From Mesotoga prima MesG1.Ag.4.2 (GTDB lineage Bacteria > Thermotogota > Thermotogae > Petrotogales > Kosmotogaceae): a stretch of 64,000 bases of DNA. Of the stretch, positions 1 through 64,000 are shown piece after piece; within the stretch, counting starts at the first letter, position 1; each line of letters opens with the position of its first letter. Both the position numbers and the translations under genes were made by a program. Location of the stretch: assembly GCF_000147715.2 (NCBI RefSeq), contig NC_017934.1:1240001-1304000 (forward strand). Direction: 5' to 3'. The notes under the pieces are model-generated. The model was not told where the DNA came from and made no database searches. It worked only from the letters and a program-made list of their open reading frames with translations.

Positions 1-877
1 TCATGTCGACTCCAAGCATTGCCTTTCCGATAAGGCCATACGTCTTCAGAGCAATCTCGACTGCTTCCAGAGGAAGATCTTCCTTTATAACTATTCCACT
101 ACCCGAGGCTCTAAAGTCGTTTCTTTTGGGTTTCCGAAAGTAACCAGTTACTACGTTTCCTGCAACATTCACCCTTACGTCAAGGCCATCTCCATTTACT
201 AATCTCTGAAGGTAAACGTAGTTCTTCTGACGAAAGTATGCATTGCTGCACTTCTTTCCATAGAAAGAGAATGCCCTGCGAGAAAACCGGGAAAGCTGTG
301 CAGGGTTCTTAATTAGATCTACTTCCCTTGAGCTAGCGCCGTGAAAACGTTTTGAAACTAGAGGAAATAAGAATTTCGTCTTCATTTGCTCGATTTCGTG
401 GTAATCGTTAGAAATGAAGGTATCCGCAACGGGTAGCCCATTCATTTTCAGAAAGTATGTAGACATTACCTTGTCATCGCAAAGGAGAAGCGTTTCATAG
501 TCGGGAAAGCATTTCTTGCCCAGCTTCTTCTCGAGAATGTAAATCTTTCTCTTTATCTCGTCCAGTTCAGCGGGACCGCTATTCGGGGACCAGATTATCA
601 AGTCAAAATTCTTTGCCGCTTCTAGCCAGTCTGAACGATGGTATTCGAATATCTCGAAATCGAAGCCGTTGTTCTTCAGAAACCTCCTGTATTTTGTCCA
701 GTGCGGATTTTCGTTTGTGTCACGAGTCAATCCTACAAATGGTTTCTTCTTCTCTCGAGGCCAATCAACGATAACATCGCAAGGTTTGTAAAGCTCCACA
801 TCATCTTCTCTTGGATTCCTGATGTCGGGATTGCCCAGTATTCTTATTGAAAAGTATCTCTTTAGCCTAGTAAGCAA
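1..877 (-). CDS. ATP-grasp domain protein, partial (3' end off window)
   Basis: This open frame enters from the window edge and reads 292 codons on the minus strand. The visible part resembles ATP-grasp ligases of the RimK/ATP-grasp glycan-cluster type: an N-terminal pre-ATP-grasp region is followed by a segment with LFPLVSKRFHGASS (a nucleotide-binding lysine region) and then VNGDGLDVRVNVAGN and a Gly/Ser-rich DFRASGSG stretch typical of the catalytic fold. The catalytic C-terminus is cut off. I chose a TTG start at 877 because GAGGTG lies about five bases upstream and an in-frame stop lies just above it. It is the last gene of the minus-strand polysaccharide cluster, 51 bases after the preceding glycosyltransferase. 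Such ligases can add amino acids or similar groups to glycans or small molecules; the substrate here is unknown. Confidence 0.7.
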   Translation of the reverse strand, partial: MLTRLKRYFSIRILGNPDIRNPREDDVELYKPCDVIVDWPREKKKPFVGLTRDTNENPHWTKYRRFLKNNGFDFEIFEYHRSDWLEAAKNFDLIIWSPNSGPAELDEIKRKIYILEKKLGKKCFPDYETLLLCDDKVMSTYFLKMNGLPVADTFISNDYHEIEQMKTKFLFPLVSKRFHGASSREVDLIKNPAQLSRFSRRAFSFYGKKCSNAYFRQKNYVYLQRLVNGDGLDVRVNVAGNVVTGYFRKPKRNDFRASGSGIVIKEDLPLEAVEIALKTYGLIGKAMLGVDM

Positions 878-928
878 CTCACACCTCTTCGAGACTCACA
901 ATACTGGTTGTAAACTCATTTCATATTC

Positions 929-2005
929 TTAACTATCCAGAATAGCAGTGATGAAATCTACAAAAGCACTCTCTTTTGAATTATCCCACACAAACCTATC
1001 ATAATTTGCTCTGAGATTGTCCAAAAAACAACCATAAGAGTCTAGTGCATTCAGAATCAAAGATGGATCTTTCGGTTCTTCAAGAAGATCAAGAATAATG
1101 CCGGTTTGGGTTTCTTCAACGATCTCTTTCATCGATACGAATCTTTTGTCAATAATGACGGGAGTTCCGGCTGCCAGAGAGTCATAGAACTTATTTGGCA
1201 ATGAGTAGATGTCATTTGCGTACTGCGGATCTCTTCTACTTTGAAAGGCCAACAGAGTGAATTTTACCTTAGATATTCTTTCCATCATTAGTTCATAATC
1301 CATGAATGGCAGCTCCTCATCGGCAATGTTGCAGGTTGTTCCTATTGAAATCAATTTGAAATTCCTCTTGATCTCGTTCAGCAATCTGCTGTCTATCGAG
1401 ATCTTTCTATGTGTGCCTCCAACAACAGCGATTTCTGCGTTCTTGACACAGTTTTCTGGCGATACTCCGCTAGTTGCATAGTTAGGAAGGCATAACATCG
1501 GTTTCTCAGTCCCTGTTTTCTCAAACATCATTCTCAAAGCCTCTTCTGACACGCCGATTACGCCATCGACCAAAGAGAGTTGGGTTTTGAGCACTTTCCA
1601 TAGGAGTGGATTGAGAAATGAGAGTCTCTCCGGGAGAAATTGCTCCGGCATAATCTCATGAAGATCGTAGAGGAGTTTCTTTCCTCTCTTTTTTACTTCA
1701 CGGAAGATTTTTACTGGCTGGGAAGCTGGGAACGAGTGAAAATATGCCAGGTCGTAATCTAGTTCTTCAACCATTTTCAGAATTTCATGGTCGAAACGGA
1801 TTCGCTTGATCACTTTGCTTGTTCCAGGCATTTCATCTCTGCAGAGTGAGAAATTCTGAACGTCTGAATTACGTTGAGCAGCTGATAAATCAATACCGCC
1901 AGAGAACTGATAGTAGACATGACCTAGTTTGGAGAAGGTCTCAACGGTTCTCATCACTCTCTTGTCTTTCCAAGAGTGATTATAGCCGACTACAAGTGTC
2001 TTCAA
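929..2005 (-). CDS. Glycosyltransferase, GT-B fold (GT1/GT4 type)
   Basis: A 358-residue protein with the layout of GT-B glycosyltransferases. The N-terminal Rossmann domain begins MKTLVVGYNHSW. The C-terminal donor-binding domain contains KFYDSLAAGTPVII, the usual nucleotide-sugar loop and glycine-rich turn. The usual Glu-rich motif is weak, so the donor sugar cannot be predicted. The start is a TTG at 2005 with GGTGA six bases upstream; the frame opens only there. It lies 38 bases after the next glycosyltransferase gene and 51 bases before the ATP-grasp gene, so all three are probably co-transcribed. The likely role is adding one sugar to a lipid-linked surface glycan at the cytoplasmic face of the membrane; this is inference from context. 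Confidence 0.8.
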   Translation of the reverse strand: MKTLVVGYNHSWKDKRVMRTVETFSKLGHVYYQFSGGIDLSAAQRNSDVQNFSLCRDEMPGTSKVIKRIRFDHEILKMVEELDYDLAYFHSFPASQPVKIFREVKKRGKKLLYDLHEIMPEQFLPERLSFLNPLLWKVLKTQLSLVDGVIGVSEEALRMMFEKTGTEKPMLCLPNYATSGVSPENCVKNAEIAVVGGTHRKISIDSRLLNEIKRNFKLISIGTTCNIADEELPFMDYELMMERISKVKFTLLAFQSRRDPQYANDIYSLPNKFYDSLAAGTPVIIDKRFVSMKEIVEETQTGIILDLLEEPKDPSLILNALDSYGCFLDNLRANYDRFVWDNSKESAFVDFITAILDS

Positions 2006-2043
2006 AATCCTTCACCTTTCCCAACATAATCGTCGGCAACTCG

Positions 2044-3141
2044 TCAAAGTGACCTATACAGCTTTAATAAACGGTCTTCGACAGATTTCCATGTGTACTT
2101 TCTGGAAATCTCGATTGCGTTATCTCTCATTTGACTTCTTAGCTTTTCATCCTTGATGAGAATTTCCATCTTTTCGGCTATGTCTTCAGCCGAATCCGAA
2201 TCAACAAAAAGGGCGCACGGTCTTTCATCTAGCACTTCATGCCACTTCTTGAAATCGGACGCGATTATGGGTAATCCAAGGCCGAGGTACTCAAACATCT
2301 TCAGTGGCGAAGACATCTCTTTGCTTCTTCCTCTATGCATTACCATCAGTCCAATATCGCATTGTGAAACAACTTCAATCGCGTCGTTGTAAGGCAGAAC
2401 TCCCCTGTACGTCAGTGCATCGCTTTCCTTCTGCTTGTGATTTATATATTCTTTAAGTTCTTCATTGTGAATTGGTCCAAGCAGATCGAGACTGATGTTG
2501 TACTTGTCATTTAACATGAAGAACGCATCTATCATTTCTTTGATTGATCTGTCCACATCTATAGAACCGGAATAGACGAATCGAACTCTTTCCTCATCTG
2601 TGTTCTTGCGCATCGAATTTAGAAACTCAGTTTCTGGATAATTAGGCAGTATAGCAACTTCTTTCTTATTGGGGAATCTTTCCAGTTGTTCGGGAACAAC
2701 CACGACTATGCCATTCATCTGTTCGACCGCCCGTCGCTCATATACGTCTGTAAATCTGGCTATCGGTGATCTGAATATTTTCGGTATCCAGTTCTTCGAA
2801 AGAATCACCGAAGGGTACTCTTCGTGAATGTCATAAACCACTTTCTTTCCGCGGTGCTTAAGCTTTGTGCCAAGGCCTATCAGCTCAGGGTCGTGAAAGT
2901 GATATATGTCAGCATTAGCATCAAGTGCTTTTTGAAGAGCTTCTCTAGAGCCCTTGATTAATCTATTGAGGCGTCCTTGATATTCAGTTATAGGCCAATA
3001 AGTGATCTTGTCGTTCTCGAATTTCCCTTTCTTCGCAATGTAAATTACTTCGTAACCGGCCTTAGATAGAGTATTTAGCTCTTTAGATATTCTTATGTCG
3101 TTAGGTGGATGTACGGTTGTGATTACACATACTCTAGTCAT
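2044..3141 (-). CDS. Glycosyltransferase family 4 protein
   Basis: A 365-residue GT-B glycosyltransferase. The N-terminus (VCVITTVHPPNDIRISKELNTL) is a typical acceptor-domain opening, GKKVVYDIHEEYP is the first-domain HE motif, and the C-terminal donor site contains SSPLKMFEYLGLGLPIIASD, the Glu-containing EX7E-like region of GT4 enzymes. The ATG at 3141 overlaps the stop of the upstream GT2 gene by four bases (ATGA), so translation is probably coupled. Neighbouring genes make an unusual diacetamido uronic acid nucleotide, so this enzyme or its partners may use that donor. The acceptor and linkage cannot be read from sequence. Confidence 0.87.
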   Translation of the reverse strand: MTRVCVITTVHPPNDIRISKELNTLSKAGYEVIYIAKKGKFENDKITYWPITEYQGRLNRLIKGSREALQKALDANADIYHFHDPELIGLGTKLKHRGKKVVYDIHEEYPSVILSKNWIPKIFRSPIARFTDVYERRAVEQMNGIVVVVPEQLERFPNKKEVAILPNYPETEFLNSMRKNTDEERVRFVYSGSIDVDRSIKEMIDAFFMLNDKYNISLDLLGPIHNEELKEYINHKQKESDALTYRGVLPYNDAIEVVSQCDIGLMVMHRGRSKEMSSPLKMFEYLGLGLPIIASDFKKWHEVLDERPCALFVDSDSAEDIAEKMEILIKDEKLRSQMRDNAIEISRKYTWKSVEDRLLKLYRSL

Positions 3142-4154
3142 TTTTTCTCCCCAAACAGAAAAGACAAAAAACCAAGCAGAGAACCTATTCCGTATGAAAT
3201 GTGAAGTACGGGATAGCTGACTATCGCAGCAAAGAAGACATCTGCCATTTTGGCTTCCATTGCATGACTAATGGAGAAAAAGACCACAGCAACAACATAA
3301 AAAGCTAACAAAAAAACATATACAAATTGAAAGGCCGAAACAATAAGGGAAATTAGAGACCCCAAAAGCAAGAAAAGAACGAACATTAGTGGAACCAGAT
3401 GCCTTGTAGAATACGGTACTTCTGCATACTTCTTTGCAGCTATAACCCAGAAACCATTTCCGAAGTTGTTCTTCCAAAGCTCTTCTAAAGTCGATCGTGA
3501 GTAGTAAGTAAGCTCAATGTCGGGGAAGAGAATTATTTTGCCTCCCGCGCGCTTCAATCTCAAATTGAATTCAATATCCTGATTCCTTACTAGTTTCTCG
3601 TTGAAATAACCGATTGTATCGAAAACCTCTCGCTTGTAACAGCCGAAAGGCACAGTATCCACTTCTGTAGGTTTGCTCACACCTGTCCTGAATTTGGCTC
3701 CTCCAACCCCAAGAGGACTAGAGAGAACCTTTGAGATCGCAATTCCGACAGCCGATCTGACACGCGGTTCGGTCTTCATTACTCCGCCCACATTGTCCGC
3801 TCCCGTCTCAATGGCATGTTTGATACACTTCGTGATGTAGTTCGAGGGTATCTCGCTGTGAGCACCGCTAAAGAAGATATAATCGCCTTTCGAAGTCTTG
3901 ACACCCAGATTCATTGCAACAGGGGTGATTTTCCTTTCATTATCAATTAACAATACTCTATCATCTCGTCTCGAAATCTCACCAACGATCTCTCTTGTTC
4001 TATCGTCGCTCATTCCATCGACTACAATTACCTCTATGAGTTCTCCAGGGTAGTCGCAGGTAAGAAATGACTCGATACATTTCTCTATAAACTTCTCTTC
4101 ATTTCTCGCAGGTATAATAACCGAGACTTTCGGCAATTCCAAACCACTCACCAC
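3138..4154 (-). CDS. Glycosyltransferase family 2 protein with C-terminal membrane segments
   Basis: A 338-residue protein with a GT-A catalytic domain. PKVSVIIPARNEEKFIEKC is the nucleotide-binding opening, VIVVDGMSDDRT is the first Asp-containing motif, FFSGAHSE stands where a DXD-like motif is expected, and NQDIEFNLRLKRAGGK is the ED-like catalytic base region. After about residue 245 come hydrophobic stretches that look like three or four membrane helices. The protein is therefore probably anchored at the cytoplasmic membrane, elongating a lipid-linked glycan. It overlaps the downstream GT4 gene by four bases. Family membership is clear; the transferred sugar is unknown. Confidence 0.87.
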   Translation of the reverse strand: MVSGLELPKVSVIIPARNEEKFIEKCIESFLTCDYPGELIEVIVVDGMSDDRTREIVGEISRRDDRVLLIDNERKITPVAMNLGVKTSKGDYIFFSGAHSEIPSNYITKCIKHAIETGADNVGGVMKTEPRVRSAVGIAISKVLSSPLGVGGAKFRTGVSKPTEVDTVPFGCYKREVFDTIGYFNEKLVRNQDIEFNLRLKRAGGKIILFPDIELTYYSRSTLEELWKNNFGNGFWVIAAKKYAEVPYSTRHLVPLMFVLFLLLGSLISLIVSAFQFVYVFLLAFYVVAVVFFSISHAMEAKMADVFFAAIVSYPVLHISYGIGSLLGFLSFLFGEKK

Positions 4155-4223
4155 ATTTCAGCATCCTGGAGAAAAGGCTGCAGTTTTTGAACTCGAAAGA
4201 TCACAGAGAATCGGAAGCTGTTT

Positions 4224-5363
4224 TTAGAACTTAACAGGAATGCCTTCTCTTGCCGATTTGTATATCCCGAGAATGATCTCCACAGACTTCTTGCCTTCTT
4301 CTCCGTTGACGAAGGGTTCTCGATCATCGATAATCGCTCTCGCGAAATCCTTGAAGGCCGTCATGTGGCCTGAACCATAGACCGTATCCGGGTCGGGCAA
4401 ATACATGAACGGGTGTGATTCCTCGCCTTCGAACTTCCAGGTCTGGATTTTGTTCACGGCCAACCCACCCAATACGACCGTTCCCTTTTCACCGAAAACC
4501 GACAGGGTCTCTTCCAGATTCCTCGGATATACGTTTGCCGTTCCTTCGATTATACCAATAGAGCCGTTCTTGAATCTAACGATCGCAGCCCCAAAATCCT
4601 CTGTCTCTATATAAGGGTGCTTGTAGTTCTCGGTCATTGCAAATATCTCTTGGACTTCCCCTCCCAGCATCCATTGAAGAAGGTCGATGTTGTGGGCGCA
4701 CTGGTTCATGATAGTGCCGCCATCCATCGCCCAAGTTCCTCTCCAGCTGGCCTGTTTGTAATATTCCTCGTTTCTGTTCCAGAGGATCCGTGCTGTGGCA
4801 GTAAATACACGACCGAACTTGCCTGAATCGATTGCCTTCCTAAGCTCTTGAACTGGAGGATTAAACCTGTTTTGAACGCAGACAGCTAGTTTCAAGTTCT
4901 TTTCTCTCGATAGAGCTATCATCTGGTCCATATGTTCTGAAGCCAGTGCCATTGGTTTTTCAACAAGGACATGTTTTCCAGCCGACAGAAAGTCAATTGT
5001 GTTCTTGTAATGGTTCCCACTTTCGGTAGCGATCGTGACGAAATCGATCTGAGACGAGAAGAGCTCCTTGTAGTCGGAGATTACGCGTGGACGTTGGAGA
5101 TCAGGCTCGGATGCTGGAGAGGAAGAGAATTCGTTTTGGTCATTCTTGGTCTCGTTTTTCTCTCCTATTCTCTCCTCATCTCCGCGATTAAGCGATATCT
5201 CTCGCCTCTTCATGTATTCTTCAGCGGCTCTTTCGGCTTTCTCTGGTACGAGATCGCAAACAGCAACGAGATCTATCAAATCACTGTTGGCTGCAAAGGC
5301 TTCTATGTGTTTTTTTGTTCCAATTCTTCCGCATCCAATAAGCGCTGCACGTAGTTTTTTCAT
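4224..5363 (-). CDS. Gfo/Idh/MocA family NAD(P)-dependent oxidoreductase (WbpB-like)
   Basis: The Rossmann opening KKLRAALIGCGRIGTKKHIEAF and the later VLVEKPMALASEHMDQMI (the EKP lysine motif) mark a Gfo/Idh/MocA oxidoreductase of about 379 residues. In Wbp-type pathways such an enzyme oxidises C3 of a UDP-N-acetylglucosaminuronate to allow transamination. The dehydrogenase, aminotransferase and acetyltransferase of that pathway are neighbours, so this role is likely but inferred. I start at the internal Met (5363), directly before the Rossmann strand; the longer frame adds 13 residues unlike the family. Between the dinucleotide fold and DYKELFSS there is an extra stretch of about 43 low-complexity, charged residues that the family normally lacks (see 5082-5210). 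Confidence 0.83.
   Translation of the reverse strand: MKKLRAALIGCGRIGTKKHIEAFAANSDLIDLVAVCDLVPEKAERAAEEYMKRREISLNRGDEERIGEKNETKNDQNEFSSSPASEPDLQRPRVISDYKELFSSQIDFVTIATESGNHYKNTIDFLSAGKHVLVEKPMALASEHMDQMIALSREKNLKLAVCVQNRFNPPVQELRKAIDSGKFGRVFTATARILWNRNEEYYKQASWRGTWAMDGGTIMNQCAHNIDLLQWMLGGEVQEIFAMTENYKHPYIETEDFGAAIVRFKNGSIGIIEGTANVYPRNLEETLSVFGEKGTVVLGGLAVNKIQTWKFEGEESHPFMYLPDPDTVYGSGHMTAFKDFARAIIDDREPFVNGEEGKKSVEIILGIYKSAREGIPVKF
5082..5210. repeat. Repeat-derived in-frame insertion inside the oxidoreductase gene
   Basis: The DNA coding for roughly residues 52-94 of the oxidoreductase does not align with the usual Gfo/Idh fold. It contains the GGACGTTGGAGAT / GGATGCTGGAGAG motif that recurs in non-coding DNA near 7290-7330. 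The encoded peptide is rich in Glu, Asn and Ser and ends in SSPASEPDLQRP. I read it as a small interspersed repeat that inserted in frame and was tolerated in a surface loop. Confidence 0.55.
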
Positions 5364-5480
5364 TTTGTCACTCCGATCCTTTAAGGTATGGAGAAAGAGC
5401 ATTGTCGAGAAGGAGAGACGACACTTCGTGTCGAGAAAAATTTACGACGAAGCATTATCTCTTCTTACATCAATTCCCCT

Positions 5481-5852
5481 TCAGGATGATTTCGAAATAC
5501 TCTTCCTTCTAATTGACGAAATAAGATTCATCAGCATCTTTCTCAGTGTTTCATAACTCTCTATCAGACTTGAATAATCTGCTTCTTTGAGATAACCAAG
5601 CCTCTTGGAAATATCAATTTGAGTTCTCAATTCCATCAGCGATCCTCTTGCGTTATATAGGAAATGCAAATATTCTTTTGAATGACCCCTTCCATTTCCT
5701 TCAGCAATGTTAGACGGAACTGATACTGCAGCTCTTCTCATTTGAGAAACAAGGCAGTATCTCTCTTCTTCTGGAAAGCTCCTTGTTAACTTGTAGATTC
5801 TCTCTACAAAGCTCATAGATACTTCGTAGATCTCCATTTCGAAAAAAGCCAC
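5481..5852 (-). CDS. Four-helix-bundle protein (S23 / IVS-encoded type)
   Basis: A 123-residue all-helical protein. FPEEERYCLVSQMRRAAVSVPSNIAEGNGR is the signature of the four-helix-bundle family first found encoded in 23S rRNA intervening sequences (S23, TIGR02436). The conserved AAVSVPSNIAEG turn and a second YLHFLYNARGSLMELRTQ helix are both present. The start appears to be GTG at 5852. Members often sit inside cell-surface polysaccharide clusters, as here between the UDP-sugar dehydrogenase and the oxidoreductase, but their function is not established. The gene is in the same direction as the cluster and may be co-transcribed. Confidence 0.85.
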   Translation of the reverse strand: MAFFEMEIYEVSMSFVERIYKLTRSFPEEERYCLVSQMRRAAVSVPSNIAEGNGRGHSKEYLHFLYNARGSLMELRTQIDISKRLGYLKEADYSSLIESYETLRKMLMNLISSIRRKSISKSS

Positions 5853-5956
5853 TCTTACTTTTTACTCTCCTTTCTCTCTTATTCTCGGCGGTGTCCCTCG
5901 CCGTCTCCAAAAAGTCTCTATGCTTTTCACCAACAACGCACAACCAACAACGGTAA
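5853..5956. other. Short intergenic gap with Y-TTGTGGGTTG type repeat
   Basis: Between the four-helix-bundle gene and the UDP-sugar dehydrogenase lies AACGCACAACCAACAACGG, a short copy of the GTTGTGGGTTG repeat that is expanded at 8163-8190 and inside the aminotransferase gene at 8826-8947. No gene is visible. Confidence 0.5.
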
Positions 5957-7261
5957 CTAAAGAACTTCTATGTTTTCACCTGCGATGTCCATTTTGCTGA
6001 GGACGTTCTTGGCATCGAAGATGTATTTTGCATTCTTTACAATCATTGAATAGTTTATGAGCTTCTTATGCGCCGTCGTTATTATTACCGCGTCCGACTC
6101 TTTTATTAGCTCTTCAGTGAGGTTGACAGTCTTAACAGTCTTTCCTTCCCAGGTGAATTCTGGAACATAAGGATCAACTACAGAGACATGGGCAAGGTTC
6201 TCTTCAAGGTGTTCTAGAACTTTCAGTGCCGGGGACTCTCTCATGTCTTCGATCTCTTCTTTGTAGGCAATTCCTAGCATGACTATCTTTGCACCATTCA
6301 TGCACTTCCCGCGTTCGTTAAGAGCCTTCATCACTCTGGTCACTACGTATTCTGGCATAGAATCGTTTATCTCACCCGAGAGCTCTATAAGGCGCGTGTG
6401 GTAGTCGTACTTACGCGCTATGTACGTAAGATAGAAGGGATCTATGGGAATGCAATGACCGCCGACTCCCGGACCGGGGAAGAAGGGCATGAAGCCAAAG
6501 GGCTTCGTTGAAGCTGCGTTTATTACGTCCCAAATGTTGATTCCCATTTTATCCGCGACTACTGCCATTTCGTTAATCAGGGCTATGTTAACTATCCTGA
6601 ATGTGTTCTCTAGTATCTTTGTCATCTCTGCTTCTTTCGGAGATGAAACGACGAAGACTTCGGCGTCGAGAACCGATTCGTAGAGAAGCTTCGCTACTTC
6701 CGTGGATTCCGGACCTACTCCTCCGACTACTTTTGGTGTGTTCTTCGTTTTGTATCTAAGGTTTCCCGGATCAACTCTTTCGGGACTGAAGGCTAGATAG
6801 AAGTCCTTTCCGCATACAAGACCAGTTTCTTCAAGAATGGGCTTCATAACATCTTCTGTGGTTCCAGGATATGTTGTTGATTCAAGAACGACTAGCATGT
6901 CTTTGTGGAGCCTCTTTGCGACATTTTCTGTTGAGTTGATCACATACGTGAGATCCGGCTGTTTAAAGACGTCAAGGGGAGTGGGAACACAGATCGCAAT
7001 TACATCGCAGCCTGCCAGTTCATCAAAATCGGCAGTTGCCCGTAGTCGTGCCTCCGAAACGATCTTCTCGAGATCGGCGTTGACAACATCACCGATGTAG
7101 TTGTGTCCTTCATTGACCATCTTCACTTTGCTTTCCTGGATATCGAAACCGATTACTTTGAAACCGGCTTTGGCCTTTTCTACCGCTAACGGCAATCCTA
7201 CATAGCCAAGGCCGATTACGCCGACTATCGCCGATTTGTCTAGAATTCTCTCTTTGAGCAT
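5957..7261 (-). CDS. Nucleotide-sugar 6-dehydrogenase (UDP-GlcNAc / UDP-ManNAc dehydrogenase, WbpA/WecC type)
   Basis: A 434-residue NAD-dependent four-electron dehydrogenase that converts a UDP-N-acetylhexosamine to its uronic acid. It shows the N-terminal Rossmann motif GVIGLGYVGLPLAVEKAKAG, the ESTTYPGTTE segment, the FSPERVDPG substrate loop, the central NTFRIVNIALINEMA helix and the catalytic cysteine motif GPGVGGHCIPIDPFYL. The C-terminal UDP-binding domain has KIVMLGIAYKEEIEDMRESP. I chose the ATG at 7261 because AGGAGG lies at ideal spacing upstream; the longer open frame has no ribosome site. It sits with aminotransferase, acetyltransferase and oxidoreductase genes that complete a diacetamido-uronate route. 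Confidence 0.92.
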   Translation of the reverse strand: MLKERILDKSAIVGVIGLGYVGLPLAVEKAKAGFKVIGFDIQESKVKMVNEGHNYIGDVVNADLEKIVSEARLRATADFDELAGCDVIAICVPTPLDVFKQPDLTYVINSTENVAKRLHKDMLVVLESTTYPGTTEDVMKPILEETGLVCGKDFYLAFSPERVDPGNLRYKTKNTPKVVGGVGPESTEVAKLLYESVLDAEVFVVSSPKEAEMTKILENTFRIVNIALINEMAVVADKMGINIWDVINAASTKPFGFMPFFPGPGVGGHCIPIDPFYLTYIARKYDYHTRLIELSGEINDSMPEYVVTRVMKALNERGKCMNGAKIVMLGIAYKEEIEDMRESPALKVLEHLEENLAHVSVVDPYVPEFTWEGKTVKTVNLTEELIKESDAVIITTAHKKLINYSMIVKNAKYIFDAKNVLSKMDIAGENIEVL

Positions 7262-7409
7262 GGGAACCTCCTGTATTTTGAAGCGAGACAACGACTGGAT
7301 GTTGGAGATAGACGAGATTACGTGATGACGTTGAGATATTAAGATCATTATGACCGTTGATCAGAACATCCTATATGCAATCTCTCGTCCTCTCGAGATT
7401 TTTCTCTCG
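7262..7409. other. Intergenic spacer with GACGTTGGAGAT-type repeats
   Basis: The gap contains ACTGGATGTTGGAGATAGAC and GATGACGTTGAGATATT, members of the short repeat family also found inside the oxidoreductase gene at 5082-5210. The AGGAGG ribosome site of the dehydrogenase is at its left edge. No gene or terminator is evident. Confidence 0.45.
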
Positions 7410-8141
7410 TTATTCTCGCTCTTCATAGAATGCCTGTTCCTCTATCAACTGTTCTTGTGGTACGTCTCGGATAAATTTTGCAGGGATGCCTGCGTAGATC
7501 TTTCTTGGAGCCAGATCCTTTGTAACGACGCTTCCAGCTGCAACCAACGCATCCTCACCTACAGTTACTCCCGGAAGCAGTGTTGCATTTGCCCCAATTC
7601 GAGCTCCTTTTCTTAATGTTGGCCCTTTGAAGTGCTTTTTTCTTTCTTCTGTTCTTCCTAGGTAGTTGTCATTTGTGAAGGTTACCTCAGGGGCAATGAA
7701 GCAGTAGTCTTCAATAGTTGAGAAGGCTGTTATATAGGCTCCAGTTTCTATTTTCACTCTCTTTCCGACTGAGGTTCCATTCTCAACAGTGGCTCCCTTT
7801 CCGACTATTGTCTTTTCCCCGATTGTCGTCTTCTCTCGAATAGTTGCGAGATCGCCTACAAAGCACTTTTCTCCCAGAGAGGCTCCCTTGTAGATAACAC
7901 ACGAGGCGCCTATTGTTGTTCCACTGCCGAGCGATAGTGGTTTGAGCTCTTCAATACTTGTGGTGGCGCTTGTGCTAGCCGCAAAGGGCTCTTTTCCAAG
8001 GACTGTATTGTCTCCTATCGTTACATCGTCTCCTATGATCACACCTCTGTGAATCACTACGTTGTGACCTATCACGCAATTATCACCGATCTTCGCACCG
8101 TCTTCGATTATTACGTTAATTCCTTTTTCGATGTTAGGCAC
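7410..8141 (-). CDS. Left-handed beta-helix N-acetyltransferase (WbpD/WlbB-like)
   Basis: A 243-residue hexapeptide-repeat acyltransferase. The whole chain is built of I-G-D/E-X-X-X turns, for example [29 protein letters not shown] and a C-terminal [19 protein letters not shown]. The loop FTNDNYLGR carries the Asn/Asp residues typical of UDP-3-amino-uronate N-acetyltransferases. In the Wbp pathway this enzyme acetylates the 3-amino group using acetyl-CoA. I start at the GTG at 8141 because GGAGGT is five bases upstream and the upstream open frame (to 8387) translates repeat DNA. It forms a trimer in known relatives. Function is inferred from fold plus the three partner enzymes nearby. Confidence 0.87.
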
Positions 8142-8501
8142 GGGAATACCTCCATGTGAGGTTGCTCGTTGTGGGTTGTCGGTTGTAGGTGAAAAGAGAC
8201 GACAAGGAAATTGTCGAGAAGCTCGCGAAGCAAGCGAGACGTATCTGCGATACGAGAGATTTGATAGAACCAAAGAAACAATGGAGGACTTTGCCTGAAC
8301 CTTCTTGAAACAAATGCAAAGCAGATAACCTACTGAATGTCGCAAGTGTAGTCGTTCCAAGGTTCTTATCCCAAAAACCCAGTGCATACTCGTTTTTTAA
8401 CAAACCAAACCACCTCGATCAATTCATTTCCTTTCTCTATTCATAGTGTCTTGAAGTTTCTTTCTCGCGCAACGCGCACTCTCGAAAACACCCTTTCTCT
8501 C
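8142..8501. other. Gene-free gap with repeats between acetyltransferase and aminotransferase
   Basis: About 360 bases with no credible gene. It contains a GTTGTGGGTTGTCGGTTGTAGG repeat (8171-8192), a GACGACAAGGAAATTGTCG small inverted repeat, and CTCGCGAAGCAAGCGAGACG with self-complementary arms. Open frames here on the minus strand run into the acetyltransferase but have no family resemblance. Confidence 0.45.
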
Positions 8502-9782
8502 TTATCTCTCGTTCGTAACAAATTCAGCGATCTTGTCGACCACATATTTGATTTCTTCGTCTGTCATCTCCGGGAATATCGGCAAGGCTAACGTTTCTTC
8601 ACAGGCCCTTTCCGTTTCCGGGAGCGCTCCTGTTGGGACTCCTAGATATGCAAAGCACTTCTGCTGGTGGAGACCCATTGGATAGTAGATCGAAGTGCCT
8701 ATGCCCTGTTCCGCCAAATAATCCCTCAACGAGTCTCTCTGTTCTCTACTGAAACCCTCGAATCTCACAACGTATTGATGAAAGACATGAGAGAAGCAGT
8801 AATCGTTAGCCGTTCTCGGTTCGCCGTTCACCGAATAAGGAACGGAAGGGTAGTGTATCACCACATCGTTGTACGTTGTAGGTTGTGCGTTGTGCGAAAG
8901 AGATTGATCTTTACCCACAACCCACAACCCGCAACCCACAACGTTCAAGCCGTTTTTTGTCATCTCGGCTTGATACTTCATTGCTATTTCAATTCTTCTT
9001 CTTTCATATTCTTGAAGGTGCTTGAGCTTTGTGTTGAGGACTATCGCCTGAAGCTCATCGAGCCTCGAGTTGATTCCTATCATGTCGTGAATGTACTTCA
9101 CGGGCGAGCCATGAACCCTGAAGCTCCTGCAGAATGCAGCGAGCTCGTCGTCATCTGTTGTAATCATCCCGCCGTCGCCATAAGCGCCAAGATTCTTCGT
9201 GGGAAAGAAAGAGAAGGTTGAAAGGTCTCCGATTGAACCCGTCATCACCGTTGATCCATCAGGATAGCTCCAGCTTGCACCTATCGACTGCGCACAATCT
9301 TCTATTATCTTGACACCGTATATTTCTCTAATATTCTCGAGTCGACCGAGTTCCATAGACTGACCAAATAAATGAACGGGGATGATAGCCTTTATTCTTT
9401 CCCTTTCGGGATGTATCTGAAGTAGCTCCTCAACTTTGTCAAGATCGATGTTGTAAGTTATCGGGTCAATATCTGCGAAGAGCGGCGTTGCTCCATTTCT
9501 GGTAATAGAGCTCACAGTAGCGAAAAAAGTATAAGGAGTAGTTATCACGTAATCTCCAGGACCGATTCCCAGAGCGGCGACGGCAATAAGAAGAGCATCG
9601 GAACCGTTTGCCACACCAATCGCGTGCTTGACGCCAATAAGATCTGCTACGCTTTGTTCCAGTTCTCTTACTGCTTCACCGAGAATTACCCTCCCCCCGA
9701 GAAGCGCTTCATCGATCTTTCCGAGTATCTCTTCTCTCAAATCACTGTACTGCCTAGTCAAATCAAATAATGGGATATGCAT
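8502..9782 (-). CDS. DegT/DnrJ/EryC1/StrS sugar aminotransferase (WbpE-like)
   Basis: A PLP-dependent aminotransferase of about 426 residues. GVANGSDALLIAVAALGIGPGDYVI is the cofactor phosphate region, IEDCAQSIGA holds the PLP-ring aspartate, and FFPTKNLGAYGDGGMI carries the Schiff-base lysine. The C-terminus has GIGTSIYYPMGLHQQKCF. In the Wbp route it transaminates the 3-keto uronate using glutamate. The ATG at 9782 is preceded by GGAGG at good spacing, so I reject the longer frame. Between GLNVV and FSHVFHQYVVRFEG the protein carries an atypical stretch encoded by repeat DNA (8826-8947). The catalytic parts are intact, so the enzyme may still work. Confidence 0.88.
   Translation of the reverse strand: MHIPLFDLTRQYSDLREEILGKIDEALLGGRVILGEAVRELEQSVADLIGVKHAIGVANGSDALLIAVAALGIGPGDYVITTPYTFFATVSSITRNGATPLFADIDPITYNIDLDKVEELLQIHPERERIKAIIPVHLFGQSMELGRLENIREIYGVKIIEDCAQSIGASWSYPDGSTVMTGSIGDLSTFSFFPTKNLGAYGDGGMITTDDDELAAFCRSFRVHGSPVKYIHDMIGINSRLDELQAIVLNTKLKHLQEYERRRIEIAMKYQAEMTKNGLNVVGCGLWVVGKDQSLSHNAQPTTYNDVVIHYPSVPYSVNGEPRTANDYCFSHVFHQYVVRFEGFSREQRDSLRDYLAEQGIGTSIYYPMGLHQQKCFAYLGVPTGALPETERACEETLALPIFPEMTDEEIKYVVDKIAEFVTNER
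8826..8947. repeat. Inverted GTTGTNGG repeat inserted in frame in the aminotransferase gene
   Basis: The left arm is several copies of GTTGTRSG (8869-8898) and the right arm several copies of CCACAACC (8920-8945), so the DNA can fold as a hairpin. Next to it GGTTCGCCGTTCACCG resembles the CAACCGTCAACGGTTCTCCG repeat common in the island. Together they add about 40 codons, read as WVVGKDQSLSHNAQPTTYN and PYSVNGEPRTAN, in a loop that is variable in the family. Single copies of the same motif lie at 5930 and 8171. Confidence 0.65.
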
Positions 9783-9945
9783 AAAACCTCCACGTTCCTG
9801 TCGAGAGGACACTTGTATTTGGAGAAGATGGAGCAGAGATTGCAAACGGTCGAGGAGATGCAAACCAAAAAACCATCACTGCGTATTTCTGGCTATCTCT
9901 GCGCTCAAGACAATTCTCTCGTCCTCTCGAAAATGGTTTTTCTCT

Positions 9946-10593
9946 CTACTCAATTTGCTCAAGTTCAACTTTGCCCAGCTTGGATATGGTAAAGACCATT
10001 ACATTATCTAAACCTCTGTCTTTTGCATTCTTGACAATGTGGTTAGCATGTCTGAAGGAAGCAACAATGACTGCTGTATCATCTCTGCCGTCGACCTTTT
10101 CTGGTGAAAAGACGTGTAGATCGTGAAATGTTCCGTTCTGTTTCGCTGCCGAATCGTCTATGAAGCCAACAATCTTTATGCCCTCAGTTCTTAGAACGTC
10201 CGCAAGAATTCCTCCGATTATTCCCGCACCGTATAGATAGAAACTTTCATGATCGCTTCCCTTTATCGTGTCCAGGACCTCTCCAAAGATATCTCTCGAT
10301 TCCGTGTAAAGCTTTGCTGCTTCTTTGAGGTAAAGAATAGTCAAATACTGAAGCCTGAACTTGCCCGCTTCAGTCAAGACATATTTCATGTTTCGTCTGT
10401 TCTCCCCCTCTTTCTGAATCAGCTCGGAATCTTCAAAGTCTCTTATGTATTTATTCACCATGCTGGGAACAATCCCGGCGATTCTGGCAAGTCGTTCTTG
10501 GGAAACTGACGAGCTTTCCGTGAGAGCCTTCAGAATGCTCATTTCTCTGAAATTTGGAGAAGGATTGAAAAAGGAAAACTCAGAAAGATCCAT
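9946..10593 (-). CDS. wHTH transcriptional regulator fused to a nucleotide-sugar-type Rossmann domain
   Basis: The N-terminal 75 residues form a MarR-like winged helix (SSVSQERLARIAGIVPSMVNKYIRDFEDSELIQ, then the wing RRNMKYVLTEAGK). From about residue 115 a Rossmann-like unit follows (ESFYLYGAGIIGGILADVLRTEGIKIVGFIDDS), resembling the CoA-binding/sugar-nucleotide sensing domain found in polysaccharide clusters (PglD-N or DUF4910-like). I start at the second Met because AAAGGAG lies seven bases upstream. As the first gene of the minus-strand cluster it probably controls surface-glycan production in response to a nucleotide-linked metabolite; the ligand is unknown. Confidence 0.78.
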   Translation of the reverse strand: MDLSEFSFFNPSPNFREMSILKALTESSSVSQERLARIAGIVPSMVNKYIRDFEDSELIQKEGENRRNMKYVLTEAGKFRLQYLTILYLKEAAKLYTESRDIFGEVLDTIKGSDHESFYLYGAGIIGGILADVLRTEGIKIVGFIDDSAAKQNGTFHDLHVFSPEKVDGRDDTAVIVASFRHANHIVKNAKDRGLDNVMVFTISKLGKVELEQIE

Positions 10594-11460
10594 AGTCGCT
10601 CCTTTATTATTCATTCACTGACAGAATTATAGCAATGCGATGGGTGATAAGTCAAGTCTAAAGAAGCGAAAATTAGAGAGAACTCGCTTCGCTCGTGAGA
10701 GGGGGAGACACGAGCAATTGAGAGATGGTGAGAAGAGGAATTACGAAGAACGGGTTACTAGGAACGGGTGTGAAACAGAAGAGCGGGTTTCGAGGATCGG
10801 GTAATAAAGATCGGGTTACTAGACCCGGGTTCATGAGAGCGGGCGTGGAGCAAAAGAACGGGTTGAAAACAAAAGAACGGGTTTCGAGGATCGGGTTACA
10901 GAGTGCGGGTTAGTAAGATCGGGTTGATAAAAGCGGGTTATCTGAAACAAGTTTTGAAGAGTGAGATCCCGTGCAGAATCCCTGAACAGGAGCCCCAAAC
11001 AGGATCATATTGGGGCAGGCTAATCAGGGCAGGCTCTACGGGATGACAATTCAAGATGATTGTGCAGTTCTCTTGTAGGGGCGAACGGCCGTTCGCCCGA
11101 AAAAGATCCTGGTTGGAATTTCTGCCTTTTACGCGAAAAATGGGACCATAGGAGCCGGTCAGTCCCTGTTTTTGGTTATAGCGTGCAGCGAAAAGCGAAT
11201 CTCAGGTGATAGATCCCGTGCAGAAGCATCACGGGATGACAGAAGGTGAGTTCATCAGGGCAGGCTCTACGGGATGACAACCCCTTCTCAGGTCAACCGT
11301 CAAGGGTCTACTGTCCTCCGACAAGAGCTGCAAGACGCAATGCCAGCGGAGAAAAAGCCGGACGCAAACCACTGAAGAACATCAGTGGACGCAAGGCTCC
11401 CTACGGCAAGAGGCCTTCGAGACCTTGCCCTAATGAAACCACTTGAGATCCAATTTCGTT
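10594..11460. repeat. Composite repeat block (CGGGTTA tandem array, ATCCCGT element, GGGCGAAC palindrome)
   Basis: This gene-free stretch opens with CTCGCTTCGCTCGTGAG, then a degenerate tandem array of 14-16 base units around CGGGTT (about 10725-10945). Next come an ATCCCGTGCAG...ACGGGATGACA element (10965-11047), the perfect 20-base palindrome GGGCGAACGGCCGTTCGCCC at 11079-11098 with its constant 3' flank ending GCGAAAAATGGGACC (to 11145), a second ATCCCGT element near 11210-11280, and CAACCGTCAAGGGTC with hairpin modules GACGCAA... CACTGAAGAACATCAGTG near 11365. Short open frames here are translations of repeats. Confidence 0.8.
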
Positions 11461-12852
11461 TCAGGAAAAGAGGTCGTCTAAGGTCGCCAGGTAAACACTT
11501 GCATCTCTTGCAGCAAGTTCTTCCAGATCTGCGGTGAATCCTCTCTTGGAAAAGATAACGAATATCCTGTTTTGGCAATCGATAATCGATCCCTTTTCTC
11601 TTAATCTCTCAAGTTCACCTACGCCAACTCCAGCGTTTGTCCACTTGCATTCACCGATAATAATCTGATTTTCTCCCAGACCAAGAAGGTCAATCTCCTC
11701 TTCCTTCTTCTTTGCCGGGTTATTTCCCCACCACTTGCCCAACTTCGTAATCCTGAAGGGTAGTTCTCCCCTGACACTCTTGTACGATAAATATTCCCTG
11801 CATATGTTTTCAAAAGCTAGACCTAGATACTTGCTAAGTCCTTCGGCGATCTTCTTGTTCAGAAGTTCTTCTGTCATACCGGTTTCGATAAGCGAGAGAT
11901 TAGGAAACACAAAGGTGTACCAGAACTTAAAAAGGTTGTCTCTGATATAGTAGATCGCCTTCCGTGAAGTGATCTTCTCTGTAACGGGCACTTCTCGTCC
12001 CAATATATTCAAGTTCAGGAGTGTAGCTATGTACTTTGCAGTCTTATCATTAGGCTCTCCTATCCTTGTGCTTATCTCGTTCAGGCGAGAAGCGCCTTGG
12101 GCAATTGATTCAATTATTGTGTTGTAGAGGGAAGGTTCGCGCAGTTCCTGTCTCAACAAGAATCTCGGCTCGGCATAAAGATACGCCGATGTATCGAGAA
12201 AGTTGTTTGCAATATTCTCTTTATATGGAAGATGCTGGTTCCACTTCTGCAAATACTGCGGGATTCCCCCCAACACTCCATACGCGATAATTTTTTCTTC
12301 GTTGCTCAGTTCCGGAAAGAACAGCGAGGCTTCGCGATAGGTGAATGGCTCGACTCTCATCTGAGCAGTTCTTCTTCCAAACAAGGGGCTCCTACTGCCC
12401 AACACTTCACTCTCCATGAAACTCACAGATGAACCGCAAAGAACTAAATAGAGCCTTGTTTCAAGTAGCTCATGATCTATTAGGCGCTGTAAGACTGACG
12501 GGAAATAGCTACTAGCATTCGCCAAATATGAGTACTCATCTATTATTAGGAGAAGACGCTTTTCTTTTGCTTGGGACGCAACGAACCTAATCGCCTTCTC
12601 CCATGACTCAAAAGAAGATAGTGTGTCTTTCTGGCCAAAGTGCTCTAGAACGACTTCCGAAAAGTTTCGCAGCATCATTTTCTCGTTGACCTCATCACAG
12701 ACAAAGAAGATGCTTTCCATCTCTTTAGAGAACTCTTTAAGAAGAGTGGTCTTACCGACTCTTCGACGTCCATAAACAACGGCCATCTCGAACTTTCCAC
12801 TATTCTTTAGCTTCCTAAGAGAAGCAAGCTCTTTCTCTCTGTTGATGAACAT
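11461..12852 (-). CDS. AAA-family ATPase with C-terminal DUF234/nuclease-like domain
   Basis: A 463-residue protein of the archaeal-type ATPase family. The P-loop is VVYGRRRVGKTTLLKEF (residues about 24-40) and Walker B is LLLIIDEYSYLA (about residue 100). A winged-helix region (ITSRIGEPNDKTAKYIATLLNLNILGREVPV) follows, and the C-terminus (EEEIDLLGLGENQIIIGECKWTN) has the E-X-D...G-E-C-K pattern of a PD-(D/E)XK-like domain, DUF234. It is monocistronic and bounded on both sides by repeat blocks. Such proteins are common in mobile or defence islands of archaea and thermophilic bacteria; their biological job is not established. Confidence 0.88.
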   Translation of the reverse strand: MFINREKELASLRKLKNSGKFEMAVVYGRRRVGKTTLLKEFSKEMESIFFVCDEVNEKMMLRNFSEVVLEHFGQKDTLSSFESWEKAIRFVASQAKEKRLLLIIDEYSYLANASSYFPSVLQRLIDHELLETRLYLVLCGSSVSFMESEVLGSRSPLFGRRTAQMRVEPFTYREASLFFPELSNEEKIIAYGVLGGIPQYLQKWNQHLPYKENIANNFLDTSAYLYAEPRFLLRQELREPSLYNTIIESIAQGASRLNEISTRIGEPNDKTAKYIATLLNLNILGREVPVTEKITSRKAIYYIRDNLFKFWYTFVFPNLSLIETGMTEELLNKKIAEGLSKYLGLAFENICREYLSYKSVRGELPFRITKLGKWWGNNPAKKKEEEIDLLGLGENQIIIGECKWTNAGVGVGELERLREKGSIIDCQNRIFVIFSKRGFTADLEELAARDASVYLATLDDLFS

Positions 12853-12917
12853 TTAACAACCTCCAACACAATTACTAACTCGTAAGTTACTAACTCTAGA
12901 GTTAATTATATCATTAT

Positions 12918-13005
12918 CTGTGCAGTTCTCTTGTAGGGGCGAACGGCTGTTCGCCCGAAAAAGGTCCTGGTTGGAATCTCATGCCTATTACGCGAAAAAT
13001 GGGAC
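12918..13005 (+). repeat. GGGCGAAC palindrome repeat, interrupted by IS110 copy 1
   Basis: GGGCGAACGGCTGTTCGCCC (one mismatch palindrome) plus the constant flank GGTCCTGGTTGGAATCTCAT and GCGAAAAATGGGAC. The insertion element begins exactly at the AC of GGGAC. The interrupted continuation AGACAATAGGAGCGTTTGG resumes at 14583; the uninterrupted form is seen at 20113-20140 and 25392-25415. Confidence 0.85.
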
Positions 13006-13036
13006 CTTATCATATTCATAAGGAAAAAACTACTAC

Positions 13037-14320
13037 TCAGGTGACATTCAAGTTCTCGACCACATCCTTAGTGGCAGCTAAGGATGGATGAGCATCCTGG
13101 GAGTATTCAGGATTTGTGAAAGCCTCAGGAATTATTGTATTATTTTGTTGAGTGGTATTAATTCCTTTGGCATTGAGGAACAAGGTTTCATTGTATTCTT
13201 TCATCTTTGACAACATGGAGAATGCGATTTTGAGGATGATGTTCCCCAGTGCTCTGAGGGCATGACCGTAAGTCTTGCCCTCTTTTCTCTTTCTTTTGTA
13301 GTAGTTTCTTGCCCATCCACAAGTCTTCAGAGAAGCGAAAGCTGCGATGTGAATCATGTTTCTTAGGTCTTTGTCGCATTTCTTTCTCATCAGCATTATT
13401 GACTTTCTGCCACTTTGAAAGAGGAAGGGAATAGTTCCAGCGTATTTCTGCATCTCCTGGTAGCTTCTGAAATCATGTGTGAGATAGGCCTTTACTATGT
13501 ATGAGCCTATTACAGCCTTCACACCTGGAATAGAAAGAATGATCCTGTATGGACTATTCTCTAGGGTCTCTCCCATCTCTCCCCTTAATCTTTCTTGTTC
13601 CTCTCTCAAGGTGAGAATTTGATTTGCCAGGAACATTATGAGATTACCCTCACATGATGTATCGCCCCAAGAGATCCCTTCGCTTCTTATCCTGTCAAGC
13701 TTCTTTCTCAAGATACTAGTCATTCTGTAGTTCTCTTTGTTCAGGATCTTCCTAAGCTCTTCGTTCGAAACTTTCTTAAATTCAGTTATCGTAGGGCAGA
13801 TGCTAAGAATCCTCAAGGAGGTATTTGATCTGTACTGCTTATCCATAATGTGCAAGTATTCCGGGAAATACCTCAGTAGGACTGAATACAATCTGTTGCA
13901 CTGTTGACTATGAATTTTGGATACAATGCTGTACATAGTCACCAGTTTAGTGATCTTTGCTCCGACTCCTGAATATCTTGCCTTGAGACAGTAAGAGGGA
14001 TGTTCCTTGAAGGTAAGAGCAATCGCCTTGGCATCTAGACTATCGCTCTTTGCCCCGGAGCTAAAATGATACTTCCTGGCTTCTTTGGATCTACAAGGAG
14101 GTAAGACATACACCTCTCTCTTGTTAGTGAGAAGGTAGTCTCCTATCCTGTTGTTTGCTTCTTCGATCACGAAAACTGCCTCTGGATAATCGTTCAGCAG
14201 TCTTTCATAACCTTTAACAGAGTCTGGGATCTTGAAACTCTTATCAGCCTTGAGGTCATAGCAAGTATGGGAGTCAGCTGACCAGTCAATACCTACGATC
14301 ATACCGCTTTGCTCTTTCAT
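13037..14320 (-). CDS. IS110-family DEDD transposase/recombinase
   Basis: A 427-residue recombinase. The N-terminal RuvC-like domain shows GIDWSADSHTCYDL (first D), VFVIEEANNRIG (E) and SDSLDAKAIAL (two D); the C-terminal Tnp_20 domain shows ILSIPGVKAVIGSYIV and the serine motif PFLFQSGRKS. These are the hallmarks of bridge-RNA-directed IS110 recombinases. I start at the ATG preceded by GAGGT, seven codons... six codons inside the TTG-opened frame. The protein is identical to that of copy 2. The gene ends 31 bases from the element's right end. Confidence 0.95.
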   Translation of the reverse strand: MKEQSGMIVGIDWSADSHTCYDLKADKSFKIPDSVKGYERLLNDYPEAVFVIEEANNRIGDYLLTNKREVYVLPPCRSKEARKYHFSSGAKSDSLDAKAIALTFKEHPSYCLKARYSGVGAKITKLVTMYSIVSKIHSQQCNRLYSVLLRYFPEYLHIMDKQYRSNTSLRILSICPTITEFKKVSNEELRKILNKENYRMTSILRKKLDRIRSEGISWGDTSCEGNLIMFLANQILTLREEQERLRGEMGETLENSPYRIILSIPGVKAVIGSYIVKAYLTHDFRSYQEMQKYAGTIPFLFQSGRKSIMLMRKKCDKDLRNMIHIAAFASLKTCGWARNYYKRKRKEGKTYGHALRALGNIILKIAFSMLSKMKEYNETLFLNAKGINTTQQNNTIIPEAFTNPEYSQDAHPSLAATKDVVENLNVT

Positions 14321-14356
14321 CTCACCAACACCTCGCAATAAATGGATTAGCAGTCT

Positions 14357-14536
14357 ACGAGTACCGATTTCCCTGTTGTAGCGTTCCTGAGGATCTTTCC
14401 CCGGATGAACTTATCATTGAACCTGAAGTACTCCCAGGAAGAAGACGAGTGTTGTCCCATCGTAGCTCTTCCTTCATAAGGAAGGCTGATAGACATGAAG
14501 TCTCTACCTTCTCCCTGACTGCCACCATCATTGTAG
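14357..14536 (-). ncRNA. Candidate IS110 bridge RNA, copy 1
   Basis: Approximate limits. The target loop has TGTCT (left guide), a CTTCCTT-ATG-AAGGAAG hairpin, then ATGGGAC (plus strand GTCCCAT, 14454-14460). ATGGGAC is exactly complementary to the element's own right target GTCCCAT (plus strand 12999-13005). TGTCT equals the left target ending TTGTCT. The donor loop carries ATGATAAG and CTACAAC, which match the two element ends. An outer stem AGGGAGAAGG can pair with GTCTTCTTCCT. See copy 2 for the parallel reading with a different guide. Confidence 0.75.
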
Positions 14537-14582
14537 AAAAATCATTCCTTAGAATTCAAGTCATAGCTTATATATCTACAAC

Positions 14583-15363
14583 AGACAATAGGAGCGTTTG
14601 GGAGCCAGTCTGCTAACGCAGCCCAGTCACTCTTTGCAGAAGTGAGGCTCGCTGGCGCGAGGAAGTGATGCATCTACAAAACATTCGACGCAAGGCGCCG
14701 AAAAGCATTGGCGGTCGCAATGCACTGAGGAGCATCAGTGGACGCAAGGCTGGCAAAGAACATGCCAGGACGCAATGCCCGCTTCGCGGGGAAAGAGCCG
14801 CTTGGATAAAAAACGCTGAAGGCTGTACGCTGGAAAAAGGATGATCGGGTTAATAGAGCGGGTTTTTAACAAAAGACCACGTTAGGAAGACCGGGTTGAT
14901 AGAAGCGGGTTATTATAACTGGTTTTGAAGAGCAAGATGCTGAATCAAGTTCAGCATGACGAAATGTATACATTCCTAACAACCTCTCATGAGCAAAGCG
15001 ACTCTCATAAATGACCTTTCTCGCCTCTTCCAACCAATCATGATACTTTGCACTCCGGAACAAGAGAGACTCTTTATGAGTTAGGAGAATTCGAGGAGAT
15101 TTAAGGTTGAGACCAAACGAAGAACTCAAACTAAAGCTCTCCATTTGAAGAAGGCTTAGAGAAATTCAAGCGCGAGTATTCCTGATCCTTACAATCTATT
15201 TATTCTTTGCACTGCTAAGAAGGTAGAGCATTACATATTTCGAGAGATCTCAAGAATTACAGTTGTTTGCCTCATCGGCCGAGCCTCCTGCGATTAGGGT
15301 GCTCAACCTAACGAAGAGCACTGCACAATTAGCCAAAGAGACCAGTTCAAATATACTAAACAA
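14583..15363. repeat. Repeat block with hairpin modules and a possible gene remnant
   Basis: Contents in order: resumed palindrome flank; GCCAGTCTGCTAACGCAG and CTCGCTGGCGCGAGGAAGTGATGC hairpin units; tandem GACGCAAGGC modules with stems GCCG, CACTG and TGGC (14689-14790); CCCGCTTCGCGGG; a short CGGGTTA array (14845-14930); then TGCTGAATCAAGTTCAGCATGACG (14938-14961), a widespread intergenic inverted repeat. The 92-codon minus-strand frame at 14866-15144 contains YHDWLEEARKVIYESRFAHERLL, which could be a HEPN-like remnant, but it is fused to repeat translation and I do not call it a gene. Nothing recognisable lies in 15150-15363. Confidence 0.7.
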
Positions 15364-15606
15364 CTAATCGAAGAGAAACTCAAGCAAGTCTTTCTTTGTC
15401 ATTTCGAAGTGTCCGGCAATTTCAATAAGTATGGCGTTAAGTGTACCGGGCTTCAGCGTACTGTGATGAGGAATAGTTATATGATGCTCCCCCTTCCGCT
15501 TTGTAGTTAGTCTCACGTGGCTGCCGGTTTGACGTGTGACCTCATACTCCAGCTTTGTGAGAACTTTCAGAAGTTCTTCAAAGGTGATATCTCGAGGGAG
15601 TTTCAA
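15364..15606 (-). CDS. hicA: HicA-family mRNA interferase toxin
   Basis: An 80-residue dsRNA-binding-like protein of the YcfA/HicA family. The signature G-S-H catalytic segment is present as RQTGSHVRLTTKRKGEHHITIPHHSTLKPGTLNAIL, with the conserved histidine after Gly-Ser and the second HHITIPHH strand. HicA toxins cleave mRNA. The gene overlaps the upstream antitoxin by four bases, so the order is antitoxin then toxin, which occurs in part of the family. Length is typical. Confidence 0.92.
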   Translation of the reverse strand: MKLPRDITFEELLKVLTKLEYEVTRQTGSHVRLTTKRKGEHHITIPHHSTLKPGTLNAILIEIAGHFEMTKKDLLEFLFD

Positions 15607-15812
15607 AGAGCAATTACCTCTTCCTTAACGAAATGAAGCCTAATTATCCTCGGTAGCTCGCTTTCGTCAAAATGACATCTAATTGCGTCCCTGATGTTCT
15701 TCTTCAGCTCTTCAAGTGTTTCAGCCTGAGTAAATATGGGGTGACCTAAGGCGCGTGCAAAAAATCCAGAAACGGAATCTTCTTCGACGAGAAAGATTAT
15801 TTCGGTATCCAA
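15603..15812 (-). CDS. hicB: HicB-family antitoxin
   Basis: A short protein with the partial RNase H-like fold of HicB: EIIFLVEEDSVSGFFARALGHPIFTQAETLEELKKNIRDAI. The HP-x-FTQAET-x-EEL segment is characteristic. I choose the TTG at 15812 because GGAGGT lies five bases upstream; the frame opens earlier (15836) at another TTG that has no ribosome site. No obvious C-terminal DNA-binding domain is present, so the protein is of the short HicB type. It precedes hicA with a four-base overlap. Confidence 0.87.
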   Translation of the reverse strand: MDTEIIFLVEEDSVSGFFARALGHPIFTQAETLEELKKNIRDAIRCHFDESELPRIIRLHFVKEEVIAL

Positions 15813-16247
15813 GTTCCACCTCCGTTCTTTCCCCAAGGTATCGCTCGCTTTACGGGCTATACCAATAGATATGATTAATTCTTGAGCTGTTCTGCCCTGA
15901 TCAGCGTGGTTTATGTCGCAAACAGTTGCTCAAAAGAATTATAGCATCGTTAAGTGAGTACTCGAAAACCTCATATCCCGCCGTACAATAAGCACGGATT
16001 TTGAAGAGAGGACGCCTTGAGTCTGAGACGAAACTTCGCTTGGAGAAAAACCATATTCGAGACTTGAAAGAAGCCTCTCAGGTCAACCGTCATCGGTTCT
16101 CCGACAAGAGTTGCAAGTAAGACGCAAAGCGCCGAAGATCATCGGCGGACGCAAGGCCGCCAGAATGATAGCGTTTGGTATTCCGGAAAGGCTTGAAAAT
16201 CCGTCATCTGAACTTGATTCAGCATCTTGATCCTACTGTATAGGTCT
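15813..16247. other. Gene-free gap upstream of hicBA with a possible promoter and repeats
   Basis: A minus-strand TATAAT (plus ATTATA, 15938-15943) with a weak TTCGAG 17 bases upstream could drive hicBA with a leader of about 120 bases. At 16080-16165 there is a CAACCGTCATCGGTTCTCCG repeat, and then a GCGCCGAAGATCATCGGCG hairpin module. TTGATTCAGCATCTTGATCC near 16215 is a decayed AAGTTCAGCATGACG repeat. No gene is recognisable. Confidence 0.4.
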
Positions 16248-17192
16248 TCAAACTTCGTTTGTTTTCCATAGCGCCATCGGGTGGAATCGTATTCTCTCAG
16301 CAATTTGCTGATCATCGAATAGCAGCTCAGGATGATAGTCATGCTTCCTGAACCTATCTATGAAATTTCTCTCTTTTGTAGTGAAAACGAGTAGTTTTGA
16401 AAGGAATTTCTCAACCATACTAAGCATTTCATCAAGATCAATTTTCTCTTCTTTCCGAAGTACCGGGAGAAGTTCGGTGCGTATTCGGTACTTAGTAATG
16501 CTTTTGAGCCTGTCAAAATCGAAGCTTTCAGGAATACCAGTACTTCCTATCGAAAAATAGAAGAGGGTGCACTTTCTAAGTAGTTCTATCTCTCTTTCAT
16601 TCAAAGAGAGAAGGGAGATCATTTTGTTGACATCATAGAGATCACGAGTTGCTCCTCTTGTGAGAAGTGCAACTATTTTGCTTGAAAGTATTTCGATAGA
16701 ACTTACACACCGACTTCGTATTTCTTGAATGATTCCAGGAATCGCAGTTCTTCTGACTTCCAAAGGTAATACATGAGCTCTCATTGAAAAGTTGATCTCG
16801 ATCTTTATATTATCTTTTGCTCCTCCTGAATTCGTGTATTCGAAAACGTGTGATTCGAGAGAATAGTGACGCTTCGATTTGTCGCTATGTCTATAACCGT
16901 TCGCGTCCATGAAAAGAGTAATCTTATCTGTAATGACGGTCCTATCTTCAATCATGATTTCCCTGGATATGCTTCTGCAGTAGTCAAGGTCAATATCAAC
17001 TGATAGCCTTGGAAGCTGAATGATCATCAAGTTAATTGCCGTTCCGCCCTTCAAAGCCAAAGCTTCCAAAAGAAGCGTATCCGATTCTATGAATTGAAGT
17101 ACCTCGACTAATCTCAATGTTTTCTCATATGTATCACGGACAAATCCAAGTTCTGAAGCGAGCTGCCCGATAGTTTGTTTATCGTATCTCAC
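16248..17192 (-). CDS. abiEii: AbiEii-family nucleotidyltransferase toxin (type IV toxin-antitoxin)
   Basis: A 314-residue nucleotidyltransferase-fold protein. The motif LKGGTAINLMIIQLPRLSVDIDLDY (around residues 48-71) contains GGT and the D-X-D-X-D metal site of AbiEii/AbiGii proteins. The remainder has the family-typical RSRCVSSIEILSSKIVALLTRGATRDLYDV segment. AbiEii/MenT relatives transfer nucleotides to tRNA acceptor ends and arrest growth, in some cases on phage infection. The gene overlaps its antitoxin by 14 bases. All catalytic residues look intact, in contrast to the broken copy at 21720-21966. Confidence 0.9.
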   Translation of the reverse strand: MRYDKQTIGQLASELGFVRDTYEKTLRLVEVLQFIESDTLLLEALALKGGTAINLMIIQLPRLSVDIDLDYCRSISREIMIEDRTVITDKITLFMDANGYRHSDKSKRHYSLESHVFEYTNSGGAKDNIKIEINFSMRAHVLPLEVRRTAIPGIIQEIRSRCVSSIEILSSKIVALLTRGATRDLYDVNKMISLLSLNEREIELLRKCTLFYFSIGSTGIPESFDFDRLKSITKYRIRTELLPVLRKEEKIDLDEMLSMVEKFLSKLLVFTTKERNFIDRFRKHDYHPELLFDDQQIAERIRFHPMALWKTNEV

Positions 17193-17952
17193 CTGTATCT
17201 TTTACTCCTTTCGAGACTATTTCCAAAAGCTCTTGCGGGACAAGGAGTTTCCATCTTGAATCGTAAGTTGGTGATTCAAAGCGTATTGCGTTATAGAAGT
17301 ATCTAACACTCTTCCCTTTCTCGTGTTCACATAGCTCGAAGAAACCTTTTGATAGGCGAAACTTTTCCTGAAAATGACTCAGTATGTATCCGGTCTTCTG
17401 ATAAAGAAATCTCTTGTTATATTGACCCAGATACGATACCAGTCTCCTTTCACTAAGTGAGGGAACAGCGTCTAAGCAATTAAGAAGTTCCTCTAGACCA
17501 CCAATTCTCTCAAAGTCATTGATGCTGTCTAGCGTAGTTCTCTCCACGTCTGTTGTCCTCACCCCATCTGGATTCATAACAACTCCATCGTGTATTCGCG
17601 GAGAAATGAAACGATATCTCACATCATGATAGGAAAACTCAGCGAACTTCGTTTCTGCGCTCACATATACCTCATAATAAACTTGGTTGGCATACCCGTA
17701 ATATTCAAAAGCAGAATGATGCGTAATATAAGACCGTGGCTTGATCTTCGATGCGATTCTATAGCGCCCAGCTATTGCCTGCCCAGTCTCCAAGCTTTTC
17801 GTCACATATAGGTTTCGCTTAACCTGGTCAATCAAGCCACGCCTCTTGTAGTTCTGTAGCAGTGAACCGGCTGTTTCGCTCTTTCCCACAAGTTTTTCGA
17901 CATCGCTCTTTGTGAAAACTCCCAGTCTCGCCAGTTGCTCGTAGTATTTCAT
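17179..17952 (-). CDS. abiEi: AbiEi-family antitoxin (type IV)
   Basis: A 257-residue protein with an N-terminal winged helix (LGVFTKSDVEKLVGKSETAGSLLQNYKRRGLIDQVKRNLYV) followed by the AbiEi C-terminal domain (YITHHSAFEYYGYANQVYYEVYVS). AbiEi represses its own promoter and counteracts AbiEii. I choose the ATG at 17952 because AAGGTGAT lies just upstream; five extra codons precede it in the open frame. It overlaps the toxin gene. Repeats lie directly upstream, so its promoter must be within about 150 bases. Confidence 0.88.
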   Translation of the reverse strand: MKYYEQLARLGVFTKSDVEKLVGKSETAGSLLQNYKRRGLIDQVKRNLYVTKSLETGQAIAGRYRIASKIKPRSYITHHSAFEYYGYANQVYYEVYVSAETKFAEFSYHDVRYRFISPRIHDGVVMNPDGVRTTDVERTTLDSINDFERIGGLEELLNCLDAVPSLSERRLVSYLGQYNKRFLYQKTGYILSHFQEKFRLSKGFFELCEHEKGKSVRYFYNAIRFESPTYDSRWKLLVPQELLEIVSKGVKDTGEIR

Positions 17953-18807
17953 ATCAATCACCTTCACTGTTTTAATTCTAGCACATTACTGGTTTTTTCT
18001 TAATATTTACAAGCCCAGAATAAAACACATGTGGGATTCTGATTTCGAATTCCTTTGCCCATGTTGAAAAGACAGAGAGCTTATACTTCACCTATAAGGG
18101 TTTGCCGACTCCCTGATGAATCAAACTGAGAAAGAACAAGCCACCTAAAACAGGCTAGTCACTCTTTGCAGAAGTGAGCCTCGCTGGCGCGAGGAAGTGA
18201 TGCCCGGAAGAACATCCGGGGAAGTGATGCTGCTTCGCAGGAAGCCTGTCAAGCAAGACGTCATGGGTCCACCGTCCTCCGACAAGAGTTGTAAGACGCA
18301 TAGCGCCGAAGATCATCGGCGGACGCAAGGCCCGCTTCGCGGGGAAAGAGCCGCTTGGATAAGAAACGCTGAAGGCTGTACGCTGGAAAAACGATGATCG
18401 GGTTAATTAGAGCGGGTGTGAAACAGAGGATCGGGTTACAGAGTGCGGGTTAGAAGGATCGGGTTGATAAAAGCGGGTAATCAGAACCGGGTTTTGAAGA
18501 GCAAGATCCCGTGCAGAGGCCCTGAACAGGACCCCAAACAGAACCATTCTGGGGCAGGCTCTACGGGATGACAATTTAAGATGATTGTGAAGTTCTCTTG
18601 TAGGGGCGAACGGCTGTTCGCCCGAAAAAGGTCCTGGTTGGAATCTCTGCATTTTACGCGAAAAAGGGGACAGACCATAGGAGCCGGTCAGTCCCTGTTT
18701 TTGCTTACAGCATTCAGAGGTTCTTTGCATCTTTGGATTGTTTTCACACTATGGCTTAACTTGTGCATCGACGCCCGACAGGTGAAGATCAAATTCGGCA
18801 AGTCATT
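17953..18807. repeat. Composite repeat block
   Basis: After about 100 bases of plain AT-rich leader, hairpin units begin: CACTCTTTGCAGAAGTG, CTCGCTGGCGCGAG, CCGGAAGAACATCCGG between two GAAGTGATGC linkers (18190-18230), GCCGAAGATCATCGGC (18303-18320), CCCGCTTCGCGGG, a CGGGTTA array (18395-18495), an ATCCCGT...ACGGGAT element (18505-18575), and the GGGCGAACGGCTGTTCGCCC repeat (18580-18672) followed by GTCAGTCCCTGTTTTTGC. No gene is present; open frames here are repeat translations. Confidence 0.8.
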
Positions 18808-19155
18808 TCAGTTTTCCTCAGTCTGAAGTATTTCACGTATCCTCGCTCGTAGAGAAGGTAAGTCACTTACAATGACCGCCCACACTATGTCATAGTTGAC
18901 ACCTGAGTAGTCGTGAATCAGTCGGTCTCTTGTTCCAGCTATTGCTCTCCACGGAATATCGCTGTGGGCTAGTGTGAAGCTATATGGGAGTTGTTTTGCT
19001 GCTTCTCCTATTATCTCAATGTTTCTGATTACTGCATCCTGTGTCTTCAAATCTGACATAAATTCATCATATGACATGTTGTCTGCATAGGCTGTGATTC
19101 GATCTATGCTGTCGACTATATCCTCAAGGATCTCAGTAGTTTCTCTCTTAGACAT
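18808..19155 (-). CDS. hepT: HepT-like HEPN RNase toxin
   Basis: A 115-residue helical HEPN-domain protein (DUF86/HepT). The RX4HXY active-site motif is R76-D-R-L-I-I... read as RDRLIHDY, with the histidine at 81 and tyrosine at 83. IRNIEIIGEAAKQLP is the second conserved helix. HepT is an RNase toxin; in known systems the MntA partner adds AMP to the motif tyrosine to silence it. It overlaps the upstream mntA-like gene by eight bases. Length and motif are typical, so I am confident. Confidence 0.93.
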   Translation of the reverse strand: MSKRETTEILEDIVDSIDRITAYADNMSYDEFMSDLKTQDAVIRNIEIIGEAAKQLPYSFTLAHSDIPWRAIAGTRDRLIHDYSGVNYDIVWAVIVSDLPSLRARIREILQTEEN

Positions 19156-19450
19156 ATTTTATCGACTGCTCAATATCCTGCCTAATTCTGGCGTTTCGTA
19201 TGCTTTTTAATCCAAGAGGAGTTAGTAAATCAACCTTCTTTCGTACGATGCGTTCAAGCTGCTCCGCGAGCTCCACAAATTCTAAACCAGGCACCCTATC
19301 AAACTCTATGTAGATATCTACGTCGCTGTCGTCATTCTGATTTCCTTTCACATACGAGCCAAAAACCCCTATCTTCGAAACAGAAAAACGATCTTTTAGC
19401 TCGGGAAGGCTTTTACGCAATGCTTCTATAACGTTTTCTAGGTCTTGCAT
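19148..19450 (-). CDS. mntA: MntA-like minimal nucleotidyltransferase antitoxin
   Basis: A 100-residue MNT-fold protein. GSX10DXD is visible as GS at 31-32 and DVD at 43-45 (VFGSYVKGNQNDDSDVDIYIEF). It lies immediately upstream of and overlaps hepT, the standard MntA-HepT arrangement in which the nucleotidyltransferase AMPylates the toxin. No start ambiguity affects the motif. Repeat DNA begins about 40 bases upstream. Confidence 0.92.
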   Translation of the reverse strand: MQDLENVIEALRKSLPELKDRFSVSKIGVFGSYVKGNQNDDSDVDIYIEFDRVPGLEFVELAEQLERIVRKKVDLLTPLGLKSIRNARIRQDIEQSIKYV

Positions 19451-21005
19451 AGTATCACCTCACGCAAATTCTATCACACCCCCGGAACGGTTAAATGAAC
19501 TGTCAAAGAGACTTCAATAAGCGGTGCTACTGCGCAGGAGATATCTCAAGTCAACCGTCAAAGGTCCACAGTCCTCCGACAAGAGCAGAGTTGCAAGATG
19601 CAAGGCGCCGAAGATCATCGGCGGACGCAAGGCCGGCAAATTCATCCCGGGACGCAGGGCTGGCAAAGATCATGCCAGGACGCAATGCCCGCTTCGCGGG
19701 GAAAGACCTTCACTGCCAGTGTGCTTCGCAAGCCAGTCACCTTCGGTGGCCAGTCGCACTTCGTGCGGCCAGCTCCGACTTCGTCGGGCAGAAGAGCGGA
19801 TTCTAGGATCGGGTTACTAGACCCGGGTTAAGAAATCCGGGTTATGAGAATCGCGTTAATAGGATCGGGTGTGAAACAGAGGATCGGGTTACAGAGTGCG
19901 GGTTAGAAGGATCGGGTTGATAAAAGCGGGTAATCAGAACCGGGTTTTGAAGAGGGAGATCCCGTACGGGAACATTACGAAATTTCACAAGGGGCGCTCA
20001 ACAGGGCAGGCTCTACGGGATGACAATTTAAGATGATTGTGCAGTTCTCTTGTAGGGGCGAACGGCCGTTCGCCCGAAAAAGGTCCTGGTTGGAATCTCT
20101 GCCTTTTACGCGAAAAATGGGACAGCCAATAGGAGCGTTTGGGAGCCAGTCTGCTGACGCAGCCCAGTCACTCTTTGCAGAAGTGAGGCTCGCTGGCGCG
20201 AGGAAGTGATGCCGGGAAGAGCATCCCAGGAAGTGATGCCCTCATAAAACTCTAGACGCAACGCCGGCAAAGATCGCGCCGGGACGCAAGGCACTGAGGA
20301 GCATCAGTGGACGCAGGGCTGGCGAAGAACATGCCAGGACGCAATGCCCGCTTCGCGGGGAAAGACCTTCACTGCCAGTGTGCTTCGCAAGCCAGTCACC
20401 TTCGGTGGCCAGTCGCACTTCGTGCGGCCAGCTCCGACTTCGTCGGGCAGAAGAGCGGATTCTAGGATCGGGTTAATAAGAACGGGTTACGAAAACCGGG
20501 TTATGAGAATCGCGTTAATAGGATCGGGTGTGAAACAGAGGAGCGGGTTACAGAGTGCGGGTTAGAAAGATCGGGTTGACAAAAGCGGGTCATCAGAAAC
20601 GGGTTTTGAAGAGCGAGATCCCGTACAGGAGCACTACGGGATGACAATTTTATATGATTGTGCAGTTCTCTTGTAGGGGCGAACGGCCGTTCGCCCGAAA
20701 AAGGTCCTGGTTGGAATTTCTGCCTTTTACTCGAAAAATGGGACATGAGGAGAATTGTCAGTCCCAATTTTCGCTCTCATCTTCTCGTGAGCGAAGCGAA
20801 CGTCTCCGACGTGCTCTTTCTCGGCTTTTACAGCGTGAAGCGGGTCTTTGTTATTAAGCGTTCAGCGTTTCATAAGGAGCCGGTCAGTTCCCCTTTGGCA
20901 AAGCCAACCATGATCTAGCAAGGGTCAAACTAGGCTCTAGAAAGTCGGGAATCGCGTCGTGCATCAGTGTCAGGGTTGACAGTGTCGAAGCCCTGCTGAA
21001 CAATT
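19451..21005. repeat. Large composite repeat block with two near-identical sub-blocks
   Basis: Two successive cassettes each run hairpin modules (GACGCAAGGC with stems GCCG, CCGG, TGGC, CACTG), CCCGCTTCGCGGG, then GCCAGT-linked TTC-loop hairpins with stems TGC, CACC, CGCAC and CCGAC (19728-19790 and 20374-20456), then a CGGGTTA array (19800-19948; 20460-20605). An ATCCCGT...ACGGGAT element (19957-20023; 20616-20646) and the GGGCGAAC palindrome (20032-20123; 20653-20744) follow each. After 20745 there is a CTCGTGAGCGAAGCGAACG repeat. Parts recur almost unchanged at 24750-25134. No gene is seen. Confidence 0.85.
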
Positions 21006-21317
21006 TTAGTCCCCTTTTTGTCTTCGTTTGAAGGCATTATTGTAGGCTAGAAGATCTTCTCTTTTGTTGATGCTAACTACGAAGATCGTTCTTGAATCTG
21101 AATCAATGGAATACACAATTCTGAACTTCTTCTTGAAGAAATAGGCTTTATAGTATCCGGTTAGATCTATTCCATGTTTATTCCCAACCGCTATTCCCAC
21201 AAAAGGATTTGCAGTGATTTGCTTCAGTTTGCTCTTTGCAAGCGATTTGATCTGCCCATCCATTCTCTCTACTTCTTTCAGAGCTTCAGGATGAAATCGT
21301 GTCTTCCAACTGCTCAT
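21006..21317 (-). CDS. RelE/ParE-superfamily toxin
   Basis: A 103-residue protein of the RelE/ParE fold: WKTRFHPEALKEVERMDGQIKSLAKSKLKQI, then LTGYYKAYFFKKKFRIVYSIDSDSRTIFVVSINKRED. The basic KKKFRIVY strand and the C-terminal Arg/Lys cluster fit a ribosome-dependent RNase toxin of the RelE group. It overlaps the antitoxin gene by four bases. Residues that distinguish RelE from ParE chemistry cannot be settled by eye. Confidence 0.88.
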   Translation of the reverse strand: MSSWKTRFHPEALKEVERMDGQIKSLAKSKLKQITANPFVGIAVGNKHGIDLTGYYKAYFFKKKFRIVYSIDSDSRTIFVVSINKREDLLAYNNAFKRRQKGD

Positions 21318-21550
21318 ATTTCGTCAATATCTACTTCCAGATACTCTTCTTTCGGAACTACTGCTCTTTCTTTCAAGATCTCCGCTATCTGCGAGTTTTC
21401 AAAGAGCTCTTCCGCTTCGATTAGTTTCTTATAAGTCTCAATATTCATTACTGCATACTTTATCTCGCTATTCTTGATTACCAAGAGCGTATCGCCACTG
21501 CTTTCTAGCTGCCTGAAATACTTACCTGGGCTTCTAGACAAATCTGTCAT
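21314..21550 (-). CDS. Phd/YefM-family antitoxin
   Basis: A 78-residue protein. LSRSPGKYFRQLESSGDTLLVIKNSEIKYAVMNIETYKKL is the Phd/YefM DNA-binding fold, and the acidic tail (PKEEYLEVDIDEI) is the likely toxin-binding part. It precedes and overlaps the RelE-type toxin. Such antitoxins repress their own operon. The upstream AT-rich region contains TATTGTTATACATATTATTAT, a plausible promoter/operator area. Confidence 0.85.
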   Translation of the reverse strand: MTDLSRSPGKYFRQLESSGDTLLVIKNSEIKYAVMNIETYKKLIEAEELFENSQIAEILKERAVVPKEEYLEVDIDEI

Positions 21551-21719
21551 GCTGACTGTGTTGGTTTTTGATGTGTAATGCGTGATTTAGCACCTCCTTC
21601 TTCTACGTATTGTTATACATATTATTATACTAACTAAGATGCGAAACGACAACTCTTGTTTCTTACCGATAATTCTTTCTCAAAGCAAACCAATTCAACT
21701 GTCATTTCAAATTTCACTC

Positions 21720-21966
21720 TCTTTTTTCAAGTTCTGATCGATCAGCTTCTCCAACACAATCGATATCTATGTCAACTGATAATCCGGGAATCCTCAGCAA
21801 GAAAGGATTTAACGCGGTTCCACATTTGAGAGCAGATCTACTTGATAGATATTCATTTCTTGATGCCCTATCTGAAAGGTCAGTAGTACTGAAACCTTCT
21901 GGAGGATTTCCTGTTGGTAACCGGTTTGACCTGACAGTCTAAAGAGCTCTCTCTAGATAATTTCAT
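21720..21966 (-). pseudogene. Decayed AbiEii-like nucleotidyltransferase gene
   Basis: Beginning at an ATG (21966) with GGAGG just upstream, the translation in shifting frames reads MKLSRESSL, then LSGQTGYQQEILQKV, then NEYLSSRSALKCGTALNPFL and LRIPGLSVDIDIDCVGEADRSELEKR. The last part is the AbiEii GGT...SVDIDID active-site region with GGT changed to CGT. At least two frameshifts separate the pieces and the C-terminal two-thirds is missing. An intact AbiEii lies 4.5 kb away at 16248-17192. Confidence 0.75.
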
Positions 21967-21981
21967 CGTTCCTCCGGAGCT

Positions 21982-22329
21982 TCATCCTATAAATACTTTG
22001 GCACCACAAGATTCCGTTTGCCGGCAAGTTTTGATTTTCATTGCATCTTCGAGCCATGTGTTGTGGCGAAGCAGGAAGCATTTTTTTAACTCATCCAAGA
22101 AATCACTGTCATTCTTGATGATTCGAATATTTTACTGTAAGAAGAAGCCAACTTTTGCTGTTGCTTTGTCGAGAATCTTGGGGTAATCAAGTGCTTTGTC
22201 GGGATAAAGATTTTCCACCATTTTTTGGGGAACGCCAAACCTTTTCCCAAAATCAGACAAGCTTTGAAGAGTTGTTATCAAATAACTGGAAAGCAGCCGG
22301 AAAAGCACTGAAGGGCTTTGCTTTATCAC
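21982..22329 (-). pseudogene. Broken gene upstream of the AbiEii remnant (possible antitoxin-type partner)
   Basis: A frame from 22329 reads LSDFGKRFGVPQKMVENLYPDKALDYPKI... ending FFLQ, then a TAA, and continues in the same frame NDSDFLDELKKCFLLRHNTWLEDAMKIKT to a TGA at 21982-21984. A single in-frame stop interrupts it. It ends about 15 bases before the AbiEii remnant's start, so the two once formed an operon. I do not recognise the family; position suggests an antitoxin-like partner. Confidence 0.5.
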
Positions 22330-22423
22330 CTCAGATTCAGTGTGGTTGACGGCGATCTCAACACAGGTGGACTAATGCACTTTTCGGTCATCTTTTGTAT
22401 ACTATAGATGAAGGAGTTGCTTT

Positions 22424-24694
22424 ATGGACAATGATCTCCAAAGACTGAAAAGCCGAATAGCAGAAATTGAAGAGGCCAATGAACGTTTGAGAAACAACTC
22501 GGAAACCCCTAGAACTGGTAATTACATGGTCTCACACTATTCATCGCCGGCTGAGAAGATAGCCCTCTTCAGATCGCTTTTCTTCGGCAGGCAGGATGTG
22601 TATGCGCTTCGATGGGAAAGCGCCGATGGTTCTTCCGGCTACCAGCCTGTGTGCAAAAACATCTGGAAGAAGGGAATTTGCAGGAAACCTCAGATCAAGT
22701 GTTCTCAGTGCGAGTCGAGAGAGTTCGCGCCGCTGACAGATCAGGTGATCTATAACCATCTTTCAGGAAGGATTTCTGTGGGAATCTATCCCCTTCTCGA
22801 GGACGAAACCTGCAGGTTCCTTGTCACCGATTTAGATGGTGACGGATGGGAAGAGGATGCGAAAGTATTCGCAAATGTCTGCACCTCACTTTCGATTCCG
22901 CTTTACATAGAGAGATCAAGATCTGGAAATGGTTCTCATCTATGGTTATTCTTCAAAGACGCAATTAAGGCCTCTATAGCTCGGAAGCTCTGTTTCGAAT
23001 TGCTTAACCGGGTTCTTGAAAGCCGGCCAAGACTGGCCTTAGGATCTTATGACAGGTTTTTTCCTAATCAAGACATGCTTCCAAAGGGCGGACTTGGTAA
23101 TCTGATAGCTCTTCCCTTGCAGGGAGCTTCAAGGAAAAATGGAAACACGGTATTCCTGGACGATGATTTTGCGCCCCTCGCAGACCAATGGGCTCATCTC
23201 TCATCGATTGAGAGGATTGATTTCTCGAAGATTGCAGATGTTTTGCGCGAACTGGAAAACAGCAATACAGAAAAAGCGATTAACCAAGTGAGACAAAGCA
23301 AAGAAATCTTCCCTGAACAAGTAACGCTGAAAATGGACAGTATGATAAGTATTGAGAAGGGTTCTCTTCCATCCTCCTTAATCAATGAGATTCTTAAGTT
23401 AGCATCTTTCGATAATCCCGAATTTTTCAGAGCGCAGGCAATGAGACTGCCAACATACAACAAGCCAAGGCGAATTAGCTGCGCAGATGAAGAAGGAGAC
23501 TACTTCCAGTTGCCCAGAGGTTGTTTGTATGATTCACTTGATCTTCTTGAAAAGAATGGAGTGCGGGTTAATCTAATCGACAATCGGTCTAAGGGAAGTG
23601 ACATTGAGTTCGCTTTTTTAGGTAAATTGACACGGGATCAGGATAGGGCCGCCAGCGAGATGCTGCACCACGACTTTGGAATTCTTTGCGCTCCAACTGG
23701 TTCCGGAAAGACTGTAGTTGGTCTAGAGCTAATCGCTCAAAGAAACCGGGGCACACTTATTCTTGTTCATCGACGAGAGCTTTTGCGACAGTGGCAGGAA
23801 AGCGCTTGCGAGTTTCTTCAGATCCCACCCGAGGAGATAGGACAAATAGGTCTTGGAAAGAATACCGCAAAAGGTGTCCTGGATATAGCTCTCATACAGA
23901 CTCTTGCGCGTAATGAAAAAACTTTGAAGGGTCTTCCCGACTACGGTCAAGTAATAGTTGATGAATGTCAGCATATACCGGCTTTTACATTAGAAAGAGT
24001 TATCAAGAGTATTCCCGCTAAGTTCATAACAGGTCTGACGGCTTCACCAAAGAGAAGGGACGGCCACGAAAGGATTTTGTTCATGCAGTGCGGTCCTATC
24101 AGACATCTGATGGGTAGAAAAGGGAAGATCTTCTCAGAAAGAACGTATGTACCCAGGCAGACTAATCTTGAGACAAAAGCAGACTGCAAACCCAAGGAAA
24201 TCTACAGGGCAATAGAGACAGATGAAAGTAGAAATGCTTTGATCTGTGACGACATTACGAGGGCTGTTGAAGCAGGAAGATACTGCCTTGTCTTCTCAGA
24301 AAGGGTTCAACACATTGAAATTCTCTACGAGTTGCTATGCCATCTTCAGAACAAAGTCTTCTTACTGCACGGCAAACAGCCCAGTAAGACACAAGACGAA
24401 TCACTGGATCGATTCCAACATGAGATCAACGGTGCAGCGTTGCTATCCACAGGAAGATACCTCGGTGAAGGATTCGATGATCCCAGGCTTGACACTCTTT
24501 TTCTCACATTTCCGATTTCCTGGAAGGGAGTTCTTCAGCAATATGCTGGAAGACTACACAGGGAGAACTTCGGCAAGCATGAAGTCAGAATCTACGATTA
24601 CGTCGACGAGAATGTGCCAATGTTGAAGAAAATGTTTGAAAATCGCAAGAGGGGATACAAGGCGCTAGGATATAGGGAAGTGGTGCATCTATAA
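22424..24694 (+). CDS. TOTE-type archaeo-eukaryotic primase fused to superfamily 2 helicase
   Basis: A 756-residue protein. Residues 1-28 form a short coiled coil. A Cys cluster follows (C77, C86, C93, C96: CKNIWKKGICRKPQIKCSQC). The primase core has FLVTDLDGDGW (D136, D138, D140) and GNGSHLWLFF (H172), as in the TOTE conflict system AEP domain. The C-terminal helicase has CAPTGSGKTVV (about 421), VDECQHIP (about 511), GLTASPKR and STGRYLGEGFDDPRLD with an arginine finger region QYAGRLHRE. AAGGAG stands seven bases before the ATG. TOTE loci usually also encode a nuclease; none is adjacent or fused here. The predicted role is a nucleic-acid-targeting conflict or defence function; mechanism unproven. 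Confidence 0.85.
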   Translation: MDNDLQRLKSRIAEIEEANERLRNNSETPRTGNYMVSHYSSPAEKIALFRSLFFGRQDVYALRWESADGSSGYQPVCKNIWKKGICRKPQIKCSQCESREFAPLTDQVIYNHLSGRISVGIYPLLEDETCRFLVTDLDGDGWEEDAKVFANVCTSLSIPLYIERSRSGNGSHLWLFFKDAIKASIARKLCFELLNRVLESRPRLALGSYDRFFPNQDMLPKGGLGNLIALPLQGASRKNGNTVFLDDDFAPLADQWAHLSSIERIDFSKIADVLRELENSNTEKAINQVRQSKEIFPEQVTLKMDSMISIEKGSLPSSLINEILKLASFDNPEFFRAQAMRLPTYNKPRRISCADEEGDYFQLPRGCLYDSLDLLEKNGVRVNLIDNRSKGSDIEFAFLGKLTRDQDRAASEMLHHDFGILCAPTGSGKTVVGLELIAQRNRGTLILVHRRELLRQWQESACEFLQIPPEEIGQIGLGKNTAKGVLDIALIQTLARNEKTLKGLPDYGQVIVDECQHIPAFTLERVIKSIPAKFITGLTASPKRRDGHERILFMQCGPIRHLMGRKGKIFSERTYVPRQTNLETKADCKPKEIYRAIETDESRNALICDDITRAVEAGRYCLVFSERVQHIEILYELLCHLQNKVFLLHGKQPSKTQDESLDRFQHEINGAALLSTGRYLGEGFDDPRLDTLFLTFPISWKGVLQQYAGRLHRENFGKHEVRIYDYVDENVPMLKKMFENRKRGYKALGYREVVHL

Positions 24695-25860
24695 AACATT
24701 AGGCGCAAGGCTGGCGAAGAATCTTATAAGAAGTGCTGCTGGGAAGAGCGTCCCAGGAAGTGATGCCCTCATAAAACTCTAGACGCAACGCCGGCAAAGA
24801 TCGCGCCGGGACGCAAGGCACTGAGGAGCATCAGTGGACGCAGGGCTGGCGAAGAACATGCCAGGACGCAATGCCCGCTTCGCGGGGAAAGACCTTCACT
24901 GCCAGTGTGCTTCGCAAGCCAGTCACCTTCGGTGGCCAGTCGCACTTCGTGCGGCCAGCTCCGACTTCGTCGGGCAGAAGAGCGGATTCTAGGATCGGGT
25001 TACTAGACCCGGGTTAAGAAATCCGGGTTATGAGAATCGCGTTAATAGGATCGGGTGTGAAACAGAGGATCGGGTTACAGAGTGCGGGTTAGAAGGATCG
25101 GGTTGATAAAAGCGGGTAATCAGAACCGGGTTTTGAAGAACAAGATGCTGAATCAAGTTCAGACTAATTTGTCGGCTAATTCGGAGGACGGAGGACCGGT
25201 GACGGACAATGTTGTTTTGAGCAGCGTTCAGCGGGTTTTCGTTCTTAAGCGCACAGCGGTTCTTAGGTGCGAGATCCCGTACAGGATCATTACGGGATGA
25301 CAATGTCAGACGATTATATGATTCTATTGTAGGGGCGAACGGCTGTTCGCCCGAAAAAGGTCCTGGTTGGAATCTCATGCCTATTACGCGAAAAATGGGA
25401 CAATAGGAGCGTTTGGGAGCCAGTCTGCTGACGCAGGCCAGTCACTCTTTGCAGAAGTGAGGCTCGCTGGCGCGAGGAAGTGATGCCGGGAAGAGCATAC
25501 CAGGAAGTGATGCCCGGAGAAACATCCGGGGAAGTGATGCTGCTTCGCAGGAAGCTTGTCAAGCAAGACGTCAACGGTTCTCCGACCAGAACGAAGAGCC
25601 AGATCTACGGTTTATGAGAGAGCGAGATCCCGTGCAAAAGCGTCATTGGATGACTGCCCTATGTATTATGGTCATCCAACAATTCTCCAGCTGAAATCTG
25701 GTTTCGGCATTGTTCTTCTCGGAGGAAGGAGGACCGGTGACGGTGAACGGGGTTTTTAAGCGTTCAGCGGGTCTTCGTTCTTAAGCGTACAGCGCTTTCT
25801 ATGGTCCGACCTTCCTGCCGCTCAGCAATTTAACCAGAGCGTTGCTCGATCAAATACTTA
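24695..25860. repeat. Composite repeat block, mosaic copy of 19.6-20.5 kb
   Basis: Bases 24750-25001 match 20223-20475 almost exactly, and 24870-25134 match 19678-19948, in the same orientation. The content is GACGCAAGGC hairpin modules, TTC-loop hairpins and a CGGGTTA array. Later come AAGTTCAGACTAATTTGTCG, an ATCCCGTACAGG...ACGGGATGACA element (25268-25300), the GGGCGAAC palindrome (25311-25401), hairpin units with GAAGTGATGC linkers (25480-25555) and CAACGGTTCTCCG. No gene is seen. Confidence 0.85.
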
Positions 25861-25862
25861 TG

Positions 25863-25917
25863 TGATACATATGTATCATTATAAATCACCTCAGTGATAC
25901 AATAATATTGAGGTGAT
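25863..25917. promoter_or_regulatory. Operator-like palindromes upstream of the phd/PIN pair
   Basis: A perfect 16-base palindrome TGATACATATGTATCA (25863-25878) is followed by inverted repeats ATCACCTCA (25885-25893) and TGAGGTGAT (25909-25917), the latter covering the antitoxin's ribosome site GAGGTG. TGATAC recurs a third time between the arms. This fits an autorepressed toxin-antitoxin operon; the second pair could also form an mRNA hairpin that hides the ribosome site. Confidence 0.65.
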
Positions 25918-25921
25918 TGTA

Positions 25922-26170
25922 ATGAAAACGGTTAATGTTAGAGATGTTCGAAACAGATTCAGCGAAATTGTTGACAGAAAAGAAGAGCTTTTGATTCTAA
26001 GGCGTGGTGTTCCGGTGATGAAGATATCACCCGTCTCTAAGGAAGACTTAATGAAATACTATCTTTCAAAGGCACAAGAGGAAGCAGAAAAGATCGGGCT
26101 CAGTGAAAAAGAGGGCCTGCAAGTTCTAGAGGAGTTGAGAAAAGAGATGAAAGATGAAGGTCGTTATTGA
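25922..26170 (+). CDS. Phd/YefM-family antitoxin (partner of PIN toxin)
   Basis: About 82 residues. The N-terminus KTVNVRDVRNRFSEIVDRKEELLILRRGVPVMKISPVSKED is the Phd/YefM DNA-binding fold; the C-terminus is a charged helix (EEAEKIGLSEKEGLQVLEELRKEM) that would bind the toxin. I use the ATG at 25922, ten bases after the GAGGTG site, rather than the upstream frame opening. It overlaps the PIN gene by 17 bases. Palindromes just upstream suggest autoregulation. Confidence 0.86.
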   Translation: MKTVNVRDVRNRFSEIVDRKEELLILRRGVPVMKISPVSKEDLMKYYLSKAQEEAEKIGLSEKEGLQVLEELRKEMKDEGRY

Positions 26171-26558
26171 TACGAACGTTATGATTTCGGCGGCTCTCGG
26201 CTCCAAGACTTGTAGCAAGACCGTTCTTAAGGCACTAGAACAGGGGGTAATCGAACCGCAGATATTTGTGCTGGAGTTACAAAGGTTCATAATGAAACTG
26301 AAAGGAAAGGAAAAGTACGGGCACATTCAATTAGAAGGACTTTCGAATTTCATAGATTATTTCTTAATGACAGTAGAGATTGTAGATGACTACAAGTTGG
26401 TTACTTACAGCACTGATTTTCCCGACAATCATTTCATTTCATTGGCTGCAGCGCGAAACGCCTTGCTTATAACTGGTCATAAACTTTGTCTCAAAAGTGC
26501 ACTAGGTGGCAATGTAAATTGCAGGACGCCAGCTCAATATCTAAGTGATTCTTTTTAA
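26154..26558 (+). CDS. PIN-domain RNase toxin
   Basis: A 134-residue PIN protein: KVVIDTNVMISAALG carries the first catalytic Asp and the DTN signature, LELQRFIMKLK the mid Glu region, and DNHFISLAAARNALLITGH the later Asp/His-containing strand with DFPDNHF. PIN toxins cleave RNA in a metal-dependent way. The family is the putative-toxin PIN COG1569-like group, judged by VMISAALG. It is translated after and overlapping the Phd-type antitoxin. Confidence 0.88.
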   Translation: MKVVIDTNVMISAALGSKTCSKTVLKALEQGVIEPQIFVLELQRFIMKLKGKEKYGHIQLEGLSNFIDYFLMTVEIVDDYKLVTYSTDFPDNHFISLAAARNALLITGHKLCLKSALGGNVNCRTPAQYLSDSF

Positions 26559-27420
26559 TGCTCCCTTAGGCGAAAAAGGGACCCCACGAGTCCGTCAGTT
26601 CCTCTTTTCGCTTACAGCGTTTAGCGGGGTTTCGTTCTTAAGCGCACAGCAGTTCTTAAGTACGAGATCCCGTACGGGAACATTACGGGATGACAGAAGG
26701 GGCGCTCAACAGGGCAGGCTCTACGGGATGACAATTTAAGATGATTGTGCAGTTCACTTGTAGGGGCGAACGGCCGTTCGCCCGAAAAAGGTCCTGGTTG
26801 GATTCTCTGCCTTTTACGCGAAAAATGGGACAAGAGGAGAATTGTCAGCCCCTATTTTCTCTCTCATCTCATTTTCGCTCTCATCTTCTCGTGAGCGAAG
26901 CGAACGTCTCCAATGTGCTCTTTCTCGGTTTTTACAGCCTTCAGCGGTTCTTGAATGAGAGATCCCGCACAGGATCACTGCGGGATGACAAAGCGAGTGG
27001 CTTTAGGGGCAGGCTCTATGGAATGACAGTGAGGTGACATTACAGGGTGAAACAATATCTTTTCAGGGTAGTATACTCCTCCCTTAACGTCATCCTGACA
27101 ATGCTTCTGGTCAGGATCTGGACGCGGCGCGAGGCCGGGGAGTCCATCCCGGGCAGCGGCGCCCGCGAAAATTATGCCAGGGCGCAATACTGCTGACTAT
27201 GATCTGATACTGGAAAGTTTATCTAATGAAGAGAGGCAGCTCTCATTGGGAGGCTTAGGACCCATGAATCTTCTACAACTTCACTGAACAAGCTCTTTAT
27301 GCAAATTATCCATGATGAGAACGTTCCGTTTTTCCCAAACCCTGAAAATCTGCTCTTCTGAACTTCTCTATCATCTCGTTCGTTTTGATTGACTCCATAA
27401 TTTGAGTATTACTAAAGAGA
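26559..27420. repeat. Composite repeat block ending in unique DNA with a small gene remnant
   Basis: Contents: GCGAAAAAGGGACCCC, a CTTACAGCGTTTAGCGG repeat, an ATCCCGTACGGG...ACGGGAT element (26667-26735), the GGGCGAAC palindrome repeat (26740-26832), GTCAGCCCCTATTTTCTCTC, a CTCGTGAGCGAAGCGAACG repeat, and another ATCCCG element (26960-26990). From 27190 to 27420 the DNA is unique. On the minus strand it holds MESIKTNEMIEKFRRADFQ followed by a frame break and MDNLHKELVQ, a probable decayed short gene I cannot identify. Confidence 0.65.
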
Positions 27421-27524
27421 AGAAATAAAGAAGGCGTGGGAATACTCCCACGTCTTCATCAACGGCTTTTCGCCGTGAGCAGGCTCTATGGCCTAGTGCG
27501 TGAAACCCTTCCGGGTGACCGCAT
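27421..27524 (-). ncRNA. Structured small RNA with own promoter and terminator, family unknown (omega-RNA-like?)
   Basis: The transcript folds as a series of helices: TGCG...CGCA closing ACCC-GGAA-GGGT, AGGCC...GCCT, ACGGC-GAAAA-GCCGT, and a final hairpin GACGTGGGA-GTAT-TCCCACGCC (27433-27454) followed by TTCTTTATTTCTTC, which looks like an intrinsic terminator. No protein-coding gene lies in it. The shape and the final hairpin recall right ends of IS200/IS605 elements with TnpB omega-RNAs, but no tnpB is adjacent, so it may be a solo relic or an unrelated RNA. Confidence 0.6.
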
Positions 27525-27528
27525 TAAT

Positions 27529-27557
27529 ATTATAATACTTTTCTCTCTCGGATCCAA
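27529..27557 (-). promoter_or_regulatory. Sigma-70 promoter for the 27.4 kb small RNA
   Basis: On the minus strand TTGGAT (plus 27552-27557) and a perfect TATAAT (plus 27529-27534) are separated by 17 bases. The next bases, ATTAATGCGG, would place the transcript start around 27522-27524, right at the first stem of the structured RNA. Confidence 0.7.
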
Positions 27558-27703
27558 ATAAAAGTGTGAATCGGAACATCTAATTTCCGTTGGTGAGAAA
27601 CCCCATCACCTCTAGCAAAAAAGCGCGGTACGGCGAACTTTCGAATCTATCTGATCCTGATTACATACAATTTTTCCTTGATCTTCTTCTGGAAGTGTGT
27701 GCC

Positions 27704-28867
27704 TCAAAGATCGCTGTAAACTTCCTCGCCTTCTATGAAAACTCTCTCTGCCTTGGCTGCCAGATTGAATGGATGCTTTGTCCAGATTGCAATATCGGCA
27801 TCTTTTCCAACTTCGAGCGATCCAACTCTTTCGTCGATCTTCAGGATCTTAGCGGCATTTATGGTGACCATCTTCAAAAGATCTTCCTCTTTTGACCCGT
27901 ACCGTAAGGCTACCCCAAGCTGCACGTTCGTGTTCTCAAGGGGAATAACGGGGTGATCGCACATGAAGGCTGCGAGAACGCCCTTTTCGTTGAGGATCCT
28001 TGGAGCGTCATAACTCATATCCTTAAGCTCAAGCTTTGTCCTGAATCCAAAGATTGGCCCGAGAACTACCGGCACATTGTTTTCTTTGAGAAAATCGACA
28101 ATCTTATAACCTTCCGTCGCGTGTTCGATCACTACATCGAAATCAAATTCCTTTGAGAGCCTGATTGCTGTGAGAATATCGTCCTGTCTGTGAGCGTGAA
28201 TTCTAGCAGGGATCTCTTTTCTCAGTACCTTTTCCCCGACTTCTAGTTTCGGGTCAAAATCTGTGAAAGGCTTTCCCTCTTTTTCGGCCGCCTTTTTCTT
28301 GTCCATATAGGCTCTAACTTTCTGGAAGTAGCCACGGATAACAGCTGCCGTTCCCAGTCTCGTGGAGGGAGTTTTCTTGAAACCCTCACCGTAGACTCTC
28401 TTTGGGTTCTCGCCGGTTGCCATTTTCAGCCCCGCCGGGGAACGAACGACCATGTCATCAACTATCAGGGTTTTCTTGAACTTGAAGATAGCACCCTGTC
28501 CTCCAACTGGATTGGCACTGCCTGGAACTACCATGACTGTAGTAACACCTCCGGACAATGCCCGTTTTATTGCTGTATCCTGGGGATTGAACGCATCGAC
28601 AACGGAGACATCCGGAGTAAGGGGATCTGTGGCTTCGTTGCCATCACCATAGTAGCCCCCAACCCCCTCTTCGTAAATACCAATGTGTGAGTGGGCATCA
28701 ATGAATCCCGGAAATACGTACTTGCCCGAAACATCGATAATTTCAGCCTCAGACTCTTCGAGTCCTTGTCCTATCCGTTCGATCTTTCCCTTGTTGATCA
28801 GAATATCCCCTACGAAGGGCTCAGAAGTGATGGGGTAAATAGTCCCGTTCTTTAGTAGTATTGACAT
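27704..28867 (-). CDS. Amidohydrolase superfamily protein (imidazolonepropionase-like)
   Basis: A 387-residue metal-dependent hydrolase. N-terminal beta-sandwich strands (GTIYPITSEPFVGDILINKGKIERIG) lead into VFPGFIDAHSHIGIYEEG, which carries the HXH metal site, and ALSGGVTTVMVVPGSAN. Later metal-site histidines appear in PARIHAHRQDDILTAI and FDVVIEHATEGYK, with the catalytic Asp likely in AAFMCDHPVIP. The C-terminus closes the sandwich (GKDADIAIWTKHPFNL). AGGAGG precedes the ATG. The substrate is probably a cyclic amide or a dipeptide-like compound; family alone does not decide. The gene stands alone. Confidence 0.88.
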   Translation of the reverse strand: MSILLKNGTIYPITSEPFVGDILINKGKIERIGQGLEESEAEIIDVSGKYVFPGFIDAHSHIGIYEEGVGGYYGDGNEATDPLTPDVSVVDAFNPQDTAIKRALSGGVTTVMVVPGSANPVGGQGAIFKFKKTLIVDDMVVRSPAGLKMATGENPKRVYGEGFKKTPSTRLGTAAVIRGYFQKVRAYMDKKKAAEKEGKPFTDFDPKLEVGEKVLRKEIPARIHAHRQDDILTAIRLSKEFDFDVVIEHATEGYKIVDFLKENNVPVVLGPIFGFRTKLELKDMSYDAPRILNEKGVLAAFMCDHPVIPLENTNVQLGVALRYGSKEEDLLKMVTINAAKILKIDERVGSLEVGKDADIAIWTKHPFNLAAKAERVFIEGEEVYSDL

Positions 28868-28975
28868 ACAGGGCCTCCTTTATTGAAAGTTATACAATAA
28901 TTGTATCAGAAGTGGTACGTATCGGAAACTTATGACTGCCTTTGATTTTAACAAGGCTTTAGGAAGGGAATAAAT

Positions 28976-29404
28976 ATGCTTGAGGATGCGGTTGGAAAAC
29001 AGTATTCGAGAAACGATGCGGAGAGGAACTGCGCAGAGGCAATGGTATATGGAGCGAACGATGAGTACGGTCTTGACCTGCCCCAGGAGGCCTTCTTCAC
29101 GATGGGCGCCTTCGGAGGAGGCATGAGAATCAAGAGTATCTGCGGAGCCGTCACAGGTTCACTTGCAGTACTTGGAATCCTCTTCAACAGCGAGATCTAT
29201 GAAAAACAAGAAAGAATGAAACGAATAGCAGAGGAGTTCATTGCCGAATTCGAGAAGAGATACGGTCATCTCGAATGCTCAGTACTAAGAGACAAGTATC
29301 GTGATCCTGTGATCGGATGTGAAACAACTGTACGAATGGCGGCTCGGGTTCTCGAAGAGATTATTCAAAAATACAGGAGAGAGATTACGTACAGAGCGAA
29401 GTGA
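28976..29404 (+). CDS. C_GCAxxG_C_C family redox-type protein
   Basis: A 142-residue protein with the cysteine pattern of the C_GCAxxG_C_C family: RNCAEAMVYGAN, the glycine-rich GAFGGGMRIKSICGAVTGSLAVLG, LECSVLRDKY and PVIGCETTVRMA. The family is thought to bind a metal or do thiol redox work, but no member's reaction is firmly known. It lies divergently from the amidohydrolase with about 108 bases between starts, and repeat DNA begins right after its stop. Confidence 0.87.
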   Translation: MLEDAVGKQYSRNDAERNCAEAMVYGANDEYGLDLPQEAFFTMGAFGGGMRIKSICGAVTGSLAVLGILFNSEIYEKQERMKRIAEEFIAEFEKRYGHLECSVLRDKYRDPVIGCETTVRMAARVLEEIIQKYRREITYRAK

Positions 29405-30364
29405 GTCTTCCATAAAACATTCGACGCAAGGCGCCGAAGATCATCGGCGGACGCAAGGCACTGAAGAACATCAGTGGACGCAAGGCTGCCTACGGCAGGA
29501 GGGCTAAAAACCAGATCCCGTATAGAAAGACTACGGGATGACGGCCCTGCCTGTCATCCTGACAATGTTCCTGGTCAGGATCCCTGCCCCTCGCAGGAGG
29601 CCTCTCAGGTCAACCGTTATGGGTCCACCGTCCACCGACAAGAACTAAGAGCAGATTCTTGAGTCTAGAGGACCGAGATCTCGTATAGAAGCACTACGGG
29701 ATGACAGTGCTTGGGAGTCCCAAAAACGATAACATTTCATTGATGCTTTGCGTCGTATTCCTTCTTCACGTCATTCTGACATGCTTCTGGTCAGGATCTG
29801 GGCTTGGGCCTTACGAAGCAGGACGCGAAAAATGGGATATGTGGAGAATTGTCAGTCCCTATTTTCGCTCAGTCATGCATATGACGAATTCCTGAGCTTA
29901 TTTGGAAGACTGGGGACCGTTGACGGACAACCTTGTCTTCACAGCGTTCAGCGGGTCTTCGTTCTTAAGCGAACAGCGGATCTTTTACACGAGATCCCGT
30001 ACAGGAGCACTACGGGATGACGGGCCTGCCTGTCATCCTGACAATGCTCATGGTCAGGATCTGGGCTTGGGCCTTACGAAACAGGACGCGAAAAAAGGGA
30101 CCTTAGGAACAGGTCACTATTTTCGCTCAGTCATGCATATGACGAATTTCTGAGCTTATTTGGAAGACTGGGGACCGTTGACGGACAACGTTGTCTTTAC
30201 AGCATACAGCGGGTCTTCGTTCTTAAGCGTGCAGCGGATCTTTTACGCGAGATCCCGTACAGGAGCACTACGGGATGACGGCCCTGCCGGTCATCCTGAC
30301 AATGCTCATGGTCAGGATCTGGGCTTGGAAGCGAAAAAAGGGACAGGCAAGAGGAGAATTGTCA
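29405..30364. repeat. Composite repeat block with three near-parallel cassettes
   Basis: After hairpin modules GCCGAAGATCATCGGC and CACTGAAGAACATCAGTG, the block repeats a cassette of ATCCCGTACAGGAGCACTACGGGATGACGG + CCTGTCATCCTGACAATGCTCATGGTCAGGATCTGGGC + GCGAAAAAGGGAC + GAGGAGAATTGTCAGTCCCTATTTTCGCTCAGTCATGCATATGACG (around 29510, 29690, 29990, 30250). The last cassette is interrupted at GAATTGTCA by IS110 copy 2. Open frames here encode only repeat translations. Confidence 0.8.
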
Positions 30365-30410
30365 GTTGTAGATATATAAGCTATGACTTGAATTCTAAGG
30401 AATGATTTAA

Positions 30411-30590
30411 CTACAATGATGGTGGCAGTCAGGGAGAAGGTAGAGACTTCATGTCTATCAGCCTTCCTTATGAAGGAAGAGCTACGTAGGGACAGCACTT
30501 GCTTTCTTCCTGGGAGTACTTCAGGTTCAATGATAAGTTCATCCGGGGAAAGATCCTCAGGAACGCTACAACAGGGAAATCGGTACTCGT
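30411..30590 (+). ncRNA. Candidate IS110 bridge RNA, copy 2
   Basis: Limits are approximate. Outer stem 30431-30440 (AGGGAGAAGG) pairs with 30502-30511 (CTTTCTTCCT). Inside are the left target guide TGTCT (30452-30456), a CTTCCTT-ATG-AAGGAAG hairpin (30463-30479) and the right target guide TAGGGAC (30487-30493), complementary to the insertion site GTCCCTA (31942-31948). The donor loop has ATGATAAG (30530-30537), identical to the right element end (31934-31941), a GGGGA-AAGA-TCCTC hairpin, and CTACAAC (30566-30572), complementary to the left end GTTGTAG (30365-30371). This is the two-loop plan of IS621-type bridge RNAs. Confidence 0.8.
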
Positions 30591-30626
30591 AGACTGCTAA
30601 TCCATTTATTGCGAGGTGTTGGTGAG

Positions 30627-31910
30627 ATGAAAGAGCAAAGCGGTATGATCGTAGGTATTGACTGGTCAGCTGACTCCCATACTTGCTATGACCTCAAGGC
30701 TGATAAGAGTTTCAAGATCCCAGACTCTGTTAAAGGTTATGAAAGACTGCTGAACGATTATCCAGAGGCAGTTTTCGTGATCGAAGAAGCAAACAACAGG
30801 ATAGGAGACTACCTTCTCACTAACAAGAGAGAGGTGTATGTCTTACCTCCTTGTAGATCCAAAGAAGCCAGGAAGTATCATTTTAGCTCCGGGGCAAAGA
30901 GCGATAGTCTAGATGCCAAGGCGATTGCTCTTACCTTCAAGGAACATCCCTCTTACTGTCTCAAGGCAAGATATTCAGGAGTCGGAGCAAAGATCACTAA
31001 ACTGGTGACTATGTACAGCATTGTATCCAAAATTCATAGTCAACAGTGCAACAGATTGTATTCAGTCCTACTGAGGTATTTCCCGGAATACTTGCACATT
31101 ATGGATAAGCAGTACAGATCAAATACCTCCTTGAGGATTCTTAGCATCTGCCCTACGATAACTGAATTTAAGAAAGTTTCGAACGAAGAGCTTAGGAAGA
31201 TCCTGAACAAAGAGAACTACAGAATGACTAGTATCTTGAGAAAGAAGCTTGACAGGATAAGAAGCGAAGGGATCTCTTGGGGCGATACATCATGTGAGGG
31301 TAATCTCATAATGTTCCTGGCAAATCAAATTCTCACCTTGAGAGAGGAACAAGAAAGATTAAGGGGAGAGATGGGAGAGACCCTAGAGAATAGTCCATAC
31401 AGGATCATTCTTTCTATTCCAGGTGTGAAGGCTGTAATAGGCTCATACATAGTAAAGGCCTATCTCACACATGATTTCAGAAGCTACCAGGAGATGCAGA
31501 AATACGCTGGAACTATTCCCTTCCTCTTTCAAAGTGGCAGAAAGTCAATAATGCTGATGAGAAAGAAATGCGACAAAGACCTAAGAAACATGATTCACAT
31601 CGCAGCTTTCGCTTCTCTGAAGACTTGTGGATGGGCAAGAAACTACTACAAAAGAAAGAGAAAAGAGGGCAAGACTTACGGTCATGCCCTCAGAGCACTG
31701 GGGAACATCATCCTCAAAATCGCATTCTCCATGTTGTCAAAGATGAAAGAATACAATGAAACCTTGTTCCTCAATGCCAAAGGAATTAATACCACTCAAC
31801 AAAATAATACAATAATTCCTGAGGCTTTCACAAATCCTGAATACTCCCAGGATGCTCATCCATCCTTAGCTGCCACTAAGGATGTGGTCGAGAACTTGAA
31901 TGTCACCTGA
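30627..31910 (+). CDS. IS110-family DEDD transposase/recombinase
   Basis: The protein is identical to that at 13037-14320: RuvC-like DEDD domain (GIDWSADSH; VIEEANN; SLDAKAIA) and Tnp_20 domain with PGVKAVIGSYIVKAYLTHDF and the QSGRKS serine. I start at the ATG with GAGGTG ten bases upstream; six codons of open frame from a TTG precede it. The non-coding stretch 30365-30626 upstream encodes the presumed guide RNA, while only about 31 bases separate the stop from the right end. Confidence 0.95.
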   Translation: MKEQSGMIVGIDWSADSHTCYDLKADKSFKIPDSVKGYERLLNDYPEAVFVIEEANNRIGDYLLTNKREVYVLPPCRSKEARKYHFSSGAKSDSLDAKAIALTFKEHPSYCLKARYSGVGAKITKLVTMYSIVSKIHSQQCNRLYSVLLRYFPEYLHIMDKQYRSNTSLRILSICPTITEFKKVSNEELRKILNKENYRMTSILRKKLDRIRSEGISWGDTSCEGNLIMFLANQILTLREEQERLRGEMGETLENSPYRIILSIPGVKAVIGSYIVKAYLTHDFRSYQEMQKYAGTIPFLFQSGRKSIMLMRKKCDKDLRNMIHIAAFASLKTCGWARNYYKRKRKEGKTYGHALRALGNIILKIAFSMLSKMKEYNETLFLNAKGINTTQQNNTIIPEAFTNPEYSQDAHPSLAATKDVVENLNVT

Positions 31911-31943
31911 GTAGTAGTTTTTTCCTTATGAATATGATAAGGT

Positions 31944-32247
31944 CCCTATTTTTCGCTTACAGCGATTAGCGGGTTTTCGTTTTTTAGCGAACAGCGGATC
32001 TTTTACGCGAGATCCCGTACAGGAGCACTACGGGATGACAAGGTGAAGAATTTATGGTCAGTCTGAACGGAATGACCCTGAGCAGATGCACTACAGGTCA
32101 GGCTACACGGAATGACAAAGAGAGGGACTTTCTAACCCTCTTAGCAAAAAAGTGAGTACCTTCCTCGGGCAGTTCACGGTTAGCGGAGTCAGCTGGGCTC
32201 ATGCGTAATGAAATAGCGTATAATTACGGTGTGGGAGAATGGTCAGT
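31944..32247. repeat. Repeat flank and promoter region of the secreted protein gene
   Basis: The palindromic repeat continues from the IS end (CCCTATTTTTCGCTTACAGCG), followed by an AGCGGGTTTTCGTT unit, an ATCCCGTACAGGAGCACTACGGGATGACA element (32009-32041) and degraded copies to about 32120. The last 100 bases are unique and contain GCGTATAATTACGG (32216-32229), a good -10 (TATAAT) ahead of the next gene. Confidence 0.6.
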
Positions 32248-33324
32248 ATGAGAAGGAATCACTTTTATTTCTTTTTCTTGATGTTATTTATCTTTATATC
32301 GATTTCAAGTCTGGCGGGGAACAACGATTCTACAGACTCTGCTGATGCTACCGTAACTACTTACTTCGAGGATGTCGCGCGCGAGATTCTCGCCATGGAT
32401 TCTTTCGACGACCTCTTTTCCCTTGACGGTTTCTTTGAAGACGATCCCGCAGCCGAACTGACTCCTTCGCAACCGATTCCCCCAACTCCGGTGAGCACAG
32501 TATCGCACGAGGATCCAGCCATGCCTTCAATTACACCTCAGGCCACGCAATCTGAAACGGAATCACCTGAAAGCACCTTGACCTGGAAATATGAGCCTTA
32601 CGCGGACAGCCTTCTGCCTGGAGGAATCGCATTTGAGTTTGAGGCTGGCGATCCGGTAATGGGAATCCCGGATGTGGTAAAGTTCTACAAAGAGGGTGTC
32701 GTTGTAGATACCCTGGCAGGAAAAACGATCATGTCGCCGGTTATTGTTAGTGATGTTCCCTTCCCAGGACAGAAGACCACGATCTTCAGGTTCCTCACAG
32801 ACGATTACTCGACTCCTTTGGGTGGATACTACATTACTGTAGTCGACTCAGAGGTCTACTCCTTGACCGTAGCGCTCGACCCCACTCGCGCAGAGAATAT
32901 TGTCGATCTCGACTGCGATGGGATTGTAGAACTGATAGTCGTTGACGATCATATGATAAAGGCTCAGGAAGAGACCGAGCTTTCGGTATTCAAGAGATTC
33001 TTCACCTGGACAGAAGATGGCTGGCAGGTCGATTCTCCTGGTGATTACGTAAATGTTTACTCTTCGATGGCTGAGGCTGATTTAGAAAAGATTGAAGCTT
33101 CCAGTCCGAAGACGCCTCACGTGTGGTCGTATGCCTATCACTCATACATGGCGGGCGAGGACCTTGAAGAGATTCAATTCCGTGTAGCAAAACTCGTCGA
33201 GGACTTCTCCCTGAACTGGCTTATCAACTCCACGGAAATGGTAAAACTTCTCGATCAAAACATCAATCAGTACGATGGTTATGTCATGAAGAGGCCTACA
33301 CCTGATTCTTCACCTACAATGTAA
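32248..33324 (+). CDS. Hypothetical secreted protein
   Basis: About 358 residues, family not recognised. The N-terminus has a basic patch followed by a hydrophobic run (FYFFFLMLFIFISISSLA) that looks like a Sec signal peptide with cleavage near SLAGN. Residues 30-110 are acidic and Pro/Thr/Ser-rich, probably a flexible linker (for example PSQPIPPTPVSTVS). The C-terminal 240 residues look folded, with many beta-strand-like segments (GGIAFEFEAGDPVMGIPDVVKFY, GGYYITVVDSEVYSLTVAL). I start at the second ATG (32248), with GGGAGA nine bases upstream. A TATAAT lies close upstream. Probably an exported or envelope protein of unknown role. Confidence 0.75.
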   Translation: MRRNHFYFFFLMLFIFISISSLAGNNDSTDSADATVTTYFEDVAREILAMDSFDDLFSLDGFFEDDPAAELTPSQPIPPTPVSTVSHEDPAMPSITPQATQSETESPESTLTWKYEPYADSLLPGGIAFEFEAGDPVMGIPDVVKFYKEGVVVDTLAGKTIMSPVIVSDVPFPGQKTTIFRFLTDDYSTPLGGYYITVVDSEVYSLTVALDPTRAENIVDLDCDGIVELIVVDDHMIKAQEETELSVFKRFFTWTEDGWQVDSPGDYVNVYSSMAEADLEKIEASSPKTPHVWSYAYHSYMAGEDLEEIQFRVAKLVEDFSLNWLINSTEMVKLLDQNINQYDGYVMKRPTPDSSPTM

Positions 33325-33412
33325 TCCAAATCAAGAATACAGTTCGCGCCCTTGAGAATTTCCTTCGAAAGAACTATAATCGAAACGAATGAAGCTAGAG
33401 GAGCGTGAAGAG

Positions 33413-34405
33413 ATGCGAAGAGCAATACTTCTTTTTTCCCTGCTATTGGCGGTTACATTTGCCGCATCGAAGTTCAGTGTAGGGATTCTTATCACGGGAG
33501 AGATTGGTGGAAACGCCATTTACGAACTTGTACAAAAGGGCGCGCTTGAAATGGCCTCCGAGGAGATAGAGATAAAGATCGTCGAAGGTGGATACAACCA
33601 GTCAAAGTGGGAGCAAATGCTTATCAGCCTTGCGGCATTGGGTAGGTACGATCTTCTCATGACCTTCACCGAAGGTATGCCGGCAAGCGTAAATAAAGTC
33701 GCCGAAATGTTCCCAAACCAGAAGTTCGCGTTACTGGACGGGATTATCGAGAACCCTCTTCCAAACACTTATTCTGTGGCTTTCAAAGACGACGAAATGA
33801 CCTTTCTTGCCGGAATCTTCGCAGCACTGATAACTTCAAGCAGTTTGCCAGGAGCAAATGAAGAGAAAGTGGTGGGGTTGATCGCAGGGGACACTTACCC
33901 CGCGATGACCAATGTCATGAGACCCTCTTTCGAGAATGGCGTAAAGACGGTTGATCCTTCGATTCGAGTGTTTTTCGGTGTTGTTGGTAGCTGGTCGGAT
34001 CCAGCTAGAGGGAGCGAACTCGCTGCGAAGCAGTTCGATGCCGGAGCAGACGTTATCCTCTCCATTGCCGGTGGCAGTGGTATAGGAGTCATTGAAGAGG
34101 CCTCGGTCAGAGGCAAATATGTGATCACGGTCGACTCTAACATGATCTCTATGAACCCCTCCGTTATTCTTGGGAGTTTCCTGAAGCACATAGACGTTTT
34201 GGTGAAGAATACTATCGCAGATGCCAAAGCCGGCACACTCCCCTTCGGTACTTCCAAGAGGGTTGGAATAGCAGAAGGAATGATCGATTATACTCACGAT
34301 GATCCAAATTTCGTGAGAAATGTTCCGGATGACATTCGTGCCCAACTTGCCGAATGGTTCGAAAAAATAAAGGCGGAAGGACTGCCAAAGATCAATAATG
34401 AGTAG
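33413..34405 (+). CDS. BMP/Med-family ABC transporter substrate-binding protein
   Basis: A 330-residue periplasmic binding protein. A signal peptide (RRAILLFSLLLAVTFA) precedes KFSVGILITGEIGGNAIYELVQKGA and the BMP-family core: LLMTFTEGMPASVNKVAEMFPNQKFALLDGI, FLAGIFAALIT and AGADVILSIAGGSGIGVIEEA. No lipobox cysteine is evident. BMP proteins bind nucleosides or related compounds for ABC uptake, or regulate in Med-like cases. No permease or ATPase gene follows; instead an RpiR regulator overlaps the end by eight bases. I start at the Met after AGGAG. Confidence 0.86.
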   Translation: MRRAILLFSLLLAVTFAASKFSVGILITGEIGGNAIYELVQKGALEMASEEIEIKIVEGGYNQSKWEQMLISLAALGRYDLLMTFTEGMPASVNKVAEMFPNQKFALLDGIIENPLPNTYSVAFKDDEMTFLAGIFAALITSSSLPGANEEKVVGLIAGDTYPAMTNVMRPSFENGVKTVDPSIRVFFGVVGSWSDPARGSELAAKQFDAGADVILSIAGGSGIGVIEEASVRGKYVITVDSNMISMNPSVILGSFLKHIDVLVKNTIADAKAGTLPFGTSKRVGIAEGMIDYTHDDPNFVRNVPDDIRAQLAEWFEKIKAEGLPKINNE

Positions 34406-35243
34406 CCTTATACAGTCCTACAATGAAGCCTTAGGACTATTCACTCAGACGGAAGAGAAGATAGCAGGCTTCATCATGACAAATCCAGAAGCGGCGCTGG
34501 AGCTTTCAGTGAACGATCTTGCCTCAAGGTTGAATGTGTCTCCATCAATGGTCGTGAAGGCTTCACAAAAAATGGGTTTCACAGGCTATTCGCAGCTGAA
34601 ATTAGCTGTCGCCAGCGAGCTTAACGTGCTTGTGCAGCGGGAAAAGTCAACTATTCTGATCGAGGACCTGGACGCCTACGAGGACCTAGTATCCTCAACA
34701 ATTCGTGAAGCCTATTCCCGTCTTAGCGAAGACGACTTAAAGAAGGCGGCAGAGCTTCTGGTCGAGAGCGAAAATATAGACATCTACGCGTTCGGTTTCG
34801 ATGCAGTAGCGGGACACGATCTCTACCTGAAGATGCTGCAAAGCGGCAAAAGGGTCAAGCTCATCGAGAACGGATACGAACAGATGATATCTGCATACAA
34901 TTTGAAAGATGATTCTGTCGTTGTTGCTATATCCAGCACTGGAACTTCGATAGACTTGTTAGACGCGCTGAAGTTTTCCGAGAAGACGGGAGCTTCGGTA
35001 ATCACGATAACACCGGTGGGATCAAGGCTGAGCACTTATTCGAACGTGAATCTCGAAAGCTATTACTCTAAGCTGATCTTCCCGGAGGGTGGTCTTATAA
35101 CTCGTGTAGTGCAGCTGATGATCCTGGACGTGCTTTACCTGAAGTTTCTTCAGATTTCAGGCAAGAACTTCGAGGAAAAGTATTCGAAGTTCAGAGAAGT
35201 TCTCGACTTCAAGCGAAGAGGCACAAAAAAAGAGAGGGACTGA
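34398..35243 (+). CDS. MurR/RpiR-family transcriptional regulator with SIS domain
   Basis: A 281-residue regulator. The N-terminal HTH_6 domain reads TEEKIAGFIMTNPEAALELSVNDLASRLNVSPSMVVKASQKMGFTGYSQLKLA. The C-terminal SIS sugar-phosphate domain reads NIDIYAFGFDAVAGHDLYLKML and DSVVVAISSTGTSIDLLDALKFSEKTGASVITIT. RpiR regulators respond to phosphosugars. It overlaps the BMP gene by eight bases, so it probably controls uptake or use of the bound compound. Near-perfect family length. Confidence 0.92.
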   Translation: MSSLIQSYNEALGLFTQTEEKIAGFIMTNPEAALELSVNDLASRLNVSPSMVVKASQKMGFTGYSQLKLAVASELNVLVQREKSTILIEDLDAYEDLVSSTIREAYSRLSEDDLKKAAELLVESENIDIYAFGFDAVAGHDLYLKMLQSGKRVKLIENGYEQMISAYNLKDDSVVVAISSTGTSIDLLDALKFSEKTGASVITITPVGSRLSTYSNVNLESYYSKLIFPEGGLITRVVQLMILDVLYLKFLQISGKNFEEKYSKFREVLDFKRRGTKKERD

Positions 35244-35265
35244 CTCCCTCTCTCTTCTTTCTTAA

Positions 35266-35847
35266 TTACTCTCCGGAGTTGCTAAACAGGCCCCTCCAGA
35301 TTATTTCTCTTATGCTTTCTAGCCCGTCAGGGTCTTCCGTTATACTGAAACCATTCAGTATCAGGTCTGCTGCGCTATCTGGATCGACGTCCTTCGAAAT
35401 TTCCTGAGCAGCCTTTGCATCATTTATGGCCGACGACAACTTCTCTTTCAAGGCTTCGTATCTGTCTCTCACTCTCTTCCAGGACTCGTTGTCTTCCCTG
35501 CTAAGGTTCGCACGTTCCTGATCCATGATTTTCTTGATCTCATTTTTGCTCGTTATGAAATCTATGTACGATCTCAGAATCCTCTTGAGCTTTGAGACAT
35601 AAACGTTCTCGTCGCTTGTTTCGGAAAAGACATGATCTTCGAGCTCGTCAATAGAGTATTGCCAAACTTCGTAAAAAAGATCTTCTTTGCTCGGAAAGTA
35701 GTAGTAAATAAGTGCCTTTTTCACTCCAGCCATCTGCGCAATCTCAGACATGCTGACGCCGTCGTGACCTCTCTCCGCAAAGGCCTTCCGGGCGGCTCTT
35801 ATAATCCTCTCTCTAGAAGATAACTTTGCTCGCACCGGATCCACCAT
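35266..35847 (-). CDS. TetR/AcrR-family transcriptional repressor
   Basis: A 193-residue protein with a TetR N-terminal HTH: SRERIIRAARKAFAERGHDGVSMSEIAQMAGVKKALIYYYFPSKEDLFYEVW. The C-terminal part is all-helical and ligand-specific. Its gene starts four bases after the stop of the radical SAM gene, so the two are one operon. A TTACCGGTCGGTAA palindrome lies in front of the radical SAM gene (37324-37337) and is the likely operator. The inducer is unknown. Confidence 0.9.
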   Translation of the reverse strand: MVDPVRAKLSSRERIIRAARKAFAERGHDGVSMSEIAQMAGVKKALIYYYFPSKEDLFYEVWQYSIDELEDHVFSETSDENVYVSKLKRILRSYIDFITSKNEIKKIMDQERANLSREDNESWKRVRDRYEALKEKLSSAINDAKAAQEISKDVDPDSAADLILNGFSITEDPDGLESIREIIWRGLFSNSGE

Positions 35848-35851
35848 CCCC

Positions 35852-37297
35852 TCAAGGTTTTTTGTCTATAGCAAGCTTTTCTTCGTTGTTGGCGTACTTT
35901 CTCATTCTAACATCAAAATCGTACACGCCCCTGTGCGCGGGATGGGTTTCGGCAAAACCTTCCTCGTAGTATAGCTTGTCTGCGTACTTCTTCCAGCCTT
36001 CGGCGAGTTCGTCAAGCTGACCGGCAAGCTCCGTAACAACGTTCTCGCTTCCATCATGCTGAGGAATGGCGTGGAACTTGTTGACCATTGCCCTTAGGAC
36101 CTTCGGGTTGTCAATGATTGGACAGGGTCTGAAAAGATTGTTGCTGTAGGGCACCATTCTCTTGTACGCGGTAAAGAACGGTGACTTGATAACTTCGAGA
36201 AGACTCTTCTCCCTGATGCTATCAACGGCAAACTGCTGGAATACACATGGTTCTACGTAACCCTTTGCATTGACGTGAAGGTACTTCGCGCCGGCGGCCA
36301 GACAACCATTCGTAAGGAATCCATGATTCCAGAAGTCAGCAACGAATGCGAAATCACCACCGAGCCTCTCTTGCTCGGTCTTGTAGAATCTCTCGTATCT
36401 CTGCTCCGGAGTAGGAACAAGATCCATGGAGGGATTCATACCAACAGGCATGAACTGGAAGACCCAGGCGTAAGAAACACCCTCGTCCTTCAGGAACTGC
36501 CAGAACTCGTCCTTCATCATTACCTCGTGGTTCAGCCTGGTCGCAGTAACAGAGGTACCGTAAATTACTCCTGCTTCACGCAGATTTGTCCAGGCCTGCC
36601 TGACCTTCTGGAAGACACCGCGGCCACGTCTCCAGTCGGTTTCGCCTTCAAAGCCTTCTACCGAGACGGCAAACGTCGCATTACCTAGTTCGGCGAGTTT
36701 CTGGGCGACTTCCTTCGTGATAAGAGTACCATTGGTGTAGACCTGGAAGTAAGAATCGTTGAACTCTTCAAAAATTTCGAGAAGATGCGGCCATACAAAA
36801 GGCTCTCCGCCGGTAATTATGAAGAAGTAAATGCCCAGCTCGTTTGACTGTCTGATAATTGAACTGACCTCTTCCTTCGAAAGCTGATACTTTCTTCCGT
36901 AGAGACCGGCATAGCAACCCACGCAGTTCAAATTGCAGGCGTAGGTCGGGCTTATAACAACCAGCTTGGGAATGACGACCTCATGCTCAAGCATCTTTTC
37001 CTGACGAATCTTCTCTCCGAGAGCAAATTCGTTAACAACCAAGTTCGTCATAGCCTTTTCTACTGCCTTAGGGCTAGATCTCTTGAAAACATTTTGCCAG
37101 GACACGATCATTGGATGCTCTTCCTTGGCCATCTGCGTCAGTTTCTTTAGACCGCTCTTTGTCGGTTCTTTCGTCAAAGCAGCAACAGTGCCAAATAACC
37201 TTGCAATATTCTCAGTAGAAGAATTCCTGACGACTGAACCAACATACTTCCCTGCCTGTCTTAGCATGGAAGTTTTCATACTTTCTACAATACCCAT
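35852..37297 (-). CDS. Radical SAM protein with SPASM-like C-terminus
   Basis: A 481-residue radical SAM enzyme. The cluster motif is VVISPTYACNLNCVGCYAGLYG (CX3CX2C). GGEPFVWPHLLEI is the GGE SAM contact, and TDWRRGRGVFQKVRQ and GTSVTATRLN fit the barrel. The C-terminal half holds GCLAAGAKYLHVNAKGYVEPCVFQQFA and FRPCPIIDNP, a SPASM/twitch-like second cluster site. I start at the ATG with GGGGGTG upstream rather than at the longer frame. Its reaction is not evident; similar proteins modify peptides or act in cofactor synthesis. It is the first gene of a two-gene operon with the TetR repressor. Confidence 0.86.
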   Translation of the reverse strand: MGIVESMKTSMLRQAGKYVGSVVRNSSTENIARLFGTVAALTKEPTKSGLKKLTQMAKEEHPMIVSWQNVFKRSSPKAVEKAMTNLVVNEFALGEKIRQEKMLEHEVVIPKLVVISPTYACNLNCVGCYAGLYGRKYQLSKEEVSSIIRQSNELGIYFFIITGGEPFVWPHLLEIFEEFNDSYFQVYTNGTLITKEVAQKLAELGNATFAVSVEGFEGETDWRRGRGVFQKVRQAWTNLREAGVIYGTSVTATRLNHEVMMKDEFWQFLKDEGVSYAWVFQFMPVGMNPSMDLVPTPEQRYERFYKTEQERLGGDFAFVADFWNHGFLTNGCLAAGAKYLHVNAKGYVEPCVFQQFAVDSIREKSLLEVIKSPFFTAYKRMVPYSNNLFRPCPIIDNPKVLRAMVNKFHAIPQHDGSENVVTELAGQLDELAEGWKKYADKLYYEEGFAETHPAHRGVYDFDVRMRKYANNEEKLAIDKKP

Positions 37298-37323
37298 GAA
37301 TAACACCCCCAATAGTTTTTTAC

Positions 37324-37337
37324 TTACCGGTCGGTAA
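37324..37337. promoter_or_regulatory. Predicted TetR-type operator
   Basis: TTACCGGTCGGTAA is a 14-base near-perfect palindrome (arms TTACCG and CGGTAA) 27 bases upstream of the radical SAM start codon. This matches the size and look of AcrR/TetR operators, and the operon's second gene is a TetR-family repressor, so autoregulation is likely. The remaining 280 bases up to the rsgA leader contain no gene. Confidence 0.75.
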
Positions 37338-37615
37338 AATACTAGTCCTTCAATACTACATCTATATGTCATTTACAACAAGATTATGCAACATTGGGCT
37401 CGAGCATGCAGCTATTCTCCTCGCCGAAAGGATGATGGATAGCAATTCTGCGTTCTATAAAAGAATTCATTTAGATTGAGATATAATCGCGACTTCTTAC
37501 CCCCAAAAGACTTTTACTGAGGTGAGGCTTTCAATATCAAAAAACATCAAGACAATTTGAATCAGCCCTGGAAATACCGCCGTAAATCATCATAATTAAA
37601 CCCATTCAAAAGGGC

Positions 37616-37644
37616 GTCACAATAGGCACATCATGTTATATAAT
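37616..37644 (+). promoter_or_regulatory. Promoter for the rsgA leader
   Basis: A perfect TATAAT at 37639-37644 has GTCACA (four of six TTGACA bases) 17 bases upstream at 37616-37621. Initiation near 37651 would give a leader of about 20 bases before the 24-codon leader ORF. Confidence 0.6.
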
Positions 37645-37672
37645 TGATGCTTCCATAAAGGAGGTGGTGTAT

Positions 37673-37747
37673 ATGGCAGATAGCTTTGATTGTTTCCTTA
37701 ACCCCATGGGTTCTTACACCGCGCTTCTTTTGGAATCTAATTGCTGA
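37673..37747 (+). CDS. 24-residue leader peptide of the rsgA attenuator
   Basis: A short ORF with an excellent ribosome site (AAAGGAGGTGGTGTAT before ATG). The peptide begins MADSFDCFLNPMGSY and ends LLLESNC. It stops at TGA 37745-37747, 24 bases before an intrinsic terminator. Codons 11-17 lie within the segment that can pair with the terminator's left arm and loop, so ribosome position would decide which RNA structure forms. I know of no described peptide with this sequence. Confidence 0.75.
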   Translation: MADSFDCFLNPMGSYTALLLESNC

Positions 37748-37800
37748 AACGCGATTTCTTCCGATTATTCAACCACGGCGGTAAGAACCCGTGGTTTTTT
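37704..37800 (+). terminator. Attenuator: terminator with competing antiterminator upstream of rsgA
   Basis: Terminator: AACCACGG (37771-37778) pairs with CCGTGGTT (37789-37796), ten-base loop, then TTTTTTCTTTC. Competing helix: CCATGGGTTCTTA (37704-37716) plus CCGC (37719-37722) inside the leader ORF pairs with TAAGAACCCGTGG (37782-37794) plus GCGG (37778-37781), 17 pairs with one G-U and a two-base bulge. The two structures exclude each other. Confidence 0.8.
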
Positions 37801-37837
37801 CTTTCTTTAAACAGTCTCGAATAATTGGAGGTTAATC

Positions 37838-38731
37838 ATGATTGGTGAGGTAACTAATGTTCAAAAAGGCATGATAGAAGTAAGATCAGAGTCAGGCGAA
37901 TTCTTCCGCTGTCTTCTCAGAGGAAAGCTTCTTCAAAAGGAAAGAACAGAGAAGAACGTTGTTGCCGTTGGCGACAGGGTGCTTTTCGAAAGGCTTCATA
38001 AGGACCAGGGAATAATTACCGAGGTTCTTCCCCGTGACAAATGTCTTGTCAGGAAAGGGGCAGGCAAAAAAGGTAGACATCTCCATCAGGTTATCGCCGC
38101 AAACGTTGATCAGGTTCTTATTGTCGTGGCGATAAAGGATCCTCCTTACCACAAGAACTTGATAGAAAGGTACATTACTGCAGCGAGAGGGTCGGATCTT
38201 GACGTGACGATTGTCTTTAACAAAGCCGACCTGGGCCTATCTGAAGAAACGAAGGCGGATATCCAGAAATATCGTGACCTAGGGTACAGAGTCTTTCTCA
38301 CCAGTACCGTCTCAAATTTAGGGATAGAAGAGGTCAAGTCGGCTCTTCAGGGGAGGTCTTCGGTTTTGGCCGGAAGTTCCGGCGTCGGAAAATCCTCTCT
38401 AGTAAACGCAATTTGCAATTCAAACGTTAGAACGGGCGAAGTAAGCGATTCCACACACAAGGGAAAGCATACAACCACTTCCTCTCAGGTGCATCTCCTC
38501 CCTGATGAAGGGAGAATCATAGATGTTCCCGGAATGAGAGAGTTTGCAATAAGTGGAACGGAAGGACTTGACGAAGCATTTGAGGATATAGTGGAACTTT
38601 CCGCAAAGTGCAGGTTCAGAAACTGCACCCACACCGTCGAGCCGGGATGCGCGGTTCGGCAGGCCGTGGCCAACGGAATTCTCGACGAGAGAAGACTGCA
38701 AAACTACTTGAGAATGAAGACAGAAGTTTGA
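37838..38731 (+). CDS. rsgA: Small ribosomal subunit biogenesis GTPase RsgA (YjeQ)
   Basis: A 297-residue circularly permuted GTPase: OB-fold N-terminus (GEVTNVQKGMIEVRSESGEFFRCLLRGKL), then G4 VFNKADL, G1 LAGSSGVGKSSLVNAI, G3 IDVPGMREF, and a zinc knuckle at the end (CRFRNCTHTVEPGCAV). RsgA tests maturation of the 30S decoding centre. GGAGG precedes the ATG. Upstream lies a leader ORF and attenuator (37673-37800), which is unusual for this gene and would tie its expression to translation status. Confidence 0.95.
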   Translation: MIGEVTNVQKGMIEVRSESGEFFRCLLRGKLLQKERTEKNVVAVGDRVLFERLHKDQGIITEVLPRDKCLVRKGAGKKGRHLHQVIAANVDQVLIVVAIKDPPYHKNLIERYITAARGSDLDVTIVFNKADLGLSEETKADIQKYRDLGYRVFLTSTVSNLGIEEVKSALQGRSSVLAGSSGVGKSSLVNAICNSNVRTGEVSDSTHKGKHTTTSSQVHLLPDEGRIIDVPGMREFAISGTEGLDEAFEDIVELSAKCRFRNCTHTVEPGCAVRQAVANGILDERRLQNYLRMKTEV

Positions 38732-38760
38732 GCCTCGCGGTTCTCCGCGGGCTTTTCTTT
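38732..38760 (+). terminator. Intrinsic terminator of rsgA
   Basis: GCCTCGCGG-TTCT-CCGCGGGC stem-loop immediately after the stop, followed by TTTTCTTT. Confidence 0.85.
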
Positions 38761-39773
38761 GGTTCTTTGTAATATCGTAAACAGCGGTCAGCTTGTCATC
38801 TCGGCAGAGGCTTTAGGAAGTTACTCGCTTTGCTCTCCCAAAAGAAGCATCCTTGAGCCCTCACAATGTCATTCGTAGAGCCTGCCTTGATGAGCCTGCC
38901 CTGAACCCTGCCCCAATGAGCCTGCCCTGAAATGCTCTTGTTCAGGGCTCCTGTTTGGGGTCTTGCACGGGACCTCGCGCCAAAGAAGCGCTTCACGCTT
39001 AAGAACGAAAAACCGCTCAACGCTGTGAAGACAACGTTGTCAGTCAACGGTCCACCGTCCTCCGCATATTTTTTAGGCTGGCGTAGCGGAACTGGCCTTT
39101 GCGACGGAAAGACTGGCCACCGAAGGTGACTGGCCTGCGTCAGCAGCCTGGCTGATTTGTGCCCAAAATCCATCCTCCTTGTCATCCCGTAGTGCTTCTA
39201 TACGGGATCTAGGTTTTCGTCATATGTATGACTGAGCGAAAATAGGGACTGACAATTCTCCTCTTGTCTGTCCTGTTTTTCGCGTAAAAGGCAGAGATTC
39301 CAACCAGGACCTTTTTCGGGCGAACGGCCGTTCGCCCCTACAAGAGAACTGCACAATCATCTTAGATTGTCATCCCGTAGAGCCTGCCCTGAAAAGATTC
39401 TGTTCATGGGATCTGCACGGGATCTAGCATCCAAGACCCGCTCAAAGCTGGAAAGAGCCATTACTAACCTCTTTGGGGCCTCTTTTTAGGGTCATCCCGA
39501 ACTTGTTTCGGGATCGTTTGATCTTTCAGCGGCCAGAGGGCGCGAAAAATGAGACCATAGGACCCGGTCAGCCCCTTTTTCTGCTCTCGTTTTCTCGTGA
39601 GCAATGCGAATTCTCGGATGCGCTCTTTCTCGGCTTTTTAAAGGCTTCAGCGTTCAGCGGGTCTTGGATTTTAAGCGTGCGGCGGTTCTTAGGAGCAGGA
39701 TGTTGACACAAGTTCAGATACGAAATATGGCGTTTTCGGAATGACATGGTGTTTTCATACCGCGTGGCGTTTA
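38761..39773. repeat. Composite repeat block, mostly in reverse orientation
   Basis: Contents include GCAGGCTCATC units; reverse-oriented TTCGTTCTTAAGCG and CAACGGTCCACCGTCCTCCG repeats (near 39040); reverse GCCAGT-linked hairpins (GGCCACCGAAGGTGACTGGCC, CTGCGTCAGCAG; 39080-39150); a reverse ATCCCGT element (39182-39212); GCGAAAATAGGGACTGACAATTC and the full GGGCGAAC palindrome repeat in reverse (39233-39360); a GTCATCCCGAACTTGTTTCGGGATC inverted repeat (39491-39515); and AGCGAAGC/CTCGTGAGC units. No gene is seen. Confidence 0.8.
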
Positions 39774-39804
39774 GAAAAACAAGACCCGGCTAATGCCGGG
39801 TCTT
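39774..39804 (-). terminator. Intrinsic terminator of ssrA
   Basis: AAGACCCGGC-ATTA-GCCGGGTCTT read on the minus strand is followed by GTTTTTC. It lies about 65 bases after the 3' end of the tmRNA and could work in both directions. Confidence 0.8.
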
Positions 39805-39869
39805 TACATTAAAAATACTAAGTATTGCTTCCTCGCTTCACAGCTTCAGTGCAGGTAGCTCTGAGTGAA

Positions 39870-40220
39870 TGGTGGAGGCGGCGAGAGTCGAACTCGCGTC
39901 CGAAACCAAATTCCCTGCAGGCTCTCCGAGCGCATCCTGTGATCGTCGTCAACAGTCAAGACTTCACAGGCAGAGTCCGACTGTCCAAGCTCCTAAGTGT
40001 CCCCGGGAATACGGAGCATATTCACGGGCAAGGTCTGATTTTCTGACGCCCTTCATAGCCCACCAGACCAAAAAGCTATTCGGACGGCTACTTATTAATT
40101 ATTAAGCAGCAAGTGCAAATTCGTTATTGGCATTTCTGCTTTTCCGGTTTTTTAACGCGGCTCCGGGACCTCGGCTCGCTCCTACAAGTTCATTGACCCC
40201 GTCGAAACCGTTTCGCCCCC
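39870..40220 (-). ncRNA. ssrA: Transfer-messenger RNA (tmRNA)
   Basis: A 351-base tmRNA. The 5' end GGGGGCGAAACGGTTTCGACG and the 3' end GACGCGAGTTCGACTCTCGC followed by CGCCTCCACCA are canonical, and GGGGGCG pairs with CGCCTCC as the acceptor stem. The tag reading frame ends GCC AAT AAC GAA TTT GCA CTT GCT GCT TAA TAA (complement of 40099-40131), giving a degradation tag ending ANNEFALAA. CCA is encoded. SmpB is not in the window. Confidence 0.97.
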
Positions 40221-40233
40221 ATTAATAATTATA

Positions 40234-41943
40234 TCATCGGTTTTCCTGAGTGTCAGTGATACCGTGTTTTTCCAACTTGTAGTATAGACTCCTTATGCTT
40301 ATCCCAAGTTCGTTCGAAGTCTTCGTCTTGTTCCAATCGTTTCTTTGAAGAGAGTCTTTTATTATCTCTTTTTCGTAGTCATCCAGAAGGGTCGATAGAC
40401 TTCCCTCGGGTAGCTTCTCTCTCTTATCCGGTTTCTCAAGAATTCCCTTTATATGAGAAAGCCGTATAGTTTTTTCTTCTAGTTCCATACTTATCATTGC
40501 CCTTCCGATGACGTTTTCAAGTTCTCTTACGTTTCCGGGCCAGTCGTGTTTCTCAAACATGCGCAGAACTGCAGGATCGATTTCTGTAACCATCCTTCCG
40601 TACTCCTGATTTAACCTCATCATCACTACCCTCGCTATCTCGGGAATATCCTCTGGCCTCTCTTTGAGCGGAGGAATTACGATTGGCACAACATTCAGAC
40701 GATAGTATAGGTCGGGAAGGAATTCACCGGACGCGACGAGTTTCTCAAGACTCACGTTGGTCGCCGCAATTACTCTGACATCGAGTTTGTAGGTCTGATT
40801 TCCACCAACCGGCTTTATCTCCCTATCTTGAAGGAACTTCAGAAATTTTGACTGAACAGAGAGACTCATCTTAGCAACTTCATCGAGAAATACGGTTCCT
40901 CCGTTTGCCTCTTGAAGAAGACCCTTCTTTCCCCCTCTCCGGGCTCCTGTGAAAGCACCTTCGACATATCCGAAGAGCTCCGATTCGAGGAGGTTTTCCG
41001 GCAGGGCAGCGCAGTTAACACTTATGAAGCTTTCTTCTCGTCTATCACTGGAATTGTGAATTGCGTGCGCGAAGAGTTCTTTTCCAGTTCCGCTCTGACC
41101 GTTCAGCAGTACTGTTGCCCTTGTCTTTGAAACCTTTCTCGCCTGATCAATCGCTACCTGCATCAGCTTAGACGAACCGGCGATATCGTCAAAAGTATAC
41201 TTTGCCTTCATGTATCGAAGGAGGCGCTTCGTGTCCTCCAGTTCCCTCGCGAGTCTCTCTATCTCGGAGATGTCATGAACGACACCCACGCTTCCCTTAA
41301 ACTCACCCTTCACGAAAAGGGGAGTGACGTTGACCAGCACTTCCTTTCTGTTCGGACCGACTTTCAGCCTTGCGTTGTATATCGGCTTCCTCGTTCTCAC
41401 AACTTCCAGATGAAGAGAGGAACCTTCCGCAATGTCAACTGTGGCCATTTTTCCAATGACGAAATCGGGACTCATTCCTGTTATTCTGGTGTAGGCCCTG
41501 TTTACGAGAACGATCTTTCCCTTTTCATCGGCCACCGAAATTGCATCGTATGTTGCATCTATGATGGACGTCAATAGACCCTCCATCTCCTTATGGTTAA
41601 TGACTTCCTCGGCCATCTTTTCGACATTTGTTATGTCGCGGAATACAGCCATTGCAGCATGGACTTCACCTTGTGAGTTGACGATGGGGAATCTTGAAGT
41701 TACTATCGTCTTTTCCTTGAGATACTGAATTCTGTTGAGCTCCGGCTCACCACTCTTCAGAACGATGTGCAACCTAGTGTTGGGTATGGTTTCTCTTACG
41801 GGAGCACCGGTCGCTTCCTCTCCATTCACTCCTAGAATTTCGAGGGCCTCGTCGTTTATGAAGGCTATCGTCTCGTCTGAATCGACAACTATTATTCCCT
41901 CTATCAGCGAATTCAGAATCCTTTCGAAAAGCTCTCTCTCCAT
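40234..41943 (-). CDS. Sigma-54-dependent transcriptional activator with two PAS domains
   Basis: A 569-residue enhancer-binding protein. The first PAS domain (residues about 5-110) contains [23 protein letters not shown], the second (about 130-245) [23 protein letters not shown]. The AAA+ domain has [16 protein letters not shown] (Walker A), [22 protein letters not shown] (the GAFTGA sigma-54 loop) and [13 protein letters not shown] (Walker B). A Fis-type HTH ([27 protein letters not shown]) ends it. I use the ATG at 41943 preceded by GAGGT; a GTG at 41964 overlapping ksgA is possible. The signal and target genes are unknown. Confidence 0.92.
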
Positions 41944-41960
41944 TGCTTGACCTCTTTCGG

Positions 41961-42758
41961 TCACACACCACCTTCAGGATATATGTTCTTGAACAAGCTT
42001 ACGAAATCATCTACGCTTAGTTCTTCTGCCCTGACATCGACTCCTATAGCCATTGACCCGAGCAATTCCTCTGGTAAGTCCACGATGCTTTTCAGATTGT
42101 TCTTCAGCTTCTTCCGTCTCTGAGAGAAACAATGCCTGACAAATTTCCTGTACTGATCCCTTCTGGCTTCTCCTATCGGAGGGTTCTCAAGCAGTGACAG
42201 CTCAATCACCATCGAGTCCACTTCTGGCTGCGGAATGAACTCCTTTCTCGAAACCTGAAAAAGCTCTCTCACTTCGGAAAAAGTATTAACATTCACCGTC
42301 AGTATACCGTATTCCTTCGTACGGGGTGTTGCGGTCAATCTATCCGCATACTCCTTCTGAACCATTAGCACAGCCCTGTCAAATGATGGCCCATCGAACA
42401 TTATTCTCTCGATAATGGGAGAGGTAATGTAATAAGGAATGTTGGCAACATACGTGACGGAGTCGGGCAAAGTAGATAGATCGGCCTTGAGAAAGTCCTC
42501 GTAACGAAGCTCGCACCGTTCGCCCTCCAGCCTTCGGTTGCCTTCGGAGAACCTTGTGTCTATTTCAAACCCGATAACTCTGTAGCCTTTCTCTAACAGG
42601 ATAGAAGTGAGCGAACCGGATCCTACGCCTATTTCGACTATAGTCGTCGACGGATTCAGTTCCACTGATTCGACAATCCTGCGAGAGACTCTGTCTGACT
42701 TCAGGAAGTTCTGCCCCAGCGCCTTGTTTAGCCTTATGTTTATCGATTTCTCTCCCAT
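41961..42758 (-). CDS. rsmA: 16S rRNA adenine dimethyltransferase RsmA/KsgA
   Basis: A 265-residue methyltransferase that dimethylates two adjacent adenines in helix 45 of 16S rRNA. It has the SAM site [27 protein letters not shown] and the catalytic [16 protein letters not shown] motif, plus the C-terminal domain with [17 protein letters not shown]. Length is typical. It is followed, with overlap or near overlap, by the sigma-54 activator gene on the same strand. Confidence 0.95.
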
Positions 42759-42803
42759 TGCTCCTCCGTTTCAGATAGGATCTCCGTAACTCTCCTATCT
42801 AAG

Positions 42804-42829
42804 CAAAAAAACCCGTCGGAAAGACGGGT
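42804..42829 (-). terminator. Intrinsic terminator after tRNA-Ser(GGA)
   Basis: On the minus strand ACCCGTC-TTTCC-GACGGGT is followed by TTTTTTT, just downstream of the tRNA gene. Confidence 0.85.
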
Positions 42830-42836
42830 GGTTTTC

Positions 42837-42927
42837 TGGCGGAGAGAGTGGGATTTGAACCCACGGACGAGTTGTGCTCGTCATACGCTCTCCAGGCGTA
42901 CGCCTTCGACCGCTCGGCCATCTCTCC
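42837..42927 (-). tRNA. tRNA-Ser (GGA)
   Basis: Read on the minus strand: acceptor GGAGAGA pairs with TCTCTCC, a long variable arm (GACGAGCACAACTCGTC), T-loop GGTTCAAATCC, anticodon loop CTGGAGA with anticodon GGA, and encoded CCA at 42837-42839. Confidence 0.97.
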
Positions 42928-43026
42928 AACAGTCACAATTATATAGTTCGCAGTTTGAGTTGTCAACGAGATTCTGTGGTAAACTAAATGCTAGGTATAG
43001 AAATGTTTATATTTGGGGGTGTCTTA

Positions 43027-44343
43027 ATGAAGAAGCTATTCGGAACCGACGGGATAAGGGGCGTTATCAACGAAGAGCTCACACCCGAACTTGCAATGAA
43101 GCTTGGCAATGCCATTGGCAGATACTACACGGGAAAGTATAGCAGGTTTATCATAGCAAAAGACACGAGGAGCTCCTGTGATCTTCTAGAAAGCGCAATG
43201 GCCGCAGGAGCCGCCTCCGCCGGGATGAACGTCGAGTTCGCAGGCGTAATTCCTACTCCAGCATTAGCGTATATCACGAACAAGGAGGCGACGTTGGGAG
43301 CTGTTATTTCTGCTTCCCATAATCCCGCTGTTTACAACGGAATCAAGGTTCTCGCCAAGGGAATGAAGATATCCGACGAAGACGAAGTGGAGATAGAAAA
43401 CCTCATAATCGACACCCCATTTCACTATACATTTTATTCTGGAGTCGGCAAGATTAGTTATAAAGATCACTATAGAGATGAGTATATCGAGTATGTTCTG
43501 GGTCTTTACAGGAATGAGAGACTCCCTTCTGACGGGATCGTTGTCGACGGTGCCAACGGAGCGATTTCGACCGTCATATCTATGGTATACGAAAGCCTAG
43601 GTATAGGTGCGGAGCTTCGAGGAATCGAACCGAACGGGATTAACATCAACGATAACTGCGGATCGCTATTTCCGAACTTCCTAGGCGATTCATTAAAGAA
43701 AGGACAGATCGGGGTTCTTTTCGATGGAGATGCAGACAGATGTCTATTCGTTCTTCCGGGCTCCAAGTTGATAGACGGCGATATGTTGATGGCGCTCAAT
43801 TCGAGAAAGCTTGTGAACCAGGGAAGGTTGAAGGGCAATAGGGTCGTTGCAACTGTAATGTCAAACCTCGGCTTCGAGAAGTATCTCACCTCAAAGAACA
43901 TCTCGCTGGACAGAACAAAGGTTGGCGACAAATACGTTCTCGAAAGAATGCTGCAGACAGGCGGAGTCCTTGGAGGAGAGCAATCTGGTCATATCATCTT
44001 CCTCGACAGGAGTACTACCGGCGATGGTCTCATCACTTCACTTGAAACATTGAACTCACTCGAAGAGCTTGGCGAAAGCCTCGAAGAGTTTGCCGCTTCT
44101 TTCCCCGTCTACCCACAGTTGTTGAAGAACGTTCCCGTATCAAACAAGAAGCTGGTCATGGAAGACATGAATCTTAAAAATAGACTCGAAGAACTGAAGC
44201 AGAAAGATGATCTTCGAATCGTTCTCAGGCCGTCAGGCACGGAGCCGTACATTAGAGTCATGGTTGAAGGAGCCGAGCAGCTGTTGGTCGAGGAGATCTG
44301 TCAGGAGCTGGTCGAGTTAGTGCAGGAGTGTAGTAATGGATAG
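43027..44343 (+). CDS. glmM: Phosphoglucosamine mutase
   Basis: A 438-residue alpha-D-phosphohexomutase converting glucosamine-6-phosphate to glucosamine-1-phosphate for UDP-GlcNAc synthesis. [18 protein letters not shown] is the N-terminal signature, [18 protein letters not shown] holds the phosphoserine, [10 protein letters not shown] the Mg loop, GGEQSGHI the sugar loop and [15 protein letters not shown] the phosphate loop. I start at the ATG at 43027 after GGGGGTG, which drops 13 spurious N-terminal residues. It overlaps uvrA by eight bases. Confidence 0.95.
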
Positions 44344-47173
44344 GTATATATATGTGAAAGGCGCCAGGGTACACAATCTGAAAAATGTCAATGTCGCAAT
44401 CCCCAAGAATTCCTTGACTATTATTACCGGCCTGTCCGGATCGGGAAAGTCCTCGCTGGCACTCGACACAATTTACGCAGAAGGTCAGAGGCGATATCTC
44501 GAATCTCTTTCCACTTACGCTAGACAGTTTCTGGGGGAGATGAAGAAACCCGATGTAGAAAATATCGAGGGGCTTTCTCCGGCAATTGCCATAGAGCAGA
44601 AGACCGTTAGCCATAACCCGAGATCGACGGTAGGAACCGTTACGGAGATACACGACTACCTGAGAGTTTTGTTCGCCAGAGTGGGTATTCCACATTGTCC
44701 GTCGTGTGGCCGCGTAGTTCAGAAACAGAGTCTCGATGAAATCGTAGAAGGAGTTCTGAAGGAATACGGTGCGGAAGATCGAATCGCCATCTACGCCCCT
44801 GTTGCCAATGGTAAGAAGGGCGAGTTCAAGAAGGAACTTGAAGCTCTCAGAAAGAAGGGCTTTGTAAGGATCGAGATTGATGGAGAAACATACGATCTCG
44901 ACGAAGACCTCAAACTTGACAAGAACAAAAGACACACGATAAACCTAGTGGTAGATAGACTGAGGGCAGACGCCGATAACGCTTCACGTCTTGCAGACAG
45001 CATCGAGATGGCTTTGCATGAAGGGGATGGCTTCGTCGAAGTCGGTCTGGTCGATTCCGAAGAGAGAAAGATCTTCAGTGAGAATTTTGCCTGTCCCGAC
45101 TGTGGGATAAGCCTTCCCGAAATTTCGCCGAAGATCTTTTCATTCAACAACCCTTTCGGGGCCTGTCCAAAGTGTCATGGCCTTGGTTATACCATGGAAT
45201 TCTCAAAAGATCTACTTGTAGACGAAAGCCTGAGCGTTTTGAAGGGCGCCATAAAGACGATGTCAAGCAACAGGGACACATTTACCCTAAAGATGATCGT
45301 AAAAGTAATAGAATCGCTAGGCGACGACCCCGCCAAACCCTTCAAAGATCTTCGAGACGATGTGAAGAATGCCATCCTTTTTGGAACGGACAGCGACATT
45401 TCTATGAAATACAAGTCCGATCGGCTCACTTACGAGCTTAAGAGGCCCTACGAAGGCATAATCAACAATCTAAGGAGGAGATATAACGAAACACAGTCGG
45501 AAGACATGCGCTTCTGGATGGAAAGCAATTTCATGGTTCAACAGATCTGTACGCAGTGTAACGGTCAACGTTTGAGACCCGAGGCGCTTGCAGTTACTCT
45601 TGGCGGTTTGAATATCGCTCAGATATCCGATCTCACAATCCAGGAAATCTACGACTTCATGACAGGTATTTATTTCACGGATTTTCAGCGGGAAATAGTC
45701 GGAGAACTCCTGAGTGAGATAGAGAAGCGGCTCAAGTTTCTGGTGGATGTGGGACTCGACTACATCACCCTGTCCAGATACGCCATGACGCTTTCAGGAG
45801 GGGAATCCCAAAGAATAAGACTTGCGACACAGATCGGTTCCGGCCTTACGGGGGTTACCTATGTGCTCGATGAGCCAACCATAGGGCTACATTCAAGAGA
45901 CAATGACAGGTTGATAAAGACACTGAAGAACCTCAGGGATCTGGGAAACACCGTAATAGTTGTCGAACACGACGAAGAGGTCATAAGAAGCTCCGACTAC
46001 ATCGTGGATGTGGGACCGGGAGCAGGAGTTCACGGAGGAGAGATCGTTTATCAGGGGACAACTCAGGCGCTTCTCGATAACCCGCCAGAAGGATCTCTTA
46101 CGGGAAAGTATCTAAATGGCGACCTATCCGTTCCTAGATTCGAATCGGCGAACAACTCAAATGGAAAGTTTCTCACTGTAAAGGGCGCGGAGAAGAACAA
46201 TCTTAAGCATATTGACGTTTCATTTCCGCTCGGCAAATTCATAACGGTAACCGGTGTATCTGGAAGTGGCAAGAGCTCTCTAGTCATGGACACGGTGTAC
46301 CCTTCACTCAAAGTTGCACTGGGTGCATCCAATTCCTCCTCCGAAAAGCTGGCAGAGCTCATAGGCTGGGAGGAGATCGACAACGTAATAGTTATCGACC
46401 AGAACCCAATAGGCAGAACGCCGAGATCCAATCCTGCAACATACACGGGGCTCTTCGATCACGTAAGGGATCTCTTCGCCAAGACTCAGGAAGCAAGAGC
46501 AAGGGGCTACGACAAAGGGCGTTTTTCCTTCAACGTCAAAGGCGGAAGATGCGAGGCCTGTCAAGGGCATGGGCTTATAAAGATAGAGATGCAGTTCCTT
46601 CCCGATGTCTACGTCGAGTGCGATGTCTGCAAAGGCAGGCGATACAATAAAGAGACTCTCGAGATACGCTACCGTGGAAAGACTATTTCCGACATTCTAA
46701 ACATGACAGTCGAAGAAGCCTTGACTTTCTTTGAAAGAATACCTACACTAAAGAGAATCCTCGGACTTCTGAATGACGTCGGACTTGGATACATACGACT
46801 GGGTCAGCCCGCTACAACGCTTTCGGGGGGAGAGGCTCAGAGAATAAAACTGGCCTCGGAGCTGAAGAAGACCTCTACGGGCAGAACCTTCTACATTCTC
46901 GATGAGCCGACAACCGGCCTGCATTTCGACGATGTGGCTAAACTCGTACAGGTCTTGAAACGCCTCGTAGAAAAGGGCAATACGGTCGTGGTCGTCGAAC
47001 ACAACATGGACGTCGTCAAAAACGCCGATTACATAATAGATTTGGGACCCGAAGGCGGTGCAAACGGCGGAGAAGTCGTGATTTCCGGAACCCCCGAAGA
47101 AGTGGCCGAATATAGCCACAGTCATACCGGATATTATCTCAAGAAACAACTCTCACAGCTTGAAGCGTTCTAG
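44336..47173 (+). CDS. uvrA: Excinuclease ABC subunit A
   Basis: A 945-residue DNA damage sensor of nucleotide excision repair. Two ABC ATPase modules are visible: [25 protein letters not shown] with signature [13 protein letters not shown], and [15 protein letters not shown] with [16 protein letters not shown]. Zinc sites appear as [17 protein letters not shown]...CPKCHGLG and CEACQGHGL...CDVCKGRRY. The ATG lies inside the end of glmM, so translation is probably coupled. Repeat DNA begins after the stop. Confidence 0.97.
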
Positions 47174-48030
47174 TTCCACATCGGGAACTATCGGCCTAGG
47201 TGTGATGCTACTTTAGGGAACAAGCGATTTCGAAGCCAGTCTGCTGACGCAGGCCAGTCAGGCCCCGCCTGGCCAGTCTGGCTTCTCGTAAGCAAAGTGA
47301 ATTCTCGACAATGCTCTTTCTCAGCTCTTCAAAGCCTTCAGCGCTCAGCGGGTCTTCGTTCTTGAGCTTCCAGCGGCTCTTAGATCGGGATGCTGAAACA
47401 AGTTCATGACGCGAAGGGCAGGGTATCGATTACAGGGTATGGCGTCTGGTGAACATAACCGGCAATCAATTCAGGTTTCAGTGCAACTGAGGAAGTTATC
47501 CCGTCAGCGGCTTTTGGAAGTCCCTCTCATTGTCATCCCGAACTTGTTTCGGGATCTTGGTGTTGATCTTATCCAAGGACGGGTTCATGACTTGCGACGA
47601 GAAGTACGGTTTTTCACAGCGACCAGCGGGTCTTCGTTCTTGAGCGTACAGCGGTTCTTAGGTATGCGCGAAAAATGGGACAGACAATAGGAACCAGTCA
47701 GTCCCTATTTTTCGCTCTCGTCTTCTCGTGAGCGAGGCGAACTCTCGAATACGCTCTTTCTCGGTTATCTCATTCTAGAACAAGGATGCTGAAACAAGTT
47801 CAGCATGACAAATTATTACGCTTTCAGAATCAACAATGCTTTCATGCCGTCTAGTCTTCTCAAAGGTCCCACACACTGTCATCCCGAACTTGTTTCGGGA
47901 TCTTGGTGTTGATGTTATCCAAGGACGGGTCCTTGACCAAGAACGAAGAATAGATCCATGCTCTGGAAGAACAGGTTTTTTCTTCTGAGAACGGTGAACC
48001 ATTCAACAGCAAACCGGCATCTGCTGCTAT
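47174..48030. repeat. Composite repeat block
   Basis: Includes GCCAGT-linked hairpins (CTGCTGACGCAG, CAGGCCCCGCCTG; 47234-47290), CTTCAGCGCTCAGCGGG units, TGTCATCCCGAACTTGTTTC inverted repeats with GGGATC at 47530 and 47879, a GCGAAAAATGGGACAGACAATAGGAACC..GTCAGTCCCTATTTTTCGC palindromic element (47667-47723), a CTCGTGAGCGAGGCGAAC unit, and GCTGAAACAAGTTCAGCATGAC (47788-47809). No gene is present. Confidence 0.8.
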
Positions 48031-48035
48031 GGCAC

Positions 48036-48110
48036 ACGGTGAGTAGCCCAGGGGGATTTCAGCCCCAGCTCTCTCAGAACCGGACTTGAAGCTCTCGATT
48101 CATCCGGCTC
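48036..48110 (-). mobile_element. Group II intron 3' end remnant (domains V and VI)
   Basis: On the minus strand a 34-base domain V (48077-48110) starts GAGCCGGATGAATC, has a GAGA loop, and ends CAAGTCCGGTTC; GAGCCGGA pairs with TCCGGTTC in the canonical way, including the catalytic AGC. It is followed by a domain VI-like stem (AGCTGGGGCTGAAATCCCCC) and CTACTCACC. No reverse transcriptase frame lies upstream (48111-48300), so this is a truncated relic. The spurious plus-strand frame over it is not a gene. A GCGGGCAA...TTTGCCCGC hairpin sits at 48171-48200. Confidence 0.75.
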
Positions 48111-48323
48111 CCATTATCCAGCCGAATAGAATATCTTCATTGTCCAGTGTACAAATAGATGAGGCTCCCTGCGGGCAAGAGCTCCTAGCCATTTGCCCGC
48201 TTTTGTGTGACCGCTCCTTTTGTAGTGTAAGATCGATTTGGGAGATCTCTCGTAGGTCAGTTGTTGTTTAACAGCAAATGTTGGCATCGCACTGGATAAT
48301 CAAAGATTTTTATGGGGGGTTTA

Positions 48324-49370
48324 ATGGTGAATTTTGTCCTCGACAAGGGAAGGGGAGCTGAGCTCCTTCTATCTTTGTTCAGATTGAATAACCATGAAAA
48401 GCTGACTCCAAACGACGGAGAGTCCCTAGAAGCCCTCTCTGACTGGGTTTTCAAGGCAAGGCTTTCTCTCACGGAGGAGACTCTAACATCACTCGCAAGA
48501 CTTTTCAGCTGGGAGGCCTTCTTTGGTTTGAAGATTATCCCTTACTTCTTCCTCGAAGGTTCCCCTACTCCGTCAGGTCTACTGAAGATGATAGAAAGGA
48601 TATCTCCCGAAAGGCTTCTTTCGATGTTTCTTAGCAACGATTTCATGCCGCTTGAAAAGAAGAATGATGTTTTTTTAAAATCTTTAGAGGAAAATGAAAA
48701 GGGCGCTCTTGAATATGTTTCGTCAATTCCCTGGCTCTTATCTTCTGACAGATATGAAGCGTTTCAAATGCTAATGGATCAGGCCAAGACACATGAATCC
48801 TTTCTTGAACTGCTCCGTTTTGCCGAGAAGGAGATAGCTTCAATGGTTGAACTGGAGAATCTTGTCAACTATGGAGAAGAGATTCTCCTTAAGAACACCG
48901 AGAGATTTGAAGGCTGGTTCTTACCCTTTCTACTGGATATTGAACCTTCTTCTCTCTCAGACAAGATGATCAGGCTCCACGTTTCGGCGTTTCTTGGAGG
49001 CTCAGTGATCACCGTTGAAGTTCCTGAGAAAAACTCAGTCATATCACTCATTGGAGTGGATAGAGTTAGGAAGCGGAGTCTTTCTTATGAGAAAAGGAGC
49101 GCTGCAGGTGTTATTAGTGAGCTCTCTGACCAGAATTCGCTTCGTATTCTTAAAATTGTCATGCGGTCAAGGCAATGTATCGATGAAATTGCCTTTTCGA
49201 GCGGAGTACATCGCCATGAGGTCATTGAGGTCCTTGCGGCGTTGTGCAGGCAAGGTCTAGTGATTCCAGAAATCCATGAAAAAGAGCTGACTTTCACTTC
49301 CGAAGAAAGGCTTATCGACAGTGCTCTAGAAGAAGTCAGAAAAGGAATTATGGAAGGAGCGGGCGATTGA
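48324..49370 (+). CDS. Putative ArsR-like winged-helix regulator with long N-terminal domain
   Basis: About 348 residues. The C-terminal 90 residues look like an ArsR winged helix: SDQNSLRILKIVMRSRQCIDEIAFSSGVHRHEVIEVLAALCRQGLVIP. The first 230 residues are mainly helical and resemble the N-terminal part of long ArsR/DUF5937-type regulators, though I cannot name the family. No catalytic motif is visible. I start at ATG 48324, directly after GGGGGG. It converges with the hydrolase gene across a shared hairpin at 49359-49380. Confidence 0.65.
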   Translation: MVNFVLDKGRGAELLLSLFRLNNHEKLTPNDGESLEALSDWVFKARLSLTEETLTSLARLFSWEAFFGLKIIPYFFLEGSPTPSGLLKMIERISPERLLSMFLSNDFMPLEKKNDVFLKSLEENEKGALEYVSSIPWLLSSDRYEAFQMLMDQAKTHESFLELLRFAEKEIASMVELENLVNYGEEILLKNTERFEGWFLPFLLDIEPSSLSDKMIRLHVSAFLGGSVITVEVPEKNSVISLIGVDRVRKRSLSYEKRSAAGVISELSDQNSLRILKIVMRSRQCIDEIAFSSGVHRHEVIEVLAALCRQGLVIPEIHEKELTFTSEERLIDSALEEVRKGIMEGAGD

Positions 49371-49380
49371 TCGCCCGCTA
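49359..49380. terminator. Bidirectional hairpin between convergent genes
   Basis: AGCGGGCGAT-TG-ATCGCCCGCT, a 10-bp perfect stem that covers the last codons and stop of the regulator gene and ends at the stop of the hydrolase gene. It lacks a long T-tract. Confidence 0.55.
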
Positions 49381-50127
49381 CAGCAATGTTCTTTCAAAGA
49401 AATCCGTTGAAACTGAAAAGAGTTCCTCAATCCAGTCTATCCTCTGATACTTGTGATTGGCTCCCTCTACAGTATGTATCATCAACCGTCTCGCATTTGC
49501 ATACCTCTTTACGGGAAGATATGGCACCGATTCATCGTCGGAACCATGGACAATCAGAAGATCTCCTTCATAGTTTCTGAGTTCCTCCGAAGCATCGACA
49601 CTGCGACCGTCTTCGAAGAAGATCGATCCGAGCTTCAGCCCCAGAACGTCCTTATACTCCTCGCCATCTTTGAAAGAGTAATCCTCGCGGTTGAAGAACT
49701 CCTGATTCATTATTACAGGCGACCACAGAACCAGTGAACTAATCTCGGGATGTCTCCCGGCAAAAAGCGAAGCAACCATACCACCCAGGCTGTACCCGAC
49801 AATGGCGACCTTTCCCGAACACCAGCTTCTCGATCTGACAAAGGAATAGACTTCCTCTGCGTCGCGAAGCTCAGTCAAAGGCGACATCTCGCAGAATTCC
49901 CCCTCGCTGTCTCCGGAACCCCTGAAATCAAACCTCACAGTCGCTATTCCCTTCTCGACGAGTCTTCTCGAGAGACGGGGAAATTTGAATGTGGAAACGA
50001 TGTGTTCTCCCGTGAATCCGTGGAACATCATTACTGTGGGGAAGCTATCTCCGGATCTTGGATACTCGCAGATCCCAAATATCCTCTTTCCATCCTCCCC
50101 AAATGTGAAGCTCTCCAGTTTTGACAT
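49378..50127 (-). CDS. Alpha/beta hydrolase (serine esterase/acyl peptidase type)
   Basis: A 249-residue alpha/beta hydrolase. VMMFHGFTGEH is the oxyanion region, VAIVGYSLGGMVASLFAG the nucleophile elbow (Ser), VHGSDDESVPYLP the Asp, and VEGANHKYQRI the His. GSGDSEGEFCEMSPLTELRDAEEV fits the dienelactone hydrolase/serine aminopeptidase branch. Substrate unknown, probably a short acyl ester. It precedes a broken gene and a GGDEF gene on the same strand in the order of transcription last. Confidence 0.9.
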   Translation of the reverse strand: MSKLESFTFGEDGKRIFGICEYPRSGDSFPTVMMFHGFTGEHIVSTFKFPRLSRRLVEKGIATVRFDFRGSGDSEGEFCEMSPLTELRDAEEVYSFVRSRSWCSGKVAIVGYSLGGMVASLFAGRHPEISSLVLWSPVIMNQEFFNREDYSFKDGEEYKDVLGLKLGSIFFEDGRSVDASEELRNYEGDLLIVHGSDDESVPYLPVKRYANARRLMIHTVEGANHKYQRIDWIEELFSVSTDFFERTLL

Positions 50128-50141
50128 ATCAATCCCTCGCT

Positions 50142-50592
50142 TTATCTCAGGCCCAATTTGAACTCAATAAAGCCCATTGTTTCTTCATCTATTGCAGACT
50201 TTCCAGTCGCTTCGTCCCAACTGAGTATTACGACTCCGCCGCCGTTCTCGATTTCAAGGTTTCCTGTGCTCGTCCCAGATACCGACCTTCCGCCGTTCTC
50301 AAGTTTGACCGCCCAGCGAAGTTTCTCAAAGAGCAGCTTGTAACTCTCTATAGATGGGTGATTGATCTCTTTTCTTGCAAGAACAACAACGAGTAGACCA
50401 CCTTTCTCGACATAATTCACGATGAAGCCAATCTGCTCTTCTGAAATCGCCATGAAGTCTTTCATAAAGGTATCTGCATCCGGAAGCGGAAGTATCAAGA
50501 CCTGCCCTTAGCTGGAAAAGCAAAATCAACTTTTCGATTATTACTGCTTTCAGGTTCGAAACCACTTCAGACATCTCCATTCTAATCGTCAA
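50142..50592 (-). pseudogene. Hypothetical protein, probably frameshifted
   Basis: One frame (from 50592) starts at an ATG overlapping the end of the GGDEF gene and reads MTIRMEMSEVVSNLKAVI..LLFQLRA; the other (50498 to 50142) continues VLILPLPDADTFMKDFMAISEEQIGFIVNYVEKGGLLVVVLARKE. The second part looks like a DUF4350/GldG-type glutamine-amidotransferase-like segment (EEQIGFIVNYVEKGGLLVV). A TAA lies just upstream of the second frame and it has no ribosome site. A single frameshift near 50500 would join them. Could be a sequencing error or true decay; function unknown. Confidence 0.5.
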
Positions 50593-52514
50593 ATCACAGA
50601 CGTAACTCTGTTCTTTCCACTCCTCTTTGATTCATATAGTGCCTCATCCGCTCTTCGAAGCAAACCGTCAAAATCGCTTTCATTTTCCAGAAGCGTCGTA
50701 ACACCAATGCTAATGGTCAAAGGTCCATATTCTTTTTTATCAATAGAACTGAGCCCCGATCTGAGCTTTTCGGCCATCTTAACTGCGCCTTCGAGATCGG
50801 TGTTCGTTGCGACAATCAAGAACTCATCGCCTCCCCACCTGCCGATATCGTCACAGCTCCTGATATTTGACTGAACGAACGAACATGTCACCTTCAGCGC
50901 ATCGTCACCGGCAAGATGGCCAAAATTATCGTTTACGGTCTTCAGGTTGTCAAGATCGAACATTATCAGCGAGAGTGGAGCGGAATATCTTCTAGACCTT
51001 TCCGTTTCCAATTTGAGAAGCTCGGTTAGCGAATACCTGTTCATTACCCCGGTTAGCATATCCGTAGTGGCCAGCTTCTTGTACATCATCTGACTCTCGC
51101 GAAGGGCTTCTTCAATTTGCTTCGTAGGAGAAATGTCGATGTGAGTTCCGAGAATCCTGGTCGCCCTTCCATCCTCATCTCTTTCGGCCGCTTCGCCACG
51201 ATCATGAACCCAGATCCATTCTCCGCCCTTCGAAAGCATCCTGTATTCAATGTCGAAGTAGTCAGTCTGACCTTCGTAGCAATTATCCATTTCCTCAAGG
51301 CAGGGAAGAAGGTCCTCAGGGTGTACTAATTCCTTCCATTGTTGAAAGGTAATGACAGACCCGCCTGCCGGGTAGCCCATGATCTGATAGTATCGATCGT
51401 TTATCGAAAACTCGCCTTTCTTCATTTTCAAGTCCCAGAGACCTATCTTTCCGCCTTTCACTGCAAGTGCGAGCCTCTCTTCACTTTGGCGCAGCGCATC
51501 TTCGACCTCTTTTCTTTCGGTTATATCTGTCAACAACGCAATATGCCCTCTGATCTTGCCCTTGTTGCTGTAGATTGGACTCTGCTTTATCTCTATGACT
51601 CTCTCTCGCGCGTTCAACTCTCTCCTTTCGGAGCCAGAAGTGAAGAAGCTTGCAAGAGACTCGATATCGCTGAAGACCTCCTGGACTGAGTTTCCAATGG
51701 CATCTGAGGCATCAATGCCCAGCATTTTGCAAGCCATCGGATTCAAATCAACTATTCTTCCACCATCATCAAGAATGACTATCCCGTCTGGAAGCCTTTC
51801 TATTACAGTCTCCCTGGCTACGGGACGTATGTCGAACAACCTATATCTGAAAACTCCTGCAGCGGCAAATACTCCGGCAAATGTGAAAGCGAATGGGGTC
51901 AAATCCAAATATCCTATATCGACGAAGTCAAACAAGTAGTTTATGTTGACCAATATGGGGAATACCGTTCCCAGTAGAACAGTCCTCAACTGACCCTTAT
52001 ATAGACCCGTCGAACGGAGATACTTCCTGAAGACAGCAGCGATCCCCGATAAAAGCAGCAAATAATTGTACGACATTGCAACCCAGAAGAGCGGACCGTG
52101 AACCAGTTTTTGCAGGGGGAAAGCCGAAGTTTGATCGAGCTCACTAACGGAGTAAAATAGCCAGTGCTGTTCATTTGTCCACACCGCAAACAAAACAGCA
52201 ATCGGTACGATAAATAGCATCACAATCTTCTTCCAGTCAAACCAATCTCTTTTGTCTACAAGTGCCATGGAGAAAAGAAAGTAAAAGACCGAAACGGACA
52301 CAATTCCTGGATAAGAAATCTTGTTCAAAAGCCTCATACTTTCAAGATCATCAGAAAACAACTCCAGAGCATAGAAAAGCGACCACCACGCTATAGAAAG
52401 CATTACTAGGCCAAGAGTCCTGGCTTCCAAACGACTTCTCTGCCTGAAACAAAGGAACACCATAAAAAAACTAACAGCCACTGGAAAGAACATCAAAATC
52501 GCGTAAATATTCAA
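50589..52514 (-). CDS. Diguanylate cyclase with 7TM sensor and PAS domains
   Basis: A 641-residue membrane signalling protein. About 225 N-terminal residues form seven hydrophobic helices of the histidine-kinase 7TM type (starting NIYAILMFFPVAVSFFMVFL). A first PAS (LPDGIVILDDGGRIVDLNPMACKML), a second PAS with PAC (KGGKIGLWDLKMKKGEFSINDRYYQIMGYP) and the C-terminal GGDEF domain (IGRWGGDEFLIVATNTD) follow. The active-site GGDEF is intact, so it should make cyclic di-GMP. No I-site RXXD is obvious immediately upstream (SFVQSNIRSCDD contains R-S-C-D). It opens a minus-strand group with the two genes after it. Confidence 0.93.
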   Translation of the reverse strand: MNIYAILMFFPVAVSFFMVFLCFRQRSRLEARTLGLVMLSIAWWSLFYALELFSDDLESMRLLNKISYPGIVSVSVFYFLFSMALVDKRDWFDWKKIVMLFIVPIAVLFAVWTNEQHWLFYSVSELDQTSAFPLQKLVHGPLFWVAMSYNYLLLLSGIAAVFRKYLRSTGLYKGQLRTVLLGTVFPILVNINYLFDFVDIGYLDLTPFAFTFAGVFAAAGVFRYRLFDIRPVARETVIERLPDGIVILDDGGRIVDLNPMACKMLGIDASDAIGNSVQEVFSDIESLASFFTSGSERRELNARERVIEIKQSPIYSNKGKIRGHIALLTDITERKEVEDALRQSEERLALAVKGGKIGLWDLKMKKGEFSINDRYYQIMGYPAGGSVITFQQWKELVHPEDLLPCLEEMDNCYEGQTDYFDIEYRMLSKGGEWIWVHDRGEAAERDEDGRATRILGTHIDISPTKQIEEALRESQMMYKKLATTDMLTGVMNRYSLTELLKLETERSRRYSAPLSLIMFDLDNLKTVNDNFGHLAGDDALKVTCSFVQSNIRSCDDIGRWGGDEFLIVATNTDLEGAVKMAEKLRSGLSSIDKKEYGPLTISIGVTTLLENESDFDGLLRRADEALYESKRSGKNRVTSVI

Positions 52515-53842
52515 ATCTCACACCCCGAAAATCTCCTGATAGTCAGATTATAAACGTTTTGCCAGGACTTCACAAAGAAAAGAAAATCATCAATGGGTGA
52601 TAGGACTTGGCTGTAAACGGAGCAACGTTCTATGAGAAGAGAACAACACAAGTCAGGCGCTTCGAATAAGGCATTCTCAGGTCAACCGTCAACGGTTCTC
52701 CGTCCTCAGATAAGAGCAAATGGGATGAGATCCCGTAAAAGACCACTAAGCGATGATATTCTTTTCTTGCTTTCCGTCATCTGACAATGCTCCCGGTCAG
52801 AATCTGGGCACGACTCGGGACTCACCGTTAACGGTACTCCGTCATCCGCGACAAGAGCGAGACGCAATGCGCCGAGGAATATCAGCGGACACAAGGAGGA
52901 CCAGAAGAGCGTGGTTGGGGTTAGCAGGTAGGGGGTAGGAAAGAGCGAAGTGAAACCGGTTCGCCGATGAACGGTTCTCCGTTCTCCGAATAAAAAACCT
53001 GTTCTTCGTTCTTGGCCAAGATCAGGAACCAAAAGCATGATGCTGAAACAAGTTCAGACGGGATGCGGCGTTATCAAAATAACCATACCCTGTCATCCCG
53101 AACTTGTTTCGGGATCTGGGTTTCGTTCCTATCGAAGGACGGGTCCATGATCTTGGACGGGCAACGAAGGACGGCTTTTCTCAGCGACGAGCGGGCCCTT
53201 GATTTTAAGTGTAAGGCGATTCTTAAGATTGTCGAGATGCTGAAACGAGTTCAGCATGACGAATTATTACGCTTTCAGAATCAACAACGCTTTCATGCCG
53301 TCTAGTCTTCTCGAAAGTCCCTCACTTTGTCATCCCGAATTTAGTTCGGGATCTGGGTTTCGTTCCTATCGAAGGACGGGTCCATGATCTTGGACGGGCA
53401 ACGAAGGACGGCTCTTCCCAGCGACAAGCGGGTCTTTGATTTTAAGTGTAAGGCGATTCTTAAGATTGTCGAGATGCTGAGATGACAAATTATTACGCTT
53501 TCAGAATCAGCAAACGATGTCATCCCCGTCTCGTCTTCTCAGAAGTCTCCCATGCTGTCATCCCGAACTTGTTTCGGGATCTGGGTTTCGTTCCTATCGA
53601 AGGACGGGTCCATGATCTTGGACGGGCAACAAAGGACGGCTCTTCCCAGCGATCAGCGTTTCTTAGATTCGAGATTCCGTTTGGTCTATGATTCTCCTTT
53701 TTGTTTCTTCCTAAGAGCCAACAGCAGAGATTAATAAATACTATTAATCAAGCTCTTATAGGCGACTTCCAGTTCTTGTGAAGGATCAAAGTTGTTTCAT
53801 GAAAGCCAGTCACGGGTTACGTGACCGGCGACGGCATGAGAG
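52515..53842. repeat. Composite repeat block with three tandem long repeats
   Basis: About 100 bases of leader, then CAACCGTCAACGGTTCTCCG, GCGCCGAGGAATATCAGCGG hairpin remnants, and three copies of a long unit running GTCATCCCGAACTTGTTTC + GGGATCTGGGTTTCGTTCC + TATCGAAGGACGGGTCCATG + ATCTTGGACGGGCAACGAAGG (53091-53175, 53331-53410, 53556-53640), separated by AAGTGTAAGGCGATTCTTAA and TTATTACGCTTTCAGAATCA units. The spacing is about 240 and 225 bases. No gene is seen. Confidence 0.8.
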
Positions 53843-54064
53843 TTATTCTTTTTCTGGGGCAGAGTCTTTTTCTTTTTTGAGTGCGTCGATAAGTTCATCG
53901 ACGAGTTTTGGGTTGATTGTGATTCCTTTCTTAGTAGGTTTGTAGTCTCCTTCATCGTCCTGATAGTAAATCCTCAAATCAATGAATTCATGGCCTTTGT
54001 ATTCTCTCTTCGAGACTCTTACGATCTCTGTGTCGTTTCTTTTTATGTCTGTCAAACTCGTCAC
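53843..54064 (-). CDS. PC4/YdbC-family ssDNA-binding protein
   Basis: A 73-residue protein: IVRVSKREYKGHEFIDLRIYYQDDEGDYKPTKKGITINPKLVDELIDALKK matches the transcriptional coactivator PC4 C-terminal fold (four beta strands and a helix; W/KKGI(T/S) motif). Bacterial members such as YdbC bind single-stranded DNA or RNA as dimers and may act in repair or transcription. It stands alone, divergent from the oxidoreductase gene. Confidence 0.87.
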   Translation of the reverse strand: MTSLTDIKRNDTEIVRVSKREYKGHEFIDLRIYYQDDEGDYKPTKKGITINPKLVDELIDALKKEKDSAPEKE

Positions 54065-54173
54065 GTCCTTTCATTTTTGATCTTTCCTTTTATATCACAT
54101 CGAGGGAACTTTGACTATCTTTCTCCATAAGAATTGAGTGATAGAATCGGTTCAGTGAAGATGAAGGTGGTCG

Positions 54174-55412
54174 ATGCTCTTGATAGATCTAATTATGATA
54201 GGCGCCGGAAATAGAGGGTATTTCGCATATGGTGAGGCTGTCCTTTCATTGGACGGTGCTCGCGTGGTTGCTGTGGCTGAGCCCGACGAGTTTAGAAGAG
54301 AGAGATTTGCAAAGGATCACTCTATAATTTCTCAAAATGCTGTGGCTGACTGGAAGTCGCTCCTTTCACGACCCAAGTTTGCAGATGGTGTTATCGTCGC
54401 CTCACCTGAGACGGTGCATGTCGAGCCCGCAATCGAAGCTCTCAGAAGTGGCTACGCAGTTCTACTCGAGAAACCGGTCTCTGCCGATTTGAACGGCATC
54501 AGGCATTTGATAAGCTCCGGCGCAAACACATCGAGGCTTTTTCTTGCCCACGTTTTGAGATACTCCGGCTTCTTCAAAATGATCAAGTCGCTTCTTGAAT
54601 CTGAAGCTATCGGAAAGCTAATTGCAGTTGAGTACACCGAACAGGTCGGATACTATCACTTCGCCCATTCTTACGTGAGGGGAAACTGGAGAAGATCGGA
54701 GCTTGCAGGTCCTTCTATCCTTTCAAAGAGCTGTCACGATATGGACATCCTCACCTGGTTGCTTTCCTCTAGAGCACTTTCAGTCGTTTCCCACGGTGGC
54801 CTCAAGTACTTCCGTAGAGAGAACGCACCCGAGAGTTCTACTGAGAGGTGCCTGGACTGTCCTCTAAAAGAAACCTGCCCGTATTCGGCCGTCACACAGT
54901 ATCTTTCAGATAATACCTACTGGCCAGTGAATACGATTGGAAATGATATGTCATTCGAGAAGAGAAGGGATGTTCTCCGTACGGGTAATTACGGCAAATG
55001 CGTGTTCAGAAGCGATAACAACGTTGCCGACTACCAGAACGTTCTAGTCTCGTTTGAAAACGGTGTGGAAGCATCTTTCTCCATGAATGCCTTCACAAGT
55101 TCAAAGACAAGAAAGATCTTCATCAGCGGAAGCAACGGAGAGATCAGCGGAGACTTCGATAGCGACAGAGTCGAGGTGAGACTCTTCTCAGGAAAGACCA
55201 GGACTTATGAGATATCACATGACGGATCAAGGCACGGCGGCGGAGACATGGAGATTACTAGAGATTTCGTAAGATACCTTAAAGGCGAAACGGGGGGACT
55301 GTCAACTTCGTTCAAAGACTCGATTCAGAGTCACCTCATGTGCTGGGCTGCAGAAAAGTCAAGACTTGAAGGTGGTTTGAAGATCGATCCATGGAGTTTT
55401 CTAGCTCTGTGA
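54174..55412 (+). CDS. Gfo/Idh/MocA oxidoreductase with a cysteine loop
   Basis: A 412-residue NAD(P)-dependent oxidoreductase: LIMIGAGNRGYFAYGEAVLSL Rossmann opening, VLLEKPVSADLNGI with the catalytic EKP lysine, and AGPSILSKSCHDMDILTWLL with the conserved DMD/H motif. An extra loop carries CLDCPLKETCPYSA (three cysteines in CX2CX5C plus a later Cys), which may bind a metal and is present in part of the family. Substrate is probably a sugar or inositol derivative. Its 3' end overlaps the convergent ABC gene by 12 bases. Confidence 0.9.
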   Translation: MLLIDLIMIGAGNRGYFAYGEAVLSLDGARVVAVAEPDEFRRERFAKDHSIISQNAVADWKSLLSRPKFADGVIVASPETVHVEPAIEALRSGYAVLLEKPVSADLNGIRHLISSGANTSRLFLAHVLRYSGFFKMIKSLLESEAIGKLIAVEYTEQVGYYHFAHSYVRGNWRRSELAGPSILSKSCHDMDILTWLLSSRALSVVSHGGLKYFRRENAPESSTERCLDCPLKETCPYSAVTQYLSDNTYWPVNTIGNDMSFEKRRDVLRTGNYGKCVFRSDNNVADYQNVLVSFENGVEASFSMNAFTSSKTRKIFISGSNGEISGDFDSDRVEVRLFSGKTRTYEISHDGSRHGGGDMEITRDFVRYLKGETGGLSTSFKDSIQSHLMCWAAEKSRLEGGLKIDPWSFLAL

Positions 55413-56321
55413 TTTCTCTCCGGTAAGCTCGACGAATACATCTTCAAGAGAAGGCTTGATGTGATCAACATCAATCACTTTTAGCTTCATCTGGAGTATC
55501 CTGGGAAGTACGCTTTCCATAGATATTCCTGGCCGAAAGTCTATTTTCACAACTCCATCTAGCCGGCTCGCACTCATATAGCCGTCTATCGATTCGATTG
55601 GAACCTCTGGCCTGCCCTTCACAGTGATGATTAGGCGGTCTCTATTCAAAGAAGCACGGATGTCCTCCAGTTTTCCGGTCGTTATGAGTTTGCCTTTATT
55701 CATTATTCCTACTGATTTCGCGATATTTTCAGCTTCACTCATGATATGGGTGGTCAGCACGACCGTTCTTCCCGATTCATTGAGTTCTCTGACCATGTTT
55801 CTTATAGTCCTGGTCGAATGGGGATCCAGTCCGAGTGTCGGTTCATCCATGAAGAGAATCGATGGCTCGTGCAACAAGGCCCTTACAAAGTTGACTCTTT
55901 GCTTCATTCCTGTCGAAAAAACCCTTATCGGTTTGTCTTTCCACTCGATCATGTCTACCTTGTCGAGAAGAGATTCTATTTTTTTCAGTGCAACCCTTCT
56001 CTCAATCCTCAACATCGAAGCAAAGAAGAGAAGATTCTCGACCGGAGTAAGACGATCATAGAGAATTACTCGCTCCGACACAAGACCGACTTTCTCTCTA
56101 ATCTTCTTCAGATCTCGCTTCATATCAAGTCCGGCAACATTCACTTCACCTGACGTCGGTTTCATCAAGCCAGTAAGAATTCTTATAAGGGTTGACTTGC
56201 CGGCACCGTTCGGCCCCAGAAGGCAGTATAGATCGCCTTCTTCTATCGAAAGTGAAACGCTCTTCAAAGCCTCAAATGTACCGTATCTTTTCACGAGATT
56301 CGATGTAACGATTCCATTCAA
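55401..56321 (-). CDS. ABC transporter ATP-binding protein (DrrA/CcmA type)
   Basis: A 306-residue ATPase: Walker A LLGPNGAGKSTLIRI, Q-loop VGLVSERV, signature FSTGMKQRVNFVRALLHEPSILFMDEPTLGL (Walker B in the same run) and VVLTTHIMSEAENI H-loop. The C-terminal 80 residues match the DrrA-type regulatory tail. The family pumps drugs, lipids or polysaccharides with a separate permease. No permease gene is next to it; the neighbours are a convergent gene and, upstream, a gap of 220 bases before the tRNAs. Confidence 0.93.
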   Translation of the reverse strand: MNGIVTSNLVKRYGTFEALKSVSLSIEEGDLYCLLGPNGAGKSTLIRILTGLMKPTSGEVNVAGLDMKRDLKKIREKVGLVSERVILYDRLTPVENLLFFASMLRIERRVALKKIESLLDKVDMIEWKDKPIRVFSTGMKQRVNFVRALLHEPSILFMDEPTLGLDPHSTRTIRNMVRELNESGRTVVLTTHIMSEAENIAKSVGIMNKGKLITTGKLEDIRASLNRDRLIITVKGRPEVPIESIDGYMSASRLDGVVKIDFRPGISMESVLPRILQMKLKVIDVDHIKPSLEDVFVELTGEKSQS

Positions 56322-56499
56322 TTAGAACCACCTCAAGAATATTCTACTACATTTCCTGTATATGGCTCATGATGTTGTGATATGTTGAACCTCACGATCA
56401 AGACACAGTCTAATTTTTAGCCTAGATCTTTGACAAGTTACTGGGAGAGAATTATGAAGGTGCTCATCCCCGTTCGTCTTTAACTTGGGCTCTGTACTA

Positions 56500-56528
56500 T
56501 TGACGACACCCTCAAAATCTGATATATT
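56500..56528 (+). promoter_or_regulatory. Promoter of the five-tRNA cluster
   Basis: TTGACG at 56500-56505 and TATATT at 56523-56528 are separated by 17 bases, 12 bases before the first tRNA. The rest of the 220-base gap (56322-56499) shows nothing else. Confidence 0.8.
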
Positions 56529-56540
56529 TAGATTCGTGAG

Positions 56541-56616
56541 CGGGGAGTAGCGCAGTTGGAAGCGCGCCTGTCTTGGGCACAGGAGGTCGCAGGTTCAAAT
56601 CCTGTCTTCCCGACCA
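56541..56616 (+). tRNA. tRNA-Pro (TGG)
   Basis: 76 bases with encoded CCA. Acceptor CGGGGAG pairs with CTTCCCG (one G-U); anticodon loop CTTGGGC gives TGG; T-loop GGTTCAAATCC. Confidence 0.97.
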
Positions 56617-56628
56617 AGGGTCATTAGT

Positions 56629-56704
56629 GCGGCTGTAGCTCAATTGGTAGAGTATCGCCCTTCCAAGGCGAATGTTGCGGGTTCGACTCCCGTCGGCCGC
56701 TCCA
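56629..56704 (+). tRNA. tRNA-Gly (TCC)
   Basis: 76 bases with encoded CCA. Acceptor GCGGCTG pairs with CGGCCGC; anticodon loop CTTCCAA gives TCC; T-arm GGGTTCGACTCCC. Confidence 0.97.
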
Positions 56705-56780
56705 GCGCCCGTGGCTCAATGGATAGAGCACTGGACTTCTAATCCGGTGGTTGCAGGTTCGAGTCCTGCCGGGCGCGCCA
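56705..56780 (+). tRNA. tRNA-Arg (TCT)
   Basis: 76 bases with encoded CCA, starting directly after the tRNA-Gly. Acceptor GCGCCCG pairs with CGGGCGC; anticodon loop CTTCTAA gives TCT. Confidence 0.97.
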
Positions 56781-56792
56781 CGCAATTTCTAT

Positions 56793-56869
56793 GGTGGTTG
56801 TAGCTCAGTTGGAAGAGCGCCTGACTGTGGATCAGGCGGCCGCGGGTTCGAACCCCGCCAGCCACCCCA
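56793..56869 (+). tRNA. tRNA-His (GTG)
   Basis: 77 bases including the extra 5' G opposite C73, the hallmark of tRNA-His. Acceptor GTGGTTG pairs with CAGCCAC; anticodon loop CTGTGGA gives GTG; encoded CCA. Confidence 0.97.
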
Positions 56870-56886
56870 TTTTTCTCTTTTTCCAT

Positions 56887-56962
56887 GCGCCCGTGGCTCA
56901 ACGGATAGAGCATCGGATTTCGGCTCCGATGGTTGCGGGTTCAAATCCTGCCGGGCGCACCA
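56887..56962 (+). tRNA. tRNA-Arg (TCG)
   Basis: 76 bases with encoded CCA. Acceptor GCGCCCG pairs with CGGGCGC; anticodon loop TTTCGGC gives TCG. Its body closely resembles the TCT tRNA-Arg 180 bases upstream, which suggests duplication and anticodon change. Confidence 0.95.
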
Positions 56963-57014
56963 TCCTAAATCTCTCTCCCAGTAGCATGACAGATCTCAAG
57001 AGGAGGTAGCAGTC

Positions 57015-57278
57015 ATGGAAGTACTAAAGGTAGCAACCCACTCAAAACCAAACGCAGTTGCTGGTGCACTTGCCGGAGTACTCAGAGAGAAGGGCGTAGC
57101 AGAGATTCAGGCTATTGGAGCCGGAGCGGTCAATCAGGCAGTAAAGGCCATAGCAATTGCCAGAGGTTACGTTGCTCCAAGCGGTATGGATCTCGTATGT
57201 GTTCCAACCTTTTCGGATGTTGACATCGACGGAGAAGTAAGAACGGCAGTTAGGTTCTATGTACAGCCAAAGAAGTAA
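57015..57278 (+). CDS. spoVS: Stage V sporulation protein S homologue
   Basis: An 87-residue Alba-superfamily protein: MEVLKVATHSKPNAVAGALAGVLREKGVAEIQAIGAGAVNQAVKAIAIARGYVAPSG, almost the SpoVS consensus. GGAGGT precedes the ATG. In non-sporulating bacteria it is probably a small nucleic-acid-binding regulator. It directly follows the tRNA cluster and may be transcribed with it, ending at the hairpin at 57295. Confidence 0.95.
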   Translation: MEVLKVATHSKPNAVAGALAGVLREKGVAEIQAIGAGAVNQAVKAIAIARGYVAPSGMDLVCVPTFSDVDIDGEVRTAVRFYVQPKK

Positions 57279-57294
57279 TTCCTAGATATAAGAA

Positions 57295-57319
57295 GGGCCC
57301 CATCGGGGCCCGTTTTTTT
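57295..57319 (+). terminator. Intrinsic terminator of spoVS
   Basis: GGGCCCC-ATC-GGGGCCC stem followed by GTTTTTTT, running into the stop codon of the convergent GH13 gene. Confidence 0.88.
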
Positions 57320-59318
57320 ATTTGATTTCTGCCACTGCCACCTCTCCGGGACCTAACGAGAGATGAAAGTCGCCTCCCACCTTCCATTCCGAGTGACCAT
57401 CGAAACCCTTGAGCTTCCACGCAACTTTGTGTTCGCTCTTCCAGGTAAAATAACCCAGGTTTATGTGAAAATCCTTCATGCTTTGGAAGTCACCATTAGC
57501 AACAACCAGCAATCCCTTCGACCCATTCCAGTAGAAGAGTCCTGCAGATTCGATGTCTTCCTCCCAGAGAAGTTTCAAATCATGGGGGTTGATGAGCTCA
57601 AGATTATCTCTTCTCAATGAAGATAGAAGGGAAATCAGATCGACCATGTCGTCATCCGCGTTCCAGTGGAGAACATACGGATCGAAGAAAGCCAGCTTGC
57701 CGTAGAATGGATCGTTAGGCGGAAGGACATATCTGCCGTCCTCGTCGTTATCCAGGCCTAGATTCATCGGTTGTATCTCGAATATCTCCTGGCCGGAATT
57801 GACGTAAGTTATTCCGTTTGGCAAGAAGTAGTTCAGAACGGTCGCAAAGCGCGAAAACTTCTTCCCGTTCGGTCTCGCGACTGCCCTGGGAGTGTCTGGA
57901 GTTTCAACACAGGCCAGCGTCGGCACGCGTAGTCTGGGAAGAATCTCGTATACAAGTTCTTTGAATTTTCCCTCAGTTATTCTCGGTTCCATCCACCATG
58001 TATTCCCCAAAATACAGTCGTAGCCAGACTGTCTCGCCTTCTCGTCATTCCCCATCACAAGTTCTTCGGCAATAATTGAAAACGAAGCATCGTTCTCCTT
58101 AGCCTTACGAATTATTCTAAGCTCTAACTCTCTGGGGAGGGCGTGACCCATGTCGAGCCTTGCGCCATCGACGCCAAATTTACTGTTGTAAAAGGGCATA
58201 ATATTCTCAATGGTTTCCCAGAGATCCGTCATGGGCTCTTTCCCAGGAAAGAAGGATGATTTTACTACATCAAAGAGAACATAGGGAGGCTGGTCCTCTG
58301 AAAGAAATTTCCGTGATTCCTCGGGATGATCTTTGTACAGCCTCAGGAAGGTAACATCGTCCCAGGTGGGCTGGTTGTCGTTTATCCAGTCGGAAAAACC
58401 CGGAGGTGTTATTACGCCGAACTCCGAAACGAGCTCATCAAGGAAGTTGTCGCTGCCTTCGTGGTGGGCGACGAAGTTTCTCCACTTTTCCGGATTCAGT
58501 TTCTCCGGCGAGTACCTGAACATCGCCAGATGCTTCTTCACGTTCTCATTCGAGTAGATGACAGGCAACGTCTCAACCCTGGCCTGGTCGAAGCCGAGAC
58601 CCTCAATCTTGGGCGGCCTGTAGTCCTTAAGATGAGATGCGTCTATCCAGTAGAACCACTCGGGATGTTTGAGTATCAAGGCAGAGTCTCTAGCGGAAGT
58701 TCTCGGGATGAAGTCTAGAACGATCCTCATTCCCATAATATGGGCCGCTTCGACAAATGCCTTGAATTCGCGTTCGACGTCCATATCCTCAAGCAAGAAA
58801 TCGTGGTAGCGTTCATCGATTGAGAAGAAATCCTTCACGGAGTAAGGTGAGCCTAGTTCTCCCTTCTTGAACTTGTCGCTGTAACTGGTAACAGGGAGGA
58901 AGTAAAGAGTGTCGAAGCCCATCTTCGATAGATATGGAAGCATATAGATCATCTTAAGGAAGGTCCCTGATTCCGAGTATTCTTGCGAATGAAGATCTGA
59001 GAAGAATTCCGGGTCTTGATGCGAGTAGGCTGCGGTCGACCTGACGAATGATCCGTAGACGATTGCGGATTTGATCCAAAGATTGTCGCTCTCGTTTCTA
59101 ATCCTGCCCAGCGACTTCGAATAATCGATTCCCGGTTCGGCTTTAGCGACTATGCTTTCAATTATGCTTGAGCCGAATTCGTATGGGTCCACAAATATGT
59201 ATCGATCTCTAAGCTTCAAGGTACCTGAGTACCCGTCAGGTAACCACTCCTTTGGAATGGAGTAATCCATTTTACCCTTCTTACTCTTCAGAAGCTCTAG
59301 GATCTCCTTGAGGATCAC
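57318..59318 (-). CDS. GH13 alpha-amylase-family enzyme (GlgE-like?)
   Basis: A 666-residue enzyme with a GH13 catalytic barrel: YFLPVTSYSDKFKKGELGSPYSVKD (substrate loop), MGMRIVLDFIPRTSARDS, FGVDGARLDMGHALP (nucleophile Asp), FSIIAEEL (acid/base Glu) and CVETPDTPRAV (third Asp region). A C-terminal beta domain follows. The barrel entry and HPEWFYWIDASH recall maltosyltransferases of the GlgE group (GH13_3), but other alpha-glucan enzymes are possible. I start at the GTG at 59318, preceded by GGAGGT; the longer frame would run back into the tRNA-Ser gene. Monocistronic. Confidence 0.82.
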   Translation of the reverse strand: MILKEILELLKSKKGKMDYSIPKEWLPDGYSGTLKLRDRYIFVDPYEFGSSIIESIVAKAEPGIDYSKSLGRIRNESDNLWIKSAIVYGSFVRSTAAYSHQDPEFFSDLHSQEYSESGTFLKMIYMLPYLSKMGFDTLYFLPVTSYSDKFKKGELGSPYSVKDFFSIDERYHDFLLEDMDVEREFKAFVEAAHIMGMRIVLDFIPRTSARDSALILKHPEWFYWIDASHLKDYRPPKIEGLGFDQARVETLPVIYSNENVKKHLAMFRYSPEKLNPEKWRNFVAHHEGSDNFLDELVSEFGVITPPGFSDWINDNQPTWDDVTFLRLYKDHPEESRKFLSEDQPPYVLFDVVKSSFFPGKEPMTDLWETIENIMPFYNSKFGVDGARLDMGHALPRELELRIIRKAKENDASFSIIAEELVMGNDEKARQSGYDCILGNTWWMEPRITEGKFKELVYEILPRLRVPTLACVETPDTPRAVARPNGKKFSRFATVLNYFLPNGITYVNSGQEIFEIQPMNLGLDNDEDGRYVLPPNDPFYGKLAFFDPYVLHWNADDDMVDLISLLSSLRRDNLELINPHDLKLLWEEDIESAGLFYWNGSKGLLVVANGDFQSMKDFHINLGYFTWKSEHKVAWKLKGFDGHSEWKVGGDFHLSLGPGEVAVAEIK

Positions 59319-59355
59319 GATACCACCTCCAAAAAATAAGGGCGCAACGGCCCGC

Positions 59356-59444
59356 TGGCGGAGGCGGTGGGACTCGAACCCACAAGGGGCGTCAACCCCA
59401 CCGATTTTCGAGACCGGCTCCTTAGCCAATTAGGATACGCCTCC
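59356..59444 (-). tRNA. tRNA-Ser (CGA)
   Basis: Read on the minus strand, 89 bases: GGAGGCG pairs with CGCCTCC, anticodon loop CTCGAAA gives CGA, long variable arm (GGGGTTGACGCCCC), T-arm GTGGGTTCGAGTCCCAC and encoded CCA at 59356-59358. Confidence 0.96.
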
Positions 59445-59613
59445 GTTTTCGTAACTGATTATATCACGGGCAATAGGGCTGTCAATATGGTATCTTGGGA
59501 GTCAGAGAGATCTCATCTATTCAAAACTCTTTCTCGTTCGTAATATAAACGTTACTCTTACACTGTTCTGTCACTGCCAATTATGATAGAATTTTGATCG
59601 CGAGTGGTTTTTC

Positions 59614-59659
59614 GTGCATGAAGCAGGTCTAAAATCCGAAAGGTACCTCGTTTCAGCAC
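59614..59659 (+). promoter_or_regulatory. Structured 5' leader of rplU
   Basis: GTGC-A-TGAAGC-AGGT (59614-59628) pairs with ACCT-C-GTTTCA-GCAC (59645-59659), 14 pairs with two single-base bulges, ending 30 bases before the rplU start. A TAGAAT/TATGAT -10 lies near 59582-59592. This resembles ribosomal protein leader autoregulation of rplU, though I cannot confirm a known leader family. Confidence 0.5.
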
Positions 59660-59688
59660 ATTTCTATTGCATGAGGAGGTGGCTATTA

Positions 59689-60012
59689 GTGTATGCCATC
59701 ATTGAGGCCTCGGGAAGACAGTATAGAGTCGAGGAAGGCATGACTCTCTTCACCGAAAGGCAGAATGGAAAGGAAAGCGGAGACGAGATAGTCTTCGACA
59801 GAGTGATTCTCGTCCACAACGGAGAAGAAGCAACGGTAGGCAAACCTTATGTGAACGGCGCAAAAGTTGTAGGCAAGGTTGTTTCTCACGGTAGAGACAA
59901 AAAAGTGCTTGTGGTCAAGTTTGGCCCCCGAAAGAACTTCGACAGAGTAAACGGTCACAGACAGTGGTTCACAGAAGTCTCTATTGAGAAGATCGAGACG
60001 GGGGTGAAATGA
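59689..60012 (+). CDS. rplU: 50S ribosomal protein L21
   Basis: A 107-residue L21: [41 protein letters not shown], and the C-terminal [26 protein letters not shown] matching the KYRRRKRYRKKQGHRQ-type signature. The GTG start at 59689 is chosen by GGAGGT eight bases upstream and by family length; the longer frame translates the leader. It is followed directly by rpmA. Confidence 0.95.
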
Positions 60013-60013
60013 G

Positions 60014-60259
60014 ATGGCCCGAAAAAGCGCGGGAAGGTCAAACGGGAGAGAGAGTAATCCCAAGTATCTTGGGATTAAAAGAGGCGAATCTTCAGCCGTG
60101 AAGGCGGGTTCCATTATTGTTAGACAGAGAGGAACAAAGATTCACGCCGGTAAGAACGTAGGACTCGGCAGAGACCATACCCTCTTTGCTCTTATTGATG
60201 GCAAGGTTCACTTTGAAGAGAAGAACAACCGCAAGTACGTTAGTGTCTACAGCGAGTAG
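60014..60259 (+). CDS. rpmA: 50S ribosomal protein L27
   Basis: An 81-residue L27: [45 protein letters not shown], the standard sequence. There is no Firmicutes-type cleavable N-terminal extension and no Prp protease gene between rplU and rpmA. The ATG lies one base after the rplU stop. Glycine-rich and basic, as expected for a protein near the peptidyl transferase centre. Confidence 0.97.
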
Positions 60260-60286
60260 GCTGTTCGGTTAAGGAGGATTGCATCT

Positions 60287-60811
60287 ATGAAGATTCAGAA
60301 GACACCTTTGTGCAGATGGGCAGTAACCCACTCCAAGGTGCAGACGAAAAGAAAGGGAGAAATCGAGAAGACACTCGGTTATCTGGTTGATCATAATGGC
60401 AACAAGATAGAGAAGAAATGGTACGTCGTCGATGCGACTGATGTCCCGCTGGGAAGACTTGCTGGACAGATCGCAATGGTTCTGATGGGAAAGAACAAGC
60501 CATATTATACTCCCCATCTTGATACCGGTGACTTCGTCATAGTAGTTAATGCCGACAAGGTTAAGCTTACCGGCAAGAAACTCGACCAAAAGAAGTACTA
60601 CAGATACTCGGGTTATCCGGGAGGCATAAAGGAAAGAACGGCAAGACAGATGATGGAGAAGTTCCCGGATAGGGTTGTAAGACTTGCAGTGAAGAGAATG
60701 CTCCCCAAGAAGGCTCTTGGTGAAAAGATGCTTAAGAAACTCAAGGTATATGCAGGTCCCGAGCATGAACACGCCGCTCAGAAGCCCGAACTTATCGAAC
60801 TGGTTAAATGA
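60287..60811 (+). CDS. rplM: 50S ribosomal protein L13
   Basis: A 174-residue L13. The core reads [63 protein letters not shown] and ends with [38 protein letters not shown]. About 45 residues precede the usual start ([39 protein letters not shown]), longer than E. coli L13. GGAGGATTGC before the ATG supports this longer start. Followed by rpsI in the usual pair. Confidence 0.96.
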
Positions 60812-60823
60812 GGAGGTTGAGGC

Positions 60824-61228
60824 ATGGCTGACTTTGTTGATTATTACGGAACAGGCAGAAGGAAGACCTCTGTTGCGAGAGTTCACCTGAGACCTGGAAC
60901 CGGTAAGCTCTTAATAAATGGAAAAGAATACAAGGATCTTAAGGAATACCTTTCAAATGACGCATGGGTCAGGAGCGCACTGAAACCCGCCGTTGTCACA
61001 AACACGATAGGTAGATTCGACATGCTCATAAGAGTAAACGGCGGTGGACTTGGGGGCCAGGCTGGTGCGATAAGTCTAGGAATCGCCAGAGCGCTTGTTA
61101 AGTTCAATCCTGATCTCAAGAAGCTTCTACGACAGAACAGTCTCTTGACGAGAGACCCAAGAGAAGTCGAGAGAAAGAAATACGGCCTCAAGAAAGCAAG
61201 AAGAGCACCTCAATTCTCCAAGCGTTAA
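60824..61228 (+). CDS. rpsI: 30S ribosomal protein S9
   Basis: A 134-residue S9: [33 protein letters not shown] and [64 protein letters not shown]. The conserved C-terminal KR tail that reaches the P-site tRNA is intact. GGAGGT lies before the start. It ends at a terminator, so dnaG is a separate unit or is read through. Confidence 0.97.
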
Positions 61229-61245
61229 CACGTTTCGAAAAATAC

Positions 61246-61277
61246 GGCCCGTACATAGAGCGTATGGGCCTTTTTTT
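61246..61277 (+). terminator. Intrinsic terminator after rpsI
   Basis: GGCCCGTAC-atagagc-GTATGGGCC followed by TTTTTTT; one G-U pair in the stem. Confidence 0.88.
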
Positions 61278-61292
61278 GCCGGTGGTGATTCA

Positions 61293-63002
61293 GTGTTCAC
61301 CAAAGAGGAACTCGACGAGATAAAAAAGTCCATAAACATCGTCGATTTCATAGGGCGCTATGTGAACCTGCAGAAGGCCGGAAGCTCTTACAGGGGACTA
61401 TGCCCGTTTCACAACGACAACGACCCTTCATTTTATGTCCACCCTCAAAGGGGCTTCTTTCATTGCTTTGGCTGCGGTGAAAAAGGTGATGTGATTTCTT
61501 TCTATCAGAAGATCGAGAATCTGTCGTTCGCAGAGGCAGTTAAGAGACTTGCCGATTATGCAGGCATTCCCATTCAGGTCGATACGGCCGAGTCCGAGTA
61601 CGATAAATTCACAACGATCATGTCTCGGCTTGCGGGTATTTACAATAGAGAACTAAAAGAGAAGAGGCCCGAGACACTGGCCTATCTTCTGGAAAAGCGA
61701 AAGATCTCCCAGAACACGATAGACGAATTTCAGCTCGGTTATTCACCGGATGAAAGAACTTTTCCACAGTCACTGCCGTCGAAACTTAGAACCGATGAAA
61801 AGACTCTTCTTCAACTGGGGATTCTGGTGAGGAGAGGGGCGACCTATAGCGATAGATTTGCTGGCAGGCTTATGATTCCGATTGACAATGAATCGGGTAA
61901 AGTTGTTGGATTCGGCGGTAGAATCATGGATGCCGAAAAGGGACCGAAATACATCAACTCATCCGAGTCGAAATACTTCCAGAAAAATAGACTCTTATTC
62001 AATCTTTCACGTGCCAGGGCGGCCATTAAGCAGTTGAACTACGCGGTGATCGCAGAAGGGTACTTTGATGTCATTTCTCTGTTCGAGGCAGGAATAACGA
62101 ACTCGGTGGGCCTACTCGGTACTGCACTGACGGAAAGGCATCTTAGAATTCTCGGAAATTATACGCGTAACCTCTTGTTCTTTCTAGATTCCGACGAGGC
62201 TGGTCAGACAGCATCACTTAGGTCCATAGACATTGCAGAGAAGCTGGACTTTGGAACGGCCGTTGTTTTTTCGAGAGATCAGAAAGATCCGGCAGATCTG
62301 TTCGTTGCAGAAGGTCCAAAGGCGATAAAGGAGACCCTCGCGCTTGCGATTCCGGGCCCTGCCTTCAGAGTCGAGTTCTTTTCGAGAAAACTCGATCTGT
62401 CGATTCCTTTGGGCCGAAAGCACCTGATAGAGCATCTCAAACCATATGTGATCTCATTCAGAAGCACTGGAAACCTTGCTGCCGTTCAGTCGACGATTGC
62501 AGCGCTTGCACAGAAGACAGGTTATTCGGAGCGAGAGCTTGAATCCGCACTTCGCGGTGGAATGTCGAAGAGCTCCGGCGGGGAAATGAAAAGCGGTTTA
62601 GCTCTGAAACTCAAGGATCACATAAGGATATATTTGCAGCATCCGAAGCTGCGGGCGACGGTTGTCAAACAGATAGAGTTGATGAATGAAAGCAGAGACC
62701 TGAAGGAACTCCTTAAAGGAATGAAAAAGGGTCTGGAACTTGAGGAGTTACTCGATCTGGTGGAAGAAAGTATAGGCAGAGAACTGATCGAACTGGCATC
62801 TACTTGCATTGATTTTGATACCGCACAACGTGTTCTCCAGTCAACCGGATTGTATGCCAACAAGAGACTTGTGGAAGAGGAGATGGCAGAGATTGACCGA
62901 AGACTTCCAAAGGTCAAGGATGAGGGGGCAAGAAAGGCTTTGCTGATCAGGAGGATCGAGCTAAGAAGAATGCTCGAGAGAAAGATGAAGGGTGGCGATT
63001 AG
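61293..63002 (+). CDS. dnaG: DNA primase DnaG
   Basis: A 569-residue bacterial primase. The zinc ribbon is [26 protein letters not shown] (C-H-C-C, about residues 39-64). The RNA polymerase domain has [38 protein letters not shown], and the Toprim fold has [18 protein letters not shown] and [12 protein letters not shown]. The C-terminal DnaB-binding part is short. The start is GTG with GGTGGTG upstream. It is followed at once by rpoD, the classic macromolecular synthesis order. Confidence 0.95.
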
Positions 63003-63003
63003 T

Positions 63004-64000
63004 TTGGAAAAACAGAAGAAAACAAAGTCAGGGGCCAAGGTTATTGCGGATAACATCAAATCTCTTGCCGAGAAAATAGCGGATGACGAAGCCGATTCAG
63101 ATGAAACAGGCGATAATAGTGCTCTAATGACTAAGGAAGAGATAGACAAACGAATCAAGAAACTGCTTAGACAGGGAAAGAAGAAGGGATTTGTTACATA
63201 CGAAGATATAGACAGCGCTTTTCCGCCGGATTACGAAGGCTTTGACTCTAGTCTTGTTGAATCGATATACGAGGAATTTGAAAAGAACAAGATCAATATC
63301 GTCGAAAAGGAGCCAGTTGAAGATGACGATGACATAGAAAGCGAAAGCAGCGAGGAGCTTGTTTCGATACTTGAAACTACGCCTGAGATGTATGACAACA
63401 TATCATTAAAGGACCCAATAAAGATGTATCTGAAGGAAATTGGCAAGATCTCTCTTCTCACGCCAAGCAGGGAAAGGGAGCTCGCCCGTCGGGCACAAAA
63501 GGGAGAGCCGAAGGCTAAGGAAGAGCTGATCACTGCAAACTTGAGACTGGTAGTTTCCATCGCAAAGAGGTATATCGGACGCGGTTTGACCTTCCTTGAT
63601 CTCATTCAAGAGGGAAACATCGGGCTTATTAAGGCTGTAGAGAAATTCGACTGGAAAAAGGGATACAAGTTCAGCACTTACGCCACATGGTGGATAAGAC
63701 AGGCTATAACCAGAGCTATTGCAGACCAGGCAAGAACTATAAGAGTTCCTGTCCATATGGTTGAAACGATAAACAAGCTAAACAAAGTAATACGTGAACA
63801 CTTGCAGGACCATGGTGAGTATCCAACGATAGAGGAACTTGGAAACCTAACCGGCAAGACACCGGAAAAGATAGAGGAGATCCTCGCCGCCTCGAAAGAA
63901 ACCGTCTCTCTCGAATCGCCGATAAGTGGCGACGAAGAATCGACTATGGGCGACTTTATCCACGATGACTCCATGGAACAGCCAGAGGAAGCCGCGATGA
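63004..64000 (+). CDS. rpoD: RNA polymerase primary sigma factor RpoD, partial (3' end off window)
   Basis: The 332 visible codons start at a TTG one base after the dnaG stop, with GGTGGCGATTAG upstream. The N-terminal acidic segment ([12 protein letters not shown]) is followed by a region 1.1-like fold ([32 protein letters not shown]), region 1.2 ([24 protein letters not shown]), region 2 ([59 protein letters not shown]) and part of region 3. Region 4 is off the edge. The sequence is that of a group 1 sigma factor. Confidence 0.96.

Follow-up and report, generated by a model that had tools for sequence, protein, structure and literature searches.

A predicted ribosome-mediated attenuator in front of an accessory rsgA gene in Mesotoga prima, with similar leaders in other phyla

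The leader and the surroundings of rsgA2

In Mesotoga prima, the gene rsgA2 (37838-38731, plus strand; positions are those of the window, that is, the whole 64-kb stretch of DNA analysed) encodes an accessory RsgA of 297 aa, a circularly permuted GTPase with a zinc-binding motif (TIGR00157, PF03193), hereafter RsgA2. The leader that precedes it (37616-37838) begins with a promoter, GTCACA-17-TATAAT (37616-37644, plus strand), which shows 10/12 consensus matches and places the expected transcription start near 37651. In relatives, a TATAAT-like box is visible about 20 nt 5' of the SD of the leader ORF (uORF). As the original prediction had it, this uORF (37673-37747, plus strand; ATG 37673, TGA 37747) has 24 codons and a strong ribosome site, the near-perfect SD AAAGGAGGTGGTG at 37658-37670. 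It encodes the peptide MADSFDCFLNPMGSYTALLLESNC. Also in agreement with the prediction, an intrinsic terminator (37771-37800, plus strand) lies between the uORF and rsgA2. It consists of an 8-bp stem, a loop of about 10 nt and a T6 tract, the arms AACCACGG..CCGTGGTT spanning 37771-37796 ahead of the T6, and is seen in the sequence, in the folds and in relatives, where it is kept. An automatic terminator scan did not report it because the scan permits loops of 3-8 nt.

Upstream of the leader, a TetR-type gene (35266-35847) adjoins a radical SAM/SPASM gene (35852-37372, minus strand). Near the likely start of the latter, an inverted repeat, TTACCGGTCGGTAA (37324-37337), is found once in the 64-kb stretch, for a chance expectation of 0; it is probably the TetR operator. 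Downstream, the gap between rsgA2 and the tmRNA gene (39870-40220, minus strand) is filled with degenerate direct and inverted repeats (38881-39700). Farther away, a match to a group II intron domain is present on the minus strand (48038-48112).

Accessory and housekeeping rsgA genes

Work on RsgA has treated it as a 30S maturation factor that is made constitutively. The rationale offered originally for an attenuator at this place, namely that RsgA monitors 30S assembly, holds for another gene of the same genome but not for the one behind the leader, whose accessory status had not been recognised. The genome indeed holds two rsgA genes. The second one, at 692363, is 34% identical to the leader-controlled gene and is located directly 3' of an upstream gene, without such a leader; we infer that it is the housekeeping copy. 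RsgA2 itself scores 208 bits against the TIGR00157 cut-off of 100. In a tree of 70 RsgA sequences (quick search, midpoint drawing), an accessory clade, which unites the RsgA2 type with the second, longer RsgA found in Bacillota and Cyanobacteria, is split from housekeeping RsgA with an SH-aLRT of 99. On these sequence grounds, RsgA2 is assigned to the accessory clade and not to the housekeeping one. Moreover, a housekeeping copy is also present in 16/16 tested Bacillota and Cyanobacteria genomes having the long type.

Close orthologues of RsgA2 are confined to the same family, in which all five genera possess them. They are absent from two near-complete Mesotoga-type genomes (G007 and G008), and the genes flanking rsgA2 vary between genera. 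The leader DNA occurs once per genome and, in the genus and the family, before rsgA2 alone. A multi-copy or mobile leader was rejected on account of this single occurrence. A leader on the housekeeping rsgA was rejected as well, these copies directly following an upstream gene in Kosmotogaceae and in most Bacillota, with no uORF called.

An SD, a short ORF and a hairpin are found before rsgA2 in every orthologue with complete upstream sequence. In 7/7 Mesotoga-type genomes, the start, the stop and the 24-codon length of the uORF are kept without indels; in three Kosmotoga-type genomes, the uORF has 28 codons. Lack of conservation of the ORF or of the competing helices in related genomes had been named as a ground for dismissing the attenuator, and both turn out to be conserved. 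Between genera, the helix sequences are too diverged for one alignment, and one locus, L013, has a different leader layout. Two other loci are irregular at the gene itself. In L004, about 29 bp carrying the rsgA2 SD and start codon are duplicated in tandem at the rsgA2 start. In G011:C12:6078-6961 (L019, L008), rsgA2 is divided into two pieces that overlap and differ in frame, so that it looks frameshifted, with its leader intact.

Competing helices and the position of the ribosome

Three regions of the leader, all on the plus strand, account for its alternative pairings. Region 1 (37657-37671) comprises the uORF SD and the 5' arm of an anti-antiterminator, and pairs with 37715-37730 in the free fold. 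Region 2 (37704-37730) is the strand common to the 5' arm of an antiterminator (37704-37721) and the 3' arm of the anti-antiterminator (37715-37730). Region 3 (37776-37794) is the 3' arm of the antiterminator, with 17 pairs to 37704-37721, and takes in the left arm, the loop and the right arm of the terminator. The pairing of part of the ORF with the loop and right arm of the terminator over 17 bases, already proposed, can thus be located: it consists of 14 contiguous pairs (37704-37717 with 37781-37794) and three more (37719-37721 with 37776-37778). The anti-antiterminator (37657-37663 with 37724-37730 and 37664-37671 with 37715-37722), referred to below as the SD:uORF helix, was missing from the prediction; it is present in the minimum-energy fold of the leader, whose folding z is -3.5. 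Because the antiterminator shares 37715-37721 with the SD:uORF helix and also uses the right arm of the terminator, it excludes both, and the three helices seen in the sequence, the anti-antiterminator, the antiterminator and the terminator, are mutually exclusive.

In an alignment of seven Mesotoga-type genomes, where covariation is good but not deep because just two well-separated sequence clusters underlie it, the antiterminator is 97.5% paired, versus 33-47% when slid by 1-3 columns, and 89.5% of the cells of the SD:uORF helix are paired, versus 37-57% when slid. Double-sided changes are observed in the antiterminator at 37714:37784 and 37715:37783, and a UA pair is replaced by CG at 37670:37716 in the SD:uORF helix. 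The A to G change at 37716 fits both helices, since the G faces C at 37670 in the SD:uORF helix and makes a G-U pair with 37782 in the antiterminator.

The effect of a translating ribosome was modelled by masking its footprint, from -15 to +16 of the P-site, at each codon and computing the probability of the terminator. The sample consisted of 12 leaders, eleven of Kosmotogaceae type and L032; folding was at equilibrium and at 37 C, neither cotranscriptional nor kinetic, and some of the relatives are thermophiles. In 10/12 leaders, the RNA without ribosome goes to termination and a ribosome at about codons 1-5 leads to antitermination. The ribosome-free terminator probability is 0.61 in the M. 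prima leader, which is the leakiest, and 0.89-1.00 in the others. The positions that abolish the terminator are mostly codons 1-4 or 1-5 (codons 1-2 in L009 and L011), and later positions restore it. When the uORF interiors were shuffled, an equally large switch was obtained in 0-5/200 trials per leader. L012 and L032 share the layout, yet show no switch in this equilibrium model. In the model, a stalled ribosome masks the anti-antiterminator and thereby favours the antiterminator.

These calculations agree with two elements of the original proposal, that a ribosome on codons 11-17 favours the terminator and that an early-stalled one favours antitermination. The third element, that the antiterminator can also form when the ribosome is absent or has been released, is not supported: in the folds the SD:uORF helix forms instead, and the terminator wins. 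A leader-peptide attenuator before this rsgA is well supported, but its ribosome-free state is predicted to be off and not on. The corresponding explanation, in which rsgA2 would be on by default and shut off, through blocking of the antiterminator, by a uORF ribosome at codons 11-17 as a general coupling to translation, draws on the 17 pairs of the antiterminator taken alone and on the fact that these codons block it. It is very improbable in view of the conserved SD:uORF helix, which gives ribosome-free termination with P 0.61-1.00, and of Bacillales leaders of the same layout, which also terminate by default.

We favour, with a probability of about 0.8, a ribosome-mediated transcription attenuator of the accessory RsgA in which a ribosome on the early codons turns rsgA2 on. 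A 30S subunit would catch the uORF SD during transcription of the leader, before the second half of the uORF exists. Without a ribosome this SD is entirely base-paired, so that loading must win a race. If initiation and onward movement were normal, or if no ribosome loaded, transcription would end before rsgA2. If a ribosome were held at about codons 1-5, the SD arm would be masked, the antiterminator would form, RNA polymerase would read through and RsgA2 would be made. Candidate causes of such a hold are inhibitors of initiation or of the first peptide bond, or an initiation complex unable to proceed. The 30S or 70S particles concerned would in turn be the targets of RsgA2. Most cluster-A Mesotoga leaders are also on with a ribosome at codons 20-23, which leaves room for slow termination as a second signal.

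The uORF would work through the position of the ribosome and not through its peptide. Its first codons vary by lineage (MADSF, MKDNF, MTKRK, MRQLK), which makes an amino acid or an arrest peptide unlikely as the signal and points to a stall at initiation or shortly after. Although a translated uORF accompanied by a terminator and an antiterminator is also what an amino-acid or peptide-specific attenuator, either of the trp/his type or based on a drug-dependent arrest peptide, would offer, such a device is quite improbable here: MADSFDCFLNPMGSYTALLLESNC has no run of one regulatory amino acid, the peptides vary between genera while the helices persist, and the switching codons are the first five, when there is little nascent chain yet. 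Amino-acid attenuation proper was rejected for its lack of a codon run and its diverging peptides. Even less probable is that the ORF is incidental to a ligand riboswitch, or to autoregulation in which the leader is bound by RsgA or by a ribosomal protein. The existence of alternative structures speaks for it, but the conserved parts are exactly the SD, the start, the frame and the stop, and no ligand-type pocket is conserved across lineages. A known riboswitch or RNA family was rejected in the absence of any Rfam match at gathering score.

As to the inducer of the favoured attenuator, we infer early-stalling antibiotics or defective 30S subunits. The same RNA logic could serve faulty 30S or initiation complexes as its sole signal, an immature 30S binding the very strong SD, stalling and calling for RsgA. 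This reading fits the action of the RsgA family on 30S (TIGR00157), a switch set at codons 1-5, hence at the initiation stage, and the strong SDs of the leaders; we consider it rather unlikely, the absence of the accessory copy from G007 and G008 being easier to reconcile with a stress accessory than with an assembly checkpoint.

A second, translational layer of control is possible from the folding of the full leader. In its minimum-energy structure, the terminator sits inside a helix between 37758-37770 and 37819-37831 (37758-37831, plus strand), whose pairing takes in the rsgA SD. This helix is retained in 7 relatives with some pairs broken. In the ribosome-position scan of Mesotoga-type leaders it shows no clear opening, and a translational switch through the rsgA SD is not clear in them.

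Accessory rsgA leaders in other phyla and related systems

One genome scan supplied long accessory rsgA genes from other phyla, whose upstream regions were judged by fixed uORF criteria. On this basis, a strong-SD uORF stands before the accessory rsgA in 21/35 cases in Bacillota and 8/12 in Cyanobacteria. In the controls, the frequency is 6-9% for shuffled upstream DNA, 2/19 for other genes and 0/16 for housekeeping rsgA. In these two phyla taken together, the pairing of the uORF SD with the interior of its own ORF exceeds that of the rsgA SD with its coding sequence (paired Wilcoxon p = 4.8e-6). In phyla beyond Bacillota and Cyanobacteria, a uORF was found in 7/32 cases with no SD pairing signal, and the claim is for this reason not extended to them.

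The early-ribosome switch is also seen in seven Bacillota leaders of this first set. A second sample of 120 Bacillales genomes, two of which were already in the first set, yielded an accessory rsgA in 78/120 genomes and 29 readable upstream regions. A uORF of 19-29 codons is present at 28/29 of these loci, and about 22/29 switch early, a count favoured by the picking of the best-switching terminator. A recurring pairing joins CAGCCC of the uORF to GGGCTG of the terminator. Natural compensating variants occur in L068 (ACAACCC/GGGTTGT) and in L191, where the terminator has GGACTG (read from the peptide and the terminator). Among leaders without a terminator, a translational switch is clear in L076 only. 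In Cyanobacteria, only the uORF and its pairing can be considered shown, because a terminator is mostly absent and no clear translational switch is apparent.

The type of mechanism has precedents. In Bacillus subtilis, the vmlR leader, which reacts to inhibitors acting at the initiation stage, carries its uORF within an anti-antiterminator (PMC9226507). Like the rsgA2 leader, it combines a uORF in an anti-antiterminator hairpin, an antiterminator and an intrinsic terminator, and its switch is set, as predicted for rsgA2, when a ribosome is detained during initiation (PMC9226507). The vmlR leader also has a structure sequestering the SD of the main gene, to which the helix over the rsgA SD is a candidate counterpart. 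The vmlR uORF, however, is a tripeptide with its SD 5' of the hairpin, whereas that of rsgA2 has 24 codons and its SD inside the helix, and the target is an ABCF resistance factor instead of an accessory RsgA GTPase (PMC9226507). In Listeria monocytogenes, rli80-hflXr likewise has a 14-aa uORF overlapping an anti-antiterminator, followed by an antiterminator and a terminator, and the regulated gene is, again, a second copy of a ribosome-associated GTPase (PMC6310831). Its uORF contains an RLR macrolide-arrest motif (PMC6310831), which the rsgA2 uORF lacks. HflX splits 70S whereas RsgA works on 30S, and the likeness is one of layout and logic. Leaders of the trp/his type share with that of rsgA2 a leader ORF and competing helices, but place the control codon in the middle of the ORF, whereas the rsgA2 leader is on at the first codons and has no regulatory codon run.

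A second RsgA is also known in Streptomyces coelicolor, where the paralogue SCO6149 is among the antibiotic-dependent translation-factor paralogues activated by WblC (PMC7157823). SCO6149 resembles RsgA2 as a second RsgA, and is induced by antibiotic stress; it belongs to the WblC/WhiB7 regulon, and its control lies with a transcription activator instead of a leader of its own (PMC7157823). By analogy, SCO6149 would independently link a second RsgA with antibiotic stress.

As in the original prediction, no attenuator of rsgA was found described in the open-access literature searched. The type of mechanism is familiar; what appears to be new is its target, the on window at codons 1-5 with an SD that is itself part of the helix, and the distribution over several phyla. 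The arrangement across Bacillales suggests an undescribed response to jammed ribosomes. More tentatively, and at somewhat less than even odds, the accessory RsgAs of Thermotogota, Bacillota and Cyanobacteria may form a cross-phylum stress system, in which the gene's own leader senses a ribosome stuck at initiation or at the first peptide bonds, and the affected 30S is rescued, cleared or remade. If so, some cells would respond to jammed initiation by making a 30S-acting GTPase, and the hflXr/vmlR logic would extend to a biogenesis factor. Tolerance of antibiotics, or of damage at the initiation stage, would then have a layer not yet characterised, governed by an early-ribosome sensor independent of peptide sequence. 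With this, an RsgA paralogue that is widespread but apparently unstudied acquires a testable function, and the leaders would be ready-made reporters of early ribosome stalling.

Some accessory rsgA loci depart from the common pattern. In Bacillales, L169 has no uORF leader and shows a GC-rich, repeat-like sequence upstream of the accessory rsgA instead. In Cyanobacteria, the uORF peptides of L055, L057, L061, L066 and L096 share a QGAE/QGTE-like stretch, and several of these uORFs contain a GCGCAGAG/CTCTGTGCGC repeat, together hinting at a different, possibly translational, control. Finally, in L050, on the Lysinibacillus plasmid pMGMM7, the accessory rsgA is located directly 5' of the fosfomycin-resistance gene fosM.
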